Shown: one piece after another, positions 1 to 64,000 of the stretch
Numbering within the stretch: position 1 is the first letter of the stretch
Layout: each line of letters begins with the position of its first letter
NCBI GenBank assembly: GCA_014728215.1
Contig: WJLZ01000133.1
Location: forward strand, 77,129-141,128
Direction: 5' to 3'
From: Chitinivibrionales bacterium
GTDB taxonomy: Bacteria; Fibrobacterota; Chitinivibrionia; Chitinivibrionales; WJKA01
Length of the DNA: 64,000 nt
Notes under the pieces: generated by a model
Databases searched by the model: none
Seen by the model: only the letters and a program-made list of their open reading frames with translations
What the model was told of the DNA's origin: nothing
Translations under genes and position numbers: made by a program

Positions 1-1080
<1,080 letters not shown>

Positions 1081-1086
1081 TACTCT

Positions 1087-1899
1087 ATGAATAAAACCAG
1101 AAAAAAGCCTTTCAGGATGCTTTTAACCAATGATGACGGTTTCGGCACGGTCGGAATCACCAGTCTCTATGGGGCGTTGAAAGATACATTTTCGGTTACC
1201 ATTGCCGCACCTGCCAGTGAGCAGAGCGGTGTCAGCCATGCATTTACCTTTTCTTCGCCGCTCTATTATTCCAAAATACAATCGAATAATGGCGGGCTCT
1301 CTGGGTATGCTATTCGTGGTACGCCGTCCGACTGCGTCAAATTTGCGGTCAGTCATCTGCTTGGCGGCAAGCCGGATATCGTTGTTTCGGGTATGAATAT
1401 CGGAGAAAACTCGGGAACATCCGGTTTTTACTCCGGTACGGTTGCGGCTGCGCGGGAAGGCGCATTCTGGCAGATACCAAGCTTTGCCTTTTCCACCGGG
1501 GAAAAGGGAAAAGAACATGTCGACGATTATTCGAAAAAAGCGGTGGAAATCCTCGAATTCATTTTAGAGCACTACAGCGAAATTCTTGCAAAGGAGAAAA
1601 ATCGGATATTTTTTAATGTCAATTTTCCCGAATGTCCTCTCAGTGAATGCCGGGGCGTCAAAATAACCCGGCAGAGCATGGCTTTCTTTGACGACCGGTA
1701 CCGACGGGTTTGTGATAAAGAGGGAAAAGATGCTTTTTATATTTATGGAGAAAAAAGAAATGTCGAGTTGTCGGACGATTATGATTCCAGGGCGGTAATG
1801 AATAACTATATCGCCATAACCCCGCTCGATTTTGATGCTACTTCGCAAGGGGGGCTCAATACCCTTGCTGTACTGGAAAAGAATTTTAATATCTTATAA
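1087..1899 (+). CDS. surE: 5'/3'-nucleotidase SurE
   Basis: 270-residue survival protein SurE, a metal-dependent nucleoside monophosphate phosphatase of the cytoplasm. The N-terminal [14 protein letters not shown] holds the metal-binding Asp pair (D16, D17). [11 protein letters not shown] carries the conserved Ser/Gly loop. [22 protein letters not shown] is the family's conserved Asn-containing active-site block. Length and motif order fit the family. The gene sits 6 nt after gyrB and 11 nt before gyrA, with a good Shine-Dalgarno (AAGGAG) before gyrA, so it is probably co-transcribed with the gyrase genes. surE more often lies beside pcm or nlpD/rpoS, so this position is unusual. Confidence 0.95.
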
Positions 1900-1910
1900 G
1901 GAGATTTTCG

Positions 1911-4454
1911 ATGCCTGACGGCGAAAAACAGATTCCGGTTTTTATTGAAGATGAAATGCAGAAATCATATCTCGATTATTCGATGAGCATGATTACTGCC
2001 CGTGCACTTCCCGACGTTCGTGATGGACTGAAACCGGTTCATCGGAGGGTAATGTATGGAATGGAAGACCTCTCATTACAGCATAACAAATCGCATAAGA
2101 AATGTGCTCGTGTTGTAGGGGATGTTATCGGTAAATATCATCCCCATGGTGATGCTGCGGTATATGATACCCTGGTCCGTATGGCACAGAACTTTTCTCT
2201 CCGGTATCCGATGGTTGACGGACAGGGCAATTTCGGGTCTGTTGACGGCGATCCTCCTGCAGCGATGCGATACACCGAATGCAGAATGACCCGGGTTGCT
2301 GAAGAAATGCTGGCGGATATCGAGAAAGAGACCGTCGACTTTGCCCCCAACTATGACGACAGCACCAAAGAACCTTCGGTACTTCCGGCAAAAATCCCAT
2401 TCCTTCTCGTTAATGGAGCGACTGGTATTGCGGTTGGTATGGCCACCAATATGGCTCCCCATAATCTGAGTGAGGTCATCGATGCGGTAATTGCAACAAT
2501 CGAAGATCCTGAAATTGACCTTCCCGGTTTGTTGAAACATATTCCGGGGCCCGATTTTCCCACCGGCGGTGTTATTTACGGGCGTGATGGAATTGTCGAA
2601 GCCTACAGAAACGGTAAGGGAAAAGTTACGGTACGAGCCCAGACCGAAATCGAAAAAACATCCGGAGACAGAGAACAGATCATTGTTACCGAAATTCCCT
2701 ATATGGTAAATAAGTCAACGCTTCTGGAGAAAATGGGCGACCTGGTCAGGCAGAAAACGATTGAAGGAATTTCGTTTTTCAGGGATGAATCCGACAGAAG
2801 AGGTCTGCGGATTGTGATCGGCATTAAAAAAGATAATTATGCCGAGGTCGTTTTGAATAAGCTTTTTAAGTTTACCAACCTTCAGGTGACATTCGGGATA
2901 AACAATCTGGCCCTGGTGAACATGAAACCGCGGCTGTTGTCTCTGAAAGAACTCATTGAACAGTTTGTTCTTCACCGTGTCGATGTTGTTGTTCGTCGCA
3001 CCACCTTCGAATTGAGAAAGGCAAAAGAACGGGCCCATATTCTTGAGGGGCTGAAAATCGCCGTCGATAATATTGATGAAATAGTACAGCTTATTAAAAC
3101 ATCTTCATCACCCGAGGAAGCAAAACAACGTCTTATCGACAGATTTTCACTCAGTGAAATTCAGGCCAAGGCAATTCTGGATATGCGTCTTCACCGGCTT
3201 ACTGCTCTGGAGCGGGATAAACTCGAAGCCGAATATAACGAGCTTATGGCCAGGATTCGTGAGTTGACCGAAATACTCGAAAGTAAAGATCGTCAGATGC
3301 AGATTATCAAAGATGAGCTTATGGACATAAAAAACCGTTTCGGCGATCCACGGCGGACCGAAATTATCGATGCCGGTGGTGAGGTCGAAATCGAAGATAT
3401 GATTGCCGACGACTTTATGGTGATCACCATGTCTCATTCCGGTTACATCAAACGGTGTCCGGTTTCGACCTACCGTGCACAGGCACGCGGTGGCCGCGGC
3501 ATTAAGGGTATGGAATCCAAGGAGGACGATTATATTGAAAACCTCTTTATTGCATCAAACCATACCTATATTCTGTTCTTTACAACAATGGGACGGTGTT
3601 ACTGGTTGAAGGTGTTCCGGATTCCTGAGGCTCCGCGGTATGGCCGCGGCAGGCCGATTGTGAATCTTATCCAGCTTCGACCTGAAGAAAAAATTGCCGC
3701 CCTGGTCCCGACAAAGGAGTTCGACGAAACCTCCTACCTGCTTATGGCCACCGAAAAAGGTGTTGTCAATAAGCAGCCTCTCAAAGCATATTCGAACATT
3801 CGCAGAGATGGTATCAATGCAATTAAACTCGATCCCCAGGATAAACTCATTGAATGTAAACTGACCAACGGAAACAATGACGTTATTCTCGGTACCAGAA
3901 ACGGACAGGCGGTCCGATTCCACGAAAGCGCCACCCGTGAACTTGGCCGAAATACCCGGGGAATGAAGGGAATTTCCTTGCGTGGTGATGACAAGGTTGT
4001 CGCCATGATTATCATTGAAGAGTCTGATCTTGTATTGACAGTTACCGAAAATGGATACGGAAAACGAACAAGTGTTTCCGATTACCGTAAAACCAATCGT
4101 GGCGGCTCCGGGATTATTAATATCAAATGCACCGAACGAAACGGCAAAGTGGTCGCTTTAAAAGGCATCAGAGATGATTGCGACATGATGCTGATTACCC
4201 GTAACGGTATTCTCATTCGCATGGATGTCGGTAAGATATCGGTGATCGGTCGGAATACCCAGGGAGTCCGCCTGATTAATCTCAGCAAAGGCGATTTTGT
4301 TGTAAGTCTGGCCCTGTGCGATAAAGAAACGAATGGCGACGAGAATGAGGAACCGGTTGAAGCTGTTGAGGCTGCCGAAATCGAAGATGTTTCGGATACC
4401 GAATCCCCGGATGCAGAATCGCCGGATTCTGGGGAAGAACCGCCTTCAGAGTAA
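1911..4454 (+). CDS. gyrA: DNA gyrase subunit A
   Basis: 847-residue breakage-reunion subunit of DNA gyrase. The catalytic tyrosine is Y121 in MRYTECRM. The QRDR reads [11 protein letters not shown] (residues 77-87), with alanine at residue 82 where E. coli has Ser83. The equivalent of Asp87 is kept. A GyrA box (QARGGRG, about residues 524-530) starts the beta-pinwheel C-terminal domain, which separates gyrase from ParC. The protein ends in an acidic tail of ~45 residues rich in Glu, Asp and Ser. Start ATG lies 7 nt after AAGGAG. It is the last gene of the gyrB-surE-gyrA group; the next gene is convergent. Confidence 0.97.
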
Positions 4455-4460
4455 GATTAA

Positions 4461-4490
4461 AAAGGGCCACACAATTCTTTGTGTGGCCGG
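4461..4490 (-). terminator. Hairpin terminator for the 14900-4526 minus-strand operon
   Basis: Inverted repeat GGCCACACAA/TTGTGTGGCC with a 4-nt loop. Read on the minus strand it is followed by CCTTTTTAATC, giving an intrinsic terminator just after the polysaccharide export gene. It may also stop gyrA transcription, but the plus-strand side has no U run. Confidence 0.8.
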
Positions 4491-4525
4491 CCCTTCAGTG
4501 CCGGATTAAGGGAGAGACTATATTG

Positions 4526-6958
4526 CTATTCTCCCGAATTGTTGCTTCCCCGAAGAAGAAGGATCAGCGTTGCAATAGAAGTCGTGATTGCGGTTATATT
4601 GACCAGCGTAGAAATAGTCTCGCCGAATACCTTGAACCCACTCACATATTTTATCCTTTGAGGAACAACCACGGCATCGCCGGGTTCGAGTTCGTACCGG
4701 TTCACATTAGTCATTTTTTGGGTGAGTACTGTCCCGTTTGCTTTAATAACATAGGTGTTTCGTTTGTCGGCATGCTCCTTGTATCCCCCGGCAAGCTGGA
4801 TATAATACCTGGTAGTGTGGAGCTTGTTGTCGAGTTTGAATGTTGACGGATTATAAACTTCACCGATAACCGAAACCGTGCTGATATCTTTAGGTATGTA
4901 AAGACTGTCGCTACCCTCGAGCATAAAATGTTCATATCCCGCTGGATTTGTCAGGTTTATAACGACCCTTCCCAGCGGTTTCACCGCTTTCAGTTTTTCC
5001 AGATTTGCAAGCTGCTGCTGTAAAAGCGCCTGGGCTTCAGCCCCCTTCTCCTTTGACGCCATTTCGCCGGTGAATTTCATAATGTCCATTTCCAGCATCC
5101 GGGCATATTCATCGGTCTTCTCCTTTTCTCTCTCCCGAACGCTTTCACGGGTGAAAACAGCCGCAGTTAAATAGGCGTTCCGTGAAAAACCACCGGCACG
5201 CCTGATCAGTTGACCCAGTGTTTCTCCTTCCAGCAGAACATAAGTACCGGGATAGATAAATTCTCCTGCCAGGGTTACTTTCTTTTCTTCTTCCCACCCT
5301 CTTTTGCTTCTGATAAAAACACGGTCGAGTTTATTTAATTCAAAATTATGCTCGGGATCATCATCGAGAGCACATTGGACACAAAACTCGATTTTTTGAG
5401 TAGTCACATTGGCCTGGTCAAAGGTGCGCCGGTAGAGTTCACCGCGCTCCGGGCTGGCATCTTCGGATAAGCCGCCGGCCTGAATAATAAGGTCCCGCAC
5501 CGTCATGTTTTCCAGAAGTAAATAATCATCCGGATTGGTAACCGCACCACCGATCGCAACTTTGCGGTCCGGTTCAAAGAAATCCCGATGAAACACATAA
5601 ATTTCATCTTTTGGTTTCAGAAAAATGTTGTCAGTCACCGTCGTATCTTCTAAAACACGGCTAAGATTGAAGGGTATAATCGATTCCTGAAATGTCGGGG
5701 GTTCGAATCTTTTAATAACAGCATACTCAAAATAGGTGCCACTGAGCAAAAGATCGTAGGAACCGAGAATGCTGTTTATTTTCATACCCTCGGTAAGTTC
5801 ATATTTTCCGGGACGGCTAACATTGCCCGCGAGGTAAACGACATTGTGGTCCTTAACGACAATCGGAAAAATCTTGACAATATCACCATCCTGAATGGCG
5901 AACTCGGGGAGCGCAGATCCGGATTCGGTATGAAGGTCGAGGACGATCTGGTACTGATTATCGGAGTATCGCTCGACCTGAATTTTGTTGGTCCAGGCTG
6001 CAGGAGTCATACCGCCTGCAAGACCGATAAAATCTTTCAGGGACGTATTATCGTTTATCTCGTATAGTGCGCTTTGACGGACATTGCCGGCAATGGCGGC
6101 CATTTTATTAACGGTAGGAACAAACACGACGTCGCCCGATTTGAGTCGTAGATTTGTGTAATTATTTCCCGAAAGGAGAAAATTATAAAAATCGAGTTTT
6201 TTAATTCTCTTCCCGTTCCTTTTCAGTTCGATATGACGTAAAGATCCGTTCTTCGTGGGACCGCCGGCGGCAAAGAGCGCACTGGTGACATTGGTAAGTG
6301 CCCCAACCGTATACATTCCGGGGGATTCGACTTCACCCATACAAAAAATCTGGATCGAGCGAAGTTCTCCCATGGTTACCGATGCCTGAACGCCTTCAAT
6401 ACTTTGCACACGGTCAATGATGTTTTTTTGCATTGCACTGAAAGGAAGGCCTGCAACGGAAACCGGTCCCATGTGGGGTATGTTGATTCTACCGTCCCGG
6501 TCGACTACAACTTTATGTTCTTCATTAATTCGACCCCACAGCTTAATGATTACTTCATCACCAACACTTACCGGATATGATGCAGGCACCGAAATGAAAT
6601 CATCTGAACTAAAACTCGAGCGTCTGGATTTCTTAAAGACATCGTGGCCGAAAATATGGAGGGAATCTAAAATCTGGTCCGGATCGATTGAAATTCCTCT
6701 GATCATGCTTTCGTATACAGATAACTGGCCTGTCTTTTTTTTGGAAGTGGTATCAGCAAGGGTGTCTTTCTCAGCCATTTCATCGATGGCGTCCTTACCG
6801 CTTTTTTCTTTGTTTTCTTTGTATTCCCGGAGCATTTTCTGTGCTTTGGAAGGTTTGCCTCCTTGTTGAATGTATTGCCGAATCATTTGTGACATGGCAG
6901 GATTCTGGGCATGGGTAACAACAAAAAGGATGCATAAAAAGAAAACAAAATTTTTCAT
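4526..6958 (-). CDS. Wza-like polysaccharide export protein with SLBB domains
   Basis: 810-residue secreted outer-membrane-associated protein of the polysaccharide biosynthesis/export family. Start chosen at ATG 6958, where MKNFVFFLCILFVVTHAQ is a Sec signal peptide and AAGGAG lies 12 nt upstream; the longer frame to 7024 adds residues with no RBS. The Poly_export domain is near residues 125-210 (PVSVGDEVIIKLWGR). Several SLBB-type beta-grasp repeats follow, each with a V-x-GxVxxPGxY core. A hydrophobic segment is near the C-terminus (about residues 780-805), and the protein ends in a short polar tail. It is longer than classic Wza (~380 residues), as are many multi-SLBB proteins. It is last in a long minus-strand run; no Wzc-like kinase or glycosyltransferase is next to it. 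Confidence 0.85.
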   Translation of the reverse strand: MKNFVFFLCILFVVTHAQNPAMSQMIRQYIQQGGKPSKAQKMLREYKENKEKSGKDAIDEMAEKDTLADTTSKKKTGQLSVYESMIRGISIDPDQILDSLHIFGHDVFKKSRRSSFSSDDFISVPASYPVSVGDEVIIKLWGRINEEHKVVVDRDGRINIPHMGPVSVAGLPFSAMQKNIIDRVQSIEGVQASVTMGELRSIQIFCMGEVESPGMYTVGALTNVTSALFAAGGPTKNGSLRHIELKRNGKRIKKLDFYNFLLSGNNYTNLRLKSGDVVFVPTVNKMAAIAGNVRQSALYEINDNTSLKDFIGLAGGMTPAAWTNKIQVERYSDNQYQIVLDLHTESGSALPEFAIQDGDIVKIFPIVVKDHNVVYLAGNVSRPGKYELTEGMKINSILGSYDLLLSGTYFEYAVIKRFEPPTFQESIIPFNLSRVLEDTTVTDNIFLKPKDEIYVFHRDFFEPDRKVAIGGAVTNPDDYLLLENMTVRDLIIQAGGLSEDASPERGELYRRTFDQANVTTQKIEFCVQCALDDDPEHNFELNKLDRVFIRSKRGWEEEKKVTLAGEFIYPGTYVLLEGETLGQLIRRAGGFSRNAYLTAAVFTRESVREREKEKTDEYARMLEMDIMKFTGEMASKEKGAEAQALLQQQLANLEKLKAVKPLGRVVINLTNPAGYEHFMLEGSDSLYIPKDISTVSVIGEVYNPSTFKLDNKLHTTRYYIQLAGGYKEHADKRNTYVIKANGTVLTQKMTNVNRYELEPGDAVVVPQRIKYVSGFKVFGETISTLVNITAITTSIATLILLLRGSNNSGE

Positions 6959-7061
6959 GATTTGAGAAAAGCTCCTTGTTTGTATTTTCCGGTTATACAT
7001 TGGGTTAAAATACATATTATTCAAAACATTTATTTCAATTTATGGTACTTTGGGTAATTCA

Positions 7062-7760
7062 TCACTTTTTCAAATCCCATGCTTTTGGTTTAACGGTCGT
7101 ATCACTGCCCCCGACAAGACTTCCCCGGGAAAGTTCGATACGCCGGTAATGACATGATTCGATGAGATGAAGATCATGGGTTGCCATCATGACGGTAGTA
7201 CCCCAGCTGTTGATGCTGCGGAGGAGATCCATAATTTCCTGAGAAACTTCGAGGTCCAGATTGCCGGTCGGCTCATCAGCCAGAAGGACCCATGGATCGT
7301 TGGCAATTGCCCGGGCAATGCATACCCGCTGTTGTTCACCACCGGAGAGTTGGCTTGGAAGATAAGAAATTTTATGACTTAATCCGGTTTGCGCCAGTAC
7401 TTCAAATACTTTCCTTTTTACCTTGCGCTCCGATACGCCCACAGCCCGGATGGCAAAAGCCACATTCTCAAATACATTCCGGTCATAGAGAAGACGAAAA
7501 TCCTGGAATACAATACCGAGTTTCCGACGCAAATAGGGAAGCTCTTTTTTTTGGGCATATTTTGAATCGAAACCGCAGACAAAGACCTGCCCCGTGCTGG
7601 GTCGTTCCTCCATGTAAATATGTTTGAGCAAGGTCGTTTTGCCGGCACCACTGGCGCCGGTTAAAAAGACAAATTCGGCCTTGTCAATAAAAAAGGATAC
7701 ATTTTGCAATGCAGTGAATTGACCGTCATAGGTTTTTGTTACATGGGCAAAGCGAATCAT
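7062..7760 (-). CDS. ftsE: FtsE-like ABC transporter ATPase
   Basis: 232-residue ABC ATPase. Visible are the Walker [10 protein letters not shown] (about residues 35-43), the signature LSGGEQQRV and the Walker [12 protein letters not shown]. The sequence [13 protein letters not shown]...ALQNVSFFI and the Q-loop FQDFRLL match FtsE, which with the permease FtsX controls peptidoglycan hydrolases at the division site. No ftsX follows: the next gene downstream is a polysaccharide export protein. It overlaps the upstream methyltransferase gene by 4 nt (ATGA), suggesting translational coupling. LolD/MacB-type ATPases share the fold; the DxRLLxxRxVxxNVAF region favours FtsE. Confidence 0.82.
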
Positions 7761-8497
7761 GCCGCAGGTTTCTTCCTTAAAAGAAAGTGTATTCTTTCCG
7801 ATGTATCCGAATATTTTTTAAAGCCATATCCATCCCAGATACCAATCAAATCAAATTTGTCCTTTGGTATGCGCGCCGAAATTTCTTCGGGATGAAATAA
7901 CTTCTGGGTATGGTATTCATTCATTTTCTCATCGGGAGTTGAATTATTATGACGGCGGTATATGGTAAAATCGTTATGCTGCGTATGGTCCGATTCCTGG
8001 TAATAGCTGTGACGGGAGTAGAAGTATTCACCCAGATCTTCATGGTCGTAATAATCGTTGAAATAATGAATTGAGTTTGTGAAGGTTGTAATATCGAAAA
8101 GGAAAAGTCCGAAGGGTTTGAGTATGTTCCATGTTTCAGAAAATAGCCTGGTGTAATCGTCCAGATTCATAAGATAGTTGATGCCGTCATAGAGGAACAG
8201 CACCATATCAAAACCGGATTTCACCGGCAATAGACGACCATCGGCCACAATAAAACGGCCGACCTTTTTTTTTGCTTCAAAACACATACTGGTACTGATA
8301 TCTGAGCCGGTATAGGCAAACCCTTTATCGATCAGCATTTTGCCGAGAACAGCTGTCCCTCCACCGATTTCAAAAACAGTGATCGGCGTACGGGAAAGAT
8401 ACTTTTTAACTATTCGCGTTATGAGGCCGACCCATTGCTCGTACCTGACATGAATCATTACTCTGTCATAGATCGGGGCCAATCCTGTATAGACCAC
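7757..8497 (-). CDS. Class I SAM-dependent methyltransferase
   Basis: 246-residue Rossmann-fold methyltransferase. Motif I is VFEIGGGTAVLGKML (about residues 41-55), with the acidic SAM-ribose residue after it in YTGSDIS. Motif IV region is FDMVLFLYDGINYL. The sequence resembles small-molecule methyltransferases of the Methyltransf_25/11 type. The substrate cannot be told from sequence. It lies between the SurA-like chaperone gene (6 nt upstream) and ftsE (4-nt overlap), so it is co-transcribed with envelope genes. Confidence 0.72.
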   Translation of the reverse strand: MVYTGLAPIYDRVMIHVRYEQWVGLITRIVKKYLSRTPITVFEIGGGTAVLGKMLIDKGFAYTGSDISTSMCFEAKKKVGRFIVADGRLLPVKSGFDMVLFLYDGINYLMNLDDYTRLFSETWNILKPFGLFLFDITTFTNSIHYFNDYYDHEDLGEYFYSRHSYYQESDHTQHNDFTIYRRHNNSTPDEKMNEYHTQKLFHPEEISARIPKDKFDLIGIWDGYGFKKYSDTSERIHFLLRKKPAA

Positions 8498-8503
8498 GGT
8501 AAT

Positions 8504-9799
8504 TTAAAGCCTTATATCAATGAATGTTTCTTTTCGCCATTTTTCAACAAGGTCGATAAGTTTTTTCTGGGCGTCGATATTTTTCGCCTGTTCGGCAATT
8601 AAATCCCAATCATCTTCAAGCGTATATTGCCGTTCTTCTTTAAAGTCGGTTATTCGATATAGAGCATAGGAGTCGTCTTCTTTAACAGGAGGGCATATTT
8701 GTCCAACTGGAGAATCATCGTTCTCCAGGTCGAATTTTCCGGGAAGCGAATAGGCGGAGTGCCATCCGAAATCGCCGCCCCGTGATTTTGTTTGCTCATG
8801 GGTGGAAAACTTCTTTACCGCAGTTTTGAAATTTTCTTCGGTTTTGCAGGCGGCACGGATTGAATCCAGCCGTGAGGTAACGGCTTTGATTTCAGACTCC
8901 GCAGGGGCAACCTGAGCAAGAATTTGCCGGACATGGACACGTTGATCTTTACGGCCCTCGACTTTGATGATATGAAAGCCCAGTCTGGTTTCGAAAATTT
9001 CGCTTATTTCGCCCGGGGCAAGGGAAAAGGCTTTTTCTTCAAATACAAGCTCACTGAGTGTTCCTTTACCGATAAAACCCAGATCCCCGCCTTCTGCGGC
9101 ATTGGTACCATCAGAAAATTGCCTGGCGAGTTCTGCAAAATTTTCGCCGTTGTCCAGTCTTTCTTTCAGGGTCGTTATCCGTTTGTATGCGGCTTGCCGG
9201 GCGGAATCGGATGGTGAAAAGGAGATGGCGAGTTTCGAAAGGCGGACGCTTTTTCCTGCTGAGGGAAGGCTGTCTTTGTATTGCTCGTAAAATTGCTCGA
9301 CATCTTTCCTGGTGATATTGATTGAGGCGCCGTACATCTGATGCACTTTCTGTTTGACAAGCTGCTCCTTGATTCCTTTGCGCATCTGTGACTTGAATTC
9401 CCGAAGACTCATGCCGTTGGTTCGTTGAAGTTCCTGCTCGAGCATTTCGAGTGTGGTGTTGTTTTCCTGAAGAATCATTTTTATTCTTCTGTCGAGGGCA
9501 TTTTCAACTTCTTCCTCCGAAACAACAATATTGGTATCCTTTTCCGCATGAACAACAAAAACTTTGCCGTCAATAAGTTCATCGAGAGCCTGCCGGCGGA
9601 GCTCCTTAATCCGGACCGAATCGGATTTTATCCCTTCCCTGTTCATCAGAAGTAAGGTATAAGCTTCGACCTCCGAAACAAGGATCACCGAATCGCCGAC
9701 CACAGCGGCAATACCGTCCAGAAGCTCAAGCGAATGAGCCGAAAAAATCACCGAGCATGCGGCGACACAATAAAATATTTTGCTGAGTTTGGTTTTCAT
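8504..9799 (-). CDS. surA: SurA-like periplasmic peptidyl-prolyl isomerase/chaperone
   Basis: 431-residue secreted chaperone with the SurA layout. It has a signal peptide (MKTKLSKIFYCVAACSVIFS), an N-terminal SurA_N helical domain starting DGIAAVVGDSVILVSEVE, then two parvulin domains (about residues 180-285 and 288-390). The first parvulin is well conserved (FSDGTNAAEGGDLGFIGKGTL, LGFHIIKV). The second is weaker but keeps SRGGDFGW. SurA delivers outer-membrane proteins to BAM. A second PPIase gene lies 16 nt upstream, so two related folding factors are made together. Two parvulin domains favour SurA over single-domain PpiD or PrsA. Confidence 0.85.
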   Translation of the reverse strand: MKTKLSKIFYCVAACSVIFSAHSLELLDGIAAVVGDSVILVSEVEAYTLLLMNREGIKSDSVRIKELRRQALDELIDGKVFVVHAEKDTNIVVSEEEVENALDRRIKMILQENNTTLEMLEQELQRTNGMSLREFKSQMRKGIKEQLVKQKVHQMYGASINITRKDVEQFYEQYKDSLPSAGKSVRLSKLAISFSPSDSARQAAYKRITTLKERLDNGENFAELARQFSDGTNAAEGGDLGFIGKGTLSELVFEEKAFSLAPGEISEIFETRLGFHIIKVEGRKDQRVHVRQILAQVAPAESEIKAVTSRLDSIRAACKTEENFKTAVKKFSTHEQTKSRGGDFGWHSAYSLPGKFDLENDDSPVGQICPPVKEDDSYALYRITDFKEERQYTLEDDWDLIAEQAKNIDAQKKLIDLVEKWRKETFIDIRL

Positions 9800-9815
9800 A
9801 AGCCTCTTTTACATG

Positions 9816-10724
9816 TTAATAGGGTTCAGTACGGTTACTTATTTCATCTGTTGAATCGAGCGGCGCCTGCGGTTTTTCCCCTTCAGGAATTGTTTCCATG
9901 TTAAATTCGACATCGCTTTTTTGACTAAGTTCGTAGAGCATATTTTCGATTTCGGTTTTTTGTAATTCGGCCGACAACCGGTTTATTATTTCATCCTGAA
10001 TTTCTTCGAGAGCACTGGTTGTCCCTGCCTTTTGTTTGTCAACAACACGGATAATGCTATAACCGTTATTTACTTTAATGGGACTTGTTGTTCCCCCGGT
10101 TCGAATGGTAGGAATAACTTCCGCAATAACAGGGGGTATTTCGTCGGCAGGCACATAGGAGAGGGAGCGCGGATCCAGGACCGGAAGCTTGGAATACCGG
10201 GCTGCAAGATCGGGAAAATTGTTTGCCCGCACCAGATTTCTCACTTGCCAGGCCGTTTTCAAATCATCAACAATAATTTCCATATATTTAAATACGTCCT
10301 GGTCGCGAACAAAAGTGTGCTTGTTTTTTTCGTAATAATCGTGGACCATCTCTTCGGTAACCCGGGCCTGGGGATCCTGCACCGAATTGCGGCTGATCAT
10401 CTCGGCGCAGAGAAGATCGCGTTTCATTCTCCTGAGCCTCGTTTTGATCACTTTTTCCTTATGGATTTTCCTTCGAAGAGCTTCCTGGTACAGCAGTTCA
10501 TTATCAATCCATTGTTTAACATATTTAATGTTCTGCTCCCGGGTGATTTTTCCGCGGTATTCATCGGGAATACTCTCATTGAGATCCTCGAGGGTAAGTG
10601 TTGATTTGCCGATACGGGCAATAACGGGACTTGAGCTTTTTTCCCGGCACCCACCCGCAATCAGCAGACTGCCCAATAGAAGTGATTTCAAGAAATAAAA
10701 ACGATATTCAGCAAGTAATTTCAT
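9816..10724 (-). CDS. Parvulin-type PPIase lipoprotein
   Basis: 302-residue predicted lipoprotein with a PpiC-type domain. Start chosen at ATG 10724 (MKLLAEYRFYFLKSLLL), so that the N-terminus is a lipoprotein signal ending in LIAGGC; the longer frame to 10772 would bury the signal. A SurA_N-like helical part (LTLEDLNESIPDEYRGKIT) is followed by a divergent parvulin domain (about residues 130-250) and a charged C-terminus. It probably works in the periplasm beside the SurA-like protein encoded just downstream. PrsA/PpiD-like foldases are the nearest description; the active-site residues are not all evident, so enzymatic activity is uncertain. Confidence 0.75.
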   Translation of the reverse strand: MKLLAEYRFYFLKSLLLGSLLIAGGCREKSSSPVIARIGKSTLTLEDLNESIPDEYRGKITREQNIKYVKQWIDNELLYQEALRRKIHKEKVIKTRLRRMKRDLLCAEMISRNSVQDPQARVTEEMVHDYYEKNKHTFVRDQDVFKYMEIIVDDLKTAWQVRNLVRANNFPDLAARYSKLPVLDPRSLSYVPADEIPPVIAEVIPTIRTGGTTSPIKVNNGYSIIRVVDKQKAGTTSALEEIQDEIINRLSAELQKTEIENMLYELSQKSDVEFNMETIPEGEKPQAPLDSTDEISNRTEPY

Positions 10725-10822
10725 TGCCGGGCCTTTCCAAATTGGGACAGATGCACTTGATTTAAGATACATGATGGAATAGATATAAATCTACGCAATC
10801 GCTTGTTATATAAAGGATACCA

Positions 10823-13800
10823 TTATTTAACAATTTCTTCTATTAAAGTTTTTACTTCAAACGCCTTTTCCAGAGTATCTTTTGACGACAGCGTTGTTTT
10901 CAAGGAGATCGGAGTTTGGTAAACAACTTCGAAGTTTCGGGCGCTTTGAGACAGTATTTTCTTGATTTGTTCCTTTATTTCTTCGTTGTTTCCCTCAAAG
11001 TTGAAACTCAGCGTTCTGTCTGTATCGACCGCAATTTTTGAGCATCCGATATTTCGTGCCAGTACTTTTATATTCATAAGCAGCAACAGCGTGTGAACAG
11101 GAGGCGGTGCAGGACCGAACCGGTCGATAATATCCTGTTCGATATCTTCAATCTGGTCGGTTGATGTAACCGATGATAGTTCCTGATATATTCGTATCCT
11201 GGCGGCGCCATCTGAAACATAATCCGAAGGGATATGGGCTTCAAGAGGGATATCCACCTGAATTTCCCGGGTTTCATCATCGATTTTTTCGCCCTTCGCT
11301 TCTTTGACAGCTTCCTGAAGCAGTCGGCAATACATTTCAAAACCCACGGCAGCGATACATCCGTGCTGACGGGTGCCGAGAATGTTTCCTGCTCCCCGAA
11401 TTTCCAGGTCACGCATCGCAATCTGAAAACCGGAACCAAGCTCGGTATACTGCTCGAGGGCAAAAAGACGCCGTAGCGAATGCTCGTCGATCTTTTTAAA
11501 AGCAGGGGTGAGTAGATAGGCAAATGCCTGTTCCGACGATCTCCCGACCCGTCCCCGCAATTGATAGAGTTGTGACAGACCCATCATATCGGCACGATTG
11601 ACCAGGATAGTGTTGACATTAGCTATATCAAGCCCGTTTTCGATAATAACTGTCGACACGAGAACATCATAGCGTCCGGCGACAAATTCCCGCATGATTA
11701 TTTCAAGCTCCCGCTCGTGCATCTGTCCGTGTGCGGCAATTACCCGGGCTTTGGGTACCAGCTGTTCAATTTTATCTTTCAACACGTACAAGTCTTTGAT
11801 ACGATTGTGAACCACATACACCTGACCGCCTCTGTCGAGTTCGTTCTCGATTGCGTTTTTCACCATTTCATCGTGGTATTCCGAGACGCTGGTCTGGACC
11901 GGGAGACGGTTCCGGGGTGGAGTATTCATCGTCGATAAATCGCGGGCGCCGATCAGTGAAAGATGAAGCGTTCGGGGGATCGGCGTGGCTGTCATGGAAA
12001 GAACATCAATTTTTGAACGGAACTGTTTGAGTCTTTCTTTGTGTTTTACCCCAAATTTCTGTTCTTCATCTACAATAAGAAGACCGAGGTTTTTAAACGA
12101 AACATCCTTGGACAGCAGCCGATGTGTTCCCACAAGAATATCGATCTCACCGTTTTTCGCCTTTGCAACGATCTCTTTTTGTTCTTTTGGTTTAAGAAAA
12201 CGGCAGAGCACATCTATTTTTATCGGGAAATTTGCCATACGATCCGAAAACGTATTGTTGTGCTGCATGGCAAGGATCGTTGTCGGCGCCAAAACCGCAA
12301 CCTGATAGCCGTTCATGACCGCTTTGAATGCGGCACGCATTGCAACTTCTGTTTTCCCGAATCCGACATCACCGCAGATCAACCGGTCCATCGGTTTTTT
12401 TGTTTCCATGTCTTTTTTAACCTGCTTGATAGCGGTCAACTGATCGGGGGTTTCGTCGTAGATAAAGGCGTCTTCAAATTCCTTTTGCCACGGTGCATCC
12501 GGAGCAAAAGCGATTCCCTCATGATATTGCCGTTTGGCATACAATTCGATCAGTTCCCGGGCCATTTCCCTGAGTGAATCTCTGGTCCGTTTTTTCAGTC
12601 GATTCCATGCTTCACTTCCAAGCTTTGATAGTGAGGGCACCACCGATTCTTTTGCGACGTATTTCTGTACTTTATGAAAATCTTCAATAGGAACAAAGAG
12701 CTTTGCTCTGTCCTTGAACTGAAGCGCCATGCAGTCGCGGTTGGCCTGGCCGGCACTGATTCTTTGTATTCCAACAAATTTGCCGATACCATGATCGACA
12801 TGGACAACAAAATCGCCTGGAGAAAGGGCCTCAAAGGAGGATATCGGAATTCCCCCTTTTGATTTTTTCGGCTTTATGTGGTGGTGCTGTTTTCGTCTGA
12901 ATATAAGATCTTCGGCGTATATGATCCGGCTGTTGTGTTTATCCACATATCCCCGTTCGAGATAGCCCAGAAAAACAGTTACAAAGGGACACTGTTCGTG
13001 GATAAGTTCGATCAGCCGTTCGGCTGTCCCCACATTGCCGGCCAGAATAGTAATATCAAAACCCTTCTGATGCTGTGCGGTAAGCTCAGAATAGAGCTGT
13101 TCCAGATTACTGGATACCGGCGCCGGTTCTGCAAAGGAGCAGGCATAGGAGGGGGAGTGGGGCGGAAGATCGAGTGTTCCCATAAAAATCCTGCAAAAGC
13201 AGGTTAGTTCCTCGTCGATATCATTTTTATTTAAAAGAAGTTTTTCGGGCGGAGAAATGAAGGGAAGAAATAATTCAGGAACCCGCTCCAAGTGACGGGT
13301 ATAATTATTTTTGTAAATTTCCAGACGACGGTCCACAGGAATTATATCATTCCATACAACCAGGCAGTCCCGGGGAAGGTAATCCAATACTGAAGCTGTA
13401 TTTTTGGGAAGCCAGTGCAAGAACCATTCTATTCCTTCCTGGTCACCCGCCAGCTTCCATTGATGCTCAAGCCGGTCGATTGCTGAAAAATCGATACCGG
13501 TTTCTTCAGCATAACCGCGCATCGACTCCAGGCCCGCTTCTAGTGCTTCATCATCAAAACAGATCTCCTTCATGGGAAATATCTCAAGTGAAGAAAGCCG
13601 GGTCCGCGATTTCTGGCTGAATATATCGAATTCTCTGATGGATTCAATGGTATCACCCCAGAATTCCAGGCGGATAGGATTATCATACATAAAAGGATAG
13701 ATGTCCACGATTCCACCCCGGACGCTGAACGTCCCTAGATCGGATACCATGGTCTCTTTATGAAAGCCGATTTCAATAAGCCATGCGCTGAGATTTTCGA

Positions 13801-14251
13801 GTGTAACCTCATCGCCTACATTGAGTCTGATAACCTGGTTGAAGAGAGCGTTTGAGGGAACAACTCTTTCCAGAAGACATGAGCTTGGAGCAATATATAT
13901 GCCTTTTTGACGGTTGAGCATCCGGGAGAGTGTCTCGAAACGAGCCTCAACCGTCGGTCCAAAGGGGGATTTCATGTTATAGGGGACTGCATCGCGTGCA
14001 GGGAGCAAAAATATGCTGTCTTCCCCCACAAAAGTCGCACATTCATGGGCGAGGATTTCGGCCCGTTTTGTGCTTTCGGTCAGCACAAAAAGGGACCGCT
14101 CCGATGCAGCAAAAAGCTCGGCAATACACAGTGCATCACTTGAGCCTGTGCATCCGGTAAAAAGCGCGCTTTCAGGCTGTTCTTCAGCCCATTGGACCGC
14201 TTGAGGAATCGAGCCATGCGGCCAGTGGTCTTTATAAAATTCTACGTTCAT
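10823..14251 (-). CDS. mfd: Transcription-repair coupling factor Mfd
   Basis: 1142-residue DNA translocase that removes RNA polymerase stalled at lesions and recruits UvrA. Domain order is complete: an N-terminal UvrB-like degenerate helicase module, the RNA polymerase interaction (CarD-like) region near FVVHVDHGIGKFVG, the RecG-like motor with Walker A GDVGFGKTE and DEEQ box, MTATPIPRTL, a second RecA lobe with QLRGRVGRS, and the C-terminal TRCF domain. The length matches the family. It lies 7 nt downstream of a HAD phosphatase gene and 98 nt upstream of a PPIase lipoprotein gene. Confidence 0.97.
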   Translation of the reverse strand: MNVEFYKDHWPHGSIPQAVQWAEEQPESALFTGCTGSSDALCIAELFAASERSLFVLTESTKRAEILAHECATFVGEDSIFLLPARDAVPYNMKSPFGPTVEARFETLSRMLNRQKGIYIAPSSCLLERVVPSNALFNQVIRLNVGDEVTLENLSAWLIEIGFHKETMVSDLGTFSVRGGIVDIYPFMYDNPIRLEFWGDTIESIREFDIFSQKSRTRLSSLEIFPMKEICFDDEALEAGLESMRGYAEETGIDFSAIDRLEHQWKLAGDQEGIEWFLHWLPKNTASVLDYLPRDCLVVWNDIIPVDRRLEIYKNNYTRHLERVPELFLPFISPPEKLLLNKNDIDEELTCFCRIFMGTLDLPPHSPSYACSFAEPAPVSSNLEQLYSELTAQHQKGFDITILAGNVGTAERLIELIHEQCPFVTVFLGYLERGYVDKHNSRIIYAEDLIFRRKQHHHIKPKKSKGGIPISSFEALSPGDFVVHVDHGIGKFVGIQRISAGQANRDCMALQFKDRAKLFVPIEDFHKVQKYVAKESVVPSLSKLGSEAWNRLKKRTRDSLREMARELIELYAKRQYHEGIAFAPDAPWQKEFEDAFIYDETPDQLTAIKQVKKDMETKKPMDRLICGDVGFGKTEVAMRAAFKAVMNGYQVAVLAPTTILAMQHNNTFSDRMANFPIKIDVLCRFLKPKEQKEIVAKAKNGEIDILVGTHRLLSKDVSFKNLGLLIVDEEQKFGVKHKERLKQFRSKIDVLSMTATPIPRTLHLSLIGARDLSTMNTPPRNRLPVQTSVSEYHDEMVKNAIENELDRGGQVYVVHNRIKDLYVLKDKIEQLVPKARVIAAHGQMHERELEIIMREFVAGRYDVLVSTVIIENGLDIANVNTILVNRADMMGLSQLYQLRGRVGRSSEQAFAYLLTPAFKKIDEHSLRRLFALEQYTELGSGFQIAMRDLEIRGAGNILGTRQHGCIAAVGFEMYCRLLQEAVKEAKGEKIDDETREIQVDIPLEAHIPSDYVSDGAARIRIYQELSSVTSTDQIEDIEQDIIDRFGPAPPPVHTLLLLMNIKVLARNIGCSKIAVDTDRTLSFNFEGNNEEIKEQIKKILSQSARNFEVVYQTPISLKTTLSSKDTLEKAFEVKTLIEEIVK

Positions 14252-14258
14252 GCAGTTA

Positions 14259-14900
14259 CTATTTTGCTGTTAATTCTTCCATTTCTTCGATGATATACGT
14301 TGGTTTATACCGCTCAAACTGAGGGGTTACACCATTCCAACGTACATAAGCAGTGTCCATTCCCGCCCGGGCGCCGCATTCAATATCGTAGATTGAATCA
14401 CCGATAAACACCGCGTTGTAGGCTGTCCCTGCAAGAAGTGAAAGTGCCTTCTGTGCAGGTTCGGGATCAGGCTTATGACGTTCGGTAGATTCGGGAGTGA
14501 TTATAACCGAAAAAAAATCGTGAAGTCCTGTTTCCCTTAAATAAAGACCGAGAGTATTCTTCCGCCGGGAGGTTACGACGGCTAACTTTTTTCCTGCAGA
14601 TTTCAGTTCCGACAATGTGTTTGATACACCGGGAAATGCAGAGAGATAATCACGGTATATTTCCAGTTGATATCTCATATGTTCCCTGGAGATGAACATA
14701 TAGCGCTCATCCGACAGGGGACCGAAATAAAGCTCCATCTGATTACGAAGCGGTATTCCGATATGTTGTTCCACCAGTTCGCGAGGAACCGCCTTGCCGG
14801 CAAATCTCTTTCCGGTGTACTTAAAGCATTGATAGATCAGCTCTCTGGTATCAATTAATGTGCCGTCAACATCAAACAGATAATAATTATACGATTTCAT
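14259..14900 (-). CDS. HAD phosphatase, phosphoglycolate phosphatase-like
   Basis: 213-residue HAD-superfamily phosphatase. Start taken at ATG 14900 (MKSYNYYLFDVDGTLIDT), since the extra 22 residues of the longer frame are not HAD-like. Motif I is DVDGTL, motif II is VVTSRR, motif III the Lys region near ERHKPDP, and motif IV IGDSIYDIECGARAG. The helical C1 cap between motifs I and II fits the Gph/PgmB/pyrophosphatase PpaX group. The substrate is open. It is the first gene of the mfd-surA-ftsE run. Confidence 0.82.
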   Translation of the reverse strand: MKSYNYYLFDVDGTLIDTRELIYQCFKYTGKRFAGKAVPRELVEQHIGIPLRNQMELYFGPLSDERYMFISREHMRYQLEIYRDYLSAFPGVSNTLSELKSAGKKLAVVTSRRKNTLGLYLRETGLHDFFSVIITPESTERHKPDPEPAQKALSLLAGTAYNAVFIGDSIYDIECGARAGMDTAYVRWNGVTPQFERYKPTYIIEEMEELTAK

Positions 14901-15151
14901 ATACCCGCAATAAATTAGAGTAACAAAAGTATTTATTGTAGAAATGCCAAAAGCCACGGAATGCATAATCCCGCGGAATCGTAAAAAGAGTACTAAAATA
15001 CATTAGTAGCGGATTACCCGGCTCAGGAGCCCCGGTTATGGAATGAGCTAAATGAGCATATTTATGGAAGCATAATAAGATTTAATTTATATTGGTAAGG
15101 GAGTATTTACAGAATGAAGTGCGTCCGATTGAACCATTGTGGAGTTGATAC

Positions 15152-16849
15152 ATGTCCCGTCTTCGAAAAATCAGAATAGTCTCCCAGCTTTTTTTCCTGA
15201 TTCTTTTTGTTTCCCTCTTTTTTTTCGCCAACACCTATCCCGCAGCCTATACCTGGCAAAGTGAATGGTTTTTACGCCTGAATCCACTCGTCGGTATCCT
15301 TACTACAATTTCGGCACGATCTGTTTTTCTCAGGCTTGTCATACTTTCAGGAGTTATCCTTGTACTGTCGCTTCTGTTTGGACGGTTCTTTTGCGGATTT
15401 GTCTGTCCTCTTGGAGCTGCTATCGATGGTTCCGATCGTTATGTATTCAACAAAATGAGGATGCGAAAAAGCCCCCCTCCCCGCGCTCTTCAGAGGGTAA
15501 AGTATTTCATTCTTATCGCGCTGTTTTTCATGGCTTTGTTTGGTGTTCTTTTTCCTCTTTTTATGGATCCAATTTCTTTGTTTACCCGTATTTTTACCCT
15601 GGTTGTCTATCCCTTCGAGGCATTAGTGCGTGCAGACGGTCGCCAGTATCTTCAGCCCCTTTTTCGGGTTATTGGAGCCGACGAACTCGCCTATGCAACG
15701 GTTAAAATACCCTTGTTCTACGGCGGTGTGGGGGCGCTCATTTTGGGCGCTATTGTTTTTGGCGGGGGATTTTTAGATAAACGATTCTGGTGTCAGTATA
15801 TTTGCCCGAGTGGGGCGCTGTTTGGAATTTTAAGTCGTTTTGCTCTTTTCCGAAGGACCACCGATACACGCGCATGTAATTCCTGCAAAGCCTGCGCCGG
15901 AAAATGTCCAACTCGGGCCATCAATAAGGAGCGTCCGGAAGAAACATCGGTTGCAGAATGCATTGTCTGTGGATTATGCACCGAAGTCAGGAAAGGGTGT
16001 ACAGATTTTCGCTTTTCCGCTCCTTCGCTGGCCACAACGACCGGACCTGATGTTGCCCGCCGCCATGTTGTGGCGGGAGTTCTGGGCGGTGCAGTGATGG
16101 TTCCCTTGCTCCGGGCCGATGCATTTACCAAAAGAGACAACACCGGCCGCCTGATCCGTCCGCCGGGAGCTGTTCCGGAAGACCTCTTCGGTTCCCGGTG
16201 CATCGCCTGTGGCGAATGTATGAAGGTCTGTCCTACCAATGCTTTGCAGCCATGCATACTGAATGACGGTTTCAGCAGATTATATACCCCCAAGCTTGTT
16301 CCAAGGATCGGAGCGTGTGAAGAGAAATGCTACTCCTGCGGCCATGTCTGCCCGACCGGCGCAATACGGGAATTATCCTATGAACAGAAGCGGTTTGTTA
16401 AAATCGGCACCGCGGTAATCGACCGCCGCCGATGTTTAGCCTGGGAACAGAATAAAGAATGCCTTGTCTGTGATGAGGTCTGTCCCTATAATGCTATTAC
16501 CCCAAAATATGTCCGGACCACCACCGGCATGTTTAAAGTTCCCGTCGTGAATGAAGATCTTTGTCTGGGGTGCGGTTTTTGCGAACAGCATTGTCCGATT
16601 TTCGATAAGGCCGCAATAGTCGTTTATAAATTTGGAGAAAACAGGCGGGAATCGGGAACATACATCAGTAAGTGGCAAAAGGAATCGATTGTCGAGCAAA
16701 GGCGTAGGTCAGATGATGAACTGAAACATGCCTACGGATCTGATGATTCAACAAAAACAGAGTCGGGAGATCTGCCGGAGGGCTTTATTTCGGAAGAGAA
16801 CAGGACGGAAAAACAAAACGATTTGCCCGAAGGTTTTATTCAGGATTAA
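15152..16849 (+). CDS. NapH-NapG-like membrane polyferredoxin (fusion)
   Basis: 565-residue integral membrane iron-sulfur protein. The N-terminal half (1-230) has about five membrane segments and two CxxxCP motifs (C81/C85 and C214/C218), as in NapH/RdxA proteins. Residues 242-276 hold a ferredoxin-like cluster set (CNSCKACAGKCP, CIVCGLC). After residue 302 there is a twin-arginine-like segment, ARRHVVAGVLGGAVMVPLL, typical of the start of NapG/MauM proteins. Four more clusters follow (CIACGECMKVCP, CEEKCYSCGHVCP, CLVCDEVCP, CLGCGFCEQHCP). It looks like NapH joined to NapG, a quinol-to-periplasm electron conduit. The tail has DLPEGFI twice (540-546, 557-563). A DUF362 gene follows 31 nt later. 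Confidence 0.83.
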   Translation: MSRLRKIRIVSQLFFLILFVSLFFFANTYPAAYTWQSEWFLRLNPLVGILTTISARSVFLRLVILSGVILVLSLLFGRFFCGFVCPLGAAIDGSDRYVFNKMRMRKSPPPRALQRVKYFILIALFFMALFGVLFPLFMDPISLFTRIFTLVVYPFEALVRADGRQYLQPLFRVIGADELAYATVKIPLFYGGVGALILGAIVFGGGFLDKRFWCQYICPSGALFGILSRFALFRRTTDTRACNSCKACAGKCPTRAINKERPEETSVAECIVCGLCTEVRKGCTDFRFSAPSLATTTGPDVARRHVVAGVLGGAVMVPLLRADAFTKRDNTGRLIRPPGAVPEDLFGSRCIACGECMKVCPTNALQPCILNDGFSRLYTPKLVPRIGACEEKCYSCGHVCPTGAIRELSYEQKRFVKIGTAVIDRRRCLAWEQNKECLVCDEVCPYNAITPKYVRTTTGMFKVPVVNEDLCLGCGFCEQHCPIFDKAAIVVYKFGENRRESGTYISKWQKESIVEQRRRSDDELKHAYGSDDSTKTESGDLPEGFISEENRTEKQNDLPEGFIQD

Positions 16850-16880
16850 AAAGGTAAAAATTGAGCAAAAGGAGGTTACG

Positions 16881-17798
16881 ATGCTGCGTTCACGAAGGTC
16901 ATTTTTAAGAACCGCTGCAACCGCAGGCACCGGAGTAGCCCTGCAGGGGACATCACCGCTCTTTGCCGCAGAAACTGCAGGCGGCAAAAGTGAAGTTTAT
17001 GTCGGCAAAGGAAAAGCATCGGAAATAATTACGAAAATTGTCGATTCGATGGGAGGTATGGGACACTATATAAAAAAAGGCGCGCGGGTGGTTATCAAAC
17101 CGAACATGAGTTTTTCCAATCCTCCCGACTGGGGAACGACTACTTCGCCCGAGGCCGTGCGAACCGTTGCCCAATTGTGTCTTGATGCCGGAGCATCAAA
17201 AGTACTCGTATGCGATAATGTTCTCCGGGAGGTTGAAGCATGTAAGAGCAAAACCGGTATTGCCGATGCGGTTAAGGACATGAAAGGGGTCGTTGTTTTT
17301 GTTCCAAAACAGGAAAGCATGTATGTGGAGAAGAAATCAGAAAAGGCAAAACAGCTCACCCGTATAAAAGTATTAAAGGAGCTTGGGCGTGCCGATGTGT
17401 TTATCTCCCTTCCTGCAGCAAAGTCACACAGTGCTGCGGGAGTATCACTCGGACTCAAGGGAATGATGGGACTTGTGTATAACCGGAGCGCTTATCATCG
17501 GGAAATGGACCTTCACACGGCAATAGCCGAGCAGTTGTATTATATGAAACCGACACTGAGCATTATCGATGCTACCCGGGCGCTCCTTGATAACGGACCG
17601 GGTGGTCCCGGCAAGGTAGTCAAACTCGATACTTTTGTTGGAGGACTCGATCCTGTTGCTGTCGACAGCTATGCCGTAACGCTCGCATCGTGGTATGGAA
17701 AGCAGTTTGAAGGCACAAATGTAAAATATCTTAAAATCGCGAGCGAACTCGGGTTCGGGAATGTCGCGTCGGATTCGATTAAAGAAATCGCTGTATAG
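16881..17798 (+). CDS. Tat-exported DUF362 protein
   Basis: 305-residue protein with the twin-arginine signal MLRSRRSFLRTAATAGTGVA. The start at 16881 is fixed by AAAGGAGG 7 nt upstream and by this signal; a longer frame runs back into the upstream gene. The body is a DUF362 domain: VVIKPNMSF near the start, LVCDNVLREVEAC, DVFISLPAAKSH and GLKGMMGLVYNR. DUF362 proteins often accompany 4Fe-4S proteins in redox or reductive-dehalogenase-like settings, but their biochemical role is not settled. With the polyferredoxin just upstream, a shared periplasmic redox task is likely. A strong terminator follows. Confidence 0.83.
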   Translation: MLRSRRSFLRTAATAGTGVALQGTSPLFAAETAGGKSEVYVGKGKASEIITKIVDSMGGMGHYIKKGARVVIKPNMSFSNPPDWGTTTSPEAVRTVAQLCLDAGASKVLVCDNVLREVEACKSKTGIADAVKDMKGVVVFVPKQESMYVEKKSEKAKQLTRIKVLKELGRADVFISLPAAKSHSAAGVSLGLKGMMGLVYNRSAYHREMDLHTAIAEQLYYMKPTLSIIDATRALLDNGPGGPGKVVKLDTFVGGLDPVAVDSYAVTLASWYGKQFEGTNVKYLKIASELGFGNVASDSIKEIAV

Positions 17799-17835
17799 GG
17801 TTTGGTACGTGGCAGGGAAATTCAAATCACTGGTA

Positions 17836-17866
17836 ACGGCAACCGAGAATCCGGTTGCCTTTTTTA
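17836..17866 (+). terminator. Intrinsic terminator after the DUF362 gene
   Basis: GGCAACCG/CGGTTGCC stem with a short loop followed by TTTTTT. It ends the iron-sulfur/DUF362 unit and separates it from hisH. Confidence 0.88.
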
Positions 17867-17941
17867 ATTCTCCGGGGCTTTTTGCTGCTTGTTTCCGGCA
17901 ATATACTATTTTCCTGAATCACTATTGCAAGGGGCCGGATA

Positions 17942-18559
17942 ATGGTAGCGATAATCGATTATGATGCTGGCAATTTAACCTCGGTAAAACGGGCGCTGAA
18001 TTTCCTGGGTATTCCAAATACAATCACTCCCCGCAGAGATGAGATCCTTGATGCGGAAAAAATCATTTTCCCCGGCGTTGGCCATGCGGAAGCATCGATG
18101 CAAATCCTTAAGGAGCGGAGGCTCGATACCGCACTTCGGGAAGCTTTTATACAGGGGACGCCAATACTCGGCATTTGCCTGGGGACGCAGATTATTCTTT
18201 CGCATTCCGATGAAGGCGACACTCCATGTCTGGGCCTCATCGAGGGCAATTGTCCCCGGTTCGATCTAAAGGAAGCCTCACTGAAAATCCCCCATATGGG
18301 GTGGGACGGTATTACAATTAAAAAACAGCACCCACTGTTGAGTCATGTTGCTGATGGAGATGAGTTTTATTTCGTTCATTCCTATTATCCGCTGCCGTCC
18401 AAAGAAGAGAATGTAATTGCGGTATGCGATTATGAGACTGTTTTTCCTGCGGCCATCGGCGACAAAAATCTGTTTGCCACCCAATTTCACCCGGAAAAAA
18501 GCGGCAGAGTCGGATTGGAGCTGCTGAAAAATTTCTGCAGCTGGGACGGCGGGATTTGA
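17942..18559 (+). CDS. hisH: Imidazole glycerol phosphate synthase, glutaminase subunit HisH
   Basis: 205-residue class I glutamine amidotransferase subunit. It supplies ammonia to HisF for making IGP and AICAR in histidine synthesis. The start VAIIDYDAGNLTSV is typical. The nucleophile Cys is in GICLGTQII, and the His and Glu of the triad are in FHPEKSG. The length is normal. hisF lies 55 nt downstream. No other histidine gene is in the window, so the pathway is split. Glycan-type HisH homologues (WbpG partners) exist, but the HisF partner here is of the canonical kind. Confidence 0.93.
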   Translation: MVAIIDYDAGNLTSVKRALNFLGIPNTITPRRDEILDAEKIIFPGVGHAEASMQILKERRLDTALREAFIQGTPILGICLGTQIILSHSDEGDTPCLGLIEGNCPRFDLKEASLKIPHMGWDGITIKKQHPLLSHVADGDEFYFVHSYYPLPSKEENVIAVCDYETVFPAAIGDKNLFATQFHPEKSGRVGLELLKNFCSWDGGI

Positions 18560-18613
18560 GGTGAAGGGGAAATGGAGCAAGGTTGTTTATAGAAGCAATG
18601 CAGAGAGGATACA

Positions 18614-19393
18614 ATGTTAAGTAAGCGATTGATTGCTTGCCTGGATGTTCGTGACGGCAAGCTTGCAAAAAGCATCAAGTTTGTCAATACACAGGATATT
18701 GGCGATCCGGTGACATCGGCGAGGAAATATTACGAAGAGGGGCTTGATGAGCTGGTGTTTTACGATATTACCGCATCAAGCGACAAGCGTGACATTATGA
18801 TCGATGTTGTCGGGAAGGTGGCGTCGCAGGTTTTTATCCCCTTCTCCGTAGGCGGCGGCCTTCGTTCTGTTGAGGATGGCCGTAAAGTGCTTCTTGCCGG
18901 CGCAGAAAAGGTAAATTATAATACTGCAGCGGTATACAATCCTCCCCTACTCACCGAAGCTTCGAAAACCTTTGGTGCTCAGTGCGTGGTTCTCTCCATG
19001 GATGTTCGCGGAGTGGAAAAATCCGATACAATCCCCTCCGGCTACGAAATTGTGGTTCACGGCGGCCGGACTCCCATGAATATCGATGCCCTGGAGTGGG
19101 CAAAGAAAGGTGAAGAACTCGGTGCCGGAGAACTCGTTGTCAATTCTATTGATGCCGACGGTACAAAAACCGGTTACGAATTGAATCTGACGCGTACGAT
19201 TGCCGAAAGTGTCAACATTCCGGTCATTGCCTCAGGGGGTGGCGGAAAACCCGAACATCTCTATGATGTTCTCACCGAAGGCAAAGCCGATGCTGCGCTG
19301 GTAGCCTCAATTCTCCACTATGGCGAGTATTCGATCCGGGAAATCAAGGAGTATCTTTCCGGTCGGGGAATCAAGATGCGGATGACTTTTTAG
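18614..19393 (+). CDS. hisF: Imidazole glycerol phosphate synthase, cyclase subunit HisF
   Basis: 259-residue (beta/alpha)8 barrel cyclase. The first catalytic Asp is in IACLDV and the second in VLSMDVR. The phosphate-binding loops are GGGLRS and [25 protein letters not shown]-type ([11 protein letters not shown]) and DGTKTGYE are hallmark HisF blocks. The length is standard. It works as a complex with HisH, encoded directly upstream. No clear terminator was seen in the 110 nt before the next, convergent gene. Confidence 0.94.
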
Positions 19394-19503
19394 GTCTCCC
19401 TGCGAATAATATCCCGTTTTAATTTGCTGGTAATATGTTTATAGAAAGGGTGCAACGTCGGTAATCGGCAACGGCGGATCGCCGGGATATGAACTTTTCC
19501 GAA

Positions 19504-20250
19504 TTAATACAACTCTCTCATCAGCTCCCACAGATAATGGAGTGACAACGGCTTTTTCGTTGGCCCGAGACATTGCTCGGTACGGATATTCGTATCGTTT
19601 TTTTCGATGATATTTTTCCCGGCAACCAGCTCCGCGCTGAGCTGGAGGTATACGCCGACGGTGTTTTCGGTGATAAGGTTGTTAAGAAGCAAGGGTGCGG
19701 CAAAATCGGATACTACACCATACACATTACGATAGATTGTGCAGTTTTTAACATGAGGGGCTGCCTTTTTAATGCAATAGAGGGCATAATGATTTCCGGC
19801 AAATTCGCAGGAGTCAAAAACAGGATTTGCTTCCCAGATAATGTTTTTATAGGCGCCTTCAATCCGGCAATGCCGCAACAGCGCATCGGCCTTTTCACCG
19901 TAGATCACAAATCCGGTCCAGCAGGGACTGCCGGTTGAGCCTCGGGGGCGGTCCACACAGGAAAAGTGGATCGGAGCATCCGGTTTCCCCTGGGCAATAA
20001 GCAGGCCGCACACAATGATCTTTCGATAGTCATCAAAAAGGATTTTTACACCGGGTTTAATAATGCAGGTCCTATTTTCGGGGATAAAAAAATGATCGCT
20101 GAATACGGTATCCTGCGATATAATAATTTTGTGTTCAGGTGGTTCGGCATGAAGGATTGCGGCAAAAAGAAGCATTAATAAAAAAGCCGAATGACCCCTG
20201 CTGAAATATAAAGGGGGTGCTGATTTATTTCTGCTTAACAGGGCGCTCAC
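19504..20250 (-). CDS. Secreted right-handed beta-helix protein
   Basis: 248-residue secreted protein. A GTG start at 20250 is chosen: it overlaps the upstream TGA stop as GTGA, and AGGAG lies 6 nt before it. The N-terminus then reads VSALLSRNKSAPPLYF followed by a hydrophobic stretch ending HAEPP, a signal peptide. The body has parallel beta-helix style repeats (FDSCEFAGNHYALYCIK, VKNCTIYRNVYGVVS, LLNNLITENTVGVYL). A second beta-helix protein lies 1.9 kb away at 22146. It is probably translationally coupled to the lipoprotein gene upstream. Function is unknown; carbohydrate binding or a surface scaffold is possible. Confidence 0.68.
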   Translation of the reverse strand: MSALLSRNKSAPPLYFSRGHSAFLLMLLFAAILHAEPPEHKIIISQDTVFSDHFFIPENRTCIIKPGVKILFDDYRKIIVCGLLIAQGKPDAPIHFSCVDRPRGSTGSPCWTGFVIYGEKADALLRHCRIEGAYKNIIWEANPVFDSCEFAGNHYALYCIKKAAPHVKNCTIYRNVYGVVSDFAAPLLLNNLITENTVGVYLQLSAELVAGKNIIEKNDTNIRTEQCLGPTKKPLSLHYLWELMRELY

Positions 20251-21077
20251 GATGTCTCCTGCTTTCTTTGTGCCAGGGAAAGCTCCACTATTTCTTTCCA
20301 TCCGATACGAATTCCTCTGTTTTCCTTACTTTTAACGGCAAATTCTATCCGGGCAAAATCGACACTGTTATCGGTGGTATTGATTACCGCATGACCTGAA
20401 CCTTCACCACCGTCGGGAAGCTGGACCAAGAGACCGGTGGTATCCGGGTTCTCAAGTTCAATCTTATAACTGAGATCCCAACTTATCGATGCCATTGTTT
20501 TCTGGTTCTTGTGATAAATGCTGTCGACAATAAAGGCCTGAAACAAATGAGCAACTGCATCACCATGAGATGTCCGGATTGATGTCTGCTTGTTTCTTTC
20601 CCATTTTGATCCCCGGGTGACCGGAATGTCCGGTAACACCGGGAGTACTTTGGCAAGGCTCTTATCCAGTCCCCAGCTTCCTGTGATGAGTGTGGGAAGA
20701 TCGGCGGTATCCGACAGATCGACCGTCCCTTCATCCATCGATATATCCAGTTGCAGTTGTTCGAGCTGTTTTTTCAGGTTCTCTTTTTCGGCATCATCCA
20801 TGAAATCGGTGGAGATACGGACCGAGGGGATGGTAAGCTGCAGCTTTGCCGGCGCCTTTTTATAGCTTTTGCCTAAAAGGACAAGATTTGCCATGCCTGA
20901 ATAGTTAGTGCTGGTATCGAGGGTTGTCATCGAACCGCTTACAAGTACTTTTGCATTATACCGCCACATGGGCTGAGAAGAAAAATCGACCGAAAGGTTT
21001 ACGGTGGGTTCCCTGTTGCAGGCAATAATACTCACAAGAACTATCAGTATTGCTGTCGGGAGGAACTTTATTCTCAT
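20247..21077 (-). CDS. Lipoprotein of unknown function
   Basis: 276-residue predicted lipoprotein; start taken at ATG 21077 (MRIKFLPTAILIVLVSIIAC), with the lipidated Cys in IIACNREP. The rest is beta-rich, with no catalytic motif recognised. It alternates short strands with charged turns, and the middle has a Leu/Gln-rich helical stretch (ENLKKQLEQLQLDIS). The overall form recalls DUF6263-type secreted proteins, but this is only an impression. It overlaps the following beta-helix gene by GTGA, so the two products are probably made in step and may act together at the cell surface. Confidence 0.65.
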   Translation of the reverse strand: MRIKFLPTAILIVLVSIIACNREPTVNLSVDFSSQPMWRYNAKVLVSGSMTTLDTSTNYSGMANLVLLGKSYKKAPAKLQLTIPSVRISTDFMDDAEKENLKKQLEQLQLDISMDEGTVDLSDTADLPTLITGSWGLDKSLAKVLPVLPDIPVTRGSKWERNKQTSIRTSHGDAVAHLFQAFIVDSIYHKNQKTMASISWDLSYKIELENPDTTGLLVQLPDGGEGSGHAVINTTDNSVDFARIEFAVKSKENRGIRIGWKEIVELSLAQRKQETS

Positions 21078-21186
21078 ATAACACACCCTTTTTTCCTTGA
21101 TTTTGGACGGTTTTTTTATGTAAAATTATGATATTCAACGTATTATTGGAATCTTTAACAAATATACTTATTTTGCGGGCCCTCCA

Positions 21187-22149
21187 ATGCAACCGAAAAC
21201 AAAAATCTGCAAAACCGACACCATACTATTTCACGAAAATGATCATTCCCGGGAACTTTACATCATACAGTCGGGCAGGTTGAAGGTTTTTCGGATGATA
21301 TGCGGCAAAGTTGTTGAGCTGGCGGTGCTTGAGAAAGGTGCCGTTCTTGGGGAGATGGCGCTTATTGACGGCAAACCGCGGAGTGCATCCGTGAAGGCCA
21401 TTGAGGACAGCACGGTGGTTGTAATCGACGCCGAGACGTTTCATAAAAAGATCGCCGGTGTTCCTTCCTGGTTTATGTCCATTATCCGCATGACCAGCAT
21501 GAAAATTCGCCGGGTCAATTCACGATTGCAGCGGCTGTATGGAAGTAACCTGGGGGCGAATATTGTGCTGAGTCTCAATTATATGTTTGTCCACAAAGGA
21601 AAAATGTCAGGCGGTAATCCCGGGAAGTGCCTGAATCTGTCCCAGACTCGCAGAGAGTTGATCCAGCTTCTCGGGTCAACTTATCAGCGCATAACAAAAA
21701 CAATCGAATTTTTGCAAGAGAAAGGTTTTGTCGATATTACCGATAACAACCTGTATCAGTCGGATCCTGCAGAAATGGAAAAATACTGTTCCTTTCTCAG
21801 ACTGTTGATTCGAAAAGGATTCGAAAACTGCAGCGAATTGTCACCCGGTACCCAAAAGCTTGTTGTTGAAGTTGTGCAGACTGATGAATTACCGGCTGAT
21901 TCTCAGGATAAACGAACCGAGCTTTCCGGAGAGGCTCTCTGGCCAATCGTCGCAGATGCCGGTTTGCAGGATACATGTATGGAAAAAATCAGGGAATTAA
22001 AAGAAGCAAATCTCCTGACTTTCCAAAAGGATAGTAAAACCGAAAAGAGTGCCAACATGCTTGACGGCTATATGTTTTCACTTAATACTGCATTATGGAA
22101 TCGCTATTTTCACCTTATCAAATATCGGGATATGATACCGCTCCTATGA
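21187..22149 (+). CDS. Crp/Fnr-like regulator with C-terminal extension
   Basis: 320-residue protein. A cyclic-nucleotide-binding fold occupies about residues 8-95 (LYIIQSGRLKVF, GAVLGEMALIDGKPRSASV). A dimer helix follows, then a winged-helix-like part near 150-188 (LSQTRRELIQLLGSTYQRITKTIEFL). About 130 further residues have no match that I recognise. Crp proteins are normally ~210-230 residues, so the tail is unusual. The PRSASV block keeps the Arg-Ser that contacts cyclic nucleotide phosphate. It overlaps the next gene by ATGA, so this regulator and a secreted beta-helix protein are translationally coupled. Confidence 0.75.
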   Translation: MQPKTKICKTDTILFHENDHSRELYIIQSGRLKVFRMICGKVVELAVLEKGAVLGEMALIDGKPRSASVKAIEDSTVVVIDAETFHKKIAGVPSWFMSIIRMTSMKIRRVNSRLQRLYGSNLGANIVLSLNYMFVHKGKMSGGNPGKCLNLSQTRRELIQLLGSTYQRITKTIEFLQEKGFVDITDNNLYQSDPAEMEKYCSFLRLLIRKGFENCSELSPGTQKLVVEVVQTDELPADSQDKRTELSGEALWPIVADAGLQDTCMEKIRELKEANLLTFQKDSKTEKSANMLDGYMFSLNTALWNRYFHLIKYRDMIPLL

Positions 22150-23237
22150 TTAAAAACAAACAAAGACTGATCGTGAATAGTATGGCGATGATTATGTTTC
22201 TGGTTGCGTACGGTAATACGGAAAGCAGGGTCAGCGGAATAATTGACGTGACAACACGGTGGACTCCTGAAGACGGGCCATATATAGTCAATGGGGATAT
22301 TATGGTTGCTAAAAAAGCCAAGCTCGTTATTGCACCGGGCACAAAAATTCTGATATCCCAGCCGCTCTACTATGATTCGGCAATCCAGCAGATTGATCAT
22401 CTCGATTCGCAAACAGTCTCGATTAAAATCAAAGGAATGCTTACTTGTGCAGGAAGGAAAAATAAGCGAATAAAAATATCTCCCATTTACAAGGACGATA
22501 AAAAATGTTCCTGGTATGGAATAGTGTTTGATAACTCCTACAATGAACTGACAGAAATTGCCTATGCCGATATTGCCGGGGCATTTCACGGCGTTGTTGC
22601 GATAAACAGTTCTCCCTTACTACGAAACTCGGTAATGGAGTACAACAATGTTGGCATAAGCTGCCGGGAAAAGGGAAACATGCGAGTTTACAATTGCATC
22701 GTTGCATCAAATTTTGCCAGTGGGATTCGTGTCGGGGCCGCCAATCCCGAAGTTTACAATACCATCGTCGCTTTTAACAGGAATTACGGTGTCTGGGGAG
22801 ATAATGCATCGGCAATAACGTTCGAATATAATTGTGCCTTTGGTAATCCCGACGGTAATTTTCTCGACTGCAATCCGAGGCTGGGTATTGTCGATGGGGT
22901 AAATAAAAACAAAGACTCGGTCGATTTTGCACATAACCTTGTCATGGATCCGATTTTTGCGGGATCTGCCTCCGATTCGGCAGCGGTGGAAAAGGATATT
23001 GCGGTACCGACTGATAAATCGAAACTGGTGGACACGACCCTTGCAAAGGCTGTCGGGGATACGCTGGTCGATTCGCTTGCTGCCGGGCGACGGACCGGCG
23101 TATATGCTCGCTATTCACTTTCCTCTTATTCTCCCTGCATTGATGCCGGCAAACCGGGAAAGGCCTGGAAAGATGATGACGGCTCCCGTAATGATATGGG
23201 GATTTACGGCGGCCGGGAATTTTTCGATCCCCGGTAG
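22146..23237 (+). CDS. Secreted right-handed beta-helix protein, coupled to the Crp-like gene
   Basis: 363-residue secreted protein. Start chosen at ATG 22146, which overlaps the stop of the Crp-like gene as ATGA and gives the signal-like N-terminus MIKNKQRLIVNSMAMIMFLVAYG. Beta-helix repeats cover about residues 95-230 (AFHGVVAINSSPLLRNSVM, VYNCIVASNFASGIRV, VYNTIVAFNRNYGVW). The C-terminus has YSPCIDAGKPG and NDMGIYGG, a capping pattern common in secreted parallel beta-helix proteins. The partner is probably extracellular. Pectate-lyase-like folds are possible, but no catalytic residues are recognised. Confidence 0.72.
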   Translation: MIKNKQRLIVNSMAMIMFLVAYGNTESRVSGIIDVTTRWTPEDGPYIVNGDIMVAKKAKLVIAPGTKILISQPLYYDSAIQQIDHLDSQTVSIKIKGMLTCAGRKNKRIKISPIYKDDKKCSWYGIVFDNSYNELTEIAYADIAGAFHGVVAINSSPLLRNSVMEYNNVGISCREKGNMRVYNCIVASNFASGIRVGAANPEVYNTIVAFNRNYGVWGDNASAITFEYNCAFGNPDGNFLDCNPRLGIVDGVNKNKDSVDFAHNLVMDPIFAGSASDSAAVEKDIAVPTDKSKLVDTTLAKAVGDTLVDSLAAGRRTGVYARYSLSSYSPCIDAGKPGKAWKDDDGSRNDMGIYGGREFFDPR

Positions 23238-23257
23238 CAGGGGTGTAATATCTACCA

Positions 23258-23286
23258 TTGACGATACTGCTGAGAGTGGGTATAAT
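23258..23286 (+). promoter_or_regulatory. Near-consensus sigma-70 promoter for the flagellar rod-like gene
   Basis: TTGACG at 23258-23263, a 17-nt spacer, and TATAAT at 23281-23286. It lies 36 nt before the ATG at 23322. Confidence 0.7.
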
Positions 23287-23321
23287 TAAACTGGGCAACT
23301 ATTTTCGGAAAAAAGAGAGCT

Positions 23322-23633
23322 ATGAACGTTTCTTCCTCATTATCGGGTATCCAGACAAGCATTACCCGTCATGATATCACCGCTCATGATGTAGCTAATG
23401 TCAACACACCTGGATTTAAGCAGCGCACAGCTCACCAGGCGGAAACCAGTCCCCGGGGAGTGCGGATAAGCCGCATCACTCATACCCCGGATTCTTCTGC
23501 AGCATCTTCAAACACAAGCCTTATCGAAGAATCGAAAGAACAGATACAGAATAAAAACACACTTTCAGCAAACACAAGCGTACTGAAAGTAAAGGACCGA
23601 ATGATCGGCGAATTACTGGATATATTCGGCTAA
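23322..23633 (+). CDS. Minimal flagellar rod/hook-type protein
   Basis: 103-residue protein. The N-terminal half has the flagellar basal-body rod signature (SGIQTSITRHDITAHDVANVN, ending NTPGFKQ). The C-terminal half resembles the C-terminal coiled domain of FlgC/FlgG (SLIEESKEQIQ, LKVKDRMIGELLDIF). In FlgC these two pieces are separated by ~50 residues and in FlgG by ~150; here almost nothing lies between them. It stands alone, with no other rod gene nearby, behind a consensus promoter. It could be a genuine rod or export-gate component or a FlgC-like relic that is still intact. Confidence 0.75.
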   Translation: MNVSSSLSGIQTSITRHDITAHDVANVNTPGFKQRTAHQAETSPRGVRISRITHTPDSSAASSNTSLIEESKEQIQNKNTLSANTSVLKVKDRMIGELLDIFG

Positions 23634-23705
23634 ATTTCCGATAAAGATAAGGCTCGTCTGCTGTAAAGGGCCCGCATATTTTCAACAACAAACATCGGTT
23701 CAAAT

Positions 23706-23724
23706 GTTGCTCTGGGTGAGCAAC
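23706..23724. terminator. Hairpin downstream of the flagellar rod-like gene
   Basis: GTTGCTC/GAGCAAC stem with a 5-nt loop, 70 nt after the stop codon. There is no U run, so its role as a terminator is uncertain. Confidence 0.35.
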
Positions 23725-23878
23725 TATTGTATATTGAATGACTGATCGGCGATCTGATAAAAAGAGACATGAAGCCTATAGAACAGGAGTGATAATCCCT
23801 GGCTGTTTAAGCGCTTTTTCTCTTTATAAATCAAGATATTAGGTTCACTCTTTTACAACACAATTCAGCTTGCAGGAA

Positions 23879-25615
23879 ATGAAAAGCCTACATCTTCAAC
23901 TGTGCTGCACCGCGTTACTGTTTCTTCCCTTGTGCGGCCGATTGTTTCAGGAAAATAATACCGCCGAGGGCCATTTCTCCTTTGGCAGCGCCTTCTGCCA
24001 GGAGATGCCAAAGGAAGGGTATTACACAAAAACCTATGTGGACACCTTGATTCTTCGCGCTTTTTACAAGCTCAATGCAGCGACCGCTTACGGCGATTTC
24101 CAGGACAGACGTCAAAAAGCGATTGCAGAAGCCAAGCGAATTGCAAACAAGCTTCGTCATGTTGCAAAAAATGACCCGAATTCACGGTATATTTTATGGA
24201 AGGTCGGGGAGCTTGAAGGCCAGATAATGCTTGAAGAAGAAGATATCCTTCAGGAGAATGAACGGAACCGGCAGAAGATGATTAATCATCTGGTTACTGC
24301 CTTTAACAGGGAGACGGGAAAAAAACGTCCTGATTTCGCGAATCTTGTCGATATTCATTCTCAGATGCTTTCGGTTGACGGATCGAAGGCTGCGGAAATC
24401 GAATGGCTGATCAGGGACCGGGCCCGGGGGCTTTCTCGCGATGTCCAGAGAAACATAGAAACCGCGCTCGACAACAAACAGCTGCACAAGGCCCAGATGG
24501 AACTTGATTATTGCAGTAAAAATCTGAAATATCTTTCCATATCTCTTACCACCTACAGCAAACTGGCCGCGCGTTTGAAAGCCCGGGTTAATATTGACGA
24601 TGAGAAATCGTTTATAGCCAATGATTTGCAACGGGCACGGCTGCTGCTGTTAAAAAACGAGCTGGCAGAGGCGGCGAATGTCTTGACCGTTGTTGATAAA
24701 CGCCTGGGAACCATTAAGGGAGAAGTTTCGCAATCGCAGTGGGAGCACCATGCACAAAAAGTCCGAAGAATGAATGAGGCGATCGGAAAGAAAGAGGATT
24801 CCCTGGTAACCTATAATATCGATATCCTGAATGTTAAAGGTGTTGAAGCTGCTATGGATTATCTGGATAACACATTAACTAAAGAATATGGAGTCTCCAG
24901 GGAAAAAATTGGTGTTGTCAATAATGCGGTTATTCGGCAAGTCCTTGCCGAACAGGCAGAGGAAGATACTGCTATCAGCGAGGAGATTGCCGCCATTGCC
25001 GTTGAAGAGCCTGAAAATGTTGACGTCGGATTCGGGGATATGGCGCTCCAGGCCAAACAGATCGCTCAGGAGCGGCAGGATAGTATCAGAGCCGAAATGG
25101 AAAAAAGAAAACCCTTCTGGGTTCGGTGGCGTGAACGGAGAGCCCGTCGACGGAAAGCCCGTGAAGAAGAACAGCGGATGGCAGCGCTAAAGGAGCAGAG
25201 GCAAAGGCGAGCGGAAAAACAACGAAAAGCGGCTGCAGAAAAACGAAAAGAGGAAGCCAGGCTCACCCATGTGAAAAATCACCGTAGTACTGCGCCTGCA
25301 AATCAAACCAGGTCGCAAAACAGAAAGCCATCTTCATCATCCGGGACAGGCTATGAAAATTCATCGTACCAGAAATCAAAAGTATATGCTTATGCGCGGG
25401 AAGAAGAGCGGCTCCTGCGGGAAAAAGAGGAAAAAGCAAAAGAGCAACTGGTTGAAATCTACACACTTCTTGAGCAGGACCAGATCAGAGATGCCTACGA
25501 GATGTTTCGTGAATCTCAGAATGAATTAAAAAAATATATTTATGATGAAGCATATTCCGTCCTTGAGACTACCGTCTATCAGGCTTATCAGGCCCTCAGG
25601 GAACAGGTCCGGTAA
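23879..25615 (+). CDS. Secreted coiled-coil protein of unknown function
   Basis: 578-residue protein with a hydrophobic, signal-like N-terminus (MKSLHLQLCCTALLFLPLCG) and then mostly helices. ATG 23879 is preferred because the signal begins there, but its AGGA is very close; a TTG three codons upstream is possible. There is a helical repeat-like middle, then a strongly charged Arg/Glu/Lys coiled coil (about residues 400-470, e.g. RWRERRARRRKAREEEQRM), an Asn/Ser/Gln linker and another coiled coil (EERLLREKEEKAKEQL). No enzyme motif was found. Periplasmic structural or scaffold work is the most that can be guessed. Confidence 0.6.
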   Translation: MKSLHLQLCCTALLFLPLCGRLFQENNTAEGHFSFGSAFCQEMPKEGYYTKTYVDTLILRAFYKLNAATAYGDFQDRRQKAIAEAKRIANKLRHVAKNDPNSRYILWKVGELEGQIMLEEEDILQENERNRQKMINHLVTAFNRETGKKRPDFANLVDIHSQMLSVDGSKAAEIEWLIRDRARGLSRDVQRNIETALDNKQLHKAQMELDYCSKNLKYLSISLTTYSKLAARLKARVNIDDEKSFIANDLQRARLLLLKNELAEAANVLTVVDKRLGTIKGEVSQSQWEHHAQKVRRMNEAIGKKEDSLVTYNIDILNVKGVEAAMDYLDNTLTKEYGVSREKIGVVNNAVIRQVLAEQAEEDTAISEEIAAIAVEEPENVDVGFGDMALQAKQIAQERQDSIRAEMEKRKPFWVRWRERRARRRKAREEEQRMAALKEQRQRRAEKQRKAAAEKRKEEARLTHVKNHRSTAPANQTRSQNRKPSSSSGTGYENSSYQKSKVYAYAREEERLLREKEEKAKEQLVEIYTLLEQDQIRDAYEMFRESQNELKKYIYDEAYSVLETTVYQAYQALREQVR

Positions 25616-25674
25616 ATAAGAAAGATCGGCACAATGGAAAATATCGAAACAGTATTACGTCACAGGCCCCTTTA

Positions 25675-26880
25675 TCATTTCAGGGCAACCTGATTTTTGT
25701 AGGCATCGGTATATTCCAGCACACCTTCAATCTGCCTCAGGGTCATGCCCCGGGGGCGGGAAAATTCTCCAAAGAATTCATCATATACAGCAACCCACAC
25801 TTTGAAATGGCGCATTTGTGTATCCAGCGGTGGATAGATCCGTGCAATGGGGTCCTGATCAAATCGCTCGAGGATAAAAAGGGAGTCCTGGGGCAGTGTC
25901 GATTCATCGAGATTCTCATAAAACCACTGGAAAAAATATTCTTCGAGAACTATGGTGTCTTTGCCGTTAACCTTTTGAATATAGGCATCACGGGTAGTAT
26001 CGAGACCGGCATCGGTTTGTACAATACCGCTGTCGGCGGCAATGAAATATGAGTAACCGGTGTCGATGAGAATAACCGAATCGAATGTGCATGATTGATC
26101 GGCTTCATTAAAAAAGCAGAAAAATTCATACTCGCCGGTGAATTCGAGTGGATCGAAGGAAAAAACATTATCACCTTCAACTTTATATACTCCCATCCAG
26201 CGAACCTCAGGATTGTTATTAACCTGTATTGCCTGAGATAACTTTGGTATGTCTTTGAAATTGGTATTGAATCGGACCACAAATTCTGCTCTGCTTTCCA
26301 GTACAATACCGTTATGAGACCGGGCGGTTATGAAAAAATAGGCCGGTTTGGTTATGTACTCGAGGGCCGGTGCGATCATGGTATTAATAAATGAATCAGG
26401 GATGGCATCCCAGAACGCCGGGTCGGGATTTGTAAGCTGTTCAATCAGTATGTTGGGCGGAACCATCTCAGCCAGTGCGGGATCGATGGCCCGGAGGGCC
26501 GAATCGGTGCGTGCCACAAAGGGAGCGAGCAAATCGTCCAGTTTCGTGTCGGGTACTACAAAACTGATTTCAACCGATTCGGGGAGCGCCATGGTTGAAT
26601 CGATCATTTGAACGGCTTCAACATTTGTAAAGGTATCATTAATTCCGTATACATTATTGAGTACCGAATACGAAACCATCATGGTATCCACTGCTATCAC
26701 CGGATTTCCGGCAAAATGGATTTTCACACTAAGCGTATCTCCCGGCGCGGCCTCCGAATAGGGAGAAAAAACCGCGGTGACGGGGCGCAGTTCATCGTTT
26801 ACTATTCGTTCAAACCGCGTGGGGAAATTGAAACAACTCAGCAAGAACGCAAATAGAATCAGGGCAAGGGGTTTCTTCAT
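25675..26880 (-). CDS. Lipoprotein linked to the TonB receptor operon
   Basis: 401-residue predicted lipoprotein: MKKPLALILFAFLLSCFNF has a clear lipobox (LLSC). The N-terminal region reads like an immunoglobulin-type beta domain (DTLSVKIHFAGNPVIAVDTMMV). The rest is mixed alpha/beta with many acidic residues; no known family is recognised. It is the last gene of the exbB-exbD-exbD-tonB-receptor operon and starts 15 nt after the receptor gene. That position suggests a surface-exposed or periplasmic helper of the receptor, in the way that SusD-like or other lipoproteins assist, though it does not look like SusD. Confidence 0.62.
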   Translation of the reverse strand: MKKPLALILFAFLLSCFNFPTRFERIVNDELRPVTAVFSPYSEAAPGDTLSVKIHFAGNPVIAVDTMMVSYSVLNNVYGINDTFTNVEAVQMIDSTMALPESVEISFVVPDTKLDDLLAPFVARTDSALRAIDPALAEMVPPNILIEQLTNPDPAFWDAIPDSFINTMIAPALEYITKPAYFFITARSHNGIVLESRAEFVVRFNTNFKDIPKLSQAIQVNNNPEVRWMGVYKVEGDNVFSFDPLEFTGEYEFFCFFNEADQSCTFDSVILIDTGYSYFIAADSGIVQTDAGLDTTRDAYIQKVNGKDTIVLEEYFFQWFYENLDESTLPQDSLFILERFDQDPIARIYPPLDTQMRHFKVWVAVYDEFFGEFSRPRGMTLRQIEGVLEYTDAYKNQVALK

Positions 26881-26895
26881 ACCGTTTTACCTGTT

Positions 26896-29871
26896 TTAAA
26901 ATTCAGCCAGAATGCCCACCGATGCACGGGGGACGTCACTGAGCGCATTTTTATGTTTGTAGTTATAATCCCAGATATAAAAATCGGTCTCAGGCGGTTC
27001 GAATACCGGATCGCCGTCGGAATTTTTAACAAATCGCAAAAGGTGCGCAATATTCATTGTCTCCTGATACAGGGTGAGCATCCATTTTTTAAAGACAAAC
27101 TTCTTTTCGAACCGGAGGTCGAAGCCCACATAAGGCTCCATCCGGTCGGAGTTTTCTTTGCCGGCCTTTGCTTCATAGTAAAAGTAGGTCAAGTCGTACA
27201 GGTCCGCTCCGTCAATCGGGGTGGTCGGATAACCATCAGTGTAGCGAATACGGGTTCCCAATTCCATATTATGGGGCAGGCGGTAGCTTGCGATAAGTTG
27301 AATATTATTGGGTATATCCCGATCATACAAAGCCCATTTACCGTCACGATAGCTATACCGTTCGCTTCGTGCAAGAGAATAGGTGAGCCATCCGAAAAAC
27401 TTTTTTCCCTGATCATGTTTGAGAAACAGTTCAAGTCCCATCATTCTCCCTTTACCGTTGTCGATATAGGGTGGAATATTGGGGTTGTTTATAATTTCGC
27501 TTTCCGTTGGATACCGCGCGATATTCCATTGATTGTTGAGATAACCCTGAAAATCGACACTGATAAGATCGGTTATCTGCCATTCATATCCCAGTACAAA
27601 TTGACGTCCCTTTGTTGATTCGAGATTGGGATTGCCCCAAGTTGGATGGGTCACCTGCCCCAGTGGACGAGGTGTCTGGGAATAGTTTCCGAACGATCCT
27701 TTCGCCGTATGGTTTTCGGTGAATTCATAACGGCCGGTAATGCGGAACGATGGTTCCACCGGAAATCGGGTTTCATTGTCGAATCCCTCGTTGTCATCGA
27801 TGTCGTAATTCCAGAGTTCGGGCAGAATCGAACCATGATAATCGATTTCGGGATAATAATCGATCCGGTATCCGGGAATAATCAGAATATTCTCCCGGGG
27901 GCGCCACTCCAGGGAGAGATATCCTCCATAGGGGCCGAAAACATAATCGACTGTGTCCCTGGTGACATCTTTGTCACTGGTAATCGATGATAGTTTGTGG
28001 GTAAGTGGGCCATAGAGGATGTCAAGTCCGCCTTTGAGCGTTAACTGCGGATTGAGTTGCCATGAAATTTCATCTCTAATATGATGGCCCTTTCCAACAG
28101 CATCGGCTTTGAAAAACCCGAATGCCGCCATCTCCTGTACGAGATAGAGGAAACTGTATCGCATCTCATTTTTTAACTGTTCGGTGATCGAATAATCCCA
28201 CCCCAAAATGCCCATATGGAAATAGAGATCATTACTCACCCGGTCGGTTTCATTATCGACCTCAAGACTTCCTCCCCGTACATCGGTTGAAATCAATTCC
28301 AATTTATCCTTGGCTCCAAAAGCTGTCAGGAAAAAGTGGTGTTTTTCCCATGGTTCGGTATCAAAACGGAGCGTATAATCCCAGTAATAGGGAACGACTG
28401 TGAAGGGGAGCTGTTGTTTGAGGACATTGGAAACGACAAAGCTGAGTACATTGGCAATATAGCTTCTCCGTGCGGTAATGATAAGGCCACTGTTTTTGGT
28501 TATCGGGCTTTCAAACATGAATGAGGCGTCAAAAGCATTGACATCAACAAATCCGTGCCACCGGTCATCGCGATAGGGACGCCCTTCTATTTCCACGACG
28601 CCGCCAAGAGCATTGCCATACCGGGCACCGAATCCACCGGGAAAAAACTCTACCGATTGAAGCGCTTCGGAATTGTAATTCGATTTGAGTCCCCCGAAAT
28701 GATAGATATAGGGCACAGTCATGCCCTCGACAAAATACTGATTATCTTCAGACCCGGCTCCACGGACAATTATTTCGCCCCCGCCGAAAAAGGGACGGGC
28801 AACCCCGGGAAGAGCCTGAATTACCTTGACGGCGTCACCACCAAACCCCGGTACTTTGCGTATTTCCTGAAGATTGAGCGTTCGTTTGGCAACTTCTTTT
28901 TTTTCGGCTTTTCCGTAAACAACAATTTCATATTCCGAATAGGATTCCCGTTCAAGCCGGTAAAGAACTTCGGTGTGTTTCCCCGGGTTAATGGTTTCGG
29001 TTTCTTCAAAGCTTTTATAGCCGGCAAGAATAATTTTAACCCCGAGCGAACAGGCGGGCAGGGATTTAAACTGGAAATGACCGGCAGAGTCGGAGATCGT
29101 CACAAGATGGTTCTCTTCCAGATACTGGCCCTCAAAGGTACCGATCTTTTGCAGATAGGGAGTAAAGGGGACCTTTAAGCCGGTATCCTGTGTTGTATCG
29201 ATGAAGTCAAGAACAACCATGGCGTCGGCAACCGGCATGCGGGTGCCCATCTCAACGAGCTTGCCTGAAAAATTAACATACTCTTCGATTTTATCTACTA
29301 TTTCATCGAGGGTGAAGCGGTATTCGTACTGAAGAAGCACCGCAACCGAATCATCACCGGCAATTGCCGGAGTGAAGGTGAACCGGCGGGCCGCCGAAAC
29401 AGCCGAAGAATCCAGTTCGGGAGTAAGCCCTTCCACAACAGCGACACTGTCGACCGTACCCCGTTCATTTACCAGCAGATCCATGAGCACCGCACCTTCA
29501 ATCCCCTCTTTCACCATGTCGGGTGGATATGCAGCCTTCACAAAGCCGGTGAGCTCGGGCATTTTTTCGATCGGGGGGAGTTCGGTCTCTTCAAGAGCTT
29601 CATCCTCGAGAATTATATCATCACCGGTAAGGATACTATCGTCGAACCTTACCACAGTATCTTCGGAAACAATTCCAACACTGTCTTCTGTTTCGTCAAT
29701 AAGGATGATATCGTCATCACCGGGCATAACAGCTGTCCCTTGGTCGGGTGTTGTATCGCTATCAGATGAGGTGTTTTGGGGAATCGAATCGGCAGCTGCA
29801 GTATGTTCCTGTGCATAGAGGAAGCTTATACAGGCGAGTAAAACTGTTGATAAAAGAATTTTTGGTTTCAT
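26896..29871 (-). CDS. TonB-dependent receptor with an internal TonB_C-like domain
   Basis: 991-residue outer-membrane receptor. It has a signal peptide (MKPKILLSTVLLACISFLYA) and an acidic region to ~100. A TonB C-terminal-type domain lies at about 101-189 (AYPPDMVKEGIEGAVLMDL, ARRFTFTPAIA). A carboxypeptidase-regulatory-like beta domain spans about 200-305. A plug spans about 325-430 (GGDAVKVIQALPGVARP, IIVRGAGSEDNQYFVEG). A 22-strand-type barrel ends in a terminal Phe (VGILAEF). Receptors normally meet TonB from outside; carrying a TonB_C-like domain in the receptor itself is unusual. The operon supplies ExbB, two ExbDs and a TonB. The transported substrate is unknown. Confidence 0.85.
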   Translation of the reverse strand: MKPKILLSTVLLACISFLYAQEHTAAADSIPQNTSSDSDTTPDQGTAVMPGDDDIILIDETEDSVGIVSEDTVVRFDDSILTGDDIILEDEALEETELPPIEKMPELTGFVKAAYPPDMVKEGIEGAVLMDLLVNERGTVDSVAVVEGLTPELDSSAVSAARRFTFTPAIAGDDSVAVLLQYEYRFTLDEIVDKIEEYVNFSGKLVEMGTRMPVADAMVVLDFIDTTQDTGLKVPFTPYLQKIGTFEGQYLEENHLVTISDSAGHFQFKSLPACSLGVKIILAGYKSFEETETINPGKHTEVLYRLERESYSEYEIVVYGKAEKKEVAKRTLNLQEIRKVPGFGGDAVKVIQALPGVARPFFGGGEIIVRGAGSEDNQYFVEGMTVPYIYHFGGLKSNYNSEALQSVEFFPGGFGARYGNALGGVVEIEGRPYRDDRWHGFVDVNAFDASFMFESPITKNSGLIITARRSYIANVLSFVVSNVLKQQLPFTVVPYYWDYTLRFDTEPWEKHHFFLTAFGAKDKLELISTDVRGGSLEVDNETDRVSNDLYFHMGILGWDYSITEQLKNEMRYSFLYLVQEMAAFGFFKADAVGKGHHIRDEISWQLNPQLTLKGGLDILYGPLTHKLSSITSDKDVTRDTVDYVFGPYGGYLSLEWRPRENILIIPGYRIDYYPEIDYHGSILPELWNYDIDDNEGFDNETRFPVEPSFRITGRYEFTENHTAKGSFGNYSQTPRPLGQVTHPTWGNPNLESTKGRQFVLGYEWQITDLISVDFQGYLNNQWNIARYPTESEIINNPNIPPYIDNGKGRMMGLELFLKHDQGKKFFGWLTYSLARSERYSYRDGKWALYDRDIPNNIQLIASYRLPHNMELGTRIRYTDGYPTTPIDGADLYDLTYFYYEAKAGKENSDRMEPYVGFDLRFEKKFVFKKWMLTLYQETMNIAHLLRFVKNSDGDPVFEPPETDFYIWDYNYKHKNALSDVPRASVGILAEF

Positions 29872-29910
29872 ATCGTTTTCAAAATACTTCGGTACAATGA
29901 TTAAAATAGA

Positions 29911-30708
29911 TTACCCTAAAAGCACAAACCGGATTGGAATAATTATTCTCGTTGCTCGAGGTGTGCCGTCGACAAGAGCGGGAGTGAATTCCATTGCACG
30001 ACATGCCTTGACAGCCTGTTGGGCCGAACCATACCCCAGATCGTTCAATGCCGTTGCCCTTTTAACCTTACCGTCAATGTCGACCAGGATCCTGACCTTA
30101 ATAACCCCTTCAATTTTATTTTCGAGCATTTCTTTGGTGTATTCCGGCTTGACCCGTTTCTTAAATTTCGGGGCGGACGTTATTGTGGTGGCCGAAACGA
30201 TCTGACCTTTGACTTCTTCTTTGGTGGCGGTAATCGTATCAAGGTCTTTATTGATCGTATTACCCAGTTTACCGATAACCGCATCCGATAATTTCCCACC
30301 GCTTCCAATACCTTTCGAATAAACCTTTTTTAGTCCGTAAACACGGCGAACTTTCCTTTTTTTCGGCTTTTCTTCAACAATATCATCGACATTCTGTTTA
30401 AGCTCGGGCTTTTTGGTTAGATCGACCGGTTCCTTCTCTTCTGTCTTTTTTGCTGTTGGCTTTGGCTTTTCGATTTTTTTCGGCTCTGTTTTTTCTTCTT
30501 CAATAATAAACCGGGTTTTTATTCGTTCGATACGCTCGACGATCTTTTCGGGTTCCGTCTTTATCTTTTGTAAAAGCATGCCCAAGCCGATAAAGAGCGC
30601 TACTACCAGAAGAAGAATTATTTTAAACAGGCGCTCGATAAGCGGAGATGCGCTGGGAATATAGTGCTCATAGGCTTTCAGGAGTGCTTCATTTTGGTGT
30701 GCAGTCAT
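29911..30708 (-). CDS. tonB: TonB family energy transducer
   Basis: 265-residue inner-membrane anchored protein. One membrane segment is at about residues 25-45 (LFKIILLLVVALFIGLGML). A Lys/Glu/Pro-rich periplasmic spacer follows (EEKTEPKKIEKPKPTAKK). The C-terminal TonB_C domain (about 175-263) contains GVIKVRILVDIDGKVKRA and AMEFTPALVDGTPRATRI. It carries the force generated by ExbB/ExbD to outer-membrane receptors. It starts 1 nt after the second exbD gene and is followed 39 nt later by the receptor. The spacer is short compared with E. coli TonB. Confidence 0.9.
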   Translation of the reverse strand: MTAHQNEALLKAYEHYIPSASPLIERLFKIILLLVVALFIGLGMLLQKIKTEPEKIVERIERIKTRFIIEEEKTEPKKIEKPKPTAKKTEEKEPVDLTKKPELKQNVDDIVEEKPKKRKVRRVYGLKKVYSKGIGSGGKLSDAVIGKLGNTINKDLDTITATKEEVKGQIVSATTITSAPKFKKRVKPEYTKEMLENKIEGVIKVRILVDIDGKVKRATALNDLGYGSAQQAVKACRAMEFTPALVDGTPRATRIIIPIRFVLLG

Positions 30709-30709
30709 G

Positions 30710-31189
30710 CTAGTCTTCTTCCAGAACCAGGATTGAATAATCGGAAAAGCCTGCCTTACTGCATGTAAACATCACGCGCTTGATAACATTGAACTGGACA
30801 TCTTTATCGGCCTGTATCATGATTTCACGATTTTTGGTTGTATCGGTGATTTGTGCTTTCTGCAGCTTCATATAGTCAAATAAAAGCGGGATAAGCAATG
30901 AATCGGAGGAAAGGAAATTATCGTGTTTTGCAATGACATCACCGTTGGCCATCACCGCACTTCGGGTAATTTCCAGTGACGTAACGAGTTGGGGCGGTTT
31001 TTTTGATGTTGATACGGGAAGCTCGAGATCCTGCGAGGGGGTGATAATGTTGCCTTCAACCGAAAAGCTCTTGATAAGAAAAACAAGAAGAATGGTCATG
31101 ACATCGATCAGTGACGTGAGCTGGGGCCTGAATGTGCCTGTGCCGGCAGTGCCTTCATGTTGCGACGATATCGTCGTATAACATCTCAT
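30710..31189 (-). CDS. exbD: ExbD-like biopolymer transport protein, second copy
   Basis: 159-residue ExbD/TolR family protein. The N-terminal membrane helix (LIDVMTILLVFLIKSF) has the conserved Asp (SLIDVM) needed for proton coupling. The periplasmic part contains DVQFNVIKRVMFTCSKAGF, the typical C-terminal half. It is divergent from the other ExbD of this operon. Paired ExbDs occur in several FCB and myxobacterial operons, where the two may form mixed dimers. Confidence 0.86.
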   Translation of the reverse strand: MRCYTTISSQHEGTAGTGTFRPQLTSLIDVMTILLVFLIKSFSVEGNIITPSQDLELPVSTSKKPPQLVTSLEITRSAVMANGDVIAKHDNFLSSDSLLIPLLFDYMKLQKAQITDTTKNREIMIQADKDVQFNVIKRVMFTCSKAGFSDYSILVLEED

Positions 31190-31191
31190 GA

Positions 31192-31686
31192 CTACTTGAT
31201 ACTTTCTACCTGGCCGGTTGCAGTTGAAAGTCCGATTTTATTAAATCCTGCGTCTCTGCATCTATCCATGACTCGTACGACATACTTGAAAAGAACTGCA
31301 TCCCGAACCGCCACAACGATTTCATCTTTGATATCCGCTTTCTCCCGATGTTTTTTGAGGCTGGTAAAAAAGGCGTCATAATTGTAATTACCCTTTTCTA
31401 CAGGCAGCGAATCGAGCATATGTTCCCCCTGGGTAATAGCAATGAACTTGGGCGCAACGACGGCGGTTAATTTCAATTTTGGTTTGCCGGATGAATTGTC
31501 GAGACCGGTACCGACATTGGGTGGAAGGCTGAATTCCAGTATGGATAGTTGTGTAAAGACCGCCATGGAAACAAGGAAAGGAATAAGAATAACAAACATG
31601 TTCATAACCGGCGTAACATCGATATCCGGTGTTTCGTCGAATTCCGATGGGGAGCGGGTACCTTTGTAAAATGAGAGACCGGTCAT
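31192..31686 (-). CDS. exbD: ExbD-like biopolymer transport protein, first copy
   Basis: 164-residue ExbD/TolR family protein. TPDIDVTPVMNMFVILIPFLV is the membrane helix with the proton-conducting Asp of the family. The C-terminal part has EIVVAVRDAVLFKYVVRVMDRCRDAGFNKI. It overlaps exbB by 4 nt and ends 2 nt before the second exbD gene, so the stoichiometry of the two is probably fixed by coupled translation. It forms the peptidoglycan-side stator with ExbB. Confidence 0.88.
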   Translation of the reverse strand: MTGLSFYKGTRSPSEFDETPDIDVTPVMNMFVILIPFLVSMAVFTQLSILEFSLPPNVGTGLDNSSGKPKLKLTAVVAPKFIAITQGEHMLDSLPVEKGNYNYDAFFTSLKKHREKADIKDEIVVAVRDAVLFKYVVRVMDRCRDAGFNKIGLSTATGQVESIK

Positions 31687-32315
31687 GATAATTTTTTCTT
31701 CATATAATTAAGAACTTTTACAACCGATTCGTCGAGGTCTTTGGTCAGCTGCTGCTGCTTATTGTTGAGCATGGTATAAAAGACCATGCAGGGTACGGCC
31801 ACAGTAAGCCCGAAAGCCGTGGTGTTCATTGCCTGGGATATTCCCTGGGCCAGAAGGGCCGCTTTTTTCGATGCTTCCACCGAAGCCAGAGAAGAGAATG
31901 AGAGCTGAAGACCGGTAATAGTACCCAGTAGTCCAAGCAGTGTGGCTATATTGGCAAAGAGTGCGAGGTAATTGAGCCGCTGTGACATTTTCGGCATTTC
32001 CTTTATCGCAGTTTCTTCAACCCCTTCACGAATATCATCAATTGTCATCCCGCTTTCAAAACGCTCAACCGCGGTACGAAGCAAAATACTGAGCGGCCCC
32101 TTTTTGCAGCAGACAGCCTTTTTTGCCTCCTCCGTTTTATTGTTGTTCAGGGCCCGGGCAATTTCCGCCACCAGCCTGGCGCCGTTACCATGACAAATGA
32201 TAAAATAGAAAATCAGCCGTTCTATCAATACGGCGAGCGCTACGGCAAGCACCACCAGAATGATCCACATAAACGGACCACCGGCGTTGAAATGCTTTGC
32301 AAGGGTTTCAATCAT
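31683..32315 (-). CDS. exbB: ExbB/TolQ/MotA proton channel protein
   Basis: 210-residue protein with membrane helices at about residues 15-38, 115-140 and 160-185. The conserved block LALFANIATLLGLLGTITG and the following SLASVEASKKAALLAQGISQA match ExbB/TolQ. Together with ExbD it uses the proton gradient to energise TonB. It is the first gene of the operon; AAGGAG lies 7 nt upstream of the ATG. A palindromic element lies about 210 nt upstream. Confidence 0.9.
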   Translation of the reverse strand: MIETLAKHFNAGGPFMWIILVVLAVALAVLIERLIFYFIICHGNGARLVAEIARALNNNKTEEAKKAVCCKKGPLSILLRTAVERFESGMTIDDIREGVEETAIKEMPKMSQRLNYLALFANIATLLGLLGTITGLQLSFSSLASVEASKKAALLAQGISQAMNTTAFGLTVAVPCMVFYTMLNNKQQQLTKDLDESVVKVLNYMKKKLS

Positions 32316-32620
32316 CAGGACTTCTCCTTATTAAATTTGGAATCGATAAAATAATACAAGGATACGCTGATATGAGATCGGGAAAAGAAAATAATGAACA
32401 AGGAGTTTGCAAGTATTGTACCAATTGATTTTGCCGAATACAGAGGTCATTAATTACTCGTATCGGTATACACGGCGGCGGTTCCAACTTTTCAAATAAA
32501 AAAACTATGCCGGAATGATATATACAAATGATATATATCATTGCCTGTGAGAACGATGACGGTTTGAAGCAAACCGACTAATGGTAAAACGGGATTTAGA
32601 ATACGAGGCGGTAAAATTAA
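32316..32620. other. 305-nt intergenic region upstream of exbB
   Basis: No gene was found here. The region carries the likely promoter of the exbB operon on the minus strand and a tandem AATGATATATA element. A CGGTTTG-AAG-CAAACCG hairpin at 32560-32576 sits 44 nt beyond the stop of the FecR gene and could be its weak terminator. Confidence 0.5.
32514..32542. promoter_or_regulatory. Tandem/palindromic AT element upstream of the exbB operon
   Basis: AATGATATATACA at 32514-32526 is followed at once by AATGATATATATCATT at 32527-32542. The second unit is a perfect 16-bp palindrome and the two share a 13-nt period. The arms AATGAT/ATCATT recall Fur-family operators, but the spacing differs from the classic Fur box. 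Confidence 0.4.
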
Positions 32621-33343
32621 TTATTGTTCGGCTTCTTTTTTATCCAGTGCCATATTTTTTTTCACAAAATCATTTTTAGCCGATGTATCGATATCAAATT
32701 GTTCCTGGGCGAATTTGCCGTCTTTGTTAACGGAGATTCTTTGTCCGGCAACGATCGTTTTCCATGTTTCCAGCGGCACTTCATAGGGCCCGGGAATTTC
32801 TTCAGGACCGGGAATTTCGGTTACACCCGTTGAAGGTTGCGTTTTCTTTTTTTTCTTTTTCAGGCGGTCGGCCGGGCCCACCGCAACTTTGCCGTCATAA
32901 ACATCAACAGAGGTCGATGAATCTTTATCTGTGTTGATATTGAACACCGTTCCACGGATTGCGGCCACAGCTGTTGGCGTGGCGACTTGAAACTCATCGC
33001 CCTGGGTTACCATCTTTTTCATGTTCACCCATATGCGGCCGATACTGCTTTTGGTTTTCGTGGTCTTTTCACTGGATTCTTCGATGGTGATTTTGGTGCT
33101 TTCATCCATGCGTAGGATCTGGCCCTTCGAATATCGTATCTCTACAAAACTTTCCGGTTGCGTATAGAGTTGGTCGCCGACTTTCAATGGCATGTTCGGC
33201 CGAACATTACGCCAGTTTTCACTTCCTTTGCGCAGCATCCCGGCCTTTCCTTCAAGAGCACCGACCCGGGCCACCGGCTGGGCGGATACAAAAACACTGC
33301 ATATGCCGACAAGTATACCACTGTAAATGAAACCTTTTTCCAT
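32621..33343 (-). CDS. Secreted FecR-domain protein
   Basis: 240-residue secreted protein. The start at 33343 (MEKGFIYSGILVGICSVFVS) gives a clean signal peptide and AAAGGAG sits 9 nt upstream. The FecR-type beta domain is at about residues 30-170, with the marker ATPTAVAAIRGTVFN at about 130-145. A Lys-rich turn (KKKKKK) and a Pro/Gly-rich stretch follow. Periplasmic FecR domains are either anti-sigma sensors or stand-alone envelope proteins; no sigma factor gene is adjacent, so the stand-alone reading is more likely. It follows a PilT/PilU gene by 50 nt. Confidence 0.78.
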   Translation of the reverse strand: MEKGFIYSGILVGICSVFVSAQPVARVGALEGKAGMLRKGSENWRNVRPNMPLKVGDQLYTQPESFVEIRYSKGQILRMDESTKITIEESSEKTTKTKSSIGRIWVNMKKMVTQGDEFQVATPTAVAAIRGTVFNINTDKDSSTSVDVYDGKVAVGPADRLKKKKKKTQPSTGVTEIPGPEEIPGPYEVPLETWKTIVAGQRISVNKDGKFAQEQFDIDTSAKNDFVKKNMALDKKEAEQ

Positions 33344-33393
33344 GTATATTCTCCTTTCAATAGGACTTTTCTTATATACTGCAATTTTCAAGG

Positions 33394-34491
33394 TTATGTC
33401 AGCCAGCTCCTGTCTGAGGTACCTTCAACACCTTTCACTTTCAGCTCAAAATCATCCGGATTGTTCGCATGCTGTTTTGCTGTCTGAAACGACACCATGT
33501 CGTCTTTGTAAAGTTGAAGCAGAGACTGATCGAACGTTTGCGAACCATACTGTGTATATCCTTCAGCTACGGCTCCCATAATGAGATGTGTTTTTTCCTG
33601 ATTGAGAATATATTCGGCTACGGTGGCATTGTTAATCAGTATTTCGGCGGCAGGAACCCGTCCCGCGCCGTCTTTACGAGGGAGAAGACGCAGAGAAATG
33701 ACCGCTACAAGAACATTGGAAAGGACAAGACGAATCTGATCATGCTGGTGCGGTGGGAAAAAGGAAACAATCCGGGTAATGGTTTCAACCGTATTCATGG
33801 TATGGAGGGTACTCATAACCAGGTGTCCGGTATCTGCCGCACTCAGACCGATTTCCATGGTTGTTTTATCCCGTATTTCGCCGATCAGGATTACATCCGG
33901 ATCCTGCCGGAAACAGGAGCGCAATGCTGTTTGGAAACCATCGGTATCGGCGCCCAGTTCCCGTTGGACAACGATGCTTCGCTTATCTCTGTAAAGGTAT
34001 TCGATCGGATCTTCGATAGTAACGATATTCATGGCGGCGGTATCGTTGATATGATCGATCATCGATGCCAACAGTGTCGATTTGCCGCTTCCGGTGGTGC
34101 CGGTAACCAGAATCAGGCCCCGTTTTTTCATTGCAATATCCAAAATGACATCCGGAACATTCAATTCTTCAAAATGAGGAACATCGGTCCGGATCGCCCG
34201 GATTGCCAGTGACGGTGTTCCGCGTTGCCGGAAAATATTTATCCTGAACCGGCCCACTCCCCGCTCGCCTTTAGCCATGTCCAGCTCGTTACGTTGCTGG
34301 TACATCCGGAGCTGGTCGTCGGTAAGAAGATCTTTGAGAATCTTATCAAGGTCGGCAACCGAAAGTGGATCGCTTTTTAGCCGGAAGAGTGTTCCATTAA
34401 TTCGAAATATGGGAGGAGAGCCTACCCTGATATGCAGATCGGACGCATTCTTTTCAACCATAGCTTTCAGCAGAGCATGAATATCGATCAT
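33394..34491 (-). CDS. pilT: Type IV pilus retraction ATPase, PilT/PilU-like
   Basis: 365-residue secretion-type hexameric ATPase that drives pilus retraction and twitching. Visible motifs are Walker A GTTGSGKST (131-139), the Asp box IEDPIEY (159-165), Walker B ILIGEIRD (201-208) and the His box TGHLVMSTLHT. The N-terminal PAS-like domain begins LLKAMVEKNASDLHI. The C-terminus has NPDDFELKVKG as in PilT/PilU. It overlaps the aminopeptidase gene by 4 nt. The acidic TPR protein gene upstream is in the same unit. PilU is a possible alternative name; no other pilus gene is in the window. Confidence 0.87.
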   Translation of the reverse strand: MIDIHALLKAMVEKNASDLHIRVGSPPIFRINGTLFRLKSDPLSVADLDKILKDLLTDDQLRMYQQRNELDMAKGERGVGRFRINIFRQRGTPSLAIRAIRTDVPHFEELNVPDVILDIAMKKRGLILVTGTTGSGKSTLLASMIDHINDTAAMNIVTIEDPIEYLYRDKRSIVVQRELGADTDGFQTALRSCFRQDPDVILIGEIRDKTTMEIGLSAADTGHLVMSTLHTMNTVETITRIVSFFPPHQHDQIRLVLSNVLVAVISLRLLPRKDGAGRVPAAEILINNATVAEYILNQEKTHLIMGAVAEGYTQYGSQTFDQSLLQLYKDDMVSFQTAKQHANNPDDFELKVKGVEGTSDRSWLT

Positions 34492-35564
34492 ACACCCAGT
34501 TCCAGGAGACGGCGCGGTGAATGGGTCAGTACCCGGTTTCCATTTTTTTCTAATAATATCATATCTTCAATGCGAACACCACCAAAATCGGGCAAATAAA
34601 TACCCGGCTCAATGGTTACTACTGCATTGGCTGGAAGGCGGGATTTGACTGCCGAGGCCACCCGGGGAGCTTCATGAATACGAAGGCCCACACCGTGGCC
34701 GGTTCCGTGGCCGAAATAATCTCCGAATCCATGATCTTTGATGATCGATCGTGCATGCCGGTCGAGGCCGGCTGCGGTAATGCCGGCACGGGCATGGGTG
34801 CGGGCATTTTTCCGGGCCTTCAAAACAACGGCGTAGATCTCCTTTTGTTTCGGGCCGGCCTTTCCGTATACCATCGTTCTGGTCATATCTGAACAGAATC
34901 CATCGACAGTACATCCGAAATCTACGAGTATCCAGTCTCCTTTTCTGAGTTGTGCCGATGATGGTTGACCGTGAGGGAGGGCCGATCGCGCACCGAAAAG
35001 AACAATTGTATCGAATGAGGGCTTTTCGGAACCGAACCGGGCGCAAAGGGCTTCAAGTTCCGCAGCAGCTTCTTTTTCGGTTATGCCCGTTTTCAGCCGA
35101 GGCAGGACTGACTTTAAAGCCCTATCGCCGATACGGGCCGCGGAAGCCATTGCGGTTATTTCTGACGAAAACTTGGGTATACAAAGGGATGAAACTGTGG
35201 TGGATAGCTTTACAAAGATGCACTTATTGCATTGCCGCTTCAAATCGTCGAACTGATCGAGTGTCACAATGTTTGATTGAATGCCGATCCTGCTTGATGG
35301 AGGTGCAATTTCGGCAAGAAAACCAAACCCGCTTTTGTTGTACTCAAAAAATTCCCACTCTCCGGTTTGTGCACAATGTTCTTTGCCGGCTTCTTTGTAC
35401 CGGAAGTCGGAAATGAGATAATTATCCGATTTGGAAACCAGAAGAAAGGCCTGAGTTGAGCGAAACCCGCTGAAATAGCGGACATCGACAATGTCAGTAA
35501 CCAGAATGTGGGTACAGTTACTTTTTTTTAGCAAGGATTTAAGTTGTGATAACCGCGATTTCAC
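34488..35564 (-). CDS. Xaa-Pro aminopeptidase, M24 family
   Basis: 358-residue cytoplasmic metallopeptidase. A creatinase N-terminal domain (about 1-125) is followed by the M24 'pita-bread' domain. Metal ligands appear as two Asp (VDFGCTVDGFCSDMTR), His (GHGTGHGVGLRI), Glu (TIEPGIY) and Glu (GVRIEDM). It cleaves N-terminal residues before proline. Its gene lies 12 nt after the acidic TPR gene and overlaps pilT by ATGA. The association with a pilus ATPase is likely transcriptional, not a shared pathway. PepQ-type prolidases are the main alternative. Confidence 0.88.
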   Translation of the reverse strand: MKSRLSQLKSLLKKSNCTHILVTDIVDVRYFSGFRSTQAFLLVSKSDNYLISDFRYKEAGKEHCAQTGEWEFFEYNKSGFGFLAEIAPPSSRIGIQSNIVTLDQFDDLKRQCNKCIFVKLSTTVSSLCIPKFSSEITAMASAARIGDRALKSVLPRLKTGITEKEAAAELEALCARFGSEKPSFDTIVLFGARSALPHGQPSSAQLRKGDWILVDFGCTVDGFCSDMTRTMVYGKAGPKQKEIYAVVLKARKNARTHARAGITAAGLDRHARSIIKDHGFGDYFGHGTGHGVGLRIHEAPRVASAVKSRLPANAVVTIEPGIYLPDFGGVRIEDMILLEKNGNRVLTHSPRRLLELGV

Positions 35565-35576
35565 GAAGAATATCCT

Positions 35577-38500
35577 TTACCGTGATTTTGGCCTGCCTTT
35601 TTTCAGATTTTCTCTGATTTTTCTTTTGATACGGACCCCTTTAAGAGGCTTATCTCCCACTGCCTTCTTTGTTGATCTGCGGCTCTTTTTCTTTTTTGCT
35701 TGCGGGGCATCTTTTTTTTCTTTATTGGGTGGGACCGGCTGTTGTGGCCGAATTCCCGTCGCATTATCTTCTTCGGTCATTGTACTTTTAATTTCAACTA
35801 ACCGATTCTGAATTCTTTCATTATCGGGATCCCGCTCCAGGAGTCTGGAGTATATCTGAACGGCAAGCCCAGCCTGGCCCTGTTGATAGTAAATATCAGC
35901 AAGGGTTGGCGTGAGTACATGATCGGGAATTGTTGGCGGTCCTTCATTTTCAGGCTCCGGCTCTTCCGGGGGAAACTCTTCTGCCGATATCTTTATTGCC
36001 TCCTGCATTTCATCGGTGGTTTCCTCAGCCGGATATCGATGTGATTCTCCGGATTTACTTTCCGGTTCTTCGAGTGGAGCGACTTCATCCATGGTCTCGG
36101 TCTCATTCGAAGGGACCGTATCCCGGTTCTTGCCGGATACCGGGGGTTCGTGAGATGAAGATACCTCCTCCAGTTCCCTTTCCCCGCTATCATCGCTGAA
36201 TTCTGATATTTCCTCTTCAATCTCAACGTTACCAATCTCTTCGGGAAGGGATTGTTCGGTGGTTTGAGGACCGGCGTTTTCTCCTTCAATGGTATAAAAA
36301 TCTCCACTCACCTGATCTCCCGAATCGTCCTCATCATCTGGAATAGCCTCGGCCAGTTCCCCGGAATCCAGAGACTCCTCCGGGAAAAGCTCACCAAGAC
36401 GTTTTTCAATATCACTGCCCTCGATTTCCGGTGAAGGCTCTTCAATGATTGTATCTTCAACCTCGTCTGCTTGACGATTTTGAGCGGCTTCCAGATCTTC
36501 GCTCTTCAAGGCAATCGTTTCTTTAGTGCTCTCATCACTATCGGCGTTCTCATCCTGTGGAATATCAAACTCGGAAATCGAACTGTCGAGTTCAACCTGA
36601 TCCACATCCTTGAGCATTGAGCTATCCTCGGCGGGATTTTCGGCATTTTCACCCGAAATATTATAGAATCCCCCGCCGACTTCTGTTTCCTCTTCTGCAT
36701 CACTTTCATCATCCGGAATGATATCTTCTGCTGTCTGACCCCCGGCATCATCCGGGAACATCTCCTCGAGACGCTGACTGACATCGTCACCGGCGATGTC
36801 GGTCGGCAGGTCTACTGCGATTTCGTTAAGGGATTCATCCAGGGACTCTCCGATAGTGCTGAAATCTTCCGGTATGTGTTCCTCCGAGTCGCTGCCTTCA
36901 GTACGGGGTTGTTCCGAATCCTCAGTCTGGGGAGCCGTAGTATTGTCGGCGGTCTCCTCGGCAAACAGTTCAGTATCACTGTCCACTGTTTCATCGGTAA
37001 CCGGTGGAGTATCCGATACTTGTTCTTCGGTTGGGCCGGCGGTGAGCATCTCACCAGGGCTGTCGTTGTCGACGGCGGTCTTTTCTTCAGAATCACTTCC
37101 CGAAAACATTTCATCGACCCGTTTGGTAAGATCTTCGCCGGTTACAGCAGCCTGTTCATCCGACACGTTGAGATCTTCGGTAGCCAGACCCTCCTGATTT
37201 TCCCGGTGGGCTTTTTCGGAGATAGCTTCATCAAAGGCGCTGCGGTCAATCGCTATCGTTTGTGCATCTTCAATAGAATCGGGGAGATAGTTTTCGGTTG
37301 TTATGGCCTTGTCAATCGATTCTTCTGCTGATGATGTATCGTAATTGGGTGTTTGAGTTTCAGGCTCCCGGGTATCCTCTTCAATGAGAGTGCTTTCTCC
37401 GGGAACTGATTCGTTTCCGTTTTCGGCAGGAGCGTTATCGTCGGCAGATGGTTCTTCGGTAGTGTCTTCAAACATCTCTTCGATTCGTGAAGTGACATCA
37501 TCACCGCTGATATCCGAGTCTGCAGAAGAGACCGAAGCATCTTCGATCTTTGTATTTTCTTCTCCTTCGGGTTCGGCTGTTTGCATGGAGGTGTCACTCA
37601 AACGCTTTTCGGGTGCATTTGTCTCCTGGGCGATGTTGTCTTCAGCGTTGTCTTCGAACATCTCATTGATTCGCGAGGTAACATCATCACCACTGATATC
37701 CGTTTCACCACCCGATGGTTCGTCGGGGGGCGGGTGACCGTATTCCTGTTCAACGGTTCCGGTTGAATCAGATTCATAGGGCGTGTCGGTTTCTTTAGGT
37801 GGCTCGGAACCTTCACCGTGCTGATCGGTCTCGGGAAGATCAACGGTGGTGGTATCGGAAAGTTGTGATTTGTTAAGCGGCTTTTCATCAAACAATTCAT
37901 CAATACGTGAAGTGACATCGTCACCCTTGATATCGGTATCGGCCCCGGTTTGTTCGGTTTCTGCCGCAGGTTGGGTGGATGTATCACGATCGGATTCCCG
38001 GCCGGTTTCGATCGCGGGTTCTTCCGGCTCCGGGGTGGAGTAAATTCCTGATTCGGGTTCCTGCGCGGCTTGTTCCGGCTTACCGGTGTCGGCTTGAGCA
38101 GGTGTACCGGTTGATTCTGCAGCCGGAGAGAGTTGATCATCCTCCCCTTGAGGGGGATATTTCTGCGTATCGGTATCGGCAGGGCTGGCGGACGGCACAT
38201 CATTTTGATTGGTTTCCGCAGTCTCTTCCTCGAACATTTCTTCGATGCGCGAGGTAATATCCTCGCCACTGATATCCTCGGCAGGCGGCATATTCATCGT
38301 TTCGGGCTGGGATGGTTCAGGTGCCGCTGGTTGTGATGGTGTCTGTTCCAGCGAAGGCGTCTCCGATTCGTCGACAACCGGACCGGTCTCCTCCCCGAAC
38401 ATGGTTTCAACCCGTGATGCTATATCATCCGATGACGGGATATTGCCGAGATTTTCGGAGATCGGGGCGTCGGTCAATTCGGGGGTAAATGATTTTTCCT

Positions 38501-39350
38501 GTTGTTCCGATTCGCCGGATGGTCCTTCAATACTTTCTTCAATGATGGGGCTCTGGTCGGAATCTTCGATTTCGACAGCCGGCGCTTCACCGTTTTCATT
38601 GAACACCATGTCCATGCGATCGGCAATATCTGATCCGCTGATTTCATTATCGATTTCAGCAGTGAGATCGTCAACAGTCTCTTCAACTTCGATCTCACCC
38701 GTATCTGCAGGCGGTACCAGCTGTTCGACATCATCGGACGGTTCTGTAACGGATTGCTCGTATGACTGTTCTTCCTGCGGTTCAAAGAGTGGTTCTGCGG
38801 TTTCAGCGCCACTTTCAGCATGGTGCTCGGATACCTCCCCGGCATGCCCGGCACCTTCAGCAGAGGGGGGGCTCACCGGCGTTTCCGGCTGGTCGGACGT
38901 TTGAGGTTCAATACCGATGATGGAAAAAATATCGGTTTTTCCGGAACCTGTGTAATTGGCCGAAAGCTTTGCCAGCGAATCGTTTTCCAGATCCATTTTC
39001 AGGAGATATCCATACAGGTCGCCGGCTTTTTCATCCATACCCTGTTTTGAGAAAATGTCCGCCAGCATTTTTATGGCGACCATATTTCTTCTGTCAAGAC
39101 GGCACACGTGAGTGAATTCCTGAATTGCTTCCTGCAGATTTTCCTGCTCAAGATAACACCGGCCAAGGATGATCCGTCCGGTGGCATACCAGGGATGCTT
39201 CTCAAGGCCGTCGACACTCAACTGGATTGCCTGAGGAATGTTTCCCTGTTTGCGGTAGGAATCCGCAAGGCGGGAAAATGCGAGGGACTGAGGATTTTCA
39301 TTCAGCCGTTGTTCAAGCTGCTGGACTTCGGTATCTTTTTGTGATGACAT
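35577..39350 (-). CDS. 1257-residue acidic TPR protein with nine short helical motif repeats
   Basis: N-terminal TPR array (about residues 15-130) followed by ~1000 residues of very acidic, Ser/Thr/Pro-rich, probably disordered sequence. It ends with a single TPR (about 1141-1175: LTPTLADIYYQQGQAGLAVQ) and a Lys/Arg-rich basic tail (about 1210-1257). The acidic part carries nine copies of a 14-residue motif, consensus I-x-G-[DSE]-D-[IV]-x-x-R-[IVLM]-x-E-M-F, at 237, 305, 360, 474, 552, 614, 736, 852 and 977. It also has two copies of FYxIxGENA (895, 1018). FimV of Pseudomonas type IV pili is also large, acidic and ends in a TPR, so a pilus/polarity hub role is possible given pilT downstream. 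No homology to FimV is claimed. Confidence 0.8.
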   Translation of the reverse strand: MSSQKDTEVQQLEQRLNENPQSLAFSRLADSYRKQGNIPQAIQLSVDGLEKHPWYATGRIILGRCYLEQENLQEAIQEFTHVCRLDRRNMVAIKMLADIFSKQGMDEKAGDLYGYLLKMDLENDSLAKLSANYTGSGKTDIFSIIGIEPQTSDQPETPVSPPSAEGAGHAGEVSEHHAESGAETAEPLFEPQEEQSYEQSVTEPSDDVEQLVPPADTGEIEVEETVDDLTAEIDNEISGSDIADRMDMVFNENGEAPAVEIEDSDQSPIIEESIEGPSGESEQQEKSFTPELTDAPISENLGNIPSSDDIASRVETMFGEETGPVVDESETPSLEQTPSQPAAPEPSQPETMNMPPAEDISGEDITSRIEEMFEEETAETNQNDVPSASPADTDTQKYPPQGEDDQLSPAAESTGTPAQADTGKPEQAAQEPESGIYSTPEPEEPAIETGRESDRDTSTQPAAETEQTGADTDIKGDDVTSRIDELFDEKPLNKSQLSDTTTVDLPETDQHGEGSEPPKETDTPYESDSTGTVEQEYGHPPPDEPSGGETDISGDDVTSRINEMFEDNAEDNIAQETNAPEKRLSDTSMQTAEPEGEENTKIEDASVSSADSDISGDDVTSRIEEMFEDTTEEPSADDNAPAENGNESVPGESTLIEEDTREPETQTPNYDTSSAEESIDKAITTENYLPDSIEDAQTIAIDRSAFDEAISEKAHRENQEGLATEDLNVSDEQAAVTGEDLTKRVDEMFSGSDSEEKTAVDNDSPGEMLTAGPTEEQVSDTPPVTDETVDSDTELFAEETADNTTAPQTEDSEQPRTEGSDSEEHIPEDFSTIGESLDESLNEIAVDLPTDIAGDDVSQRLEEMFPDDAGGQTAEDIIPDDESDAEEETEVGGGFYNISGENAENPAEDSSMLKDVDQVELDSSISEFDIPQDENADSDESTKETIALKSEDLEAAQNRQADEVEDTIIEEPSPEIEGSDIEKRLGELFPEESLDSGELAEAIPDDEDDSGDQVSGDFYTIEGENAGPQTTEQSLPEEIGNVEIEEEISEFSDDSGERELEEVSSSHEPPVSGKNRDTVPSNETETMDEVAPLEEPESKSGESHRYPAEETTDEMQEAIKISAEEFPPEEPEPENEGPPTIPDHVLTPTLADIYYQQGQAGLAVQIYSRLLERDPDNERIQNRLVEIKSTMTEEDNATGIRPQQPVPPNKEKKDAPQAKKKKSRRSTKKAVGDKPLKGVRIKRKIRENLKKGRPKSR
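36384..38642 (-). repeat. Nine-copy GxDhxxRhxEMF protein motif array in the acidic TPR gene
   Basis: The repeats encode residues 237-250, 305-318, 360-373, 474-487, 552-565, 614-627, 736-749, 852-865 and 977-989. The spacing is irregular (roughly 50-125 residues) and the linkers share no sequence. Each unit would form a short amphipathic helix with an invariant Arg and Phe, the usual form of a docking motif. Confidence 0.85.
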
Positions 39351-39410
39351 GTTTAATGCTCCTTAAAGGCAACAGTCGGCAAGAGTGAATTATATCTCTC
39401 TTATCTCCGG

Positions 39411-39432
39411 CAGTGTTTAGCGACATTGCCGA
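39411..39432. other. Weak hairpin between the acidic TPR gene and rfaE2
   Basis: GGCAGTG/CATTGCC stem (one G-T pair). It lies 60 nt upstream of the TPR gene start in a 216-nt AT-rich gap. The gap holds no gene; the hairpin could sit in the promoter or leader of the TPR operon. Confidence 0.3.
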
Positions 39433-39566
39433 CAGTGACTTAAGAACAGATAACACTGATTGAATGAATTTTTTTAGATTTGTTTTGTATAAATACAGCG
39501 TTATGCAATTTAATAGTACTATTTAATAATAAGAATATCAATACATTAATAAATATAATCGGAGCG

Positions 39567-40052
39567 TCATGAAGAGCGGATTTTTTCGATAATGCTGCTT
39601 GTGGAATAACCCGATTTCAGTGAAACTATCTTAATTACGCCCCCATATTTTTCAACAACAGGTTTTTCGATTATGTTGTCGGGATAATCACCGCCTTTGA
39701 CATGAATATCCGGTTTTAGTATTTCAAGAAAAGCAAGCGGATTTTCTTCCGAAAAAACAAAAACAGCATCGATCATACACAACGAAGCCAGTACTGCAGC
39801 CCGGTTCTGTTCGGACTGTATCGGACGGTTTGGCCCTTTCAATTTCCGAACACTCTCGTCCGAATTAATACCCACAACCAGGAGGTCGCCAAGCCGGGCT
39901 GCATCGGTAAGGTATTGGACATGGCCGCTATGAATAATATCAAAGCATCCGTTGGTGGTAACCAGTTTCTTTCCTTGTTTCCGGAGCGATTCCAGATGGC
40001 TCTGTAATTCGAATGGTGTGGTGAAAACTTTTTGAAATGGGTTGCATTTCAT
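39567..40052 (-). CDS. rfaE2: D-glycero-beta-D-manno-heptose 1-phosphate adenylyltransferase
   Basis: 161-residue nucleotidyltransferase equal to the C-terminal domain of HldE/RfaE. The N-terminus has TTNGCFDIIHSGHVQYL with the nucleotide-binding HxGH (HSGH). GINSDESVRKLKGPNRPI and VKGGDY are family blocks. It makes ADP-heptose for lipopolysaccharide core; single-domain RfaE2 is common outside the gamma-proteobacteria. The kinase half (RfaE1) is not in the window. The upstream gap of 291 nt also holds the flagellin promoters on the other strand. Confidence 0.9.
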   Translation of the reverse strand: MKCNPFQKVFTTPFELQSHLESLRKQGKKLVTTNGCFDIIHSGHVQYLTDAARLGDLLVVGINSDESVRKLKGPNRPIQSEQNRAAVLASLCMIDAVFVFSEENPLAFLEILKPDIHVKGGDYPDNIIEKPVVEKYGGVIKIVSLKSGYSTSSIIEKIRSS

Positions 40053-40154
40053 ACAATGGCTTCAAATGGACAAATCCGACAGTACATATTGAATTCATAA
40101 ATATACATAACGCAAAATTTGGAGGTGAAATCGTATAGGGAAACAAAAAAAAGC

Positions 40155-40181
40155 TAAAGTATTTATCTGTGGTGCCGATAA
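40155..40181 (+). promoter_or_regulatory. Sigma-28 promoter P1 of flagellin
   Basis: TAAAGTAT at 40155-40162 and GCCGATAA at 40174-40181 with 11 nt between. This is 7/8 and 8/8 of the sigma-28 (FliA) consensus, at standard spacing, 163 nt before the flagellin ATG. Confidence 0.85.
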
Positions 40182-40236
40182 ACGGAATAGGGTTTGATGT
40201 GTACGAAAAAAACGTGCAGAAGACGCCCGAAAGAAT

Positions 40237-40263
40237 TTAAGTGCGCCGAAGTTTTGCCGATAA
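40237..40263 (+). promoter_or_regulatory. Sigma-28 promoter P2 of flagellin
   Basis: TTAAGTGC at 40237-40244 (5/8) and a perfect GCCGATAA at 40256-40263 with the same 11-nt spacer, 81 nt before the ATG. It is a second, slightly weaker FliA promoter in tandem with P1. Confidence 0.75.
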
Positions 40264-40324
40264 TAATTATTAGAGAGTTTCGCTCTCATCAGGCGCAAGG
40301 ATGAAAATGCCTGACATTACACCC

Positions 40325-40340
40325 CCAACAAGGATGTTGG
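40325..40340 (+). promoter_or_regulatory. CsrA-type hairpin at the flagellin ribosome binding site
   Basis: CCAACA-AGGA-TGTTGG: a 6-bp stem whose 4-nt loop is AGGA, the flagellin Shine-Dalgarno, 9 nt before the ATG. ACAAGGATGT (40328-40337) equals the known CsrA target consensus ACARGGAUGU. A second CAAGGATG lies upstream near 40295-40302. In Bacillus, CsrA blocks hag (flagellin) translation through two such sites. Confidence 0.72.
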
Positions 40341-40343
40341 CTT

Positions 40344-41486
40344 ATGAGAATTAATCACAACATATCGTCCATGGTTGGACAGGGCTCCCTGCTCAGGGTG
40401 CACCGGGATATGAACAAGTCTCTGGAACGGCTTTCCACAGGGTTACGGATCAATTCAGCAGCAGATGACGCCGCCGGACTCGGTGTATCGGAAAACCTGA
40501 GAACCCAGGTACGCGGTCTCGGGCAGGCATCGAAGAACGCTCAGGATGCCATTGCCATGTTGAACATCGCCGACGGCGCGTTGCAGGAGCAGACAGAAAT
40601 ACTTCAACGGATGCGTGAGCTGGTGATCCAGGCACGAAACGACACCTATACCGAGACGGAACGGCTCTATATGGGGCAGGAATTCAGTCAATTGATGGAT
40701 GAAATCGACCGGATCGCCGCGACCACCAATTACAACGGCATGCAGATTTTTGCCACCCCCGAGAAAAGCGGTGACAATCCCACTTACGCGGGGAACGATG
40801 CTTCTGGTACTCCTCATAAGCTGGGAGACGCCCGTACTGCCTGGGACAACAATGATGATTCGGTTTTTGGAGCGGACGACAATTCCAGTGCCCACCATTT
40901 TAACATGATGATCGGTGCCAATTACACCGCCGAGGATGCAGCGGCATTTAATTCCGGAACTGATGCCCAGTCTTATGATAAGAACGCGGCGAACATGATC
41001 ACCATTCAGTTCGGACAGATGGATACTAATGTACTTTTAAGTACAATGGCGTCTTTTGCTGTGGATGCTGAGGACATAGTTGAAACCGACGGCAATGCTT
41101 TTGGCTGGGATGCTACCAATGATGTCTATGATGCTACTATGGCAGCAGCCTATGGTGGTGATGATGTGCAGAGTAAGTTCGAGTATCTGCTCGAGGTCCT
41201 TGATGGCGACTCGAATTTTTCAGGGACCGTCGGGGATGTGACCGGTCTTGAGCGGGTCAATAAGATGCGGGCTCAGATCGGCGCCATGACCAATCGCCTC
41301 GAACATGCCTTGACAAATATGGTGAATTCGCAGACCAACCAGCAGAGTGCCGAAAGTAAGATCCGGGACGCAGATTTTGCTTCAGAAAGCACGCAGTTTA
41401 CCAGAAACCAGATCCTGAGCAGCTCGGCAACCGCCATGCTTGCCCAGTCCAATATGGTCCCTCAGGCAGTGCTACAGCTTTTATAA
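40344..41486 (+). CDS. fliC: Flagellin
   Basis: 380-residue flagellin with the conserved D0/D1 ends. The N-terminus MRINHNISSM, LERLSTGLRINSAADDAAGLG and the C-terminus ATAMLAQSNMVPQAVLQLL are classic. The central ~150 residues are short, variable and acidic (many Asp), giving a small surface domain. It is exported by the flagellar type III system, so it has no signal peptide. Tandem sigma-28 promoters and a CsrA-type hairpin precede it, and a terminator follows at 41512. The gene appears monocistronic. The only other flagellar gene in the window is the rod-like gene at 23322. Confidence 0.95.
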   Translation: MRINHNISSMVGQGSLLRVHRDMNKSLERLSTGLRINSAADDAAGLGVSENLRTQVRGLGQASKNAQDAIAMLNIADGALQEQTEILQRMRELVIQARNDTYTETERLYMGQEFSQLMDEIDRIAATTNYNGMQIFATPEKSGDNPTYAGNDASGTPHKLGDARTAWDNNDDSVFGADDNSSAHHFNMMIGANYTAEDAAAFNSGTDAQSYDKNAANMITIQFGQMDTNVLLSTMASFAVDAEDIVETDGNAFGWDATNDVYDATMAAAYGGDDVQSKFEYLLEVLDGDSNFSGTVGDVTGLERVNKMRAQIGAMTNRLEHALTNMVNSQTNQQSAESKIRDADFASESTQFTRNQILSSSATAMLAQSNMVPQAVLQLL

Positions 41487-41511
41487 TCAACCCATCAGAA
41501 TATAATTTTAT

Positions 41512-41540
41512 AAGGGAAGTCTTTGGCTTCCCTTTTTTTG
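41512..41540 (+). terminator. Intrinsic terminator after flagellin
   Basis: AAGGGAAG/CTTCCCTT stem followed by TTTTTTT, 26 nt after the stop codon. Confidence 0.88.
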
Positions 41541-41547
41541 TTTTCTA

Positions 41548-41572
41548 TTCGTACTCATCTGTTACATACGAA
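41548..41572. promoter_or_regulatory. Inverted repeat upstream of the peptide-modification operon
   Basis: TTCGTA (41548-41553) and TACGAA (41567-41572) are inverted arms 13 nt apart, within the 70 nt between the flagellin terminator and the first gene of the operon. Possible operator; no protein known. Confidence 0.3.
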
Positions 41573-41607
41573 CAGAGTGTCATTATTCCAGTGGTTGTTA
41601 AATTAGC

Positions 41608-42444
41608 ATGCTTGTATCTATCGCCGGCCTTAAATTCGCTCTGACCGGCAGTTGTGTCGGAGCAGAGATTATCGATGAGGCCACAGCCGAGTATTTAGGA
41701 CCCTTTGCTTGTACCGGGGATGGTGACTCTGTGGATTTTACTCTCCGCGTAATGGATATTCATGCAATCAAAATGCCTGCAAATCTCCAAAGACGGCGGT
41801 ATGAAATCCGATATGCTGAATCGGAAGGGCGGTTCTTTTTCGAAAATATCCATGCCAGAAGTGTAATCGATCCTTCAGAAAAAGTGATGAAGGCTTCATT
41901 TTTCAATCCCCGTGATCCTCAACGAGTAAGACTTTTACTTGCCCAGTTGCGCCTGCTCGTTTCACTATTGACACTCGAAAATCATGGCCTGCCGATTCAT
42001 GGCGCGGCTCTCTACCGGAACAACCGGTGTGCCATCTTTTCGGGACCGTCCGGAACAGGGAAATCCACCATTGCCAATCTGTTATATCCCCAGTGGGGAA
42101 TATTGAATGATGAATGTGTTGTTCTTCGCCCGGATTCGGACAAATATCATGCCTGGTCGACTCCTTTTGCAAACATGAACACCCGTTCCCGCTGCTCGGT
42201 AAGAAAATTTCCTGTCAATAAGCTATTTTTTATTAAACAGGGTACATCGCTTGAAACCACGGCCATGAATTTTACACAGAAATATTTTTCCCTGCTTCAA
42301 AGCGTCTATACCCTTCCAACAACCCGGGAGCATGGCGCTCTGGCGATGGAGACCGCCGAATCGGTCTGCAGATCCATTCCCATGGAAACACTCGTTTTCC
42401 CCCGCCACAAAGAAACCCTTTTAACGATTGATCGATTATTATAG
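41608..42444 (+). CDS. HprK-like ATP-binding kinase of the peptide operon
   Basis: 278-residue protein with an HPr-kinase-like nucleotide-binding fold. The P-loop is GPSGTGKS (146-153), preceded by IHGAAL (about 128) and followed by ILNDECVVL, as in HprK-related kinases of PqqD-linked clusters. The usual HprK partner HPr is not present. In paeninodin-type lasso peptide clusters, related kinases phosphorylate the precursor peptide. Here the next genes are PqqD-like, radical SAM and a peptidase, so a peptide substrate is likely. Start ATG 41608 has only a weak Shine-Dalgarno. It may match 'HprK-related kinase A', which should be checked. Confidence 0.7.
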   Translation: MLVSIAGLKFALTGSCVGAEIIDEATAEYLGPFACTGDGDSVDFTLRVMDIHAIKMPANLQRRRYEIRYAESEGRFFFENIHARSVIDPSEKVMKASFFNPRDPQRVRLLLAQLRLLVSLLTLENHGLPIHGAALYRNNRCAIFSGPSGTGKSTIANLLYPQWGILNDECVVLRPDSDKYHAWSTPFANMNTRSRCSVRKFPVNKLFFIKQGTSLETTAMNFTQKYFSLLQSVYTLPTTREHGALAMETAESVCRSIPMETLVFPRHKETLLTIDRLL

Positions 42445-42453
42445 GATACTATT

Positions 42454-42717
42454 ATGAACTACACCTTGAAACCGAACCTTTCAATAAAAAAAGTTGCCGA
42501 TGAACTCTTTGTGCTCAACCGGGAAACATCGGAGATCTGCAGTTTCAACAGCACGGGAGCATTCATCTTCGAATGTCTGCAACAGGGAAAGCCATTCGAA
42601 GACATTGCCGATCAATTAACCGAAAACTTCGAGGTTTCGATTGAAACCGCCCACAAAGATCTGGATGGATTTTTGCAACTTTGTGCCGACAATAAATTGC
42701 TTGAAACCACCGAATAA
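42454..42717 (+). CDS. PqqD-like peptide chaperone
   Basis: 87-residue PqqD-family protein (RiPP recognition element type). The pattern LKPNLSIKKVADELFVLN, then SEICSFNSTGAFIFECL and FEDIADQLTENFEVS fits the winged PqqD fold. PqqD-like proteins bind leader peptides and present them to a radical SAM enzyme. It lies 9 nt after the kinase gene and 10 nt before the radical SAM gene, so the three are almost surely one transcript. The partner leader is probably the peptide at 44225. Confidence 0.86.
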   Translation: MNYTLKPNLSIKKVADELFVLNRETSEICSFNSTGAFIFECLQQGKPFEDIADQLTENFEVSIETAHKDLDGFLQLCADNKLLETTE

Positions 42718-42727
42718 ATGGCAGCGT

Positions 42728-43780
42728 ATGCCCCCGAAAAACTTAGACGCCAAATTTGAAGCTCTGGGCTTACAGGGATATCCCAAAACAGCCACCGTAG
42801 AGGTGACCAACCGGTGCAATGCCCGGTGCGGTATCTGCTTTATCGATCACACAGCAGAGCACCAGGACCTTTCAACAGAAAAAATGTATTTCATTCTGGA
42901 TAAACTCGCAGCCAACGGTGTCCTCAATGTGCTGATCAGCGGTGGCGAGCCCTTTCTCCGCAGCGATATTCTCCAAATACTGGAGCACGCAATCGGGAAG
43001 GATTTTTTTGGTCTTACCCTGTATACCAACGGGATAGTGCTTAATGATGACCATATACAATTTTTGATTGCCAACCGGCAGTGGTTTACTGAGATTAAAA
43101 TGTCGGCCTTTTCTCATGATCCAAAGCTCAATGATGCCTGTTTTAATGTTCCCGGCGCCACAGAAAAGATAGTGCATAATGCGGAGCGTCTCGCCGGTGG
43201 GGGACTGAACGTGCGGTTTTCGGTTGTGGCGCTGGATTGCAATGTCGATACACTTCAGGCAACCGAACAATTCTACGCACAGCGGGGATTCTCGATTCAA
43301 GCCTCCCCTTTTCTTATCTGTACCCCCGGAAAGAACGGGACAAAGGACCCCCGGAATTTAAAAAAATTTATGCCCCGCTATTTCAACCATTACTCGAGGG
43401 AGAATATCGAAGCCTTCAAAAAGGTTATGAACAAACGGCTGGCCAATCCCGGTGACCATATCAGGCTTTGTCAGGGAAGTGTCATATCGATCATGGTTGG
43501 TCCCCGGGGTGATATAACTCCTTGCGTATCATTCCGGTCTATGAAAATCGGGTCTATTTTTGACCAACGGCCACTGAATGAAATCCTTCAGTCTTCACCA
43601 GCCTATAAACGTCTCAAGAACATGAAAAAGACCGATTTTGAACCCTGCAGGAGTTGCAGGTTTGTGGGATTCTGTGATGTGTGTCCCGGAAGAATCCATA
43701 CCGCAACCGGAGAACTGGTGTATGCCGAACCGCAGACCTGTGAACATGCCCGGGCCCTCTATTCACTTATGCGGTCGTAG
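42728..43780 (+). CDS. Radical SAM/SPASM peptide-modifying enzyme
   Basis: 350 residues from ATG 42728; the longer frame overlaps the PqqD gene and has no RBS. The radical SAM cluster motif CNARCGIC gives C30xxxC34xxC37. GGEPFLRSDI is the SAM-binding GGE block. The C-terminal third is a SPASM domain with Cys at LCQGSV, TPCVSF, PCRSCRFVGFCDVCPG and TCEHAR, enough for one or two auxiliary 4Fe-4S clusters. SPASM maturases act on RiPP peptides (sactipeptides, ranthipeptides, PqqE, mycofactocin). The neighbouring PqqD protein and Cys-rich peptide support peptide thioether or other crosslink formation, but the bond type cannot be told. Confidence 0.88.
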   Translation: MPPKNLDAKFEALGLQGYPKTATVEVTNRCNARCGICFIDHTAEHQDLSTEKMYFILDKLAANGVLNVLISGGEPFLRSDILQILEHAIGKDFFGLTLYTNGIVLNDDHIQFLIANRQWFTEIKMSAFSHDPKLNDACFNVPGATEKIVHNAERLAGGGLNVRFSVVALDCNVDTLQATEQFYAQRGFSIQASPFLICTPGKNGTKDPRNLKKFMPRYFNHYSRENIEAFKKVMNKRLANPGDHIRLCQGSVISIMVGPRGDITPCVSFRSMKIGSIFDQRPLNEILQSSPAYKRLKNMKKTDFEPCRSCRFVGFCDVCPGRIHTATGELVYAEPQTCEHARALYSLMRS

Positions 43781-43790
43781 CAGGAGAACT

Positions 43791-44225
43791 ATGGAGCATC
43801 TGGCAAAGGCACTCAACTGTTTTTTCTTTGACAAGGGAAACAAGGAGTTTGTTGTTCGGGGCGGATCAATGGCGCCGCTTTTACGTGACAGACAAAAGAT
43901 AATAGTTGCCCCGCTCTCATCTCCTCTGAAACATGGGTGGTGTTATGTTTTCCGGGCAGGGGAAAAATTAATTATTCACCGGCTTGTCAGGGTGAAAAAT
44001 GACAGGGCGCTGTTTGTTGGAGACCATTCTCCAAAGGTGCATGATATTCCTGTCTCTGATATTATCGGCCGGCCACTAATAAAGGAAAAATCGATGACCC
44101 GGTTGATAATTCATGCCATTAATTGTATCTTTTTACAGAGGCTCGGTTTTATTCCGAAGTCGTTCGTTGTCCGTACAAAGCTCATTCAAATAACCGCAGC
44201 ATTCTTTAGCAAAGGCAAAGCATAA
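43791..44225 (+). CDS. S24/S26-type signal-peptidase-like protein
   Basis: 144 residues from ATG 43791, preceded by AGGAGA; a longer frame into the upstream gene has no RBS. GGSMAPLL holds the Ser26-Met motif of S24/S26 serine peptidases. LIIHRLVRV has His63 where E. coli-type signal peptidases have Lys, as in ER/SipW-type enzymes. There is no N-terminal anchor; a hydrophobic stretch (LIIHAINCIFLQ) lies near residue 105-118. In a RiPP operon this would fit removal of the leader peptide. The catalytic His/Lys substitution and lack of anchor suggest a cytoplasmic or peripheral processing peptidase. It overlaps the peptide gene by TAATG. Confidence 0.75.
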   Translation: MEHLAKALNCFFFDKGNKEFVVRGGSMAPLLRDRQKIIVAPLSSPLKHGWCYVFRAGEKLIIHRLVRVKNDRALFVGDHSPKVHDIPVSDIIGRPLIKEKSMTRLIIHAINCIFLQRLGFIPKSFVVRTKLIQITAAFFSKGKA

Positions 44226-44401
44226 TGGCCAGGAAACGCAAACCCTACGAAAAACCGGAAATAATAAAAGCGGTCATCTCCTCTGAGACCTTGAGCGCCC
44301 AATGCTCAGACCCTGTTGCCGTCGCCCCGGGATTTGTCGGATTTACAACTCCACTGTGTAATGGTTGCAGCAGCTGCAAAGAGGGTGTCGCCTCTGGATA
44401 G
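44225..44401 (+). CDS. Candidate 58-residue RiPP precursor peptide
   Basis: Small ORF found by eye, starting in a TAATG overlap with the peptidase gene; AAAGGC lies ~8 nt upstream. It reads MARKRKPYEKPEIIKAVISS, then ETLSAQCSDPVAVAPGFV and ends TPLCNGCSSCKEGVASG. The basic N-terminus with a YEKPEI element resembles leaders that bind RiPP recognition elements. The C-terminal 15-18 residues hold Cys45, Cys48 and Cys51 (CX2CX2C), with another Cys at 27. It has no signal peptide and no membrane segment. No homologue can be named. Context (PqqD, radical SAM/SPASM, peptidase, HprK-like kinase) makes a modified peptide the best call. Confidence 0.72.
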   Translation: MARKRKPYEKPEIIKAVISSETLSAQCSDPVAVAPGFVGFTTPLCNGCSSCKEGVASG

Positions 44402-44406
44402 GCATC

Positions 44407-45225
44407 TCACGATTTGCTCAATTTATACCTCATTAATTGCCATGGGTTACGTGAGAAGGGTAGTTCGATAAAGATCTTTCGCAGCAGGGCTGCTTGTTTG
44501 CCGTAGATAATGAATTCGGGGAGCATGAGCAGCAGATCGGGATATCTAAACCTTCGTGGCCAGGTCAGCGTGGTCGATTCTTTTCTTTTACATAACTCAA
44601 GCAGATAATAGATCCAGGATGCAATGCCGGTTTGGCGGGCGTAGTCGAAAAACCGCCGACGATTGAATGCGGGTTGAGACAGGATAAGTTTCATCTCCTC
44701 AAAAAATGATTGCTGCGGAATCTGGGCGCCGTGTACCAGTTGATGACACATCATGATTAGAAGCATATCCTCTAAACAGGGAAGCACCCGCTTAGATCGG
44801 GTGTGAGTACCCCTTTTGAATAGCGTGCTGGTGGGAAGATAAAACCGTTCGGGACGGTTGAGCATGGCATGCATTTCGATAACGACGTTAGTGCTGCCGG
44901 AAACATAATAGAATGCCTTTGCAAAGGGCCAGGATTCCTTTTCACGTGCTACCGTTGTACCGCTCGAATCGAAATAGTCCGATGCCCTGGTGAAACGGTC
45001 GGGCAAAACAAGAATATCGATATCATTCATGGTTCGTGAGGAAATTTTTTCCGCCAGTCCGGAACAGATAAGTGACGCCCCTTTTATGGGCATGTACTGC
45101 AGATTCATGGCGGAAAAATCCTGATCTAGTTGGTCGAGTATTTCCCCATAGAGCACCTGGCGCAGTTTCCAGGTCTGTTCGGGAGTATATTTTTCCTCTT
45201 TATTTTTGCCAGGTAAAGGACTCAT
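44407..45225 (-). CDS. Nucleotidyltransferase-like protein (NTP_transf_5 type)
   Basis: 272-residue protein of the uncharacterised nucleotidyltransferase family that recurs near RiPP and exopolysaccharide genes. MPIKGASLICSGLAEK and RTMNDIDILVLPD carry the family's glycine loop and the metal-binding D-x-D. The C-terminal part is helical (LLIMMCHQLVHGAQIPQ). It faces the RiPP operon with only 5 nt between stop codons. In paeninodin-like clusters a protein of this family sits beside the HprK-like kinase, so convergent location may reflect the same tailoring module. It overlaps the upstream glycosyltransferase gene by 26 nt. Confidence 0.78.
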   Translation of the reverse strand: MSPLPGKNKEEKYTPEQTWKLRQVLYGEILDQLDQDFSAMNLQYMPIKGASLICSGLAEKISSRTMNDIDILVLPDRFTRASDYFDSSGTTVAREKESWPFAKAFYYVSGSTNVVIEMHAMLNRPERFYLPTSTLFKRGTHTRSKRVLPCLEDMLLIMMCHQLVHGAQIPQQSFFEEMKLILSQPAFNRRRFFDYARQTGIASWIYYLLELCKRKESTTLTWPRRFRYPDLLLMLPEFIIYGKQAALLRKIFIELPFSRNPWQLMRYKLSKS

Positions 45226-45979
45226 AGAACGCTTTCATCAGATGAAATACCGTTTGCTTTATCAGCACCCTACTTTGTGTGGGGTTGTCGAAATGGCGGT
45301 TAATTATTCTGGATAAATCGTACCATTGTCTGAATCGCTTCGCACAACTGCTCTGGCCGGGGTAGGTGCGGTAATTGTAAACAACTTTATCCAGAAAGAA
45401 CACCTGGCCGCAGGAAAATATTTCAAGAGCCAGATATTTATCGATCGACCGTAAGAGTGTTTCATCCAATGGGGCAATCCGGTTCATACATACTTTCCTG
45501 ACCATAAGGGTCGGTCCGATAATGGGCGCCCGAAAGTTACATACGATATCGTTTTTCCTGAAAACAGGGTAAGAACTGCGGGTGCGATACGGTTTGCCCT
45601 CTTTGTTAATATAGTCGGCATTGCCGTATACCGCCATCGCATCAGGGGTGGCATGAAGAAATTCCGCTCTGTCCCGAAGACTATTTTCCGGTAAGGTATC
45701 ATCGGCATCGACGATAGTAATGAAATCGCCGGAAGAGAGCGCAATGCCACGGTTGAGAGCGGATACTTTTCCACCGTGGGGCTGATCGTGAGCAATAAGA
45801 GAGGGGTGCATTGCAGCGGTGTTTTTTATAACCGACTCAGTGGTATCGGTCGAGCCGTCATTAATGACTATTACTTCAAAATCGGACCAGGATTGAGCAA
45901 GCAGGCTCTGCAGGGTTTCCGGCAGGGTTGCCGCCATATTATAAATCGGAACGATTACGCTGACACGGGGTGTTTTCAT
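45200..45979 (-). CDS. Family 2 glycosyltransferase
   Basis: 259 residues from ATG 45979 (MKTPRVSVIVPIYNMAATLP), which fits the start of GT2 proteins; the 27 extra residues of the longer frame do not. The nucleotide-sugar site is VINDGSTD and the metal-binding motif is VDADDTLPEN. The C-terminal region (YRTYPGQSSCAKRFRQW) is typical of GT2 enzymes acting on glycans or peptides. Acceptor unknown: flagellin (3.7 kb away) and the RiPP product are both conceivable. It is co-transcribed with the nucleotidyltransferase gene. Confidence 0.85.
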   Translation of the reverse strand: MKTPRVSVIVPIYNMAATLPETLQSLLAQSWSDFEVIVINDGSTDTTESVIKNTAAMHPSLIAHDQPHGGKVSALNRGIALSSGDFITIVDADDTLPENSLRDRAEFLHATPDAMAVYGNADYINKEGKPYRTRSSYPVFRKNDIVCNFRAPIIGPTLMVRKVCMNRIAPLDETLLRSIDKYLALEIFSCGQVFFLDKVVYNYRTYPGQSSCAKRFRQWYDLSRIINRHFDNPTQSRVLIKQTVFHLMKAFYESFTWQK

Positions 45980-46061
45980 GGAACCGGTAAAACTGAATAA
46001 ATAATGCAAAGATGCTGGAGATTGTTGTCCCGGTATAAATATACTCTGTGTGATAAACAAT

Positions 46062-46095
46062 GCGGGCGTCCGGCTTGATGCCCGCTATTTTTTTC
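46062..46095 (+). terminator. Plus-strand intrinsic terminator beyond the peptide operon
   Basis: GCGGGC/GCCCGC stem, 12-nt loop, then TATTTTTTTC on the + strand. No + strand gene ends directly before it; the nearest upstream + strand genes are the peptide operon ending at 44401. Confidence 0.72.
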
Positions 46096-46157
46096 GGGAA
46101 CAGACGCAAATCAGGTCTCCCCGGGCCGGCAGATGACCATCCTTTGAAAATTCCGAC

Positions 46158-46448
46158 TTATGCTTTGCGGCCCTTTTTGGCGCCTTTGGCACTGTTTATA
46201 ATGCGATAGGTTTGTGAGATCGACAATTTGTGTTTTTGGGCAATTTTTGTGCCCGGCACATTGTTTTTATAAAGCTTGATAATATCGGCATCGCGTTCTT
46301 TGTGCTTGTCGGCAACCGGTGCGATACCGTGTTTGGTACGGAGCTGATGCACTGCCTGGCGGGTGATGCCATAGAGTTTCCCAATCGCATCATCGGTTTT
46401 ATATTTCTTTTGAAGTTTAATCAGTTGATTTTTGCTTATGCGCGCCAT
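46158..46448 (-). CDS. Small protein with two helix-turn-helix motifs
   Basis: 96-residue basic protein. Two HTH-like segments are visible, at about 18-40 (DDAIGKLYGITRQAVHQLRTK) and 54-86 (DIIKLYKNNVPGTKIAQ, then HKLSISQTYRIIN). The second resembles the resolvase/Hin-type HTH and the first resembles an Xis/psq-type element. A good Shine-Dalgarno (AAAGGGAG) precedes the ATG. It has no enzyme domain. It is divergent from the STAS gene, across a region with interleaved inverted repeats, so autoregulation through those repeats is the most natural guess. Confidence 0.72.
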   Translation of the reverse strand: MARISKNQLIKLQKKYKTDDAIGKLYGITRQAVHQLRTKHGIAPVADKHKERDADIIKLYKNNVPGTKIAQKHKLSISQTYRIINSAKGAKKGRKA

Positions 46449-46481
46449 AAAATCACTCCCTTTCGTATGTATTGAATGTTA

Positions 46482-46556
46482 CCGTCAAGCATTGCGCCCG
46501 ATTTGCTATATGAGAAAAATAGCTTTAGCTTGACGGAGATGCAAGCCTTGGGCGCA
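46482..46556. repeat. Two interleaved inverted repeats (A-B-A'-B' order)
   Basis: A is CCGTCAAGC (46482-46490) and A' is GCTTGACGG (46528-46536). B is TGCGCCC (46493-46499) and B' is GGGCGCA (46550-46556). All arms are perfect complements. The order allows an H-type pseudoknot in RNA, or two overlapping operators for the divergent HTH and STAS genes. Confidence 0.7.
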
Positions 46557-46574
46557 TAACTTTTTGAAATTGAT

Positions 46575-46603
46575 TTGACAAAAAAATCTTCAAGGGGTAT
46601 AAT
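46575..46603 (+). promoter_or_regulatory. Consensus sigma-70 promoter of the STAS gene
   Basis: TTGACA (46575-46580), 17-nt spacer and TATAAT (46598-46603), all consensus. It rules out a translation start inside the promoter. Confidence 0.85.
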
Positions 46604-46634
46604 TAGATTGTCTTTGATGGGAAAAGGAAGGGTT

Positions 46635-47000
46635 ATGGAATTGGCAATGACAGAAAAGGGGGACGTAAAGCTCCTTCATTTTATCGGAAAGATCTCGAGT
46701 ACCGGGTCGGTTCAGATGGCTGATATGATCGCGGCATTCTCCAAAAGCGAATATAAGAAAATTGTTATCGACTTCACAAAAACCAGCTTTATCGATACGG
46801 TTGGTATCAGCAAGCTGGTAGAATCGTGCAAAAAAATACAGAATTCAGAAAAAGAACTGGCAATAGTAGCCGAAGGTGCAATCCGCCAATTGTTTTTTGA
46901 TATCTATTTTAACCGCCTTTTTGAGATAGCAGATTCCCTCGATAAGGCTCTTCAAGGCAATTCTTCGACGCCTATCGCCCCGGCGCCACGAGTGAAATAA
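46635..47000 (+). CDS. STAS-domain protein (anti-sigma factor antagonist type)
   Basis: 121 residues starting at ATG 46635, preceded by AAGGAAGGG; earlier in-frame codons lie in or at the promoter. The STAS fold is clear: VKLLHFIGKISSTGSVQMADMI and IVIDFTKTSFIDTVGISKLVES, with Ser/Thr residues near the usual phosphorylation loop (the Ser-Phe-Ile-Asp-Thr region). It resembles SpoIIAA/RsbV-like switches that respond to a phosphorylated Ser. No kinase or sigma factor is next to it. It may regulate envelope or motility functions. Confidence 0.83.
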   Translation: MELAMTEKGDVKLLHFIGKISSTGSVQMADMIAAFSKSEYKKIVIDFTKTSFIDTVGISKLVESCKKIQNSEKELAIVAEGAIRQLFFDIYFNRLFEIADSLDKALQGNSSTPIAPAPRVK

Positions 47001-47012
47001 ACTAATTTGGTT

Positions 47013-47555
47013 ATGAAAATAAAGTCACTTTTTAAAACCGGCGCACTCATTGCCGCAGTATTACCGGCAATAATATTTCCTTCGCTGTCACACGCAGAAA
47101 GCAAACTGCGCCCCCAATTCGGTGTTTATTACAGCCAGGCGGCCGGCGACCTGTTTATGACTGGTATCGTTCAGAAAAATACTTTCGAAAAACTCCCCTT
47201 CCAGTATTTCATGCAAATTGGGTACGCCTATGATAAACGGTACCGTGTTGAATATAAAGATTACGGTCATGGGGTAGTAATGGATAATTCTGTGGGTCCC
47301 TATCTTACCCTCAATGAAATAAAGCTCGGCATGTTCGGGGGAGTATTTATTCTGTTTGAAGCCTATAAACTCACCGGAGTGGATGCATACAGCCGCGAGC
47401 GAAATATGGGATTGACTACAGGTGCTTATTGTACGGCTTTCGAGCATATATCCTGCAAGGCCGGTATTTTACAGGCCTGGGAACTCAGCAAATTTTTTCT
47501 TCTCTGGAATGATTATCCCCTCAGTTTCTATTTTTCATTGCTTTTAACACTCTAA
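47013..47555 (+). CDS. Secreted protein of unknown function
   Basis: 180-residue protein with a Sec signal (MKIKSLFKTGALIAAVLPAI, then SLSHAES). The rest alternates short hydrophobic strands and loops: LRPQFGVYYSQAAGDLFMTG, VGPYLTLNEIKLGMFGGVF and NDYPLSFYFSLLLTL at the end. The final aromatic-rich strands could belong to a small outer-membrane barrel, which is only an impression. It is 12 nt after the STAS gene and probably shares its promoter. Confidence 0.6.
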   Translation: MKIKSLFKTGALIAAVLPAIIFPSLSHAESKLRPQFGVYYSQAAGDLFMTGIVQKNTFEKLPFQYFMQIGYAYDKRYRVEYKDYGHGVVMDNSVGPYLTLNEIKLGMFGGVFILFEAYKLTGVDAYSRERNMGLTTGAYCTAFEHISCKAGILQAWELSKFFLLWNDYPLSFYFSLLLTL

Positions 47556-47624
47556 AAGAGTACAGGGTCAAGGATCATTGGGCGGGTGATAACAGCCTGG
47601 TGCTCCGTTGTCGTGTGAAGGAGC

Positions 47625-47656
47625 AAAAAAAAAGCCTTCATAAGAAGGCTTTTTTT
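47625..47656. terminator. Bidirectional terminator
   Basis: AAAAGCCTTC/GAAGGCTTTT stem with a 4-nt loop, flanked by A and T runs. It serves the secreted protein gene on + and tRNA-Phe on the minus strand. Confidence 0.87.
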
Positions 47657-47661
47657 GCAAA

Positions 47662-47734
47662 TGGCGCCTCGCAGAATCGAACTGCGGACACGGGGATTTT
47701 CAGTCCCCTGCTCTACCGACTGAGCTAAAGCGCC
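47662..47734 (-). tRNA. tRNA-Phe (GAA)
   Basis: 73-nt cloverleaf on the minus strand. The acceptor is GGCGCTT with AGGCGCC plus discriminator A. The anticodon loop is CTGAAAA (anticodon GAA) on a GGGGA/TCCCC stem, and the T arm is CGCAG-TTCGATT-CTGCG. CCA is not encoded. It is downstream of the Minf_1886 gene and followed by the bidirectional terminator. Confidence 0.96.
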
Positions 47735-47789
47735 ATTGTGTTCAGAAGAACGGAAGATAAGATAAATTATTCAAAGGAAAAGATCAAGG

Positions 47790-48203
47790 CTACGCGCCTC
47801 TCAGTTTTCTGACATATTCTTTATCAACCGGAAAATGTTCTTGTTTGTCAAAATATTCCTGCAGGTCGAAAACATCAGCGAAATCATTAACCGAATCTTC
47901 GGGCCGCTTTGAAAGAAGGCTGATATCGATAAGGTTATACACGATATAGCCGAAATCCGAAGTATGATAAATACCCCAGTCATTAAGGACCGTACGAGCC
48001 AGGGGACCGTACTGACGGGCTGCGTATTCGGCAAGTCCGGCTGAGAGTTCCTGTCCGGTCACATGACGTTTTTCACTGAGCTTGGTGATAAAAAACTCCA
48101 GACCGTTCAGTATAAAAACATAGGCCTGGGGCTTATAACGGGCATCCCTCCCGGCATCGATGATTTCGGTCTGGATCCGTTCAAGAATTTGATTTGCTAT
48201 CAT
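47790..48203 (-). CDS. Minf_1886 family protein
   Basis: 137-residue protein of the conserved family named after Minf_1886. Markers are YVFILNGLEFFITKL, RHVTGQELSAGLAEYAARQ, ARTVLNDWGI and DFGYIVYNLI. The biochemical function of the family is unknown. It overlaps the M23 peptidase gene by 23 nt, indicating coupled expression. The gene lies between the peptidase gene and tRNA-Phe, 55 nt from the tRNA. Confidence 0.83.
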   Translation of the reverse strand: MIANQILERIQTEIIDAGRDARYKPQAYVFILNGLEFFITKLSEKRHVTGQELSAGLAEYAARQYGPLARTVLNDWGIYHTSDFGYIVYNLIDISLLSKRPEDSVNDFADVFDLQEYFDKQEHFPVDKEYVRKLRGA

Positions 48204-49584
48204 TGGATGATGATGTATTCCGTGCGAATACTTTGATTTTATGGTCGATACTATTATCGTTTTCGATTATTGAGATTATGAAACAGCCGGCGGTATCGGC
48301 ACAGCGAAACCGCATAAGAGAGAGGTATTCGTGTCGTAATGCATCGAACCTGGGCCGGCTTTCTTCAGTAACACCATCTTTCGGAGGAACCGATATCGTG
48401 AGTGGATTAACAAAGCGTGAGCCCAGTTTCATACGGTAATCCAGATGAGGTCCGGTGGAAAGGCCGGTACTTCCGACGGTTCCGATCATTTGTCCCTGTT
48501 TTATTCGGGTACCTCTTCCGATCCCCCGGGCATAGCTGTTCAGATGGCCGTAATAGGTCTCGTATGAAGCTCCATGGCGTATCCTGATATGTTTTCCATA
48601 GCCACCTTTTGTTCCTATAAACGACACGACTCCATCGGCCGGGGCATACACCGGCGTCCCCCGCGGGGCCGCATAATCGACCCCCAGATGGGGCCTGACG
48701 ATGCCGAGTATGGGGTGTCTCCTGTTGTAGGAATATCCCGATGAAATCCGGCTGTAACGGAGCGGCGCCTTGAGAAACTGCTTCTGCACCGATTTGCCGT
48801 TACAATCATAATGATTGATTTTGCCCTCTTCATCAGGCAGTGCAAGCGCATAGAATTCTTTTCCGTTGTTAATATATTTGGCGGCAAGAATTGAGCCATA
48901 ACCGATGAAATGACCACTGGCATATTTCTTTTCAAAGATGACCTCAAAAGTATCGCCTTTTTTCGGGTCGATAAAGAAATTTATATCCCAGGCGAAGATA
49001 TCGGTCAGCTGTGCAGCAAGTGCATCACCGATCTCAATCTCATACATCGCTTCCGAAAGGCTGGTCAACAGTTCACCTCGCGCGATACAGAGGTGGGTTG
49101 AGGTGGCAATCGGTTCTTTTTCTGCTTTTATTCGAAGATCCTCGATAGTCATATGATACCAGTACTGAAGCCTGCTGAGGAGAGAGACTTTTTCAAGGCT
49201 GCTGTCCGGCTTAAGTGTAAAGACGAGTGAATCACCCGGATAAAGAGCGGACAGGCCCATAGAAAGAAGGTGACGGTAATACTGGAGTGCATTTTTATCG
49301 GAAATACCATGGGAGACAAGAATATTACCGAATGTATCTCCCGGTTTTACGATATAATTAATAAAATGGCGGACCGGTGCGGGGGGAGGAGATGGGATCG
49401 CCGTATGCCCCTGGAGAGTACGCTGCGAAGGTGGCTTTACCTCGCCGTCACGACAAAAATGCCAGGAAAGTGTAACCGTAAGAATAATGAACAGGGACAA
49501 CACAAGCGGCCTTTTGGCTTTTTTATGGTCCCTTTTATGTTTTACGCGATTTTTGAATTCTTTCGAAATAAGATCTTGTTTCAA
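48181..49584 (-). CDS. M23 family peptidoglycan endopeptidase
   Basis: 467-residue envelope protein with a basic N-terminus and one membrane segment (about 27-43). A LysM-like or PGDTF-type domain (IVKPGDTFGNILVSHGI) comes before a coiled central region, then the M23 domain (about 280-400). The Zn-binding HLGVDYAAP is clear. The usual HxH appears as GPHLDYRM, so the second His is Asp; this variant occurs in some MepM-like enzymes but may alter activity. Likely a peptidoglycan endopeptidase or a pseudo-enzyme that activates amidases. Confidence 0.85.
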   Translation of the reverse strand: MKQDLISKEFKNRVKHKRDHKKAKRPLVLSLFIILTVTLSWHFCRDGEVKPPSQRTLQGHTAIPSPPPAPVRHFINYIVKPGDTFGNILVSHGISDKNALQYYRHLLSMGLSALYPGDSLVFTLKPDSSLEKVSLLSRLQYWYHMTIEDLRIKAEKEPIATSTHLCIARGELLTSLSEAMYEIEIGDALAAQLTDIFAWDINFFIDPKKGDTFEVIFEKKYASGHFIGYGSILAAKYINNGKEFYALALPDEEGKINHYDCNGKSVQKQFLKAPLRYSRISSGYSYNRRHPILGIVRPHLGVDYAAPRGTPVYAPADGVVSFIGTKGGYGKHIRIRHGASYETYYGHLNSYARGIGRGTRIKQGQMIGTVGSTGLSTGPHLDYRMKLGSRFVNPLTISVPPKDGVTEESRPRFDALRHEYLSLMRFRCADTAGCFIISIIENDNSIDHKIKVFARNTSSSNDSKSNS

Positions 49585-49601
49585 GGGCTTATCAATCCCG
49601 G

Positions 49602-51428
49602 TTATGGTATTCGTACGAGTCGTGAAGGATTATTTCCTGGTTGAAAAGTCATTTCCTTGATTGTTTCTTTGCCACCCTTTGAAAATTTCATGGTATGGGT
49701 ACCCGAACGCACTTTCAGCTTGTCCCTATTGGTTTTTCCGATATGTTGTCCGTCCATATAGACATCGGCAATGGGTGGCAGGGAAGAAATGAATATTGTT
49801 GCCGGTTCGCCGGTCGAACTGCCTGCACGTGCTGATGGTGCCGGTGTGGGCTCAGGTTTGGATGCTGCCGGTGCCGGAGAAGGCGTTGACGGCCGTGCTG
49901 CAGGAGCAGGTTTTGACGGCTTGGGTTCAGGCCTTGAAGGCGCCGGGGTCGAGGGTCGTGCAGCTACCGGTTCAGGTTTCTTTTCCAATCGGATTATGTG
50001 TTCCTTAATGCCGCCTTCGTACTGAACAAAATCGGTTTTGGGAACAAACCCTTCTTTACGAGCGGTAACTTTGATTGTGCCGTAGACATCGGGTTTTTCC
50101 CACCGATAGGGGGTTGTTCCAAGGGTTTTATTATCAATTTTGATTTGTGCACCTGAGGGCACTGAAGTAATGGTCAGCCTGTTTGTTTTTGTTACAGGGC
50201 GTGATGGTGTGGTTGGCCGGCGTTTAGGCTGTCGGGTAACAGTCCTGCGAGGCGCTCGTTTGGGTGCCGGTTTACTCGGTTTCTTAACTGGAGCAGTTGA
50301 AGCTTCTTCTATATCCTCTGTTTCTTCTCCCGCAGAATCGGTCATTTCCGGCGGTGTTTCCACCGGCAATTGAGGAACTTCGGGAGTCTCCGATACAGCA
50401 GGTGCTTCCGTTGTTGGTTCCGATTGCTGAACCATCTTAAATAATTGTGGCCCAAAGAAATAACCTGCTCCACCCAGAATTGCGATAATCAGGATAATAA
50501 CGATTACCGGAAGAAATGAAGATTTCTTTTTTGGCTCAAATTCATCATCTGCATCGTCGGCCCACCGGTCGATTCGTTTAGGTGGAGAACTGCGTTCCCC
50601 GGCTTTTTGGGGGGGCGGTTCCTGTTCTGCTTCAAAATCGGGTGTTTGAGGCTCATACTGTGGTGGCGGCGGCGGAGCCGGTTCGAATGCTGCTGGTTCG
50701 GGTTGCGATGGTCGAGAAGGTGGCTCAAAGGAACGCGGTTCCTCTCGTGGCGGCTCGGACGGCGGCTTAAAGGAGGTCGGTTCAGGTTGTTGCGGCCGTG
50801 ATGGTGGTTCATAGGGCTCCGGTTCCCGTCGTGGCGGCTGCGAAGTCTCGTAGGATGACTTTTCCCGATTGGACGGCGTATAAATATCCGGTTCGGGTGC
50901 CGAGGGTTGCTCATAGGATTGCGGCGGGGGCGGAGTATATTGCTCAGGCTGACGCTGCTCTCCCATTGTATCCGGACCCATAGCAGATTCTATTTCAGAA
51001 CGAAAATCATCATACTCGGATTTGGGTTTCTGGGGAGGTTTGGGACGGTGCGTTTCCTGGTATCGTTTCAGGGCTGCAAGACTGAAACTGGAGGTCTGCA
51101 TGATAATATCTTCGGAACTCCGAATAAGATCATCTTCGGTATCGTAGACTTTCAGAAAGTTATATACCCCCGAGCTTTCGAGAATCTGGCGTACCTGTTT
51201 GCTGGGAGAAAGCAATGCCAAACGGCCGCTGACATCAAGAACTTTCCGGTTCAGGTTCAGCACTACATTCATGGCATCGGAATAGAGATATTTCAACTCC
51301 GACAAATCAAGAGCGATATTCCGATGTCCTTCATCGATAAACTGTTCGACTTTATCTTTTAATTCGCCCGAATTAAAAATCTCACCCTCTTCCAGCGTCG
51401 GTTTGAGGACTTCAAATAAGCCGGACAT
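49602..51428 (-). CDS. STAS-PEGA membrane protein with proline-rich repeats
   Basis: 608 residues. An N-terminal cytoplasmic STAS domain (1-105; NIALDLSELKYLYSDAMNVV) is followed by a Pro/Glu/Gln-rich linker. This has about five copies of an EPxxFxPPSxPxQPEP-like unit (about 203-250). One membrane segment lies at 304-326 (FLPVIVIILIIAILGGAGYFF). Two PEGA domains follow (417-484: LTITSVPSGAQIKIDN; 543-608: ATIFISSLPPIADVYMDG) with a second Pro/Ala-rich linker. So a cytoplasmic switch domain is joined to periplasmic PEGA domains. It may sense envelope state or bind a partner. Confidence 0.8.
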   Translation of the reverse strand: MSGLFEVLKPTLEEGEIFNSGELKDKVEQFIDEGHRNIALDLSELKYLYSDAMNVVLNLNRKVLDVSGRLALLSPSKQVRQILESSGVYNFLKVYDTEDDLIRSSEDIIMQTSSFSLAALKRYQETHRPKPPQKPKSEYDDFRSEIESAMGPDTMGEQRQPEQYTPPPPQSYEQPSAPEPDIYTPSNREKSSYETSQPPRREPEPYEPPSRPQQPEPTSFKPPSEPPREEPRSFEPPSRPSQPEPAAFEPAPPPPPQYEPQTPDFEAEQEPPPQKAGERSSPPKRIDRWADDADDEFEPKKKSSFLPVIVIILIIAILGGAGYFFGPQLFKMVQQSEPTTEAPAVSETPEVPQLPVETPPEMTDSAGEETEDIEEASTAPVKKPSKPAPKRAPRRTVTRQPKRRPTTPSRPVTKTNRLTITSVPSGAQIKIDNKTLGTTPYRWEKPDVYGTIKVTARKEGFVPKTDFVQYEGGIKEHIIRLEKKPEPVAARPSTPAPSRPEPKPSKPAPAARPSTPSPAPAASKPEPTPAPSARAGSSTGEPATIFISSLPPIADVYMDGQHIGKTNRDKLKVRSGTHTMKFSKGGKETIKEMTFQPGNNPSRLVRIP

Positions 51429-51490
51429 TCGAGTTTCGAGGTTGATACCTGCCTCCTTTGTAAGGGTAACAGTATAAAACTGTTAATAAA

Positions 51491-51564
51491 TACGCCAGAC
51501 AGGATTCGAACCTGTGGCCTTCGGCTCCGGAGGCCGACGCTCTATCCAGCTGAGCTACTGGCGC
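51491..51564 (-). tRNA. tRNA-Arg (CCG)
   Basis: 74-nt cloverleaf on the minus strand. The acceptor GCGCCAG pairs with CTGGCGT (one G-U at the end). The anticodon loop is CTCCGGA (CCG) on a TCGGC/GCCGA stem, and the T arm is ACAGG-TTCGAAT-CCTGT. CCA is not encoded. It lies 62 nt upstream of the STAS-PEGA gene. Confidence 0.95.
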
Positions 51565-51711
51565 TTGTTCTACATCCGGTCTTAAACGACCTCGGGATGT
51601 TCTAATATCAAAAAATAATATATTACAGATATATTAGAGAAAACAATAGTAATATTTAATCTATTTAATTTTCTCCGGTTCAACTTCGGTTATTCTAAAA
51701 GTAAGTATATT

Positions 51712-52662
51712 TCAGCTGATTTGTATTTTCTTCATAATTGCATCGGTGATCTTAAGCACAATTAACGCTTCGTTCCCGGTCGTTCCTCCGCGGTTGCCGT
51801 TTTCTTCACCATTTATTGCATTCACAAAAGCGTCGAGTTCTTTTTCCAAAGCATCTCCTGCCGCCGGTTTTTCGGTATCGCATACAACGGGCAGCTGGTC
51901 CGCTGAATATGCCGGATCGAGATAACACCGCTCGAATTTTCTTGTGTCAAGATCAACTGAAAAATAGGTGTTTTTCTGAAACAGCCGCAACTTTCGCATC
52001 CGCTTTATCGAAACACGGCTCGCCGTACAGTTAACGACCAGCCCTGATGGAAAACTCAGCCGGACATTGGCGATGTCGATATCCGGTGAGATAACCGGTA
52101 CCCCGGTAGCGGCAATAGCGCCATAATCGGGTTCTTCTTTGCAGAGGCGATACACCAGATGAAGATCATGAACCATGAGATCCAGAATGACCGATACATC
52201 CGTTCCACGGGGGGAAAATTCTGCAAGTCGATGAATTTCCATAAACCGTGGTGCGGGGCTGAATGCAACAAGCCGTTCGAATGCCGGATTGAAGATCTCC
52301 GAGTGCCCAACATGCAATATGCAGTTTTGCCGCTCCGCGGCCTCGACAAGCTTTTCGCCGTTGTCATACGAATCGGCGAGAGGTTTTTCCAAAAGAACGT
52401 GTTTTCCGGCCCTGAGCGCAGCGAGGCCGGTTTCAAGATGGGCGCTGCAGGGAACCGCAATAATAACGGCATCGGCGGAATCGATGAGTGAATCAATACT
52501 GTCAAAAGCTTTCAGGCCGCAGCTCTTTTCAACCTCCTCGGCGCGTTGTTGACTGCTGTCATAAAACCCGATACAATCCACCGAAGGATTGTTAACACAT
52601 TTGTTAAGGTGATAACCACCTAAAACTCCTGCGCCGATTACTCCGATTTTAATCGGATTCAT
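51712..52662 (-). CDS. gnnA: Gfo/Idh/MocA oxidoreductase, GnnA-like
   Basis: 316 residues from ATG 52662 (MNPIKIGVIGAGVLGGYHLN). The NAD-binding GxGxxG is GAGVLGG and the catalytic block is VLLEKPLADSYDN. HVGHSEIFNPAFERL, EIHRLAEFSPRGTDVSVILD and ASRVSIKRMRKLRLFQ match GnnA, the UDP-GlcNAc 3-dehydrogenase that, with GnnB, makes the diamino sugar for amide-linked lipid A. No gnnB was found in the window. It is the last gene of the recD2 unit, starting inside the previous coding region. Confidence 0.72.
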   Translation of the reverse strand: MNPIKIGVIGAGVLGGYHLNKCVNNPSVDCIGFYDSSQQRAEEVEKSCGLKAFDSIDSLIDSADAVIIAVPCSAHLETGLAALRAGKHVLLEKPLADSYDNGEKLVEAAERQNCILHVGHSEIFNPAFERLVAFSPAPRFMEIHRLAEFSPRGTDVSVILDLMVHDLHLVYRLCKEEPDYGAIAATGVPVISPDIDIANVRLSFPSGLVVNCTASRVSIKRMRKLRLFQKNTYFSVDLDTRKFERCYLDPAYSADQLPVVCDTEKPAAGDALEKELDAFVNAINGEENGNRGGTTGNEALIVLKITDAIMKKIQIS

Positions 52663-52933
52663 TCCATTCCTCCTCACCCATTAAACAACGCACCTGCGGG
52701 GGGATAAATATGTTTCCCGTATCCATCCGCCGCAGCGCATCGATACACACTGTTATTTTATCATGTATGCCCAATGTTTTGTTGATAAAAACAATTTTTT
52801 TTTCTTTGATCCGGGTCAACCCCCCGGCCCCCATACAATCTTCATACCGCAATTCAACCCCACACTGTTCAAGGGTATTTTTCACGAGATTGAACGCATG
52901 TTCTTTCTGCGTTATGTAGTCATCCTTTTTCAT
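52649..52933 (-). CDS. Conserved small protein of unknown function
   Basis: 94 residues. The middle has CMGAGGLTRIKEKKIVFINK, which looks like a short beta-hairpin and may be conserved in FCB genomes; this recollection was not checked. It is rich in Lys and Asp, with no signal or membrane segment. It overlaps recD2 by ATGA and the gnnA-like gene by 14 nt, so all three are coupled. Confidence 0.66.
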   Translation of the reverse strand: MKKDDYITQKEHAFNLVKNTLEQCGVELRYEDCMGAGGLTRIKEKKIVFINKTLGIHDKITVCIDALRRMDTGNIFIPPQVRCLMGEEEWNESD

Positions 52934-55077
52934 GCATCCTCGATTCTTTGAGCAAGTCTGGAATAGCGGAAAAAAGCATCATTGTTGTTTATCGCTATGC
53001 GAAGCGCTTTGGGCGTCCCGATAAAAATACACAAGTCCCGCGCTCGCGTGAGTGCCGTGTAAAAAAGATTTCGCTGGAGCATGATAAAGTGTTGCGTTGA
53101 ACAGGGAATTATCACAGCCCTGAACTCAGATCCCTGGCTCTTGTGGATACTGATACAGTAAGCCTGCACAAGCTCATCGAGATCCCTGGAGTGGTAGGAG
53201 ATGATCCGGTTATCGAAATCCACCTGTAATCCGTTATCCGGTGAAATATCCACTACAAATCCGATGTCGCCGTTGAATACTCCGAGATCGTAGTTGTTAC
53301 GGACCTGCATGACCTTGTCGCCTCGTGAGAAACAGCGTTCTCCACGGGTAATTCTTTCGGTATTCCGGTTAAGTGCCTGCTGAAGTTCGCGGTTGAGATT
53401 CTGGGTTCCCAGAATGCCCTTGTGCATGGGGGAGAGTACCTGAATATCGGTGAGAGGGTTGAAATCATAGGTTTTCGGCAGCCTGCTGCAGACAAGATCC
53501 ACAATAGTATCCACACTCTTTTCCGGATCGTTTTCTTCAATGAAAAAGCAATTGTCGGCCCTGTTGTTGACTAACCGTGGAACGGCTCCATGTATTATTC
53601 CGTGAGCAGCCTGAACGATGGTGCTCTCCTCCGCCTGACGGAATATGGTGGTGAGGTTAAGGTGTGGAACTTTATGTGAGGCGATGAGATCCGAGAGGAC
53701 ATTCCCGGGGCCTACCGAGGGAAGCTGGTGATTGTCGCCGACAAAAATAAGCCTGGTTGACGGCCGCAGGGCTTTCATCACCGAATTCATGAGAAATATG
53801 TCGATCATGGAAACTTCATCGATTATAAGCACATTGGCATCGAGCGGATTATCTTCATTCCGATCGAACATGGTCCCTTTTTTCCCCGGACGGAATTCCA
53901 GCAGGCGATGAAGCGTCCGGGCTTTGAGACCGGATATTGTTCCCATCCGCTGGGCGGCCCGCCCGGTGGGAGCGGCAAGAGAGATTAAGAGATTGCGCTC
54001 CCGGAAATAGGAGACAACTACCTGAAGAATGGTGGTTTTTCCGGTTCCGGGACCACCGGTCAAAAGAAATGTACCGGAATGAACCATGCCCTTGATCGCT
54101 TCGATCTGACGGGGATCGGCCCTGAATCCGGTTTTGGCACAATAGTTTTTTAGCCAGGTTTCAAAAGAATCGCTATCACCACCTGAGAAATTGTTGTCTT
54201 CTGCACACCGTTTTTTTACTGATTCGGCTACCGACTTTTCCGCATTAAAAAGCACCGGAAGATAAACATTCCCACCTTCTCGTATAACGGACTGTTTTTC
54301 GCATAAATGATCAAGCGAGTAGGTGACCATTTCTTCGGAAACCTCAAGTAATTCGGCTCCTTTGGTGATCAGCTCTTTTTCGGGTAAATAGCAGTGACCG
54401 TCGGTTAAAGCATTTTGAAGACAGACGATAAGTCCGGCCCTGATGCGTTTGTATGAATCATGGGTGAATCCGAGTTGAGAGGCAATCGAATCGGCCTTTT
54501 TAAAGCCCACTCCCCAAATGTCATCGATAAGCCGGTAGGGATTAAGGGATAATACTTCCTTTGCTTTTATTCCGTAGGCAGCGTAGATCTTAATCGCAAG
54601 ATTGATCGATACACCGAATTCCTGGAGAAAGAGCATGAGATCGTGAATAGATTTGTGCTGCTGCCAGGCTTCTTTAATTTTTGAAAGAATCTTTTTTCCG
54701 ATTCCTGGTATTTCACGAAGACGGTCGGGGGTATTGTCGAGGATATTCAGTGTTTCGAGGCCGAAGGTATCGATAATTTTTTGCGCCCGCGAGGCTCCGA
54801 TGTTTGCTATGAGTCCCGAGCTGAGAAGCGCAAAGATCGCCTTTTTGGTGGTCGGCCTGACAAGTTCATATGATTCTACTGAAAATTGCGGGCCGAAACG
54901 GGCATGCTGCTGCCAGGTACCCTTGACCGTCACCGAGCTTCCGTTTTCCACCGTCGGCATGGTCCCGACACAGGTGGCGGCAGTAACACTGTCTTCCGAT
55001 TGCAATTTTAATACCGTAAAACCGCTATCTTCATTCTGAAAGGTTATGTTGGTAACAATGCCGTTGATTGTTTGCAT
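52930..55077 (-). CDS. recD2: ATP-dependent RecD2 helicase
   Basis: 715-residue superfamily 1B 5'-3' helicase. The N-terminus has an OB-like fold and then HhH motifs (LREIPGIGKKILSKI). Walker A is LTGGPGTGKTT, motif II VLIIDEVSM and motif III VGDNHQLPSVG. Further C-terminal motifs include ISIHKSQGSE and TALTRARDL. Unlike RecD it works without RecBC; RecD2 acts in repair and mutation avoidance. The length is typical. It is the first gene of the recD2-small protein-gnnA unit. Confidence 0.94.
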   Translation of the reverse strand: MQTINGIVTNITFQNEDSGFTVLKLQSEDSVTAATCVGTMPTVENGSSVTVKGTWQQHARFGPQFSVESYELVRPTTKKAIFALLSSGLIANIGASRAQKIIDTFGLETLNILDNTPDRLREIPGIGKKILSKIKEAWQQHKSIHDLMLFLQEFGVSINLAIKIYAAYGIKAKEVLSLNPYRLIDDIWGVGFKKADSIASQLGFTHDSYKRIRAGLIVCLQNALTDGHCYLPEKELITKGAELLEVSEEMVTYSLDHLCEKQSVIREGGNVYLPVLFNAEKSVAESVKKRCAEDNNFSGGDSDSFETWLKNYCAKTGFRADPRQIEAIKGMVHSGTFLLTGGPGTGKTTILQVVVSYFRERNLLISLAAPTGRAAQRMGTISGLKARTLHRLLEFRPGKKGTMFDRNEDNPLDANVLIIDEVSMIDIFLMNSVMKALRPSTRLIFVGDNHQLPSVGPGNVLSDLIASHKVPHLNLTTIFRQAEESTIVQAAHGIIHGAVPRLVNNRADNCFFIEENDPEKSVDTIVDLVCSRLPKTYDFNPLTDIQVLSPMHKGILGTQNLNRELQQALNRNTERITRGERCFSRGDKVMQVRNNYDLGVFNGDIGFVVDISPDNGLQVDFDNRIISYHSRDLDELVQAYCISIHKSQGSEFRAVIIPCSTQHFIMLQRNLFYTALTRARDLCIFIGTPKALRIAINNNDAFFRYSRLAQRIEDA

Positions 55078-55110
55078 GAGGATCTATCCGGCAGTTGCAG
55101 GCATCCGGGC

Positions 55111-55143
55111 AAGAAAAGAAAAGGGTGAGAAAAAGTCCCACCC
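55111..55143 (-). terminator. Intrinsic terminator of the mS38-like gene
   Basis: GGGTGGGA/TCTCACCC stem with a 5-nt loop followed by TTTTCTTTTCTT, reading on the minus strand and 70 nt after the small gene. Confidence 0.75.
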
Positions 55144-55213
55144 CGATGCCATTCTCTGGAAAGCGGATTTATCGCTTACTGTAGTGAAAAACCATTATGC
55201 GAACTAAAAGCGA

Positions 55214-55306
55214 TTAGATTTTCTTCTTATGGCGATTCTGGCGACGATGCTTTTTGCGCTTGTGTTTGTTGATTTTCGCCTTACGCCGTTTCTTGACATT
55301 TGACAT
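55214..55306 (-). CDS. mS38/AURKAIP1-COX24-like small ribosomal protein
   Basis: 30-residue very basic peptide found by eye: MSNVKKRRKAKINKHKRKKH followed by RRQNRHKKKI. The pattern KKRRKxKINKHKRKKHRR equals the AURKAIP1/COX24 (mitochondrial mS38) core, which also occurs as a tiny ribosomal small-subunit protein in FCB bacteria. AAAGGA lies 11 nt upstream, and a second in-frame ATG 33 nt earlier gives a longer form. It has its own terminator. It lies upstream of recD2 on the same strand. Confidence 0.75.
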   Translation of the reverse strand: MSNVKKRRKAKINKHKRKKHRRQNRHKKKI

Positions 55307-55426
55307 GTATGCGCCAATCCTTTCTATAATTATTTTCATGATTGTAATGCGAATACAGTGTGCTAAAATCGGTTCTGCCACCTCGTATTGTCAACCTGAG
55401 GGGGATAATTGGACCTTCTATTCACA

Positions 55427-55455
55427 TTGCACAAACTCCGTGAGTGCGGTATAAT
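55427..55455 (+). promoter_or_regulatory. Probable promoter of the L7/L12-like membrane protein gene
   Basis: TTGCAC (55427-55432), 17 nt and TATAAT (55450-55455), followed by AAAGGAG and the ATG at 55476. The -35 is weak (3/6). Confidence 0.5.
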
Positions 55456-55475
55456 TAGGAAAAGGAGCATTTCCT

Positions 55476-56591
55476 ATGGATCTGATTATCACTTCGATCA
55501 ATAATCCCCGGGCTTATCCGGTACTGACCAGGAATCTTGCCGGGGATCCCTCGATTTCCCTGGAAAAGGCCAGAACCATGCTCCAAAACCTTCCGGTTAC
55601 CTACCTTACCGATATTTCACAGACTGAAGCTGAAGAAGCGATCATTCAACTCAACAAACTTGGAGTGACGGCAAAAATTATCCAGCCTCAGTCGAGTACT
55701 CCACTAAGCCAGGGAAAAAATGTAACATGGAAACCCGCAGATACAACAAAAGAACCCTCTAAAAAACCAACGGTAAGAAAAAAGGCGGCTATTTACCGTA
55801 GTCCGGCTCAAAAAGTGAGTTCCATCGGCACACGTACATCGCCGAAATCAACGAAAATTCGAAATATTGCCTCAGGTATTGCCGGTATCGCCGTAATGGC
55901 TCTTATTGTGGGCGCTATGATCTTTCTGAGCAATTTCGGGAACGATTCGTACCGGGAGACAAAATCAGGATCACCGGCAATAAAAAAAAGACTGTCAAAA
56001 ACAAGGTCAAAGGCGGGCCAACAGCGAAAATCGAGAAAAAAGCCTTCAAAAGGCAGGCCCTCCAAGCAGCGGCCCACACCCACATCATCACAGAAACGAC
56101 AGGCTGTTTCGTATATCGATTCGGCCAGAGTCACTGATGACAATCTGACTGCGATTAAGTTTTATACAATTGCACTCTCATTCAATAAGTACAATGTTGA
56201 TGCCTGGTATGGGCTGATCAATGCCTACAGTGATGCCGGTATGCTCGAGGAAGCACGTGAAGCCCGGGCTGAAATGAAAGCAATTTTCGGTGATAATGTT
56301 TTTTCACTTACCGGGATCGTCGAATTGTACGGTACCCCACAGGATATATCACGCACTCCGGAGGGGACATTGCGAATTGAATATCAGTCAAAAAACCGGA
56401 GTAAATCGGAATTGACCGAGGAAGCATTCAGGCTTGCAAAGGCCCTGCGAAGCGAATGCAGATGCACTGCCCTTTCGTTCTTTGCCCAAACCGGCAAAGG
56501 AAAAGGGCTTCTTGTCCATACTCCACTTGAGCAGTTTCCCCCTACTCTTGCAGAATTCAAGAAAAAGGCATCACTCACTTTTTTAGAATAG
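55476..56591 (+). CDS. Membrane protein with an L7/L12 C-terminal-like domain
   Basis: 371 residues. The first ~72 have the form of the ribosomal L7/L12 C-terminal domain (ISLEKARTMLQNLPVTYLTD, EEAIIQLNKLGVTAKII). A basic linker follows, then one membrane segment (about 130-150: IASGIAGIAVMALIVGAM), another very basic Ser/Lys/Arg stretch, and helical TPR-like repeats (AIKFYTIALSFNKYNVDAWY). The C-terminal ~80 residues are of unknown fold. L7/L12 CTD-like domains are known outside ribosomes in Clp-related and membrane proteins. It ends inside the convergent DUF2007 gene (17-nt overlap). Confidence 0.7.
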   Translation: MDLIITSINNPRAYPVLTRNLAGDPSISLEKARTMLQNLPVTYLTDISQTEAEEAIIQLNKLGVTAKIIQPQSSTPLSQGKNVTWKPADTTKEPSKKPTVRKKAAIYRSPAQKVSSIGTRTSPKSTKIRNIASGIAGIAVMALIVGAMIFLSNFGNDSYRETKSGSPAIKKRLSKTRSKAGQQRKSRKKPSKGRPSKQRPTPTSSQKRQAVSYIDSARVTDDNLTAIKFYTIALSFNKYNVDAWYGLINAYSDAGMLEEAREARAEMKAIFGDNVFSLTGIVELYGTPQDISRTPEGTLRIEYQSKNRSKSELTEEAFRLAKALRSECRCTALSFFAQTGKGKGLLVHTPLEQFPPTLAEFKKKASLTFLE

Positions 56592-57384
56592 TTTCGATAA
56601 ATTCCAGCAGGCTCTGTATGGTCTGTTCGAGTTCCTTTTGAAAATCTTCGTCTTCGCAAAATATCTGCACAACTTCAAGAATAGCAAGAATATGCGCGAT
56701 ATCCAGGTCCTCGGGATTATCTTCCTTGAGAAGGTCGATCAGCTCTTCGATATTATCGTAGAAAAAGAGCGGACGTTCCAGTTTTTCCTCGATGGGCCCC
56801 ACATTATCGATCACTCGCTGTGCATAGGCGCTGATAATCTCCTTTTCCCGGGGGGTGAGGGTAACCTGGACCGTCTCTTCAAGCTGAGATTCGGGGATTC
56901 TCAATTCGTAGAAATTAACACTCTTCAGTTTGTCGATCGTACCAAGCTCTTTCCGGGTATAAAGTCCCGATGATTCCTCAAAGTGCTCTTCGATTGTTTC
57001 CCGCGCGTTCTCTTTTTGCTCCGGAGGAATAAATACTGTATAGGTTTTGTTGGCTTCGGTCTCGATCGGAACAATATCCGACGGCGCCGTGCCTTTGGCA
57101 TAAAAAGGAATGTCATTTTCCGATAAAATCGAAGAAACAAGCATCATGTCGGCCCTGGAGAACGTGTTATCCAGAGAGACAAATGACTCCTGGTCATAGT
57201 GTTGTCCCGATGGTTCGGGAGTAGTATATGCGTTTTTTTTCTCATCAGCTATGTCTCGGAGGGCAATTTCTTTTTCCATCAGCGAAAGAGCCTCGGGGGT
57301 GTACTGGTCTTTTTCACGATAAAATTGCTCTAAAAGGTATTCATCACTGAAGTTTTTGATAGTTTTTTTAAGATCTGCGGTCAT
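56575..57384 (-). CDS. DUF2007-like putative signal protein
   Basis: 269-residue cytoplasmic protein. The central part (about 66-135) resembles DUF2007 (FSRADMMLVSSILSENDIPFY and TVFIPPEQKENARETIEEHF), the putative signal-transducing domain. N- and C-terminal thirds are helical and acidic. It has no enzyme motif. It overlaps the convergent L7/L12-like gene by 17 nt, so mRNA overlap may limit both. Confidence 0.65.
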   Translation of the reverse strand: MTADLKKTIKNFSDEYLLEQFYREKDQYTPEALSLMEKEIALRDIADEKKNAYTTPEPSGQHYDQESFVSLDNTFSRADMMLVSSILSENDIPFYAKGTAPSDIVPIETEANKTYTVFIPPEQKENARETIEEHFEESSGLYTRKELGTIDKLKSVNFYELRIPESQLEETVQVTLTPREKEIISAYAQRVIDNVGPIEEKLERPLFFYDNIEELIDLLKEDNPEDLDIAHILAILEVVQIFCEDEDFQKELEQTIQSLLEFIETILKK

Positions 57385-57642
57385 GCAATTAACTCCATGG
57401 TAACAGTTCCGGAATATTTTTGATAAATTAATAGAGTACCTGGTTACTCCAAAACTCCATCACTCCGTTCAGAAAAGGCTTTTCGGAACAGATACTAATA
57501 TAGTTTTTTATACTTTTTCATACTATTCCTGCATCGTTTCCACGCCCTTCATAACAATAGACTTTGTGTTCACATGAATGATATACTATTGTATACTTTC
57601 ATGGAGAGAGTCGAAATCAACGTGACATAAGGGAATGGCACA

Positions 57643-58254
57643 ATGAGATATTATTCTACCAGGAAAAAGAAATTCAAGCGTGATGAGATCATTTTTTCGG
57701 AGAACAGCGATTGTGACGGCATGTATATAATCAATTCCGGTCGGGTCAGGATTTTCAAAACCGTGGGATCGGGAACAAATGTCCGTGAAGTCGAGCTGTG
57801 CATGCTGGGGCCGCGGGCCATGTTCGGTGAGATGGCGATGATCGACAACTCGAAGCGTTCCGCCAATGTTCAGGCGATCGAACCGACCGAATGTACCCTT
57901 ATTACCAAGAAGGTTTTTGAAGATCAGTTGAGTCGTATCCCTTTCTGGATGGTCAATATGATCCGTATCCTGGTGACCCGTCTCCGGGAAACCAATGAAA
58001 AGCTGAGAAAATCGGTTGAGCAGTATACCAACGTGCCCGAATACGATACGGGAAGCATTATCACTGTGGATGAAGAAAGTTCGGCGCCTTTTATCAATGA
58101 GAGCGTCGAAGATGGCCGGGGACAGAGTCCTATGGCACAGTCGGTCGATACTCCCTCTAATTCATCCGATACAACGTCGGCCAAGGGTAAAAGCGGTATG
58201 ATTGTCATGGGATCGTTATCGGATTCGGATGACGACGATGACGACGATGAATGA
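57643..58254 (+). CDS. Cyclic-nucleotide-binding protein without DNA-binding domain
   Basis: 203 residues. A cNMP-binding fold occupies about 8-112 (DGMYIINSGRVRIFKT, FGEMAMIDNSKRSANVQAIE). The rest is a short helix, a Ser/Thr-rich stretch and a tail of nine consecutive Asp/Glu residues. No winged helix is found, unlike Crp. It may act by protein-protein contact. The KRSANV block replaces the RSA that holds the phosphate in Crp, so binding of cAMP is not certain. Start ATG 57643 lies in a good context; the acidic tail is unusual. Confidence 0.75.
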   Translation: MRYYSTRKKKFKRDEIIFSENSDCDGMYIINSGRVRIFKTVGSGTNVREVELCMLGPRAMFGEMAMIDNSKRSANVQAIEPTECTLITKKVFEDQLSRIPFWMVNMIRILVTRLRETNEKLRKSVEQYTNVPEYDTGSIITVDEESSAPFINESVEDGRGQSPMAQSVDTPSNSSDTTSAKGKSGMIVMGSLSDSDDDDDDDE

Positions 58255-58418
58255 ATCTCCTTTTTTTGTCATAACCATTTCCTTATATCCATTATCTATA
58301 TTTTTTAAAGAAAGGCTGAGGCTGAGAAGGAAATAACCTTCGACCTTCGACACTTCGGCATGTTTAGCGCATCGCCTTCGATTTTCGACTATAAACCAGA
58401 GCAACTAACGAGTGAGTT

Positions 58419-59240
58419 ATGACAAAAAAACTATTTGCTTTCGATCTTGATGGAACGCTTCTTAACTCCGAAAAACAGATCTCATCCGCCAATGCTGCGG
58501 CGCTCAAAGAGATGGTTGCCTCCGGCGCGGTTGTGGCGCTGGCTACCGGACGGCTGGCATCGAGCGTGGCCCAGTACACTACCGATCCCGATATCGATCT
58601 GGCCCTCTTAACGCTGAACGGCGCAGCTGTATACACGGGAAAAGGTGATAACAATCAATTGATCTATTCGGCCAAACTCGATCTGGAACATGTCGATTTT
58701 CTTGTTGATTATGCCTGGGAGAAGCCTTATGCGTTTAATTACTACAATGATGATGGCAAGCTTTTTACGACGCGTACCAAGCTGAGTACCCGGTGGATCG
58801 ATCTTTATTATCAGCAGACAAAAACAGAGTACAATTTTATCGACTCCTTTGATACGCTCAGAAAACAGTCTCCCTTCAAGATCATATTCGTTGGTGATCC
58901 CGGCGATCTGGATAAAGAGGAAGTGACACTGAAAAAGAAATTCAGTGAATCGGTTTATATTGTAAGATCGTGGGATTATTATCTCGAATTTCTCAATCCT
59001 CAGGCAAACAAGGCGCGGGGACTCAAAGCATTGGCCGATGCCTATGGAATCGATCTTGATAATGTTGTTGCCTTTGGCGACGCCGACAACGATGTTCCTC
59101 TTTTAGCGACCGCCGGTAAGGGCATTGCCATGAAAAATGGTTCTCCCAAAGCCAAAGCCGCCGCCAATGTTGTTTCCGAGTGGACCAACGATGAAGATGC
59201 GGTGGCGCGGGAATGGGAGCGGTTGAAAGCTGAACGTTAA
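58419..59240 (+). CDS. Cof-type HAD phosphatase
   Basis: 273-residue HAD hydrolase with the large C2-type cap. Motif I is AFDLDGTLLNSEKQIS, motif II VALATGR, motif III the Lys in NKARGLKAL, and motif IV VAFGDADNDVPLL. Cof-type HADs hydrolyse sugar phosphates, FMN or similar. The nearby GH65 phosphorylase releases a sugar phosphate, so a role in sugar phosphate turnover is plausible. It is 300 nt upstream of the phosphorylase gene and may be separately transcribed. Confidence 0.85.
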   Translation: MTKKLFAFDLDGTLLNSEKQISSANAAALKEMVASGAVVALATGRLASSVAQYTTDPDIDLALLTLNGAAVYTGKGDNNQLIYSAKLDLEHVDFLVDYAWEKPYAFNYYNDDGKLFTTRTKLSTRWIDLYYQQTKTEYNFIDSFDTLRKQSPFKIIFVGDPGDLDKEEVTLKKKFSESVYIVRSWDYYLEFLNPQANKARGLKALADAYGIDLDNVVAFGDADNDVPLLATAGKGIAMKNGSPKAKAAANVVSEWTNDEDAVAREWERLKAER

Positions 59241-59540
59241 AGGCTGAAAGTCATTGGTTTCAATCTCTCATATCCAGGGAGTAATAATTATGTAAGGGGC
59301 TTGGCGCCCCTTGTACCCGGCTTGGAAAATGCTTTTCCTGATAGCCCAACCCCCCGGGCTCCGCCCGCCCCCCATACTTGGGGGCGGCAGAACAAGATAT
59401 TCACTCGCATGGTGTTCCATGTAAAGACGGTAGTTTAGAGAGCCTCAGCCACCGGATGGAAATGATACCCCCCATCATCACAAATAATTATTTTATACAC
59501 CTTTACTTTTTATCCGAAAATTTCAGGAAGGGACATTGTC
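59241..59540. other. 300-nt intergenic region with four hairpins
   Basis: No gene is found. Four adjacent inverted repeats lie in about 95 nt: AAGGGGC/GCCCCTT (59294-59312), GGAAAA/TTTTCC (59324-59338), AGCCC/GGGCT (59343-59360) and CCGCCCCC/GGGGGCGG (59365-59387). The block is much more GC-rich than its surroundings. No U run follows. It may be a repeat element or an end-of-operon structure. Confidence 0.5.
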
Positions 59541-61934
59541 ATGGCAAAAGTAGCTGATCGATACCTTGCGGGTGATTCGTGGAATGTTGTCGAGAAAGGG
59601 TTTCACCCGGAGAAACAGCGGGTGTCGGAATCGATATTCAGTTTGTCAAATGAGTTCATGGGTCTGCGGGGCTATTTCGAGGAAGGCTACAGCGGCGATC
59701 ATCTTCAGGGCTCCTATTTCGGCGGATTGTACGAGAACAAAGAGGTTGGTCATCCTCAGGTGTTCAAGGGCTTTGTTACCAGAGAAAATTTCATTGTCAA
59801 TGCCTGCGACTGGCTCTATACCAGAATTTATGTCAAGGGCGAACAGCTCGACCTTGCCAGAAGTAAATTTTCTGATTTTACCCGGAGTGTTAATCTCAAG
59901 ACCGGTGTCATGGAGCGGAGCTTTGTCTGGCATACAAAATCGGGTGCCCGTTTGAAAATCAGTTTTACCCGTTTTTTGAGCATGGGGCACAACAATATGG
60001 CCATGCAGCGGATGCGCTTTGAAAGTCTCGATAAATCCTGCAAGGTGGTGGTCCGTACCGGGCTCAGTTTTGCCACCTATCAGGAGATTGCCGCAGGATG
60101 GGATATGCGTGATGAAGCCGGGTCGGCGCGGGAAATTCCGGATATATCCTATTGGGACATAAACAAACGTCAGAGTAAACCAGGAAGATACGCAATACAG
60201 GCAAGCACCAAAACCACCGGGTTTTCCGCATTCTGCTCATATAAACTCTCATCCAATATTTCCTTAACTGAAAAACCTTTCGAGCGGGAAGAGACGGTCG
60301 GGTGTGATGTCTCATTTACGGTAAAGCGGACCGCCCTGGTCGTTCTGGACAAGACTATTGTTAATTTCTGGGAACGTCCCTCGGAGATGAATTCCCGTCA
60401 GGTCTGGTCTCAGGGGACAACGCTGTTTAACAAGTATAAGAAAACAGCCTATGAAAAAGCATTGGCAGAGCAGGAAGAGTACTGGGCGAAATTCTGGGAA
60501 ACCCGCGATATTGTCATTCAGGGAGATAATGACAGTCAGCAGGGTGTCCGGTTTGACATAATGCAGCTTCATATGGCCTATCATGGTGGTGATGAACGTC
60601 TGGCCATACCCTCCAAGGGCCTTACCGCCGAGGTTTACAGCGGGTGGATATTCTGGGTGGTTGAAACCTATTGCCAGCACATGATGATTTTTTCCGATCC
60701 CGAGGCCGCAAAGAAGCTTCTTAAGTTCCGGTACCATGGTCTGAAAGGTGCACTGCAAAGGGCGACCGAAGTCGATTGCACGGGAGCACGGTATCCGTTC
60801 TGTACGATCGACGGTCCTGAGTCGTGCGCAACCTGGCAGCATGCGGATATGGAAATACATGTGGGGGTCGGGATCTACCGGGCGATCGAGCTCTATATCA
60901 TGCATACGGATGATAAAGACTTTCTGTACACCTACGGAATCGAGATGCTGCTTCAGATTTCCCGCTATTATGCCTCACGGGGCGACTGGAGTCCCCGTGG
61001 TGATTTCGGTTTTTACGGGGTCATGGGTCCCGATGAATACAAGTCGCTGGTCCATCATAACTACTATACCAATTTTATGGGAAAAAAATGTTTTGAGTAT
61101 ACCCTGAAAGTTATCAGGGAGATGCAAACCAAAGCGCCAAAAGAGTGGGCAAAGGTTAAAAAAACGGTGGGGCTTACTCCCCGGGAGCCCGAAGAATGGA
61201 AAAAGATGGCTTCCAAAATGCGGCTTCTCAAAGACCCGAAAACCGGTGTATGCGAGCAGCATGACGGCTACTTTGATTTGCCGGAAGTCGATGTCGCGTC
61301 AATCGGACCCGATCAGATTCCGATTTACAAAAACTGGGCATACGAGAAGATCCTCCGCATGAACATGGTGAAACAGGCCGATGTCCTGTTGTTACCGGTC
61401 TGGTTTGCTCATCAGTGGAACGATAAGGATACACAGGCCAATTTCGATTTTTACGAACCCCGGACAATTCACGAGTCAACCTTTTCGATCTCGATCCACC
61501 AGATACTGTTCGCCGAACTCGGACGGCTTCCCCAGGCCTACGACTTTTTCAAATACATGTGCCGGGTGGATCTTGACGATTACCAGAAAAACACGGCGCA
61601 AGGCCTGCACATGACCCCCAAATCGGGCACCTGGCTCAGCATGGTGTACGGATGGGGCGGTATGCGGACCGGGAAACGACGGCTCTCCTTCGCACCATCC
61701 ATCCCGAAAAAATGGAAACGGTACCGATTCCGGATTGTCAGCCGTTCCACGATCCTTGAAGTGACGGTTGATCATAAGGAAGTCCAGTTTGCAATTGTTG
61801 AGGGGCCGTCGATAACTATCGAGGCATACGGCAAAAAAGAGAAGGTGACACAGGATGGTGTTACGGTCAAGATGCCGAAAATCAAGCCTGCAAAGCCCAT
61901 GAAGATCAACCCGCCGGTCCGACCGCTCTGGTAG
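59541..61934 (+). CDS. Glycoside hydrolase family 65 phosphorylase
   Basis: 797 residues. An N-terminal beta-sandwich (LSNEFMGLRGYFEEGYSG) is followed by the (alpha/alpha)6 barrel of GH65. The general acid is E499 in VMGPDEYKSLV, equivalent to Glu487 of maltose phosphorylase. KNWAYEKILRMNMVKQADVLLLP is the phosphate-side GH65 signature. The family includes maltose, trehalose, kojibiose and nigerose phosphorylases; which disaccharide is split cannot be told. It acts in the cytoplasm (no signal peptide). The gene is followed 11 nt later by an RNA methyltransferase gene. Confidence 0.9.
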   Translation: MAKVADRYLAGDSWNVVEKGFHPEKQRVSESIFSLSNEFMGLRGYFEEGYSGDHLQGSYFGGLYENKEVGHPQVFKGFVTRENFIVNACDWLYTRIYVKGEQLDLARSKFSDFTRSVNLKTGVMERSFVWHTKSGARLKISFTRFLSMGHNNMAMQRMRFESLDKSCKVVVRTGLSFATYQEIAAGWDMRDEAGSAREIPDISYWDINKRQSKPGRYAIQASTKTTGFSAFCSYKLSSNISLTEKPFEREETVGCDVSFTVKRTALVVLDKTIVNFWERPSEMNSRQVWSQGTTLFNKYKKTAYEKALAEQEEYWAKFWETRDIVIQGDNDSQQGVRFDIMQLHMAYHGGDERLAIPSKGLTAEVYSGWIFWVVETYCQHMMIFSDPEAAKKLLKFRYHGLKGALQRATEVDCTGARYPFCTIDGPESCATWQHADMEIHVGVGIYRAIELYIMHTDDKDFLYTYGIEMLLQISRYYASRGDWSPRGDFGFYGVMGPDEYKSLVHHNYYTNFMGKKCFEYTLKVIREMQTKAPKEWAKVKKTVGLTPREPEEWKKMASKMRLLKDPKTGVCEQHDGYFDLPEVDVASIGPDQIPIYKNWAYEKILRMNMVKQADVLLLPVWFAHQWNDKDTQANFDFYEPRTIHESTFSISIHQILFAELGRLPQAYDFFKYMCRVDLDDYQKNTAQGLHMTPKSGTWLSMVYGWGGMRTGKRRLSFAPSIPKKWKRYRFRIVSRSTILEVTVDHKEVQFAIVEGPSITIEAYGKKEKVTQDGVTVKMPKIKPAKPMKINPPVRPLW

Positions 61935-61945
61935 TTACGGATTTC

Positions 61946-63085
61946 ATGTACCGCTACCAGAAAACCGGACGATATTTTGCCCAGGTCGCCGATGATATCA
62001 AGGATATCGCGCAGCAGGAACTTCTCGGCCTGGGCGCCTCCGATACCCGGCAGGCATACCGGGGGATTCATTGTACCGCCGACCCGAAGATAATGTATGC
62101 GGTCAATTACCATGCGCGGTTGATTACCAGGGTCCTGGCGCCGCTGCTTGTCTTTGACTGCCATTCGGCAAAATACCTCTATTTACAGGCAAAAAAGATT
62201 TGCTGGGAGGATTTCCTGACCGATGGGGATACCTTTGCGGTTTTTGCCACCGTTGCCAACAGTGCAATTCGTCATTCAAAGTACGCGGCCCTTCGTCTCA
62301 AGGATTCCGTCGTGGACCGGTTCAGGGAGCAAAGCGGAAACCGGCCATCGGTTGACACCCGGAACCCCGGTCTCTGGATCAATCTCCATATCGAAAACAA
62401 CCGGGCCACGATCAGTATCGACACATCGGGGGGATCGCTTCACCGCCGCGGCTACCGGCAATCGTCGGTGGAAGCGCCCATGATCGAAACCCTCGCCGCA
62501 GCCATTATCCGTCTGACAGAATGGGACGGCACACGCCCCCTGGTCGATCCCTTCTGCGGCTCGGGGACGCTTCTGTGCGAAGCGTACATGCACGCGGCAC
62601 GCATGCCCGGGGCGATGCTCCGGGAAACATTCGGGTTCATGCGCCTTCCCGATTACAATGCCGCGCTCTGGGAGACTGTCCGCCGACAGGGCCTCGATGC
62701 CATACGGCCGGTGGAACAGGGATTGATTTCAGGAAGCGATATCTCACCCGGGGCCGTTGCAGCAGCCCGTCAAAACTGCGCGGTAATCGATAACGATAAC
62801 CGCATCACGCTTGAGGTACGCGATATTTTCGAACGGGGAAAAATCGAGAACAGCGTCATTGTCTGCAATCCTCCCTATGGAGTCCGTCTCAAATCAAAAT
62901 CCGATCTTGGTCGCTTTTACAAACGCCTTGGTGATTTCCTCAAACACAACTGCCGCGACTCGACCGCCTATATCTATTTCGGCGACCGGAAATACCTGAA
63001 ACACATCGGCCTCCGTCCATCCTGGAAGAAGAAACTCAATAACGGGGGGCTGGACGGCCGGTTGGCGAAGTTTGAGATGTATTAG
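61946..63085 (+). CDS. THUMP-domain RNA methyltransferase, RlmL/YpsC-like
   Basis: 379-residue class I SAM methyltransferase. A THUMP-like domain covers about 40-160 (KYLYLQAKKICWEDFL). Motif I is VDPFCGSGTLLCEA, motif IV is VCNPPYGVRL. The NPPY is typical of N-methylation of bases. The layout matches YpsC and the N-terminal half of RlmL, which makes m2G in 23S rRNA, as well as archaeal Trm14. The target is not proven. It is co-transcribed with the GH65 gene. Confidence 0.85.
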   Translation: MYRYQKTGRYFAQVADDIKDIAQQELLGLGASDTRQAYRGIHCTADPKIMYAVNYHARLITRVLAPLLVFDCHSAKYLYLQAKKICWEDFLTDGDTFAVFATVANSAIRHSKYAALRLKDSVVDRFREQSGNRPSVDTRNPGLWINLHIENNRATISIDTSGGSLHRRGYRQSSVEAPMIETLAAAIIRLTEWDGTRPLVDPFCGSGTLLCEAYMHAARMPGAMLRETFGFMRLPDYNAALWETVRRQGLDAIRPVEQGLISGSDISPGAVAAARQNCAVIDNDNRITLEVRDIFERGKIENSVIVCNPPYGVRLKSKSDLGRFYKRLGDFLKHNCRDSTAYIYFGDRKYLKHIGLRPSWKKKLNNGGLDGRLAKFEMY

Positions 63086-63131
63086 ATAACCCATTCATCC
63101 TGTCAAACAACCGTCGCATTTATGAAACGCC

Positions 63132-63149
63132 TGTCGCACAAATGCGACA
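63132..63149. promoter_or_regulatory. Candidate enhancer-binding-protein site
   Basis: TGTCGCA-CAAA-TGCGACA, a perfect 7-bp inverted repeat about 85 nt before the predicted start point, where sigma-54 activators bind. A further GTCGCA half-site sits 19 nt upstream. Confidence 0.6.
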
Positions 63150-63200
63150 CTCAGCGCCTGCCAATTACTTAAAAAATGCAAAATACCTCATTTTTATCTT

Positions 63201-63216
63201 TGGCACGGCTGTTGCA
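63201..63216 (+). promoter_or_regulatory. Consensus sigma-54 promoter
   Basis: TGGCACG-N4-TTGCA (63201-63216) matches the -24/-12 consensus fully. It is 192 nt before the ATG of the receiver/AraC-like gene. Confidence 0.85.
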
Positions 63217-63407
63217 TTTATTAATTTATAAATGCTGGTGACAAGGCTTAACCGATCGTAATCAATCCGTAATCATGCTGCCAATCCAGCCTTAACAATA
63301 TTGGAGAATGAAAGTTCCCCCCGGTCTATGGTTATACCCTGTACTTCCCATAGTTTCGGATAAAAAAATTGTAAGAAGTATCATGATTACTTTTGAAGGA
63401 GTGGTGT

Positions 63408-64000
63408 ATGCGCTACAAAGATCTTTTTGCGACAATTGATATCTGCATTGCCGACCGGGGCAAAAGAAGCCGTTGGGAATACAGCGGTATTTTCGATTCA
63501 AATCCGCTCTACAAACTGATATGGGTGGAAAATGCGCGTGATGCCTCCAAGGCCTTATATGCCAAAAAGGACTGTCATGTCTGCATAATGGATTTCGGCA
63601 TAGGTGATCAGTATTTCAATGAGTTTTCTCTTCTCACGCGTTTTGCCAAGAGGACCTCCTTTATTATCTGCTCATCGGAAATGACAATCGAGCAGTCTTT
63701 TGTGATCCGTGACTACGGGGTCAAGGCGGTTGTTAAAAAGGACTCAACGCATAGTGTGGCCAAACTGAAAAAGCTGGTAAAGAAAGCGGTTCTCTGCAAT
63801 CTGTTTAATCCATCATACGATTTTTTAATACCCCATAACGTTCCGGGGAATATCACCAAAACTCTCTTTGACACCAATCCGACATCCGTATCGGAATGGG
63901 CCCGGAATGCCGGTATTTCCGAGTCCTATCTCAGGCGGATATGCAAAGACTGCTGCAAGCAGAGTCCGAAAAATGCCCTGGCTCTCCACCGGAAATACAG
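63408..64000 (+). CDS. Receiver-like protein with AraC-type HTH, 5' part
   Basis: Open to the end of the window (197 codons seen). The N-terminal ~125 residues have a response-regulator-like layout: DICIADRG, VCIMDFGIGD and IICSSEMTIE, then VKAVVKKDS where the conserved Lys would be. The phospho-acceptor Asp may be the one in CIMDFG. The C-terminal piece has an AraC-like HTH start (VSEWARNAGISESYLRRIC). It starts behind a sigma-54 promoter, which is unusual for a regulator gene. The gene is incomplete here. Confidence 0.68.
   Translation, partial: MRYKDLFATIDICIADRGKRSRWEYSGIFDSNPLYKLIWVENARDASKALYAKKDCHVCIMDFGIGDQYFNEFSLLTRFAKRTSFIICSSEMTIEQSFVIRDYGVKAVVKKDSTHSVAKLKKLVKKAVLCNLFNPSYDFLIPHNVPGNITKTLFDTNPTSVSEWARNAGISESYLRRICKDCCKQSPKNALALHRKY

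Follow-up and report, generated by a model that had tools for sequence, protein, structure and literature searches.

The window, meaning the whole stretch of 64,000 nucleotides analysed here, carries five tightly spaced plus-strand genes at 41608-44401, with gaps of 9, 10 and 10 nt followed by one TAATG overlap. The original prediction had described this packing together with a convergent NTP_transf_5 gene, and we reproduced its coordinates, its gaps of 9-10 nt, the overlap and the convergent gene (Pfam 3e-21). The five genes are real, but the conserved unit also includes a flagellin gene that had been overlooked. The start of the radical SAM gene was set at 42728 because the listed TTG start at 42641 lies too far upstream. 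The features of the locus are as follows.

40155-40181, plus strand: sigma-28 (FliA)-type promoter 5' of the flagellin gene, exact match to TAAA-N15-GCCGATAA
40237-40263, plus strand: second sigma-28-type promoter-like site, 1 mismatch
40344-41486, plus strand: cassette-clade flagellin, 380 aa, Pfam Flagellin_N/C, with a distinctive middle domain spanning roughly residues 136-305
41512-41534, plus strand: intrinsic terminator in the gap between flagellin and HprK; similar hairpins and T-runs were seen by eye in the corresponding gaps of L016, L018 and L024
41608-42444, plus strand: HprK-like kinase with the Walker A sequence GPSGTGKST and the conserved residues H131 and D168-E169
42454-42717, plus strand: PqqD-type RiPP recognition element (RRE), Pfam PqqD E 9e-15, preceded by a 9-nt gap
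42728-43780, plus strand: radical SAM/SPASM peptide maturase, Pfam Radical_SAM 6e-16 and SPASM 3e-9, preceded by a 10-nt gap
43791-44225, plus strand: S24/S26 signal-peptidase-like protease, Pfam Peptidase_S24 3e-6, preceded by a 10-nt gap
44225-44401, plus strand: precursor of 58 aa with YEKPEI in its leader, an Ala at Tyr+17 and a core rich in Cys; TAATG overlap
44407-45225, minus strand: NTP_transf_5 nucleotidyltransferase, convergent, Pfam NTP_transf_5 3e-21
45200-46060, minus strand: accessory GT2 glycosyltransferase, adjoining NTP_transf_5 in G000, G001 and G002 only

Elsewhere in the window (35577-39350, minus strand) lies a gene for a large TPR protein in which a motif resembling DISGDDVTSRIEEMFEDxTEE recurs as many degenerate copies.

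Enzymes of the cassette

Profile searches with all five proteins returned Pfam matches for the PqqD, radical SAM/SPASM and S24 proteins; neither the kinase nor the peptide had one, the kinase search giving no Pfam match over the cut-off. The closest NCBIfam models to the kinase are TIGR04249 ScmC (5e-12) and TIGR04352 HprK_rel_A (5e-8), both far below their curated cut-offs, and every homologue retains the Walker A motif. We infer the kinase and nucleotidyltransferase activities by analogy with distant relatives. The best NCBIfam match of the PqqD protein is lasso_PqqD_Strm (2e-8, below cut-off). A second PqqD-type domain in G000 (L026 7104-7523; C77:7326-7490) lies beside ABC-transporter-like genes and has no radical SAM neighbour by profiles.

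The CxxxCxxC motif and SPASM cysteines of the radical SAM enzyme are conserved among homologues (alignment A1), and its closest solved structure by profile search is SkfB (7e-27). Protease residues S26, H63 and D78 are invariant in 11 homologues and correspond to S29, H68 and D93, the catalytic residues of LppS (PMC13381572). A structural model of the protease (pLDDT 88) matched SpsB best in Foldseek, followed by LexA and SEC11. Membrane anchoring of the protease was considered and dropped, as a strongly hydrophobic stretch was present in L017 and L025 only.

Conservation in Fibrobacterota

Searching 61 relatives recovered the radical SAM enzyme at E < 1e-30 in 12 genomes, all of the same taxonomic order, and a profile search of 168 Fibrobacterota genomes returned the identical 12. 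The gene order HprK-PqqD-radical SAM-S24 is kept in all of them as far as contigs extend; in G031, one contig ends with HprK and another begins with PqqD. Since 12 genomes of one taxonomic order share this arrangement, the gene set reflects more than chance, and the HprK-PqqD-radical SAM-peptide neighbourhood to which the original prediction had looked is conserved across related genomes of the order. The NTP_transf_5 gene is convergent and immediately 3' in eight genomes; among the exceptions it lies about 4.6 kb off in G003 and is non-adjacent in G039. The intervening stretch in G003 (L018 3871-8303) holds polysaccharide-ABC-exporter-like and sulfotransferase-like genes and a second NTP5-like protein. 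Clusters for LPP, a RiPP type of Bacillota, have likewise been reported near capsule loci (PMC13381572).

The precursor peptide

A small ORF of 53-80 aa follows the S24 gene in every readable locus (11 of 12 genomes); the twelfth, G007, is unreadable here since its contig stops partway through the radical SAM gene. All 11 precursors carry a YxxPx[ILV] leader, with Tyr and Pro invariant in a gapless alignment on Tyr, and in 10 of the 11 an Ala falls exactly at Tyr+17 (single-column binomial chance 2e-10). Mean identity drops from 55% around the Tyr to 7% over the last nine residues, marking a hypervariable core. Cysteine accounts for 11.4% of residues in the distal part, compared with a background of 1.6% in large ORFs. 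The 58-aa precursor is present as one copy in its genome. The longest precursor, that of G014 (L008 1-520), has 80 aa; ten Cys follow its leader, a number well above that of related precursors.

Scanning 1466 ORFs of 40-110 aa from 14 loci for the leader pattern yielded 12 hits, seven of them precursors and five others; the scan missed the remaining precursors, either through the choice of start codon or because it did not cover their loci. The 17-residue spacing from Tyr to Ala offers a leader rule that can aid precursor finding.

That PqqD plus a SPASM enzyme denotes a radical SAM RiPP system, as originally proposed, is borne out by these data. Because the neighbourhood is conserved and a lasso/LPP-type YxxP leader occurs in 11 of 11 readable loci, we confidently regard the locus as a genuine and conserved RiPP cassette, LPP-like and of the radical SAM kind.

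Relation to known systems

Outside Fibrobacterota, 24 loci among the 80 matches listed combine radical SAM, PqqD and HprK genes; S24 is also present in 14 of them and NTP5 in six. A flagellin profile found no flagellin near any of the 24 within the fetched stretches. Several of these loci have YxxP peptides, and the Ala is again at +17 in L075, L092, L100, L132, L139 and L146. Judged by sequence, such radical SAM, HprK and PqqD loci occur in many phyla, with SynChlorMet as a named type, so the suggestion that the window holds a variant of known HprK-related/PqqD sets was sound. Three clostridial loci (L128, L139 and L146) have HprK with radical SAM, and L128 and L139 have PqqD too; their precursors are larger, with YxKPEI, a near-terminal GxCYH or KICYH and an FxS C-terminus.

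SynChlorMet (TIGR04248-TIGR04251) supplies the best NCBIfam matches of the window kinase and radical SAM enzyme (ScmC and ScmE) and a weak match of the PqqD protein (ScmD). All three fall far below the family cut-offs, at 45.7 against 125 bits for ScmC, 13.6 against 100 for ScmD and 106 against 400 for ScmE, whereas a control locus, L076, passes for ScmC, ScmE and ScmF; no flagellin occurs in L076. On these scores we rejected SynChlorMet membership. The two systems also differ in that SynChlorMet has two radical SAM enzymes and the window one, with no second radical SAM gene.

The original prediction had drawn a parallel with paeninodin from the kinase and NTP_transf_5. Paeninodin/pseudomycoidin-type lasso systems share with the window an HPr-kinase homologue, a nucleotidyltransferase, a PqqD-like B1 protein and a [Y/W]xxP leader (PMC8498205). 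However, lasso systems rely on a macrolactam cyclase and a B2 protease, of which neither was seen near the cassette, and the cassette has a radical SAM enzyme. Inspection of ORFs between 35.5 and 49.6 kb of the window found no gene for either, as the original prediction had stated, and a lasso peptide was rejected. Sactipeptide and ranthipeptide maturases such as SkfB (PDB 6efn) appear similar in pairing a radical SAM/SPASM enzyme with a Cys-containing substrate. Unlike in SkfB-type maturases, the RRE of the window is a separate protein, and the chemistry of the window enzyme is predicted from sequence.

The closest overall resemblance is to LPP (Popov et al. 2026), which comprises a kinase (LppK), an RRE (LppB), a signal-peptidase-like protease (LppS), an NTP transferase (LppN) and an MsbA-like exporter (PMC13381572). 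LppK phosphorylates Ser3, and cleavage by LppS requires LppB (PMC13381572). Common to both systems are an HprK-like kinase (matching TIGR04352/TIGR04249 below cut-off in the window, with Walker A conserved), a discrete PqqD-type RRE (Pfam 9e-15), an archaeal/SipW-type signal peptidase with Ser/His/Asp, an NTP transferase (judged in the window by Pfam NTP_transf_5, not against LppN) and a precursor with a YxxPx leader and a hypervariable C-terminus. The LPP leader reads YxxPxVLxHQxIxFET, extended to YxxPxVLxHQxIxFETxxS (PMC13381572). The window leader is without most of the VLxHQxIxFET part; HQ is absent from the 11 precursors and ET is present in G000 and G001 only.

The features that set the window apart from LPP are the radical SAM/SPASM enzyme, the Cys-rich cores, the dedicated flagellin and the Fibrobacterota host. 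By ORF inspection, no MsbA-like transporter was present in the window cassette or recognised beside the other loci; apparent polysaccharide ABC genes lie nearby in G003 and G006. The system had been put forward as possibly undescribed. This is only partly right: its set of HprK, RRE, protease, NTP transferase and YxxP peptide was published in 2026 as LPP (PMC13381572), from which the window differs by an added radical SAM enzyme and the absent exporter, and radical SAM versions occur in many phyla. The dedicated flagellin, its most unusual trait, had gone unremarked. The kinase/RRE/signal-peptidase type of RiPP is thereby extended to radical SAM chemistry and many phyla.

A flagellin linked to the cassette

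The flagellin gene lies directly upstream of the enzymes in 10 of the 12 genomes. Its product, at about 380-410 aa, is longer than the majority of the other flagellins retrieved from the same genomes (about 270-300 aa). Some genomes of the order (G005, G011 and G038; L027, L030 and L028) have flagellins of about 640 aa. The middle domain of the cassette flagellin is conserved (37% mean identity) and had no relatives in Pfam or PDB profile searches; the structural model (pLDDT 72) matched ordinary flagellins. In a D0/D1 tree, where other genomes are represented only by flagellins fetched as loci, all 13 cassette-type flagellins form one clade with 0.98 support.

In all 12 genomes checked, a sigma-28-type site with at most two mismatches precedes the cassette flagellin, compared with 2.9% of random 300-bp stretches. 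A search of the gap between flagellin and HprK found no such site before HprK. Because an intrinsic terminator (41512-41534) lies in this gap, flagellin and HprK appear to be separate transcription units, and we rejected their transcription as one.

The middle-domain profile matched 13 of 168 Fibrobacterota genomes. Twelve are those that carry the peptide system; the other is G029, where the contig breaks off within the flagellin gene. Flagellin and peptide system are linked in 10 genomes; in G006 and G014 they lie on different contigs as non-neighbours. The enzyme contig of G014 is just 3.3 kb long, yet the downstream neighbour of its flagellin is unrelated. In G025 (L186) the flanking genes rfaE and HTH96 stand side by side with the block missing; similarly, only a PEBP-like gene separates them in G019 (L183). 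Co-occurrence gave a hypergeometric p of 2e-9, which overstates the case because genomes are treated as independent and shared ancestry is ignored. Mantel tests of flagellin distances, uncorrected for the species tree, were significant against radical SAM (rho 0.48, p 0.004), HprK (p 0.006) and NTP5 (p 0.023) and showed no correlation with S24 (p 0.48). We conclude with confidence that the genetic association of the cassette with one flagellin clade is real.

Proposed pathway and its alternatives

We propose, with a probability of about 0.72, that the window encodes a RiPP pathway similar in kind to LPP and SynChlorMet, has a single radical SAM enzyme for it, and joins it genetically to a dedicated flagellin. 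Gene content and order, the conserved leader and Ala, and the co-occurrence with flagellin are observed; the chemical steps are inferred by analogy with relatives, as is what the flagellin link is for. The PqqD domain would bind the YxxPx[IV] leader and the radical SAM/SPASM enzyme would modify the Cys-rich core. Thioether cross-links of the sactionine or ranthipeptide type are the likeliest product because SkfB is the closest profile match among solved structures and the core is rich in Cys. The HprK-like kinase may place a phosphate on a hydroxyl residue of the core, to which NTP_transf_5 might add a nucleotide or sugar. In paeninodin, the kinase phosphorylates a C-terminal Ser, and in pseudomycoidin a nucleotidyltransferase puts one or two hexoses on a phosphate (reviewed in PMC8498205). 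Presented with the RRE-bound leader, the Ser-His-Asp protease would then cut beside the Ala at Tyr+17. Type I signal peptidases follow a -3/-1 rule. The cut may fall after this Ala because the pairing of Ala at +17 and a small or aliphatic side chain at +15 is reminiscent of that rule. LPP is cut one step earlier, before an Ala (PMC13381572), and cleavage on either side appears possible in the window peptide. The product would be used with the special sigma-28-expressed flagellin, probably at the cell surface.

An intracellular product like PQQ or mycofactocin, either a cofactor or a signalling peptide, would account for PqqD beside a SPASM enzyme and for a cassette without an exporter gene. 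Cofactor precursors are expected to be without hypervariable cores, however, whereas these fall to 7% identity over the last nine residues; no linked dehydrogenase was seen either, and we consider such a product improbable. The tight co-inheritance of flagellin and enzymes would also fit if the radical SAM enzyme or kinase modified the flagellin itself, with the peptide as a chaperone or regulator. Yet none of the 13 cassette-type flagellins contains Cys, and 12 are without YxxP (G031 is the sole exception), so they are unlikely substrates of RRE-guided enzymes and were rejected as direct ones. Taken with the terminator before HprK, these sequence features indicate no direct reaction between enzymes and flagellin. 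The leaders of the peptides are moreover of the RRE type, and comparable enzyme sets elsewhere come with such peptides and without flagellin, which makes flagellin modification very improbable.

For the RiPP pathway proposed above, co-inheritance with its own flagellin suggests a plausible flagellum-connected role for the modified peptide. One specific version, in which the peptide is displayed on or binds filaments of the cassette flagellin by way of its conserved middle domain, or leaves the cell via the flagellar channel, so that the flagellum carries a RiPP, is a speculative and rather unlikely form of that role. Our search of the literature on flagellin linked with RiPPs and radical SAM enzymes, and on SynChlorMet, turned up no publication reporting such a link. 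No biological role is known for LPP or phosphorylated lasso peptides (PMC13381572), and an LPP relative co-inherited with one flagellin provides a specific, testable clue to their function.

The main rival to a functional tie is vertical descent of one linked block: the RiPP system would be real and the flagellin a mere neighbour, the two being ancestral in the order and lost as one segment. The position of the block between rfaE and HTH96, linkage in 10 of 12 genomes, the flagellin's own sigma-28 promoter and terminator, and distant cassettes without flagellin all fit this explanation. But G006 and G014 retain both parts despite their being unlinked, and in G004 and G007 flagellin and enzymes remain together in another genomic context. 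We therefore find mere neighbourhood somewhat unlikely and favour a functional tie, short of proof, because two genomes, though only two, keep both parts unlinked and zero informative genomes have one but not the other.
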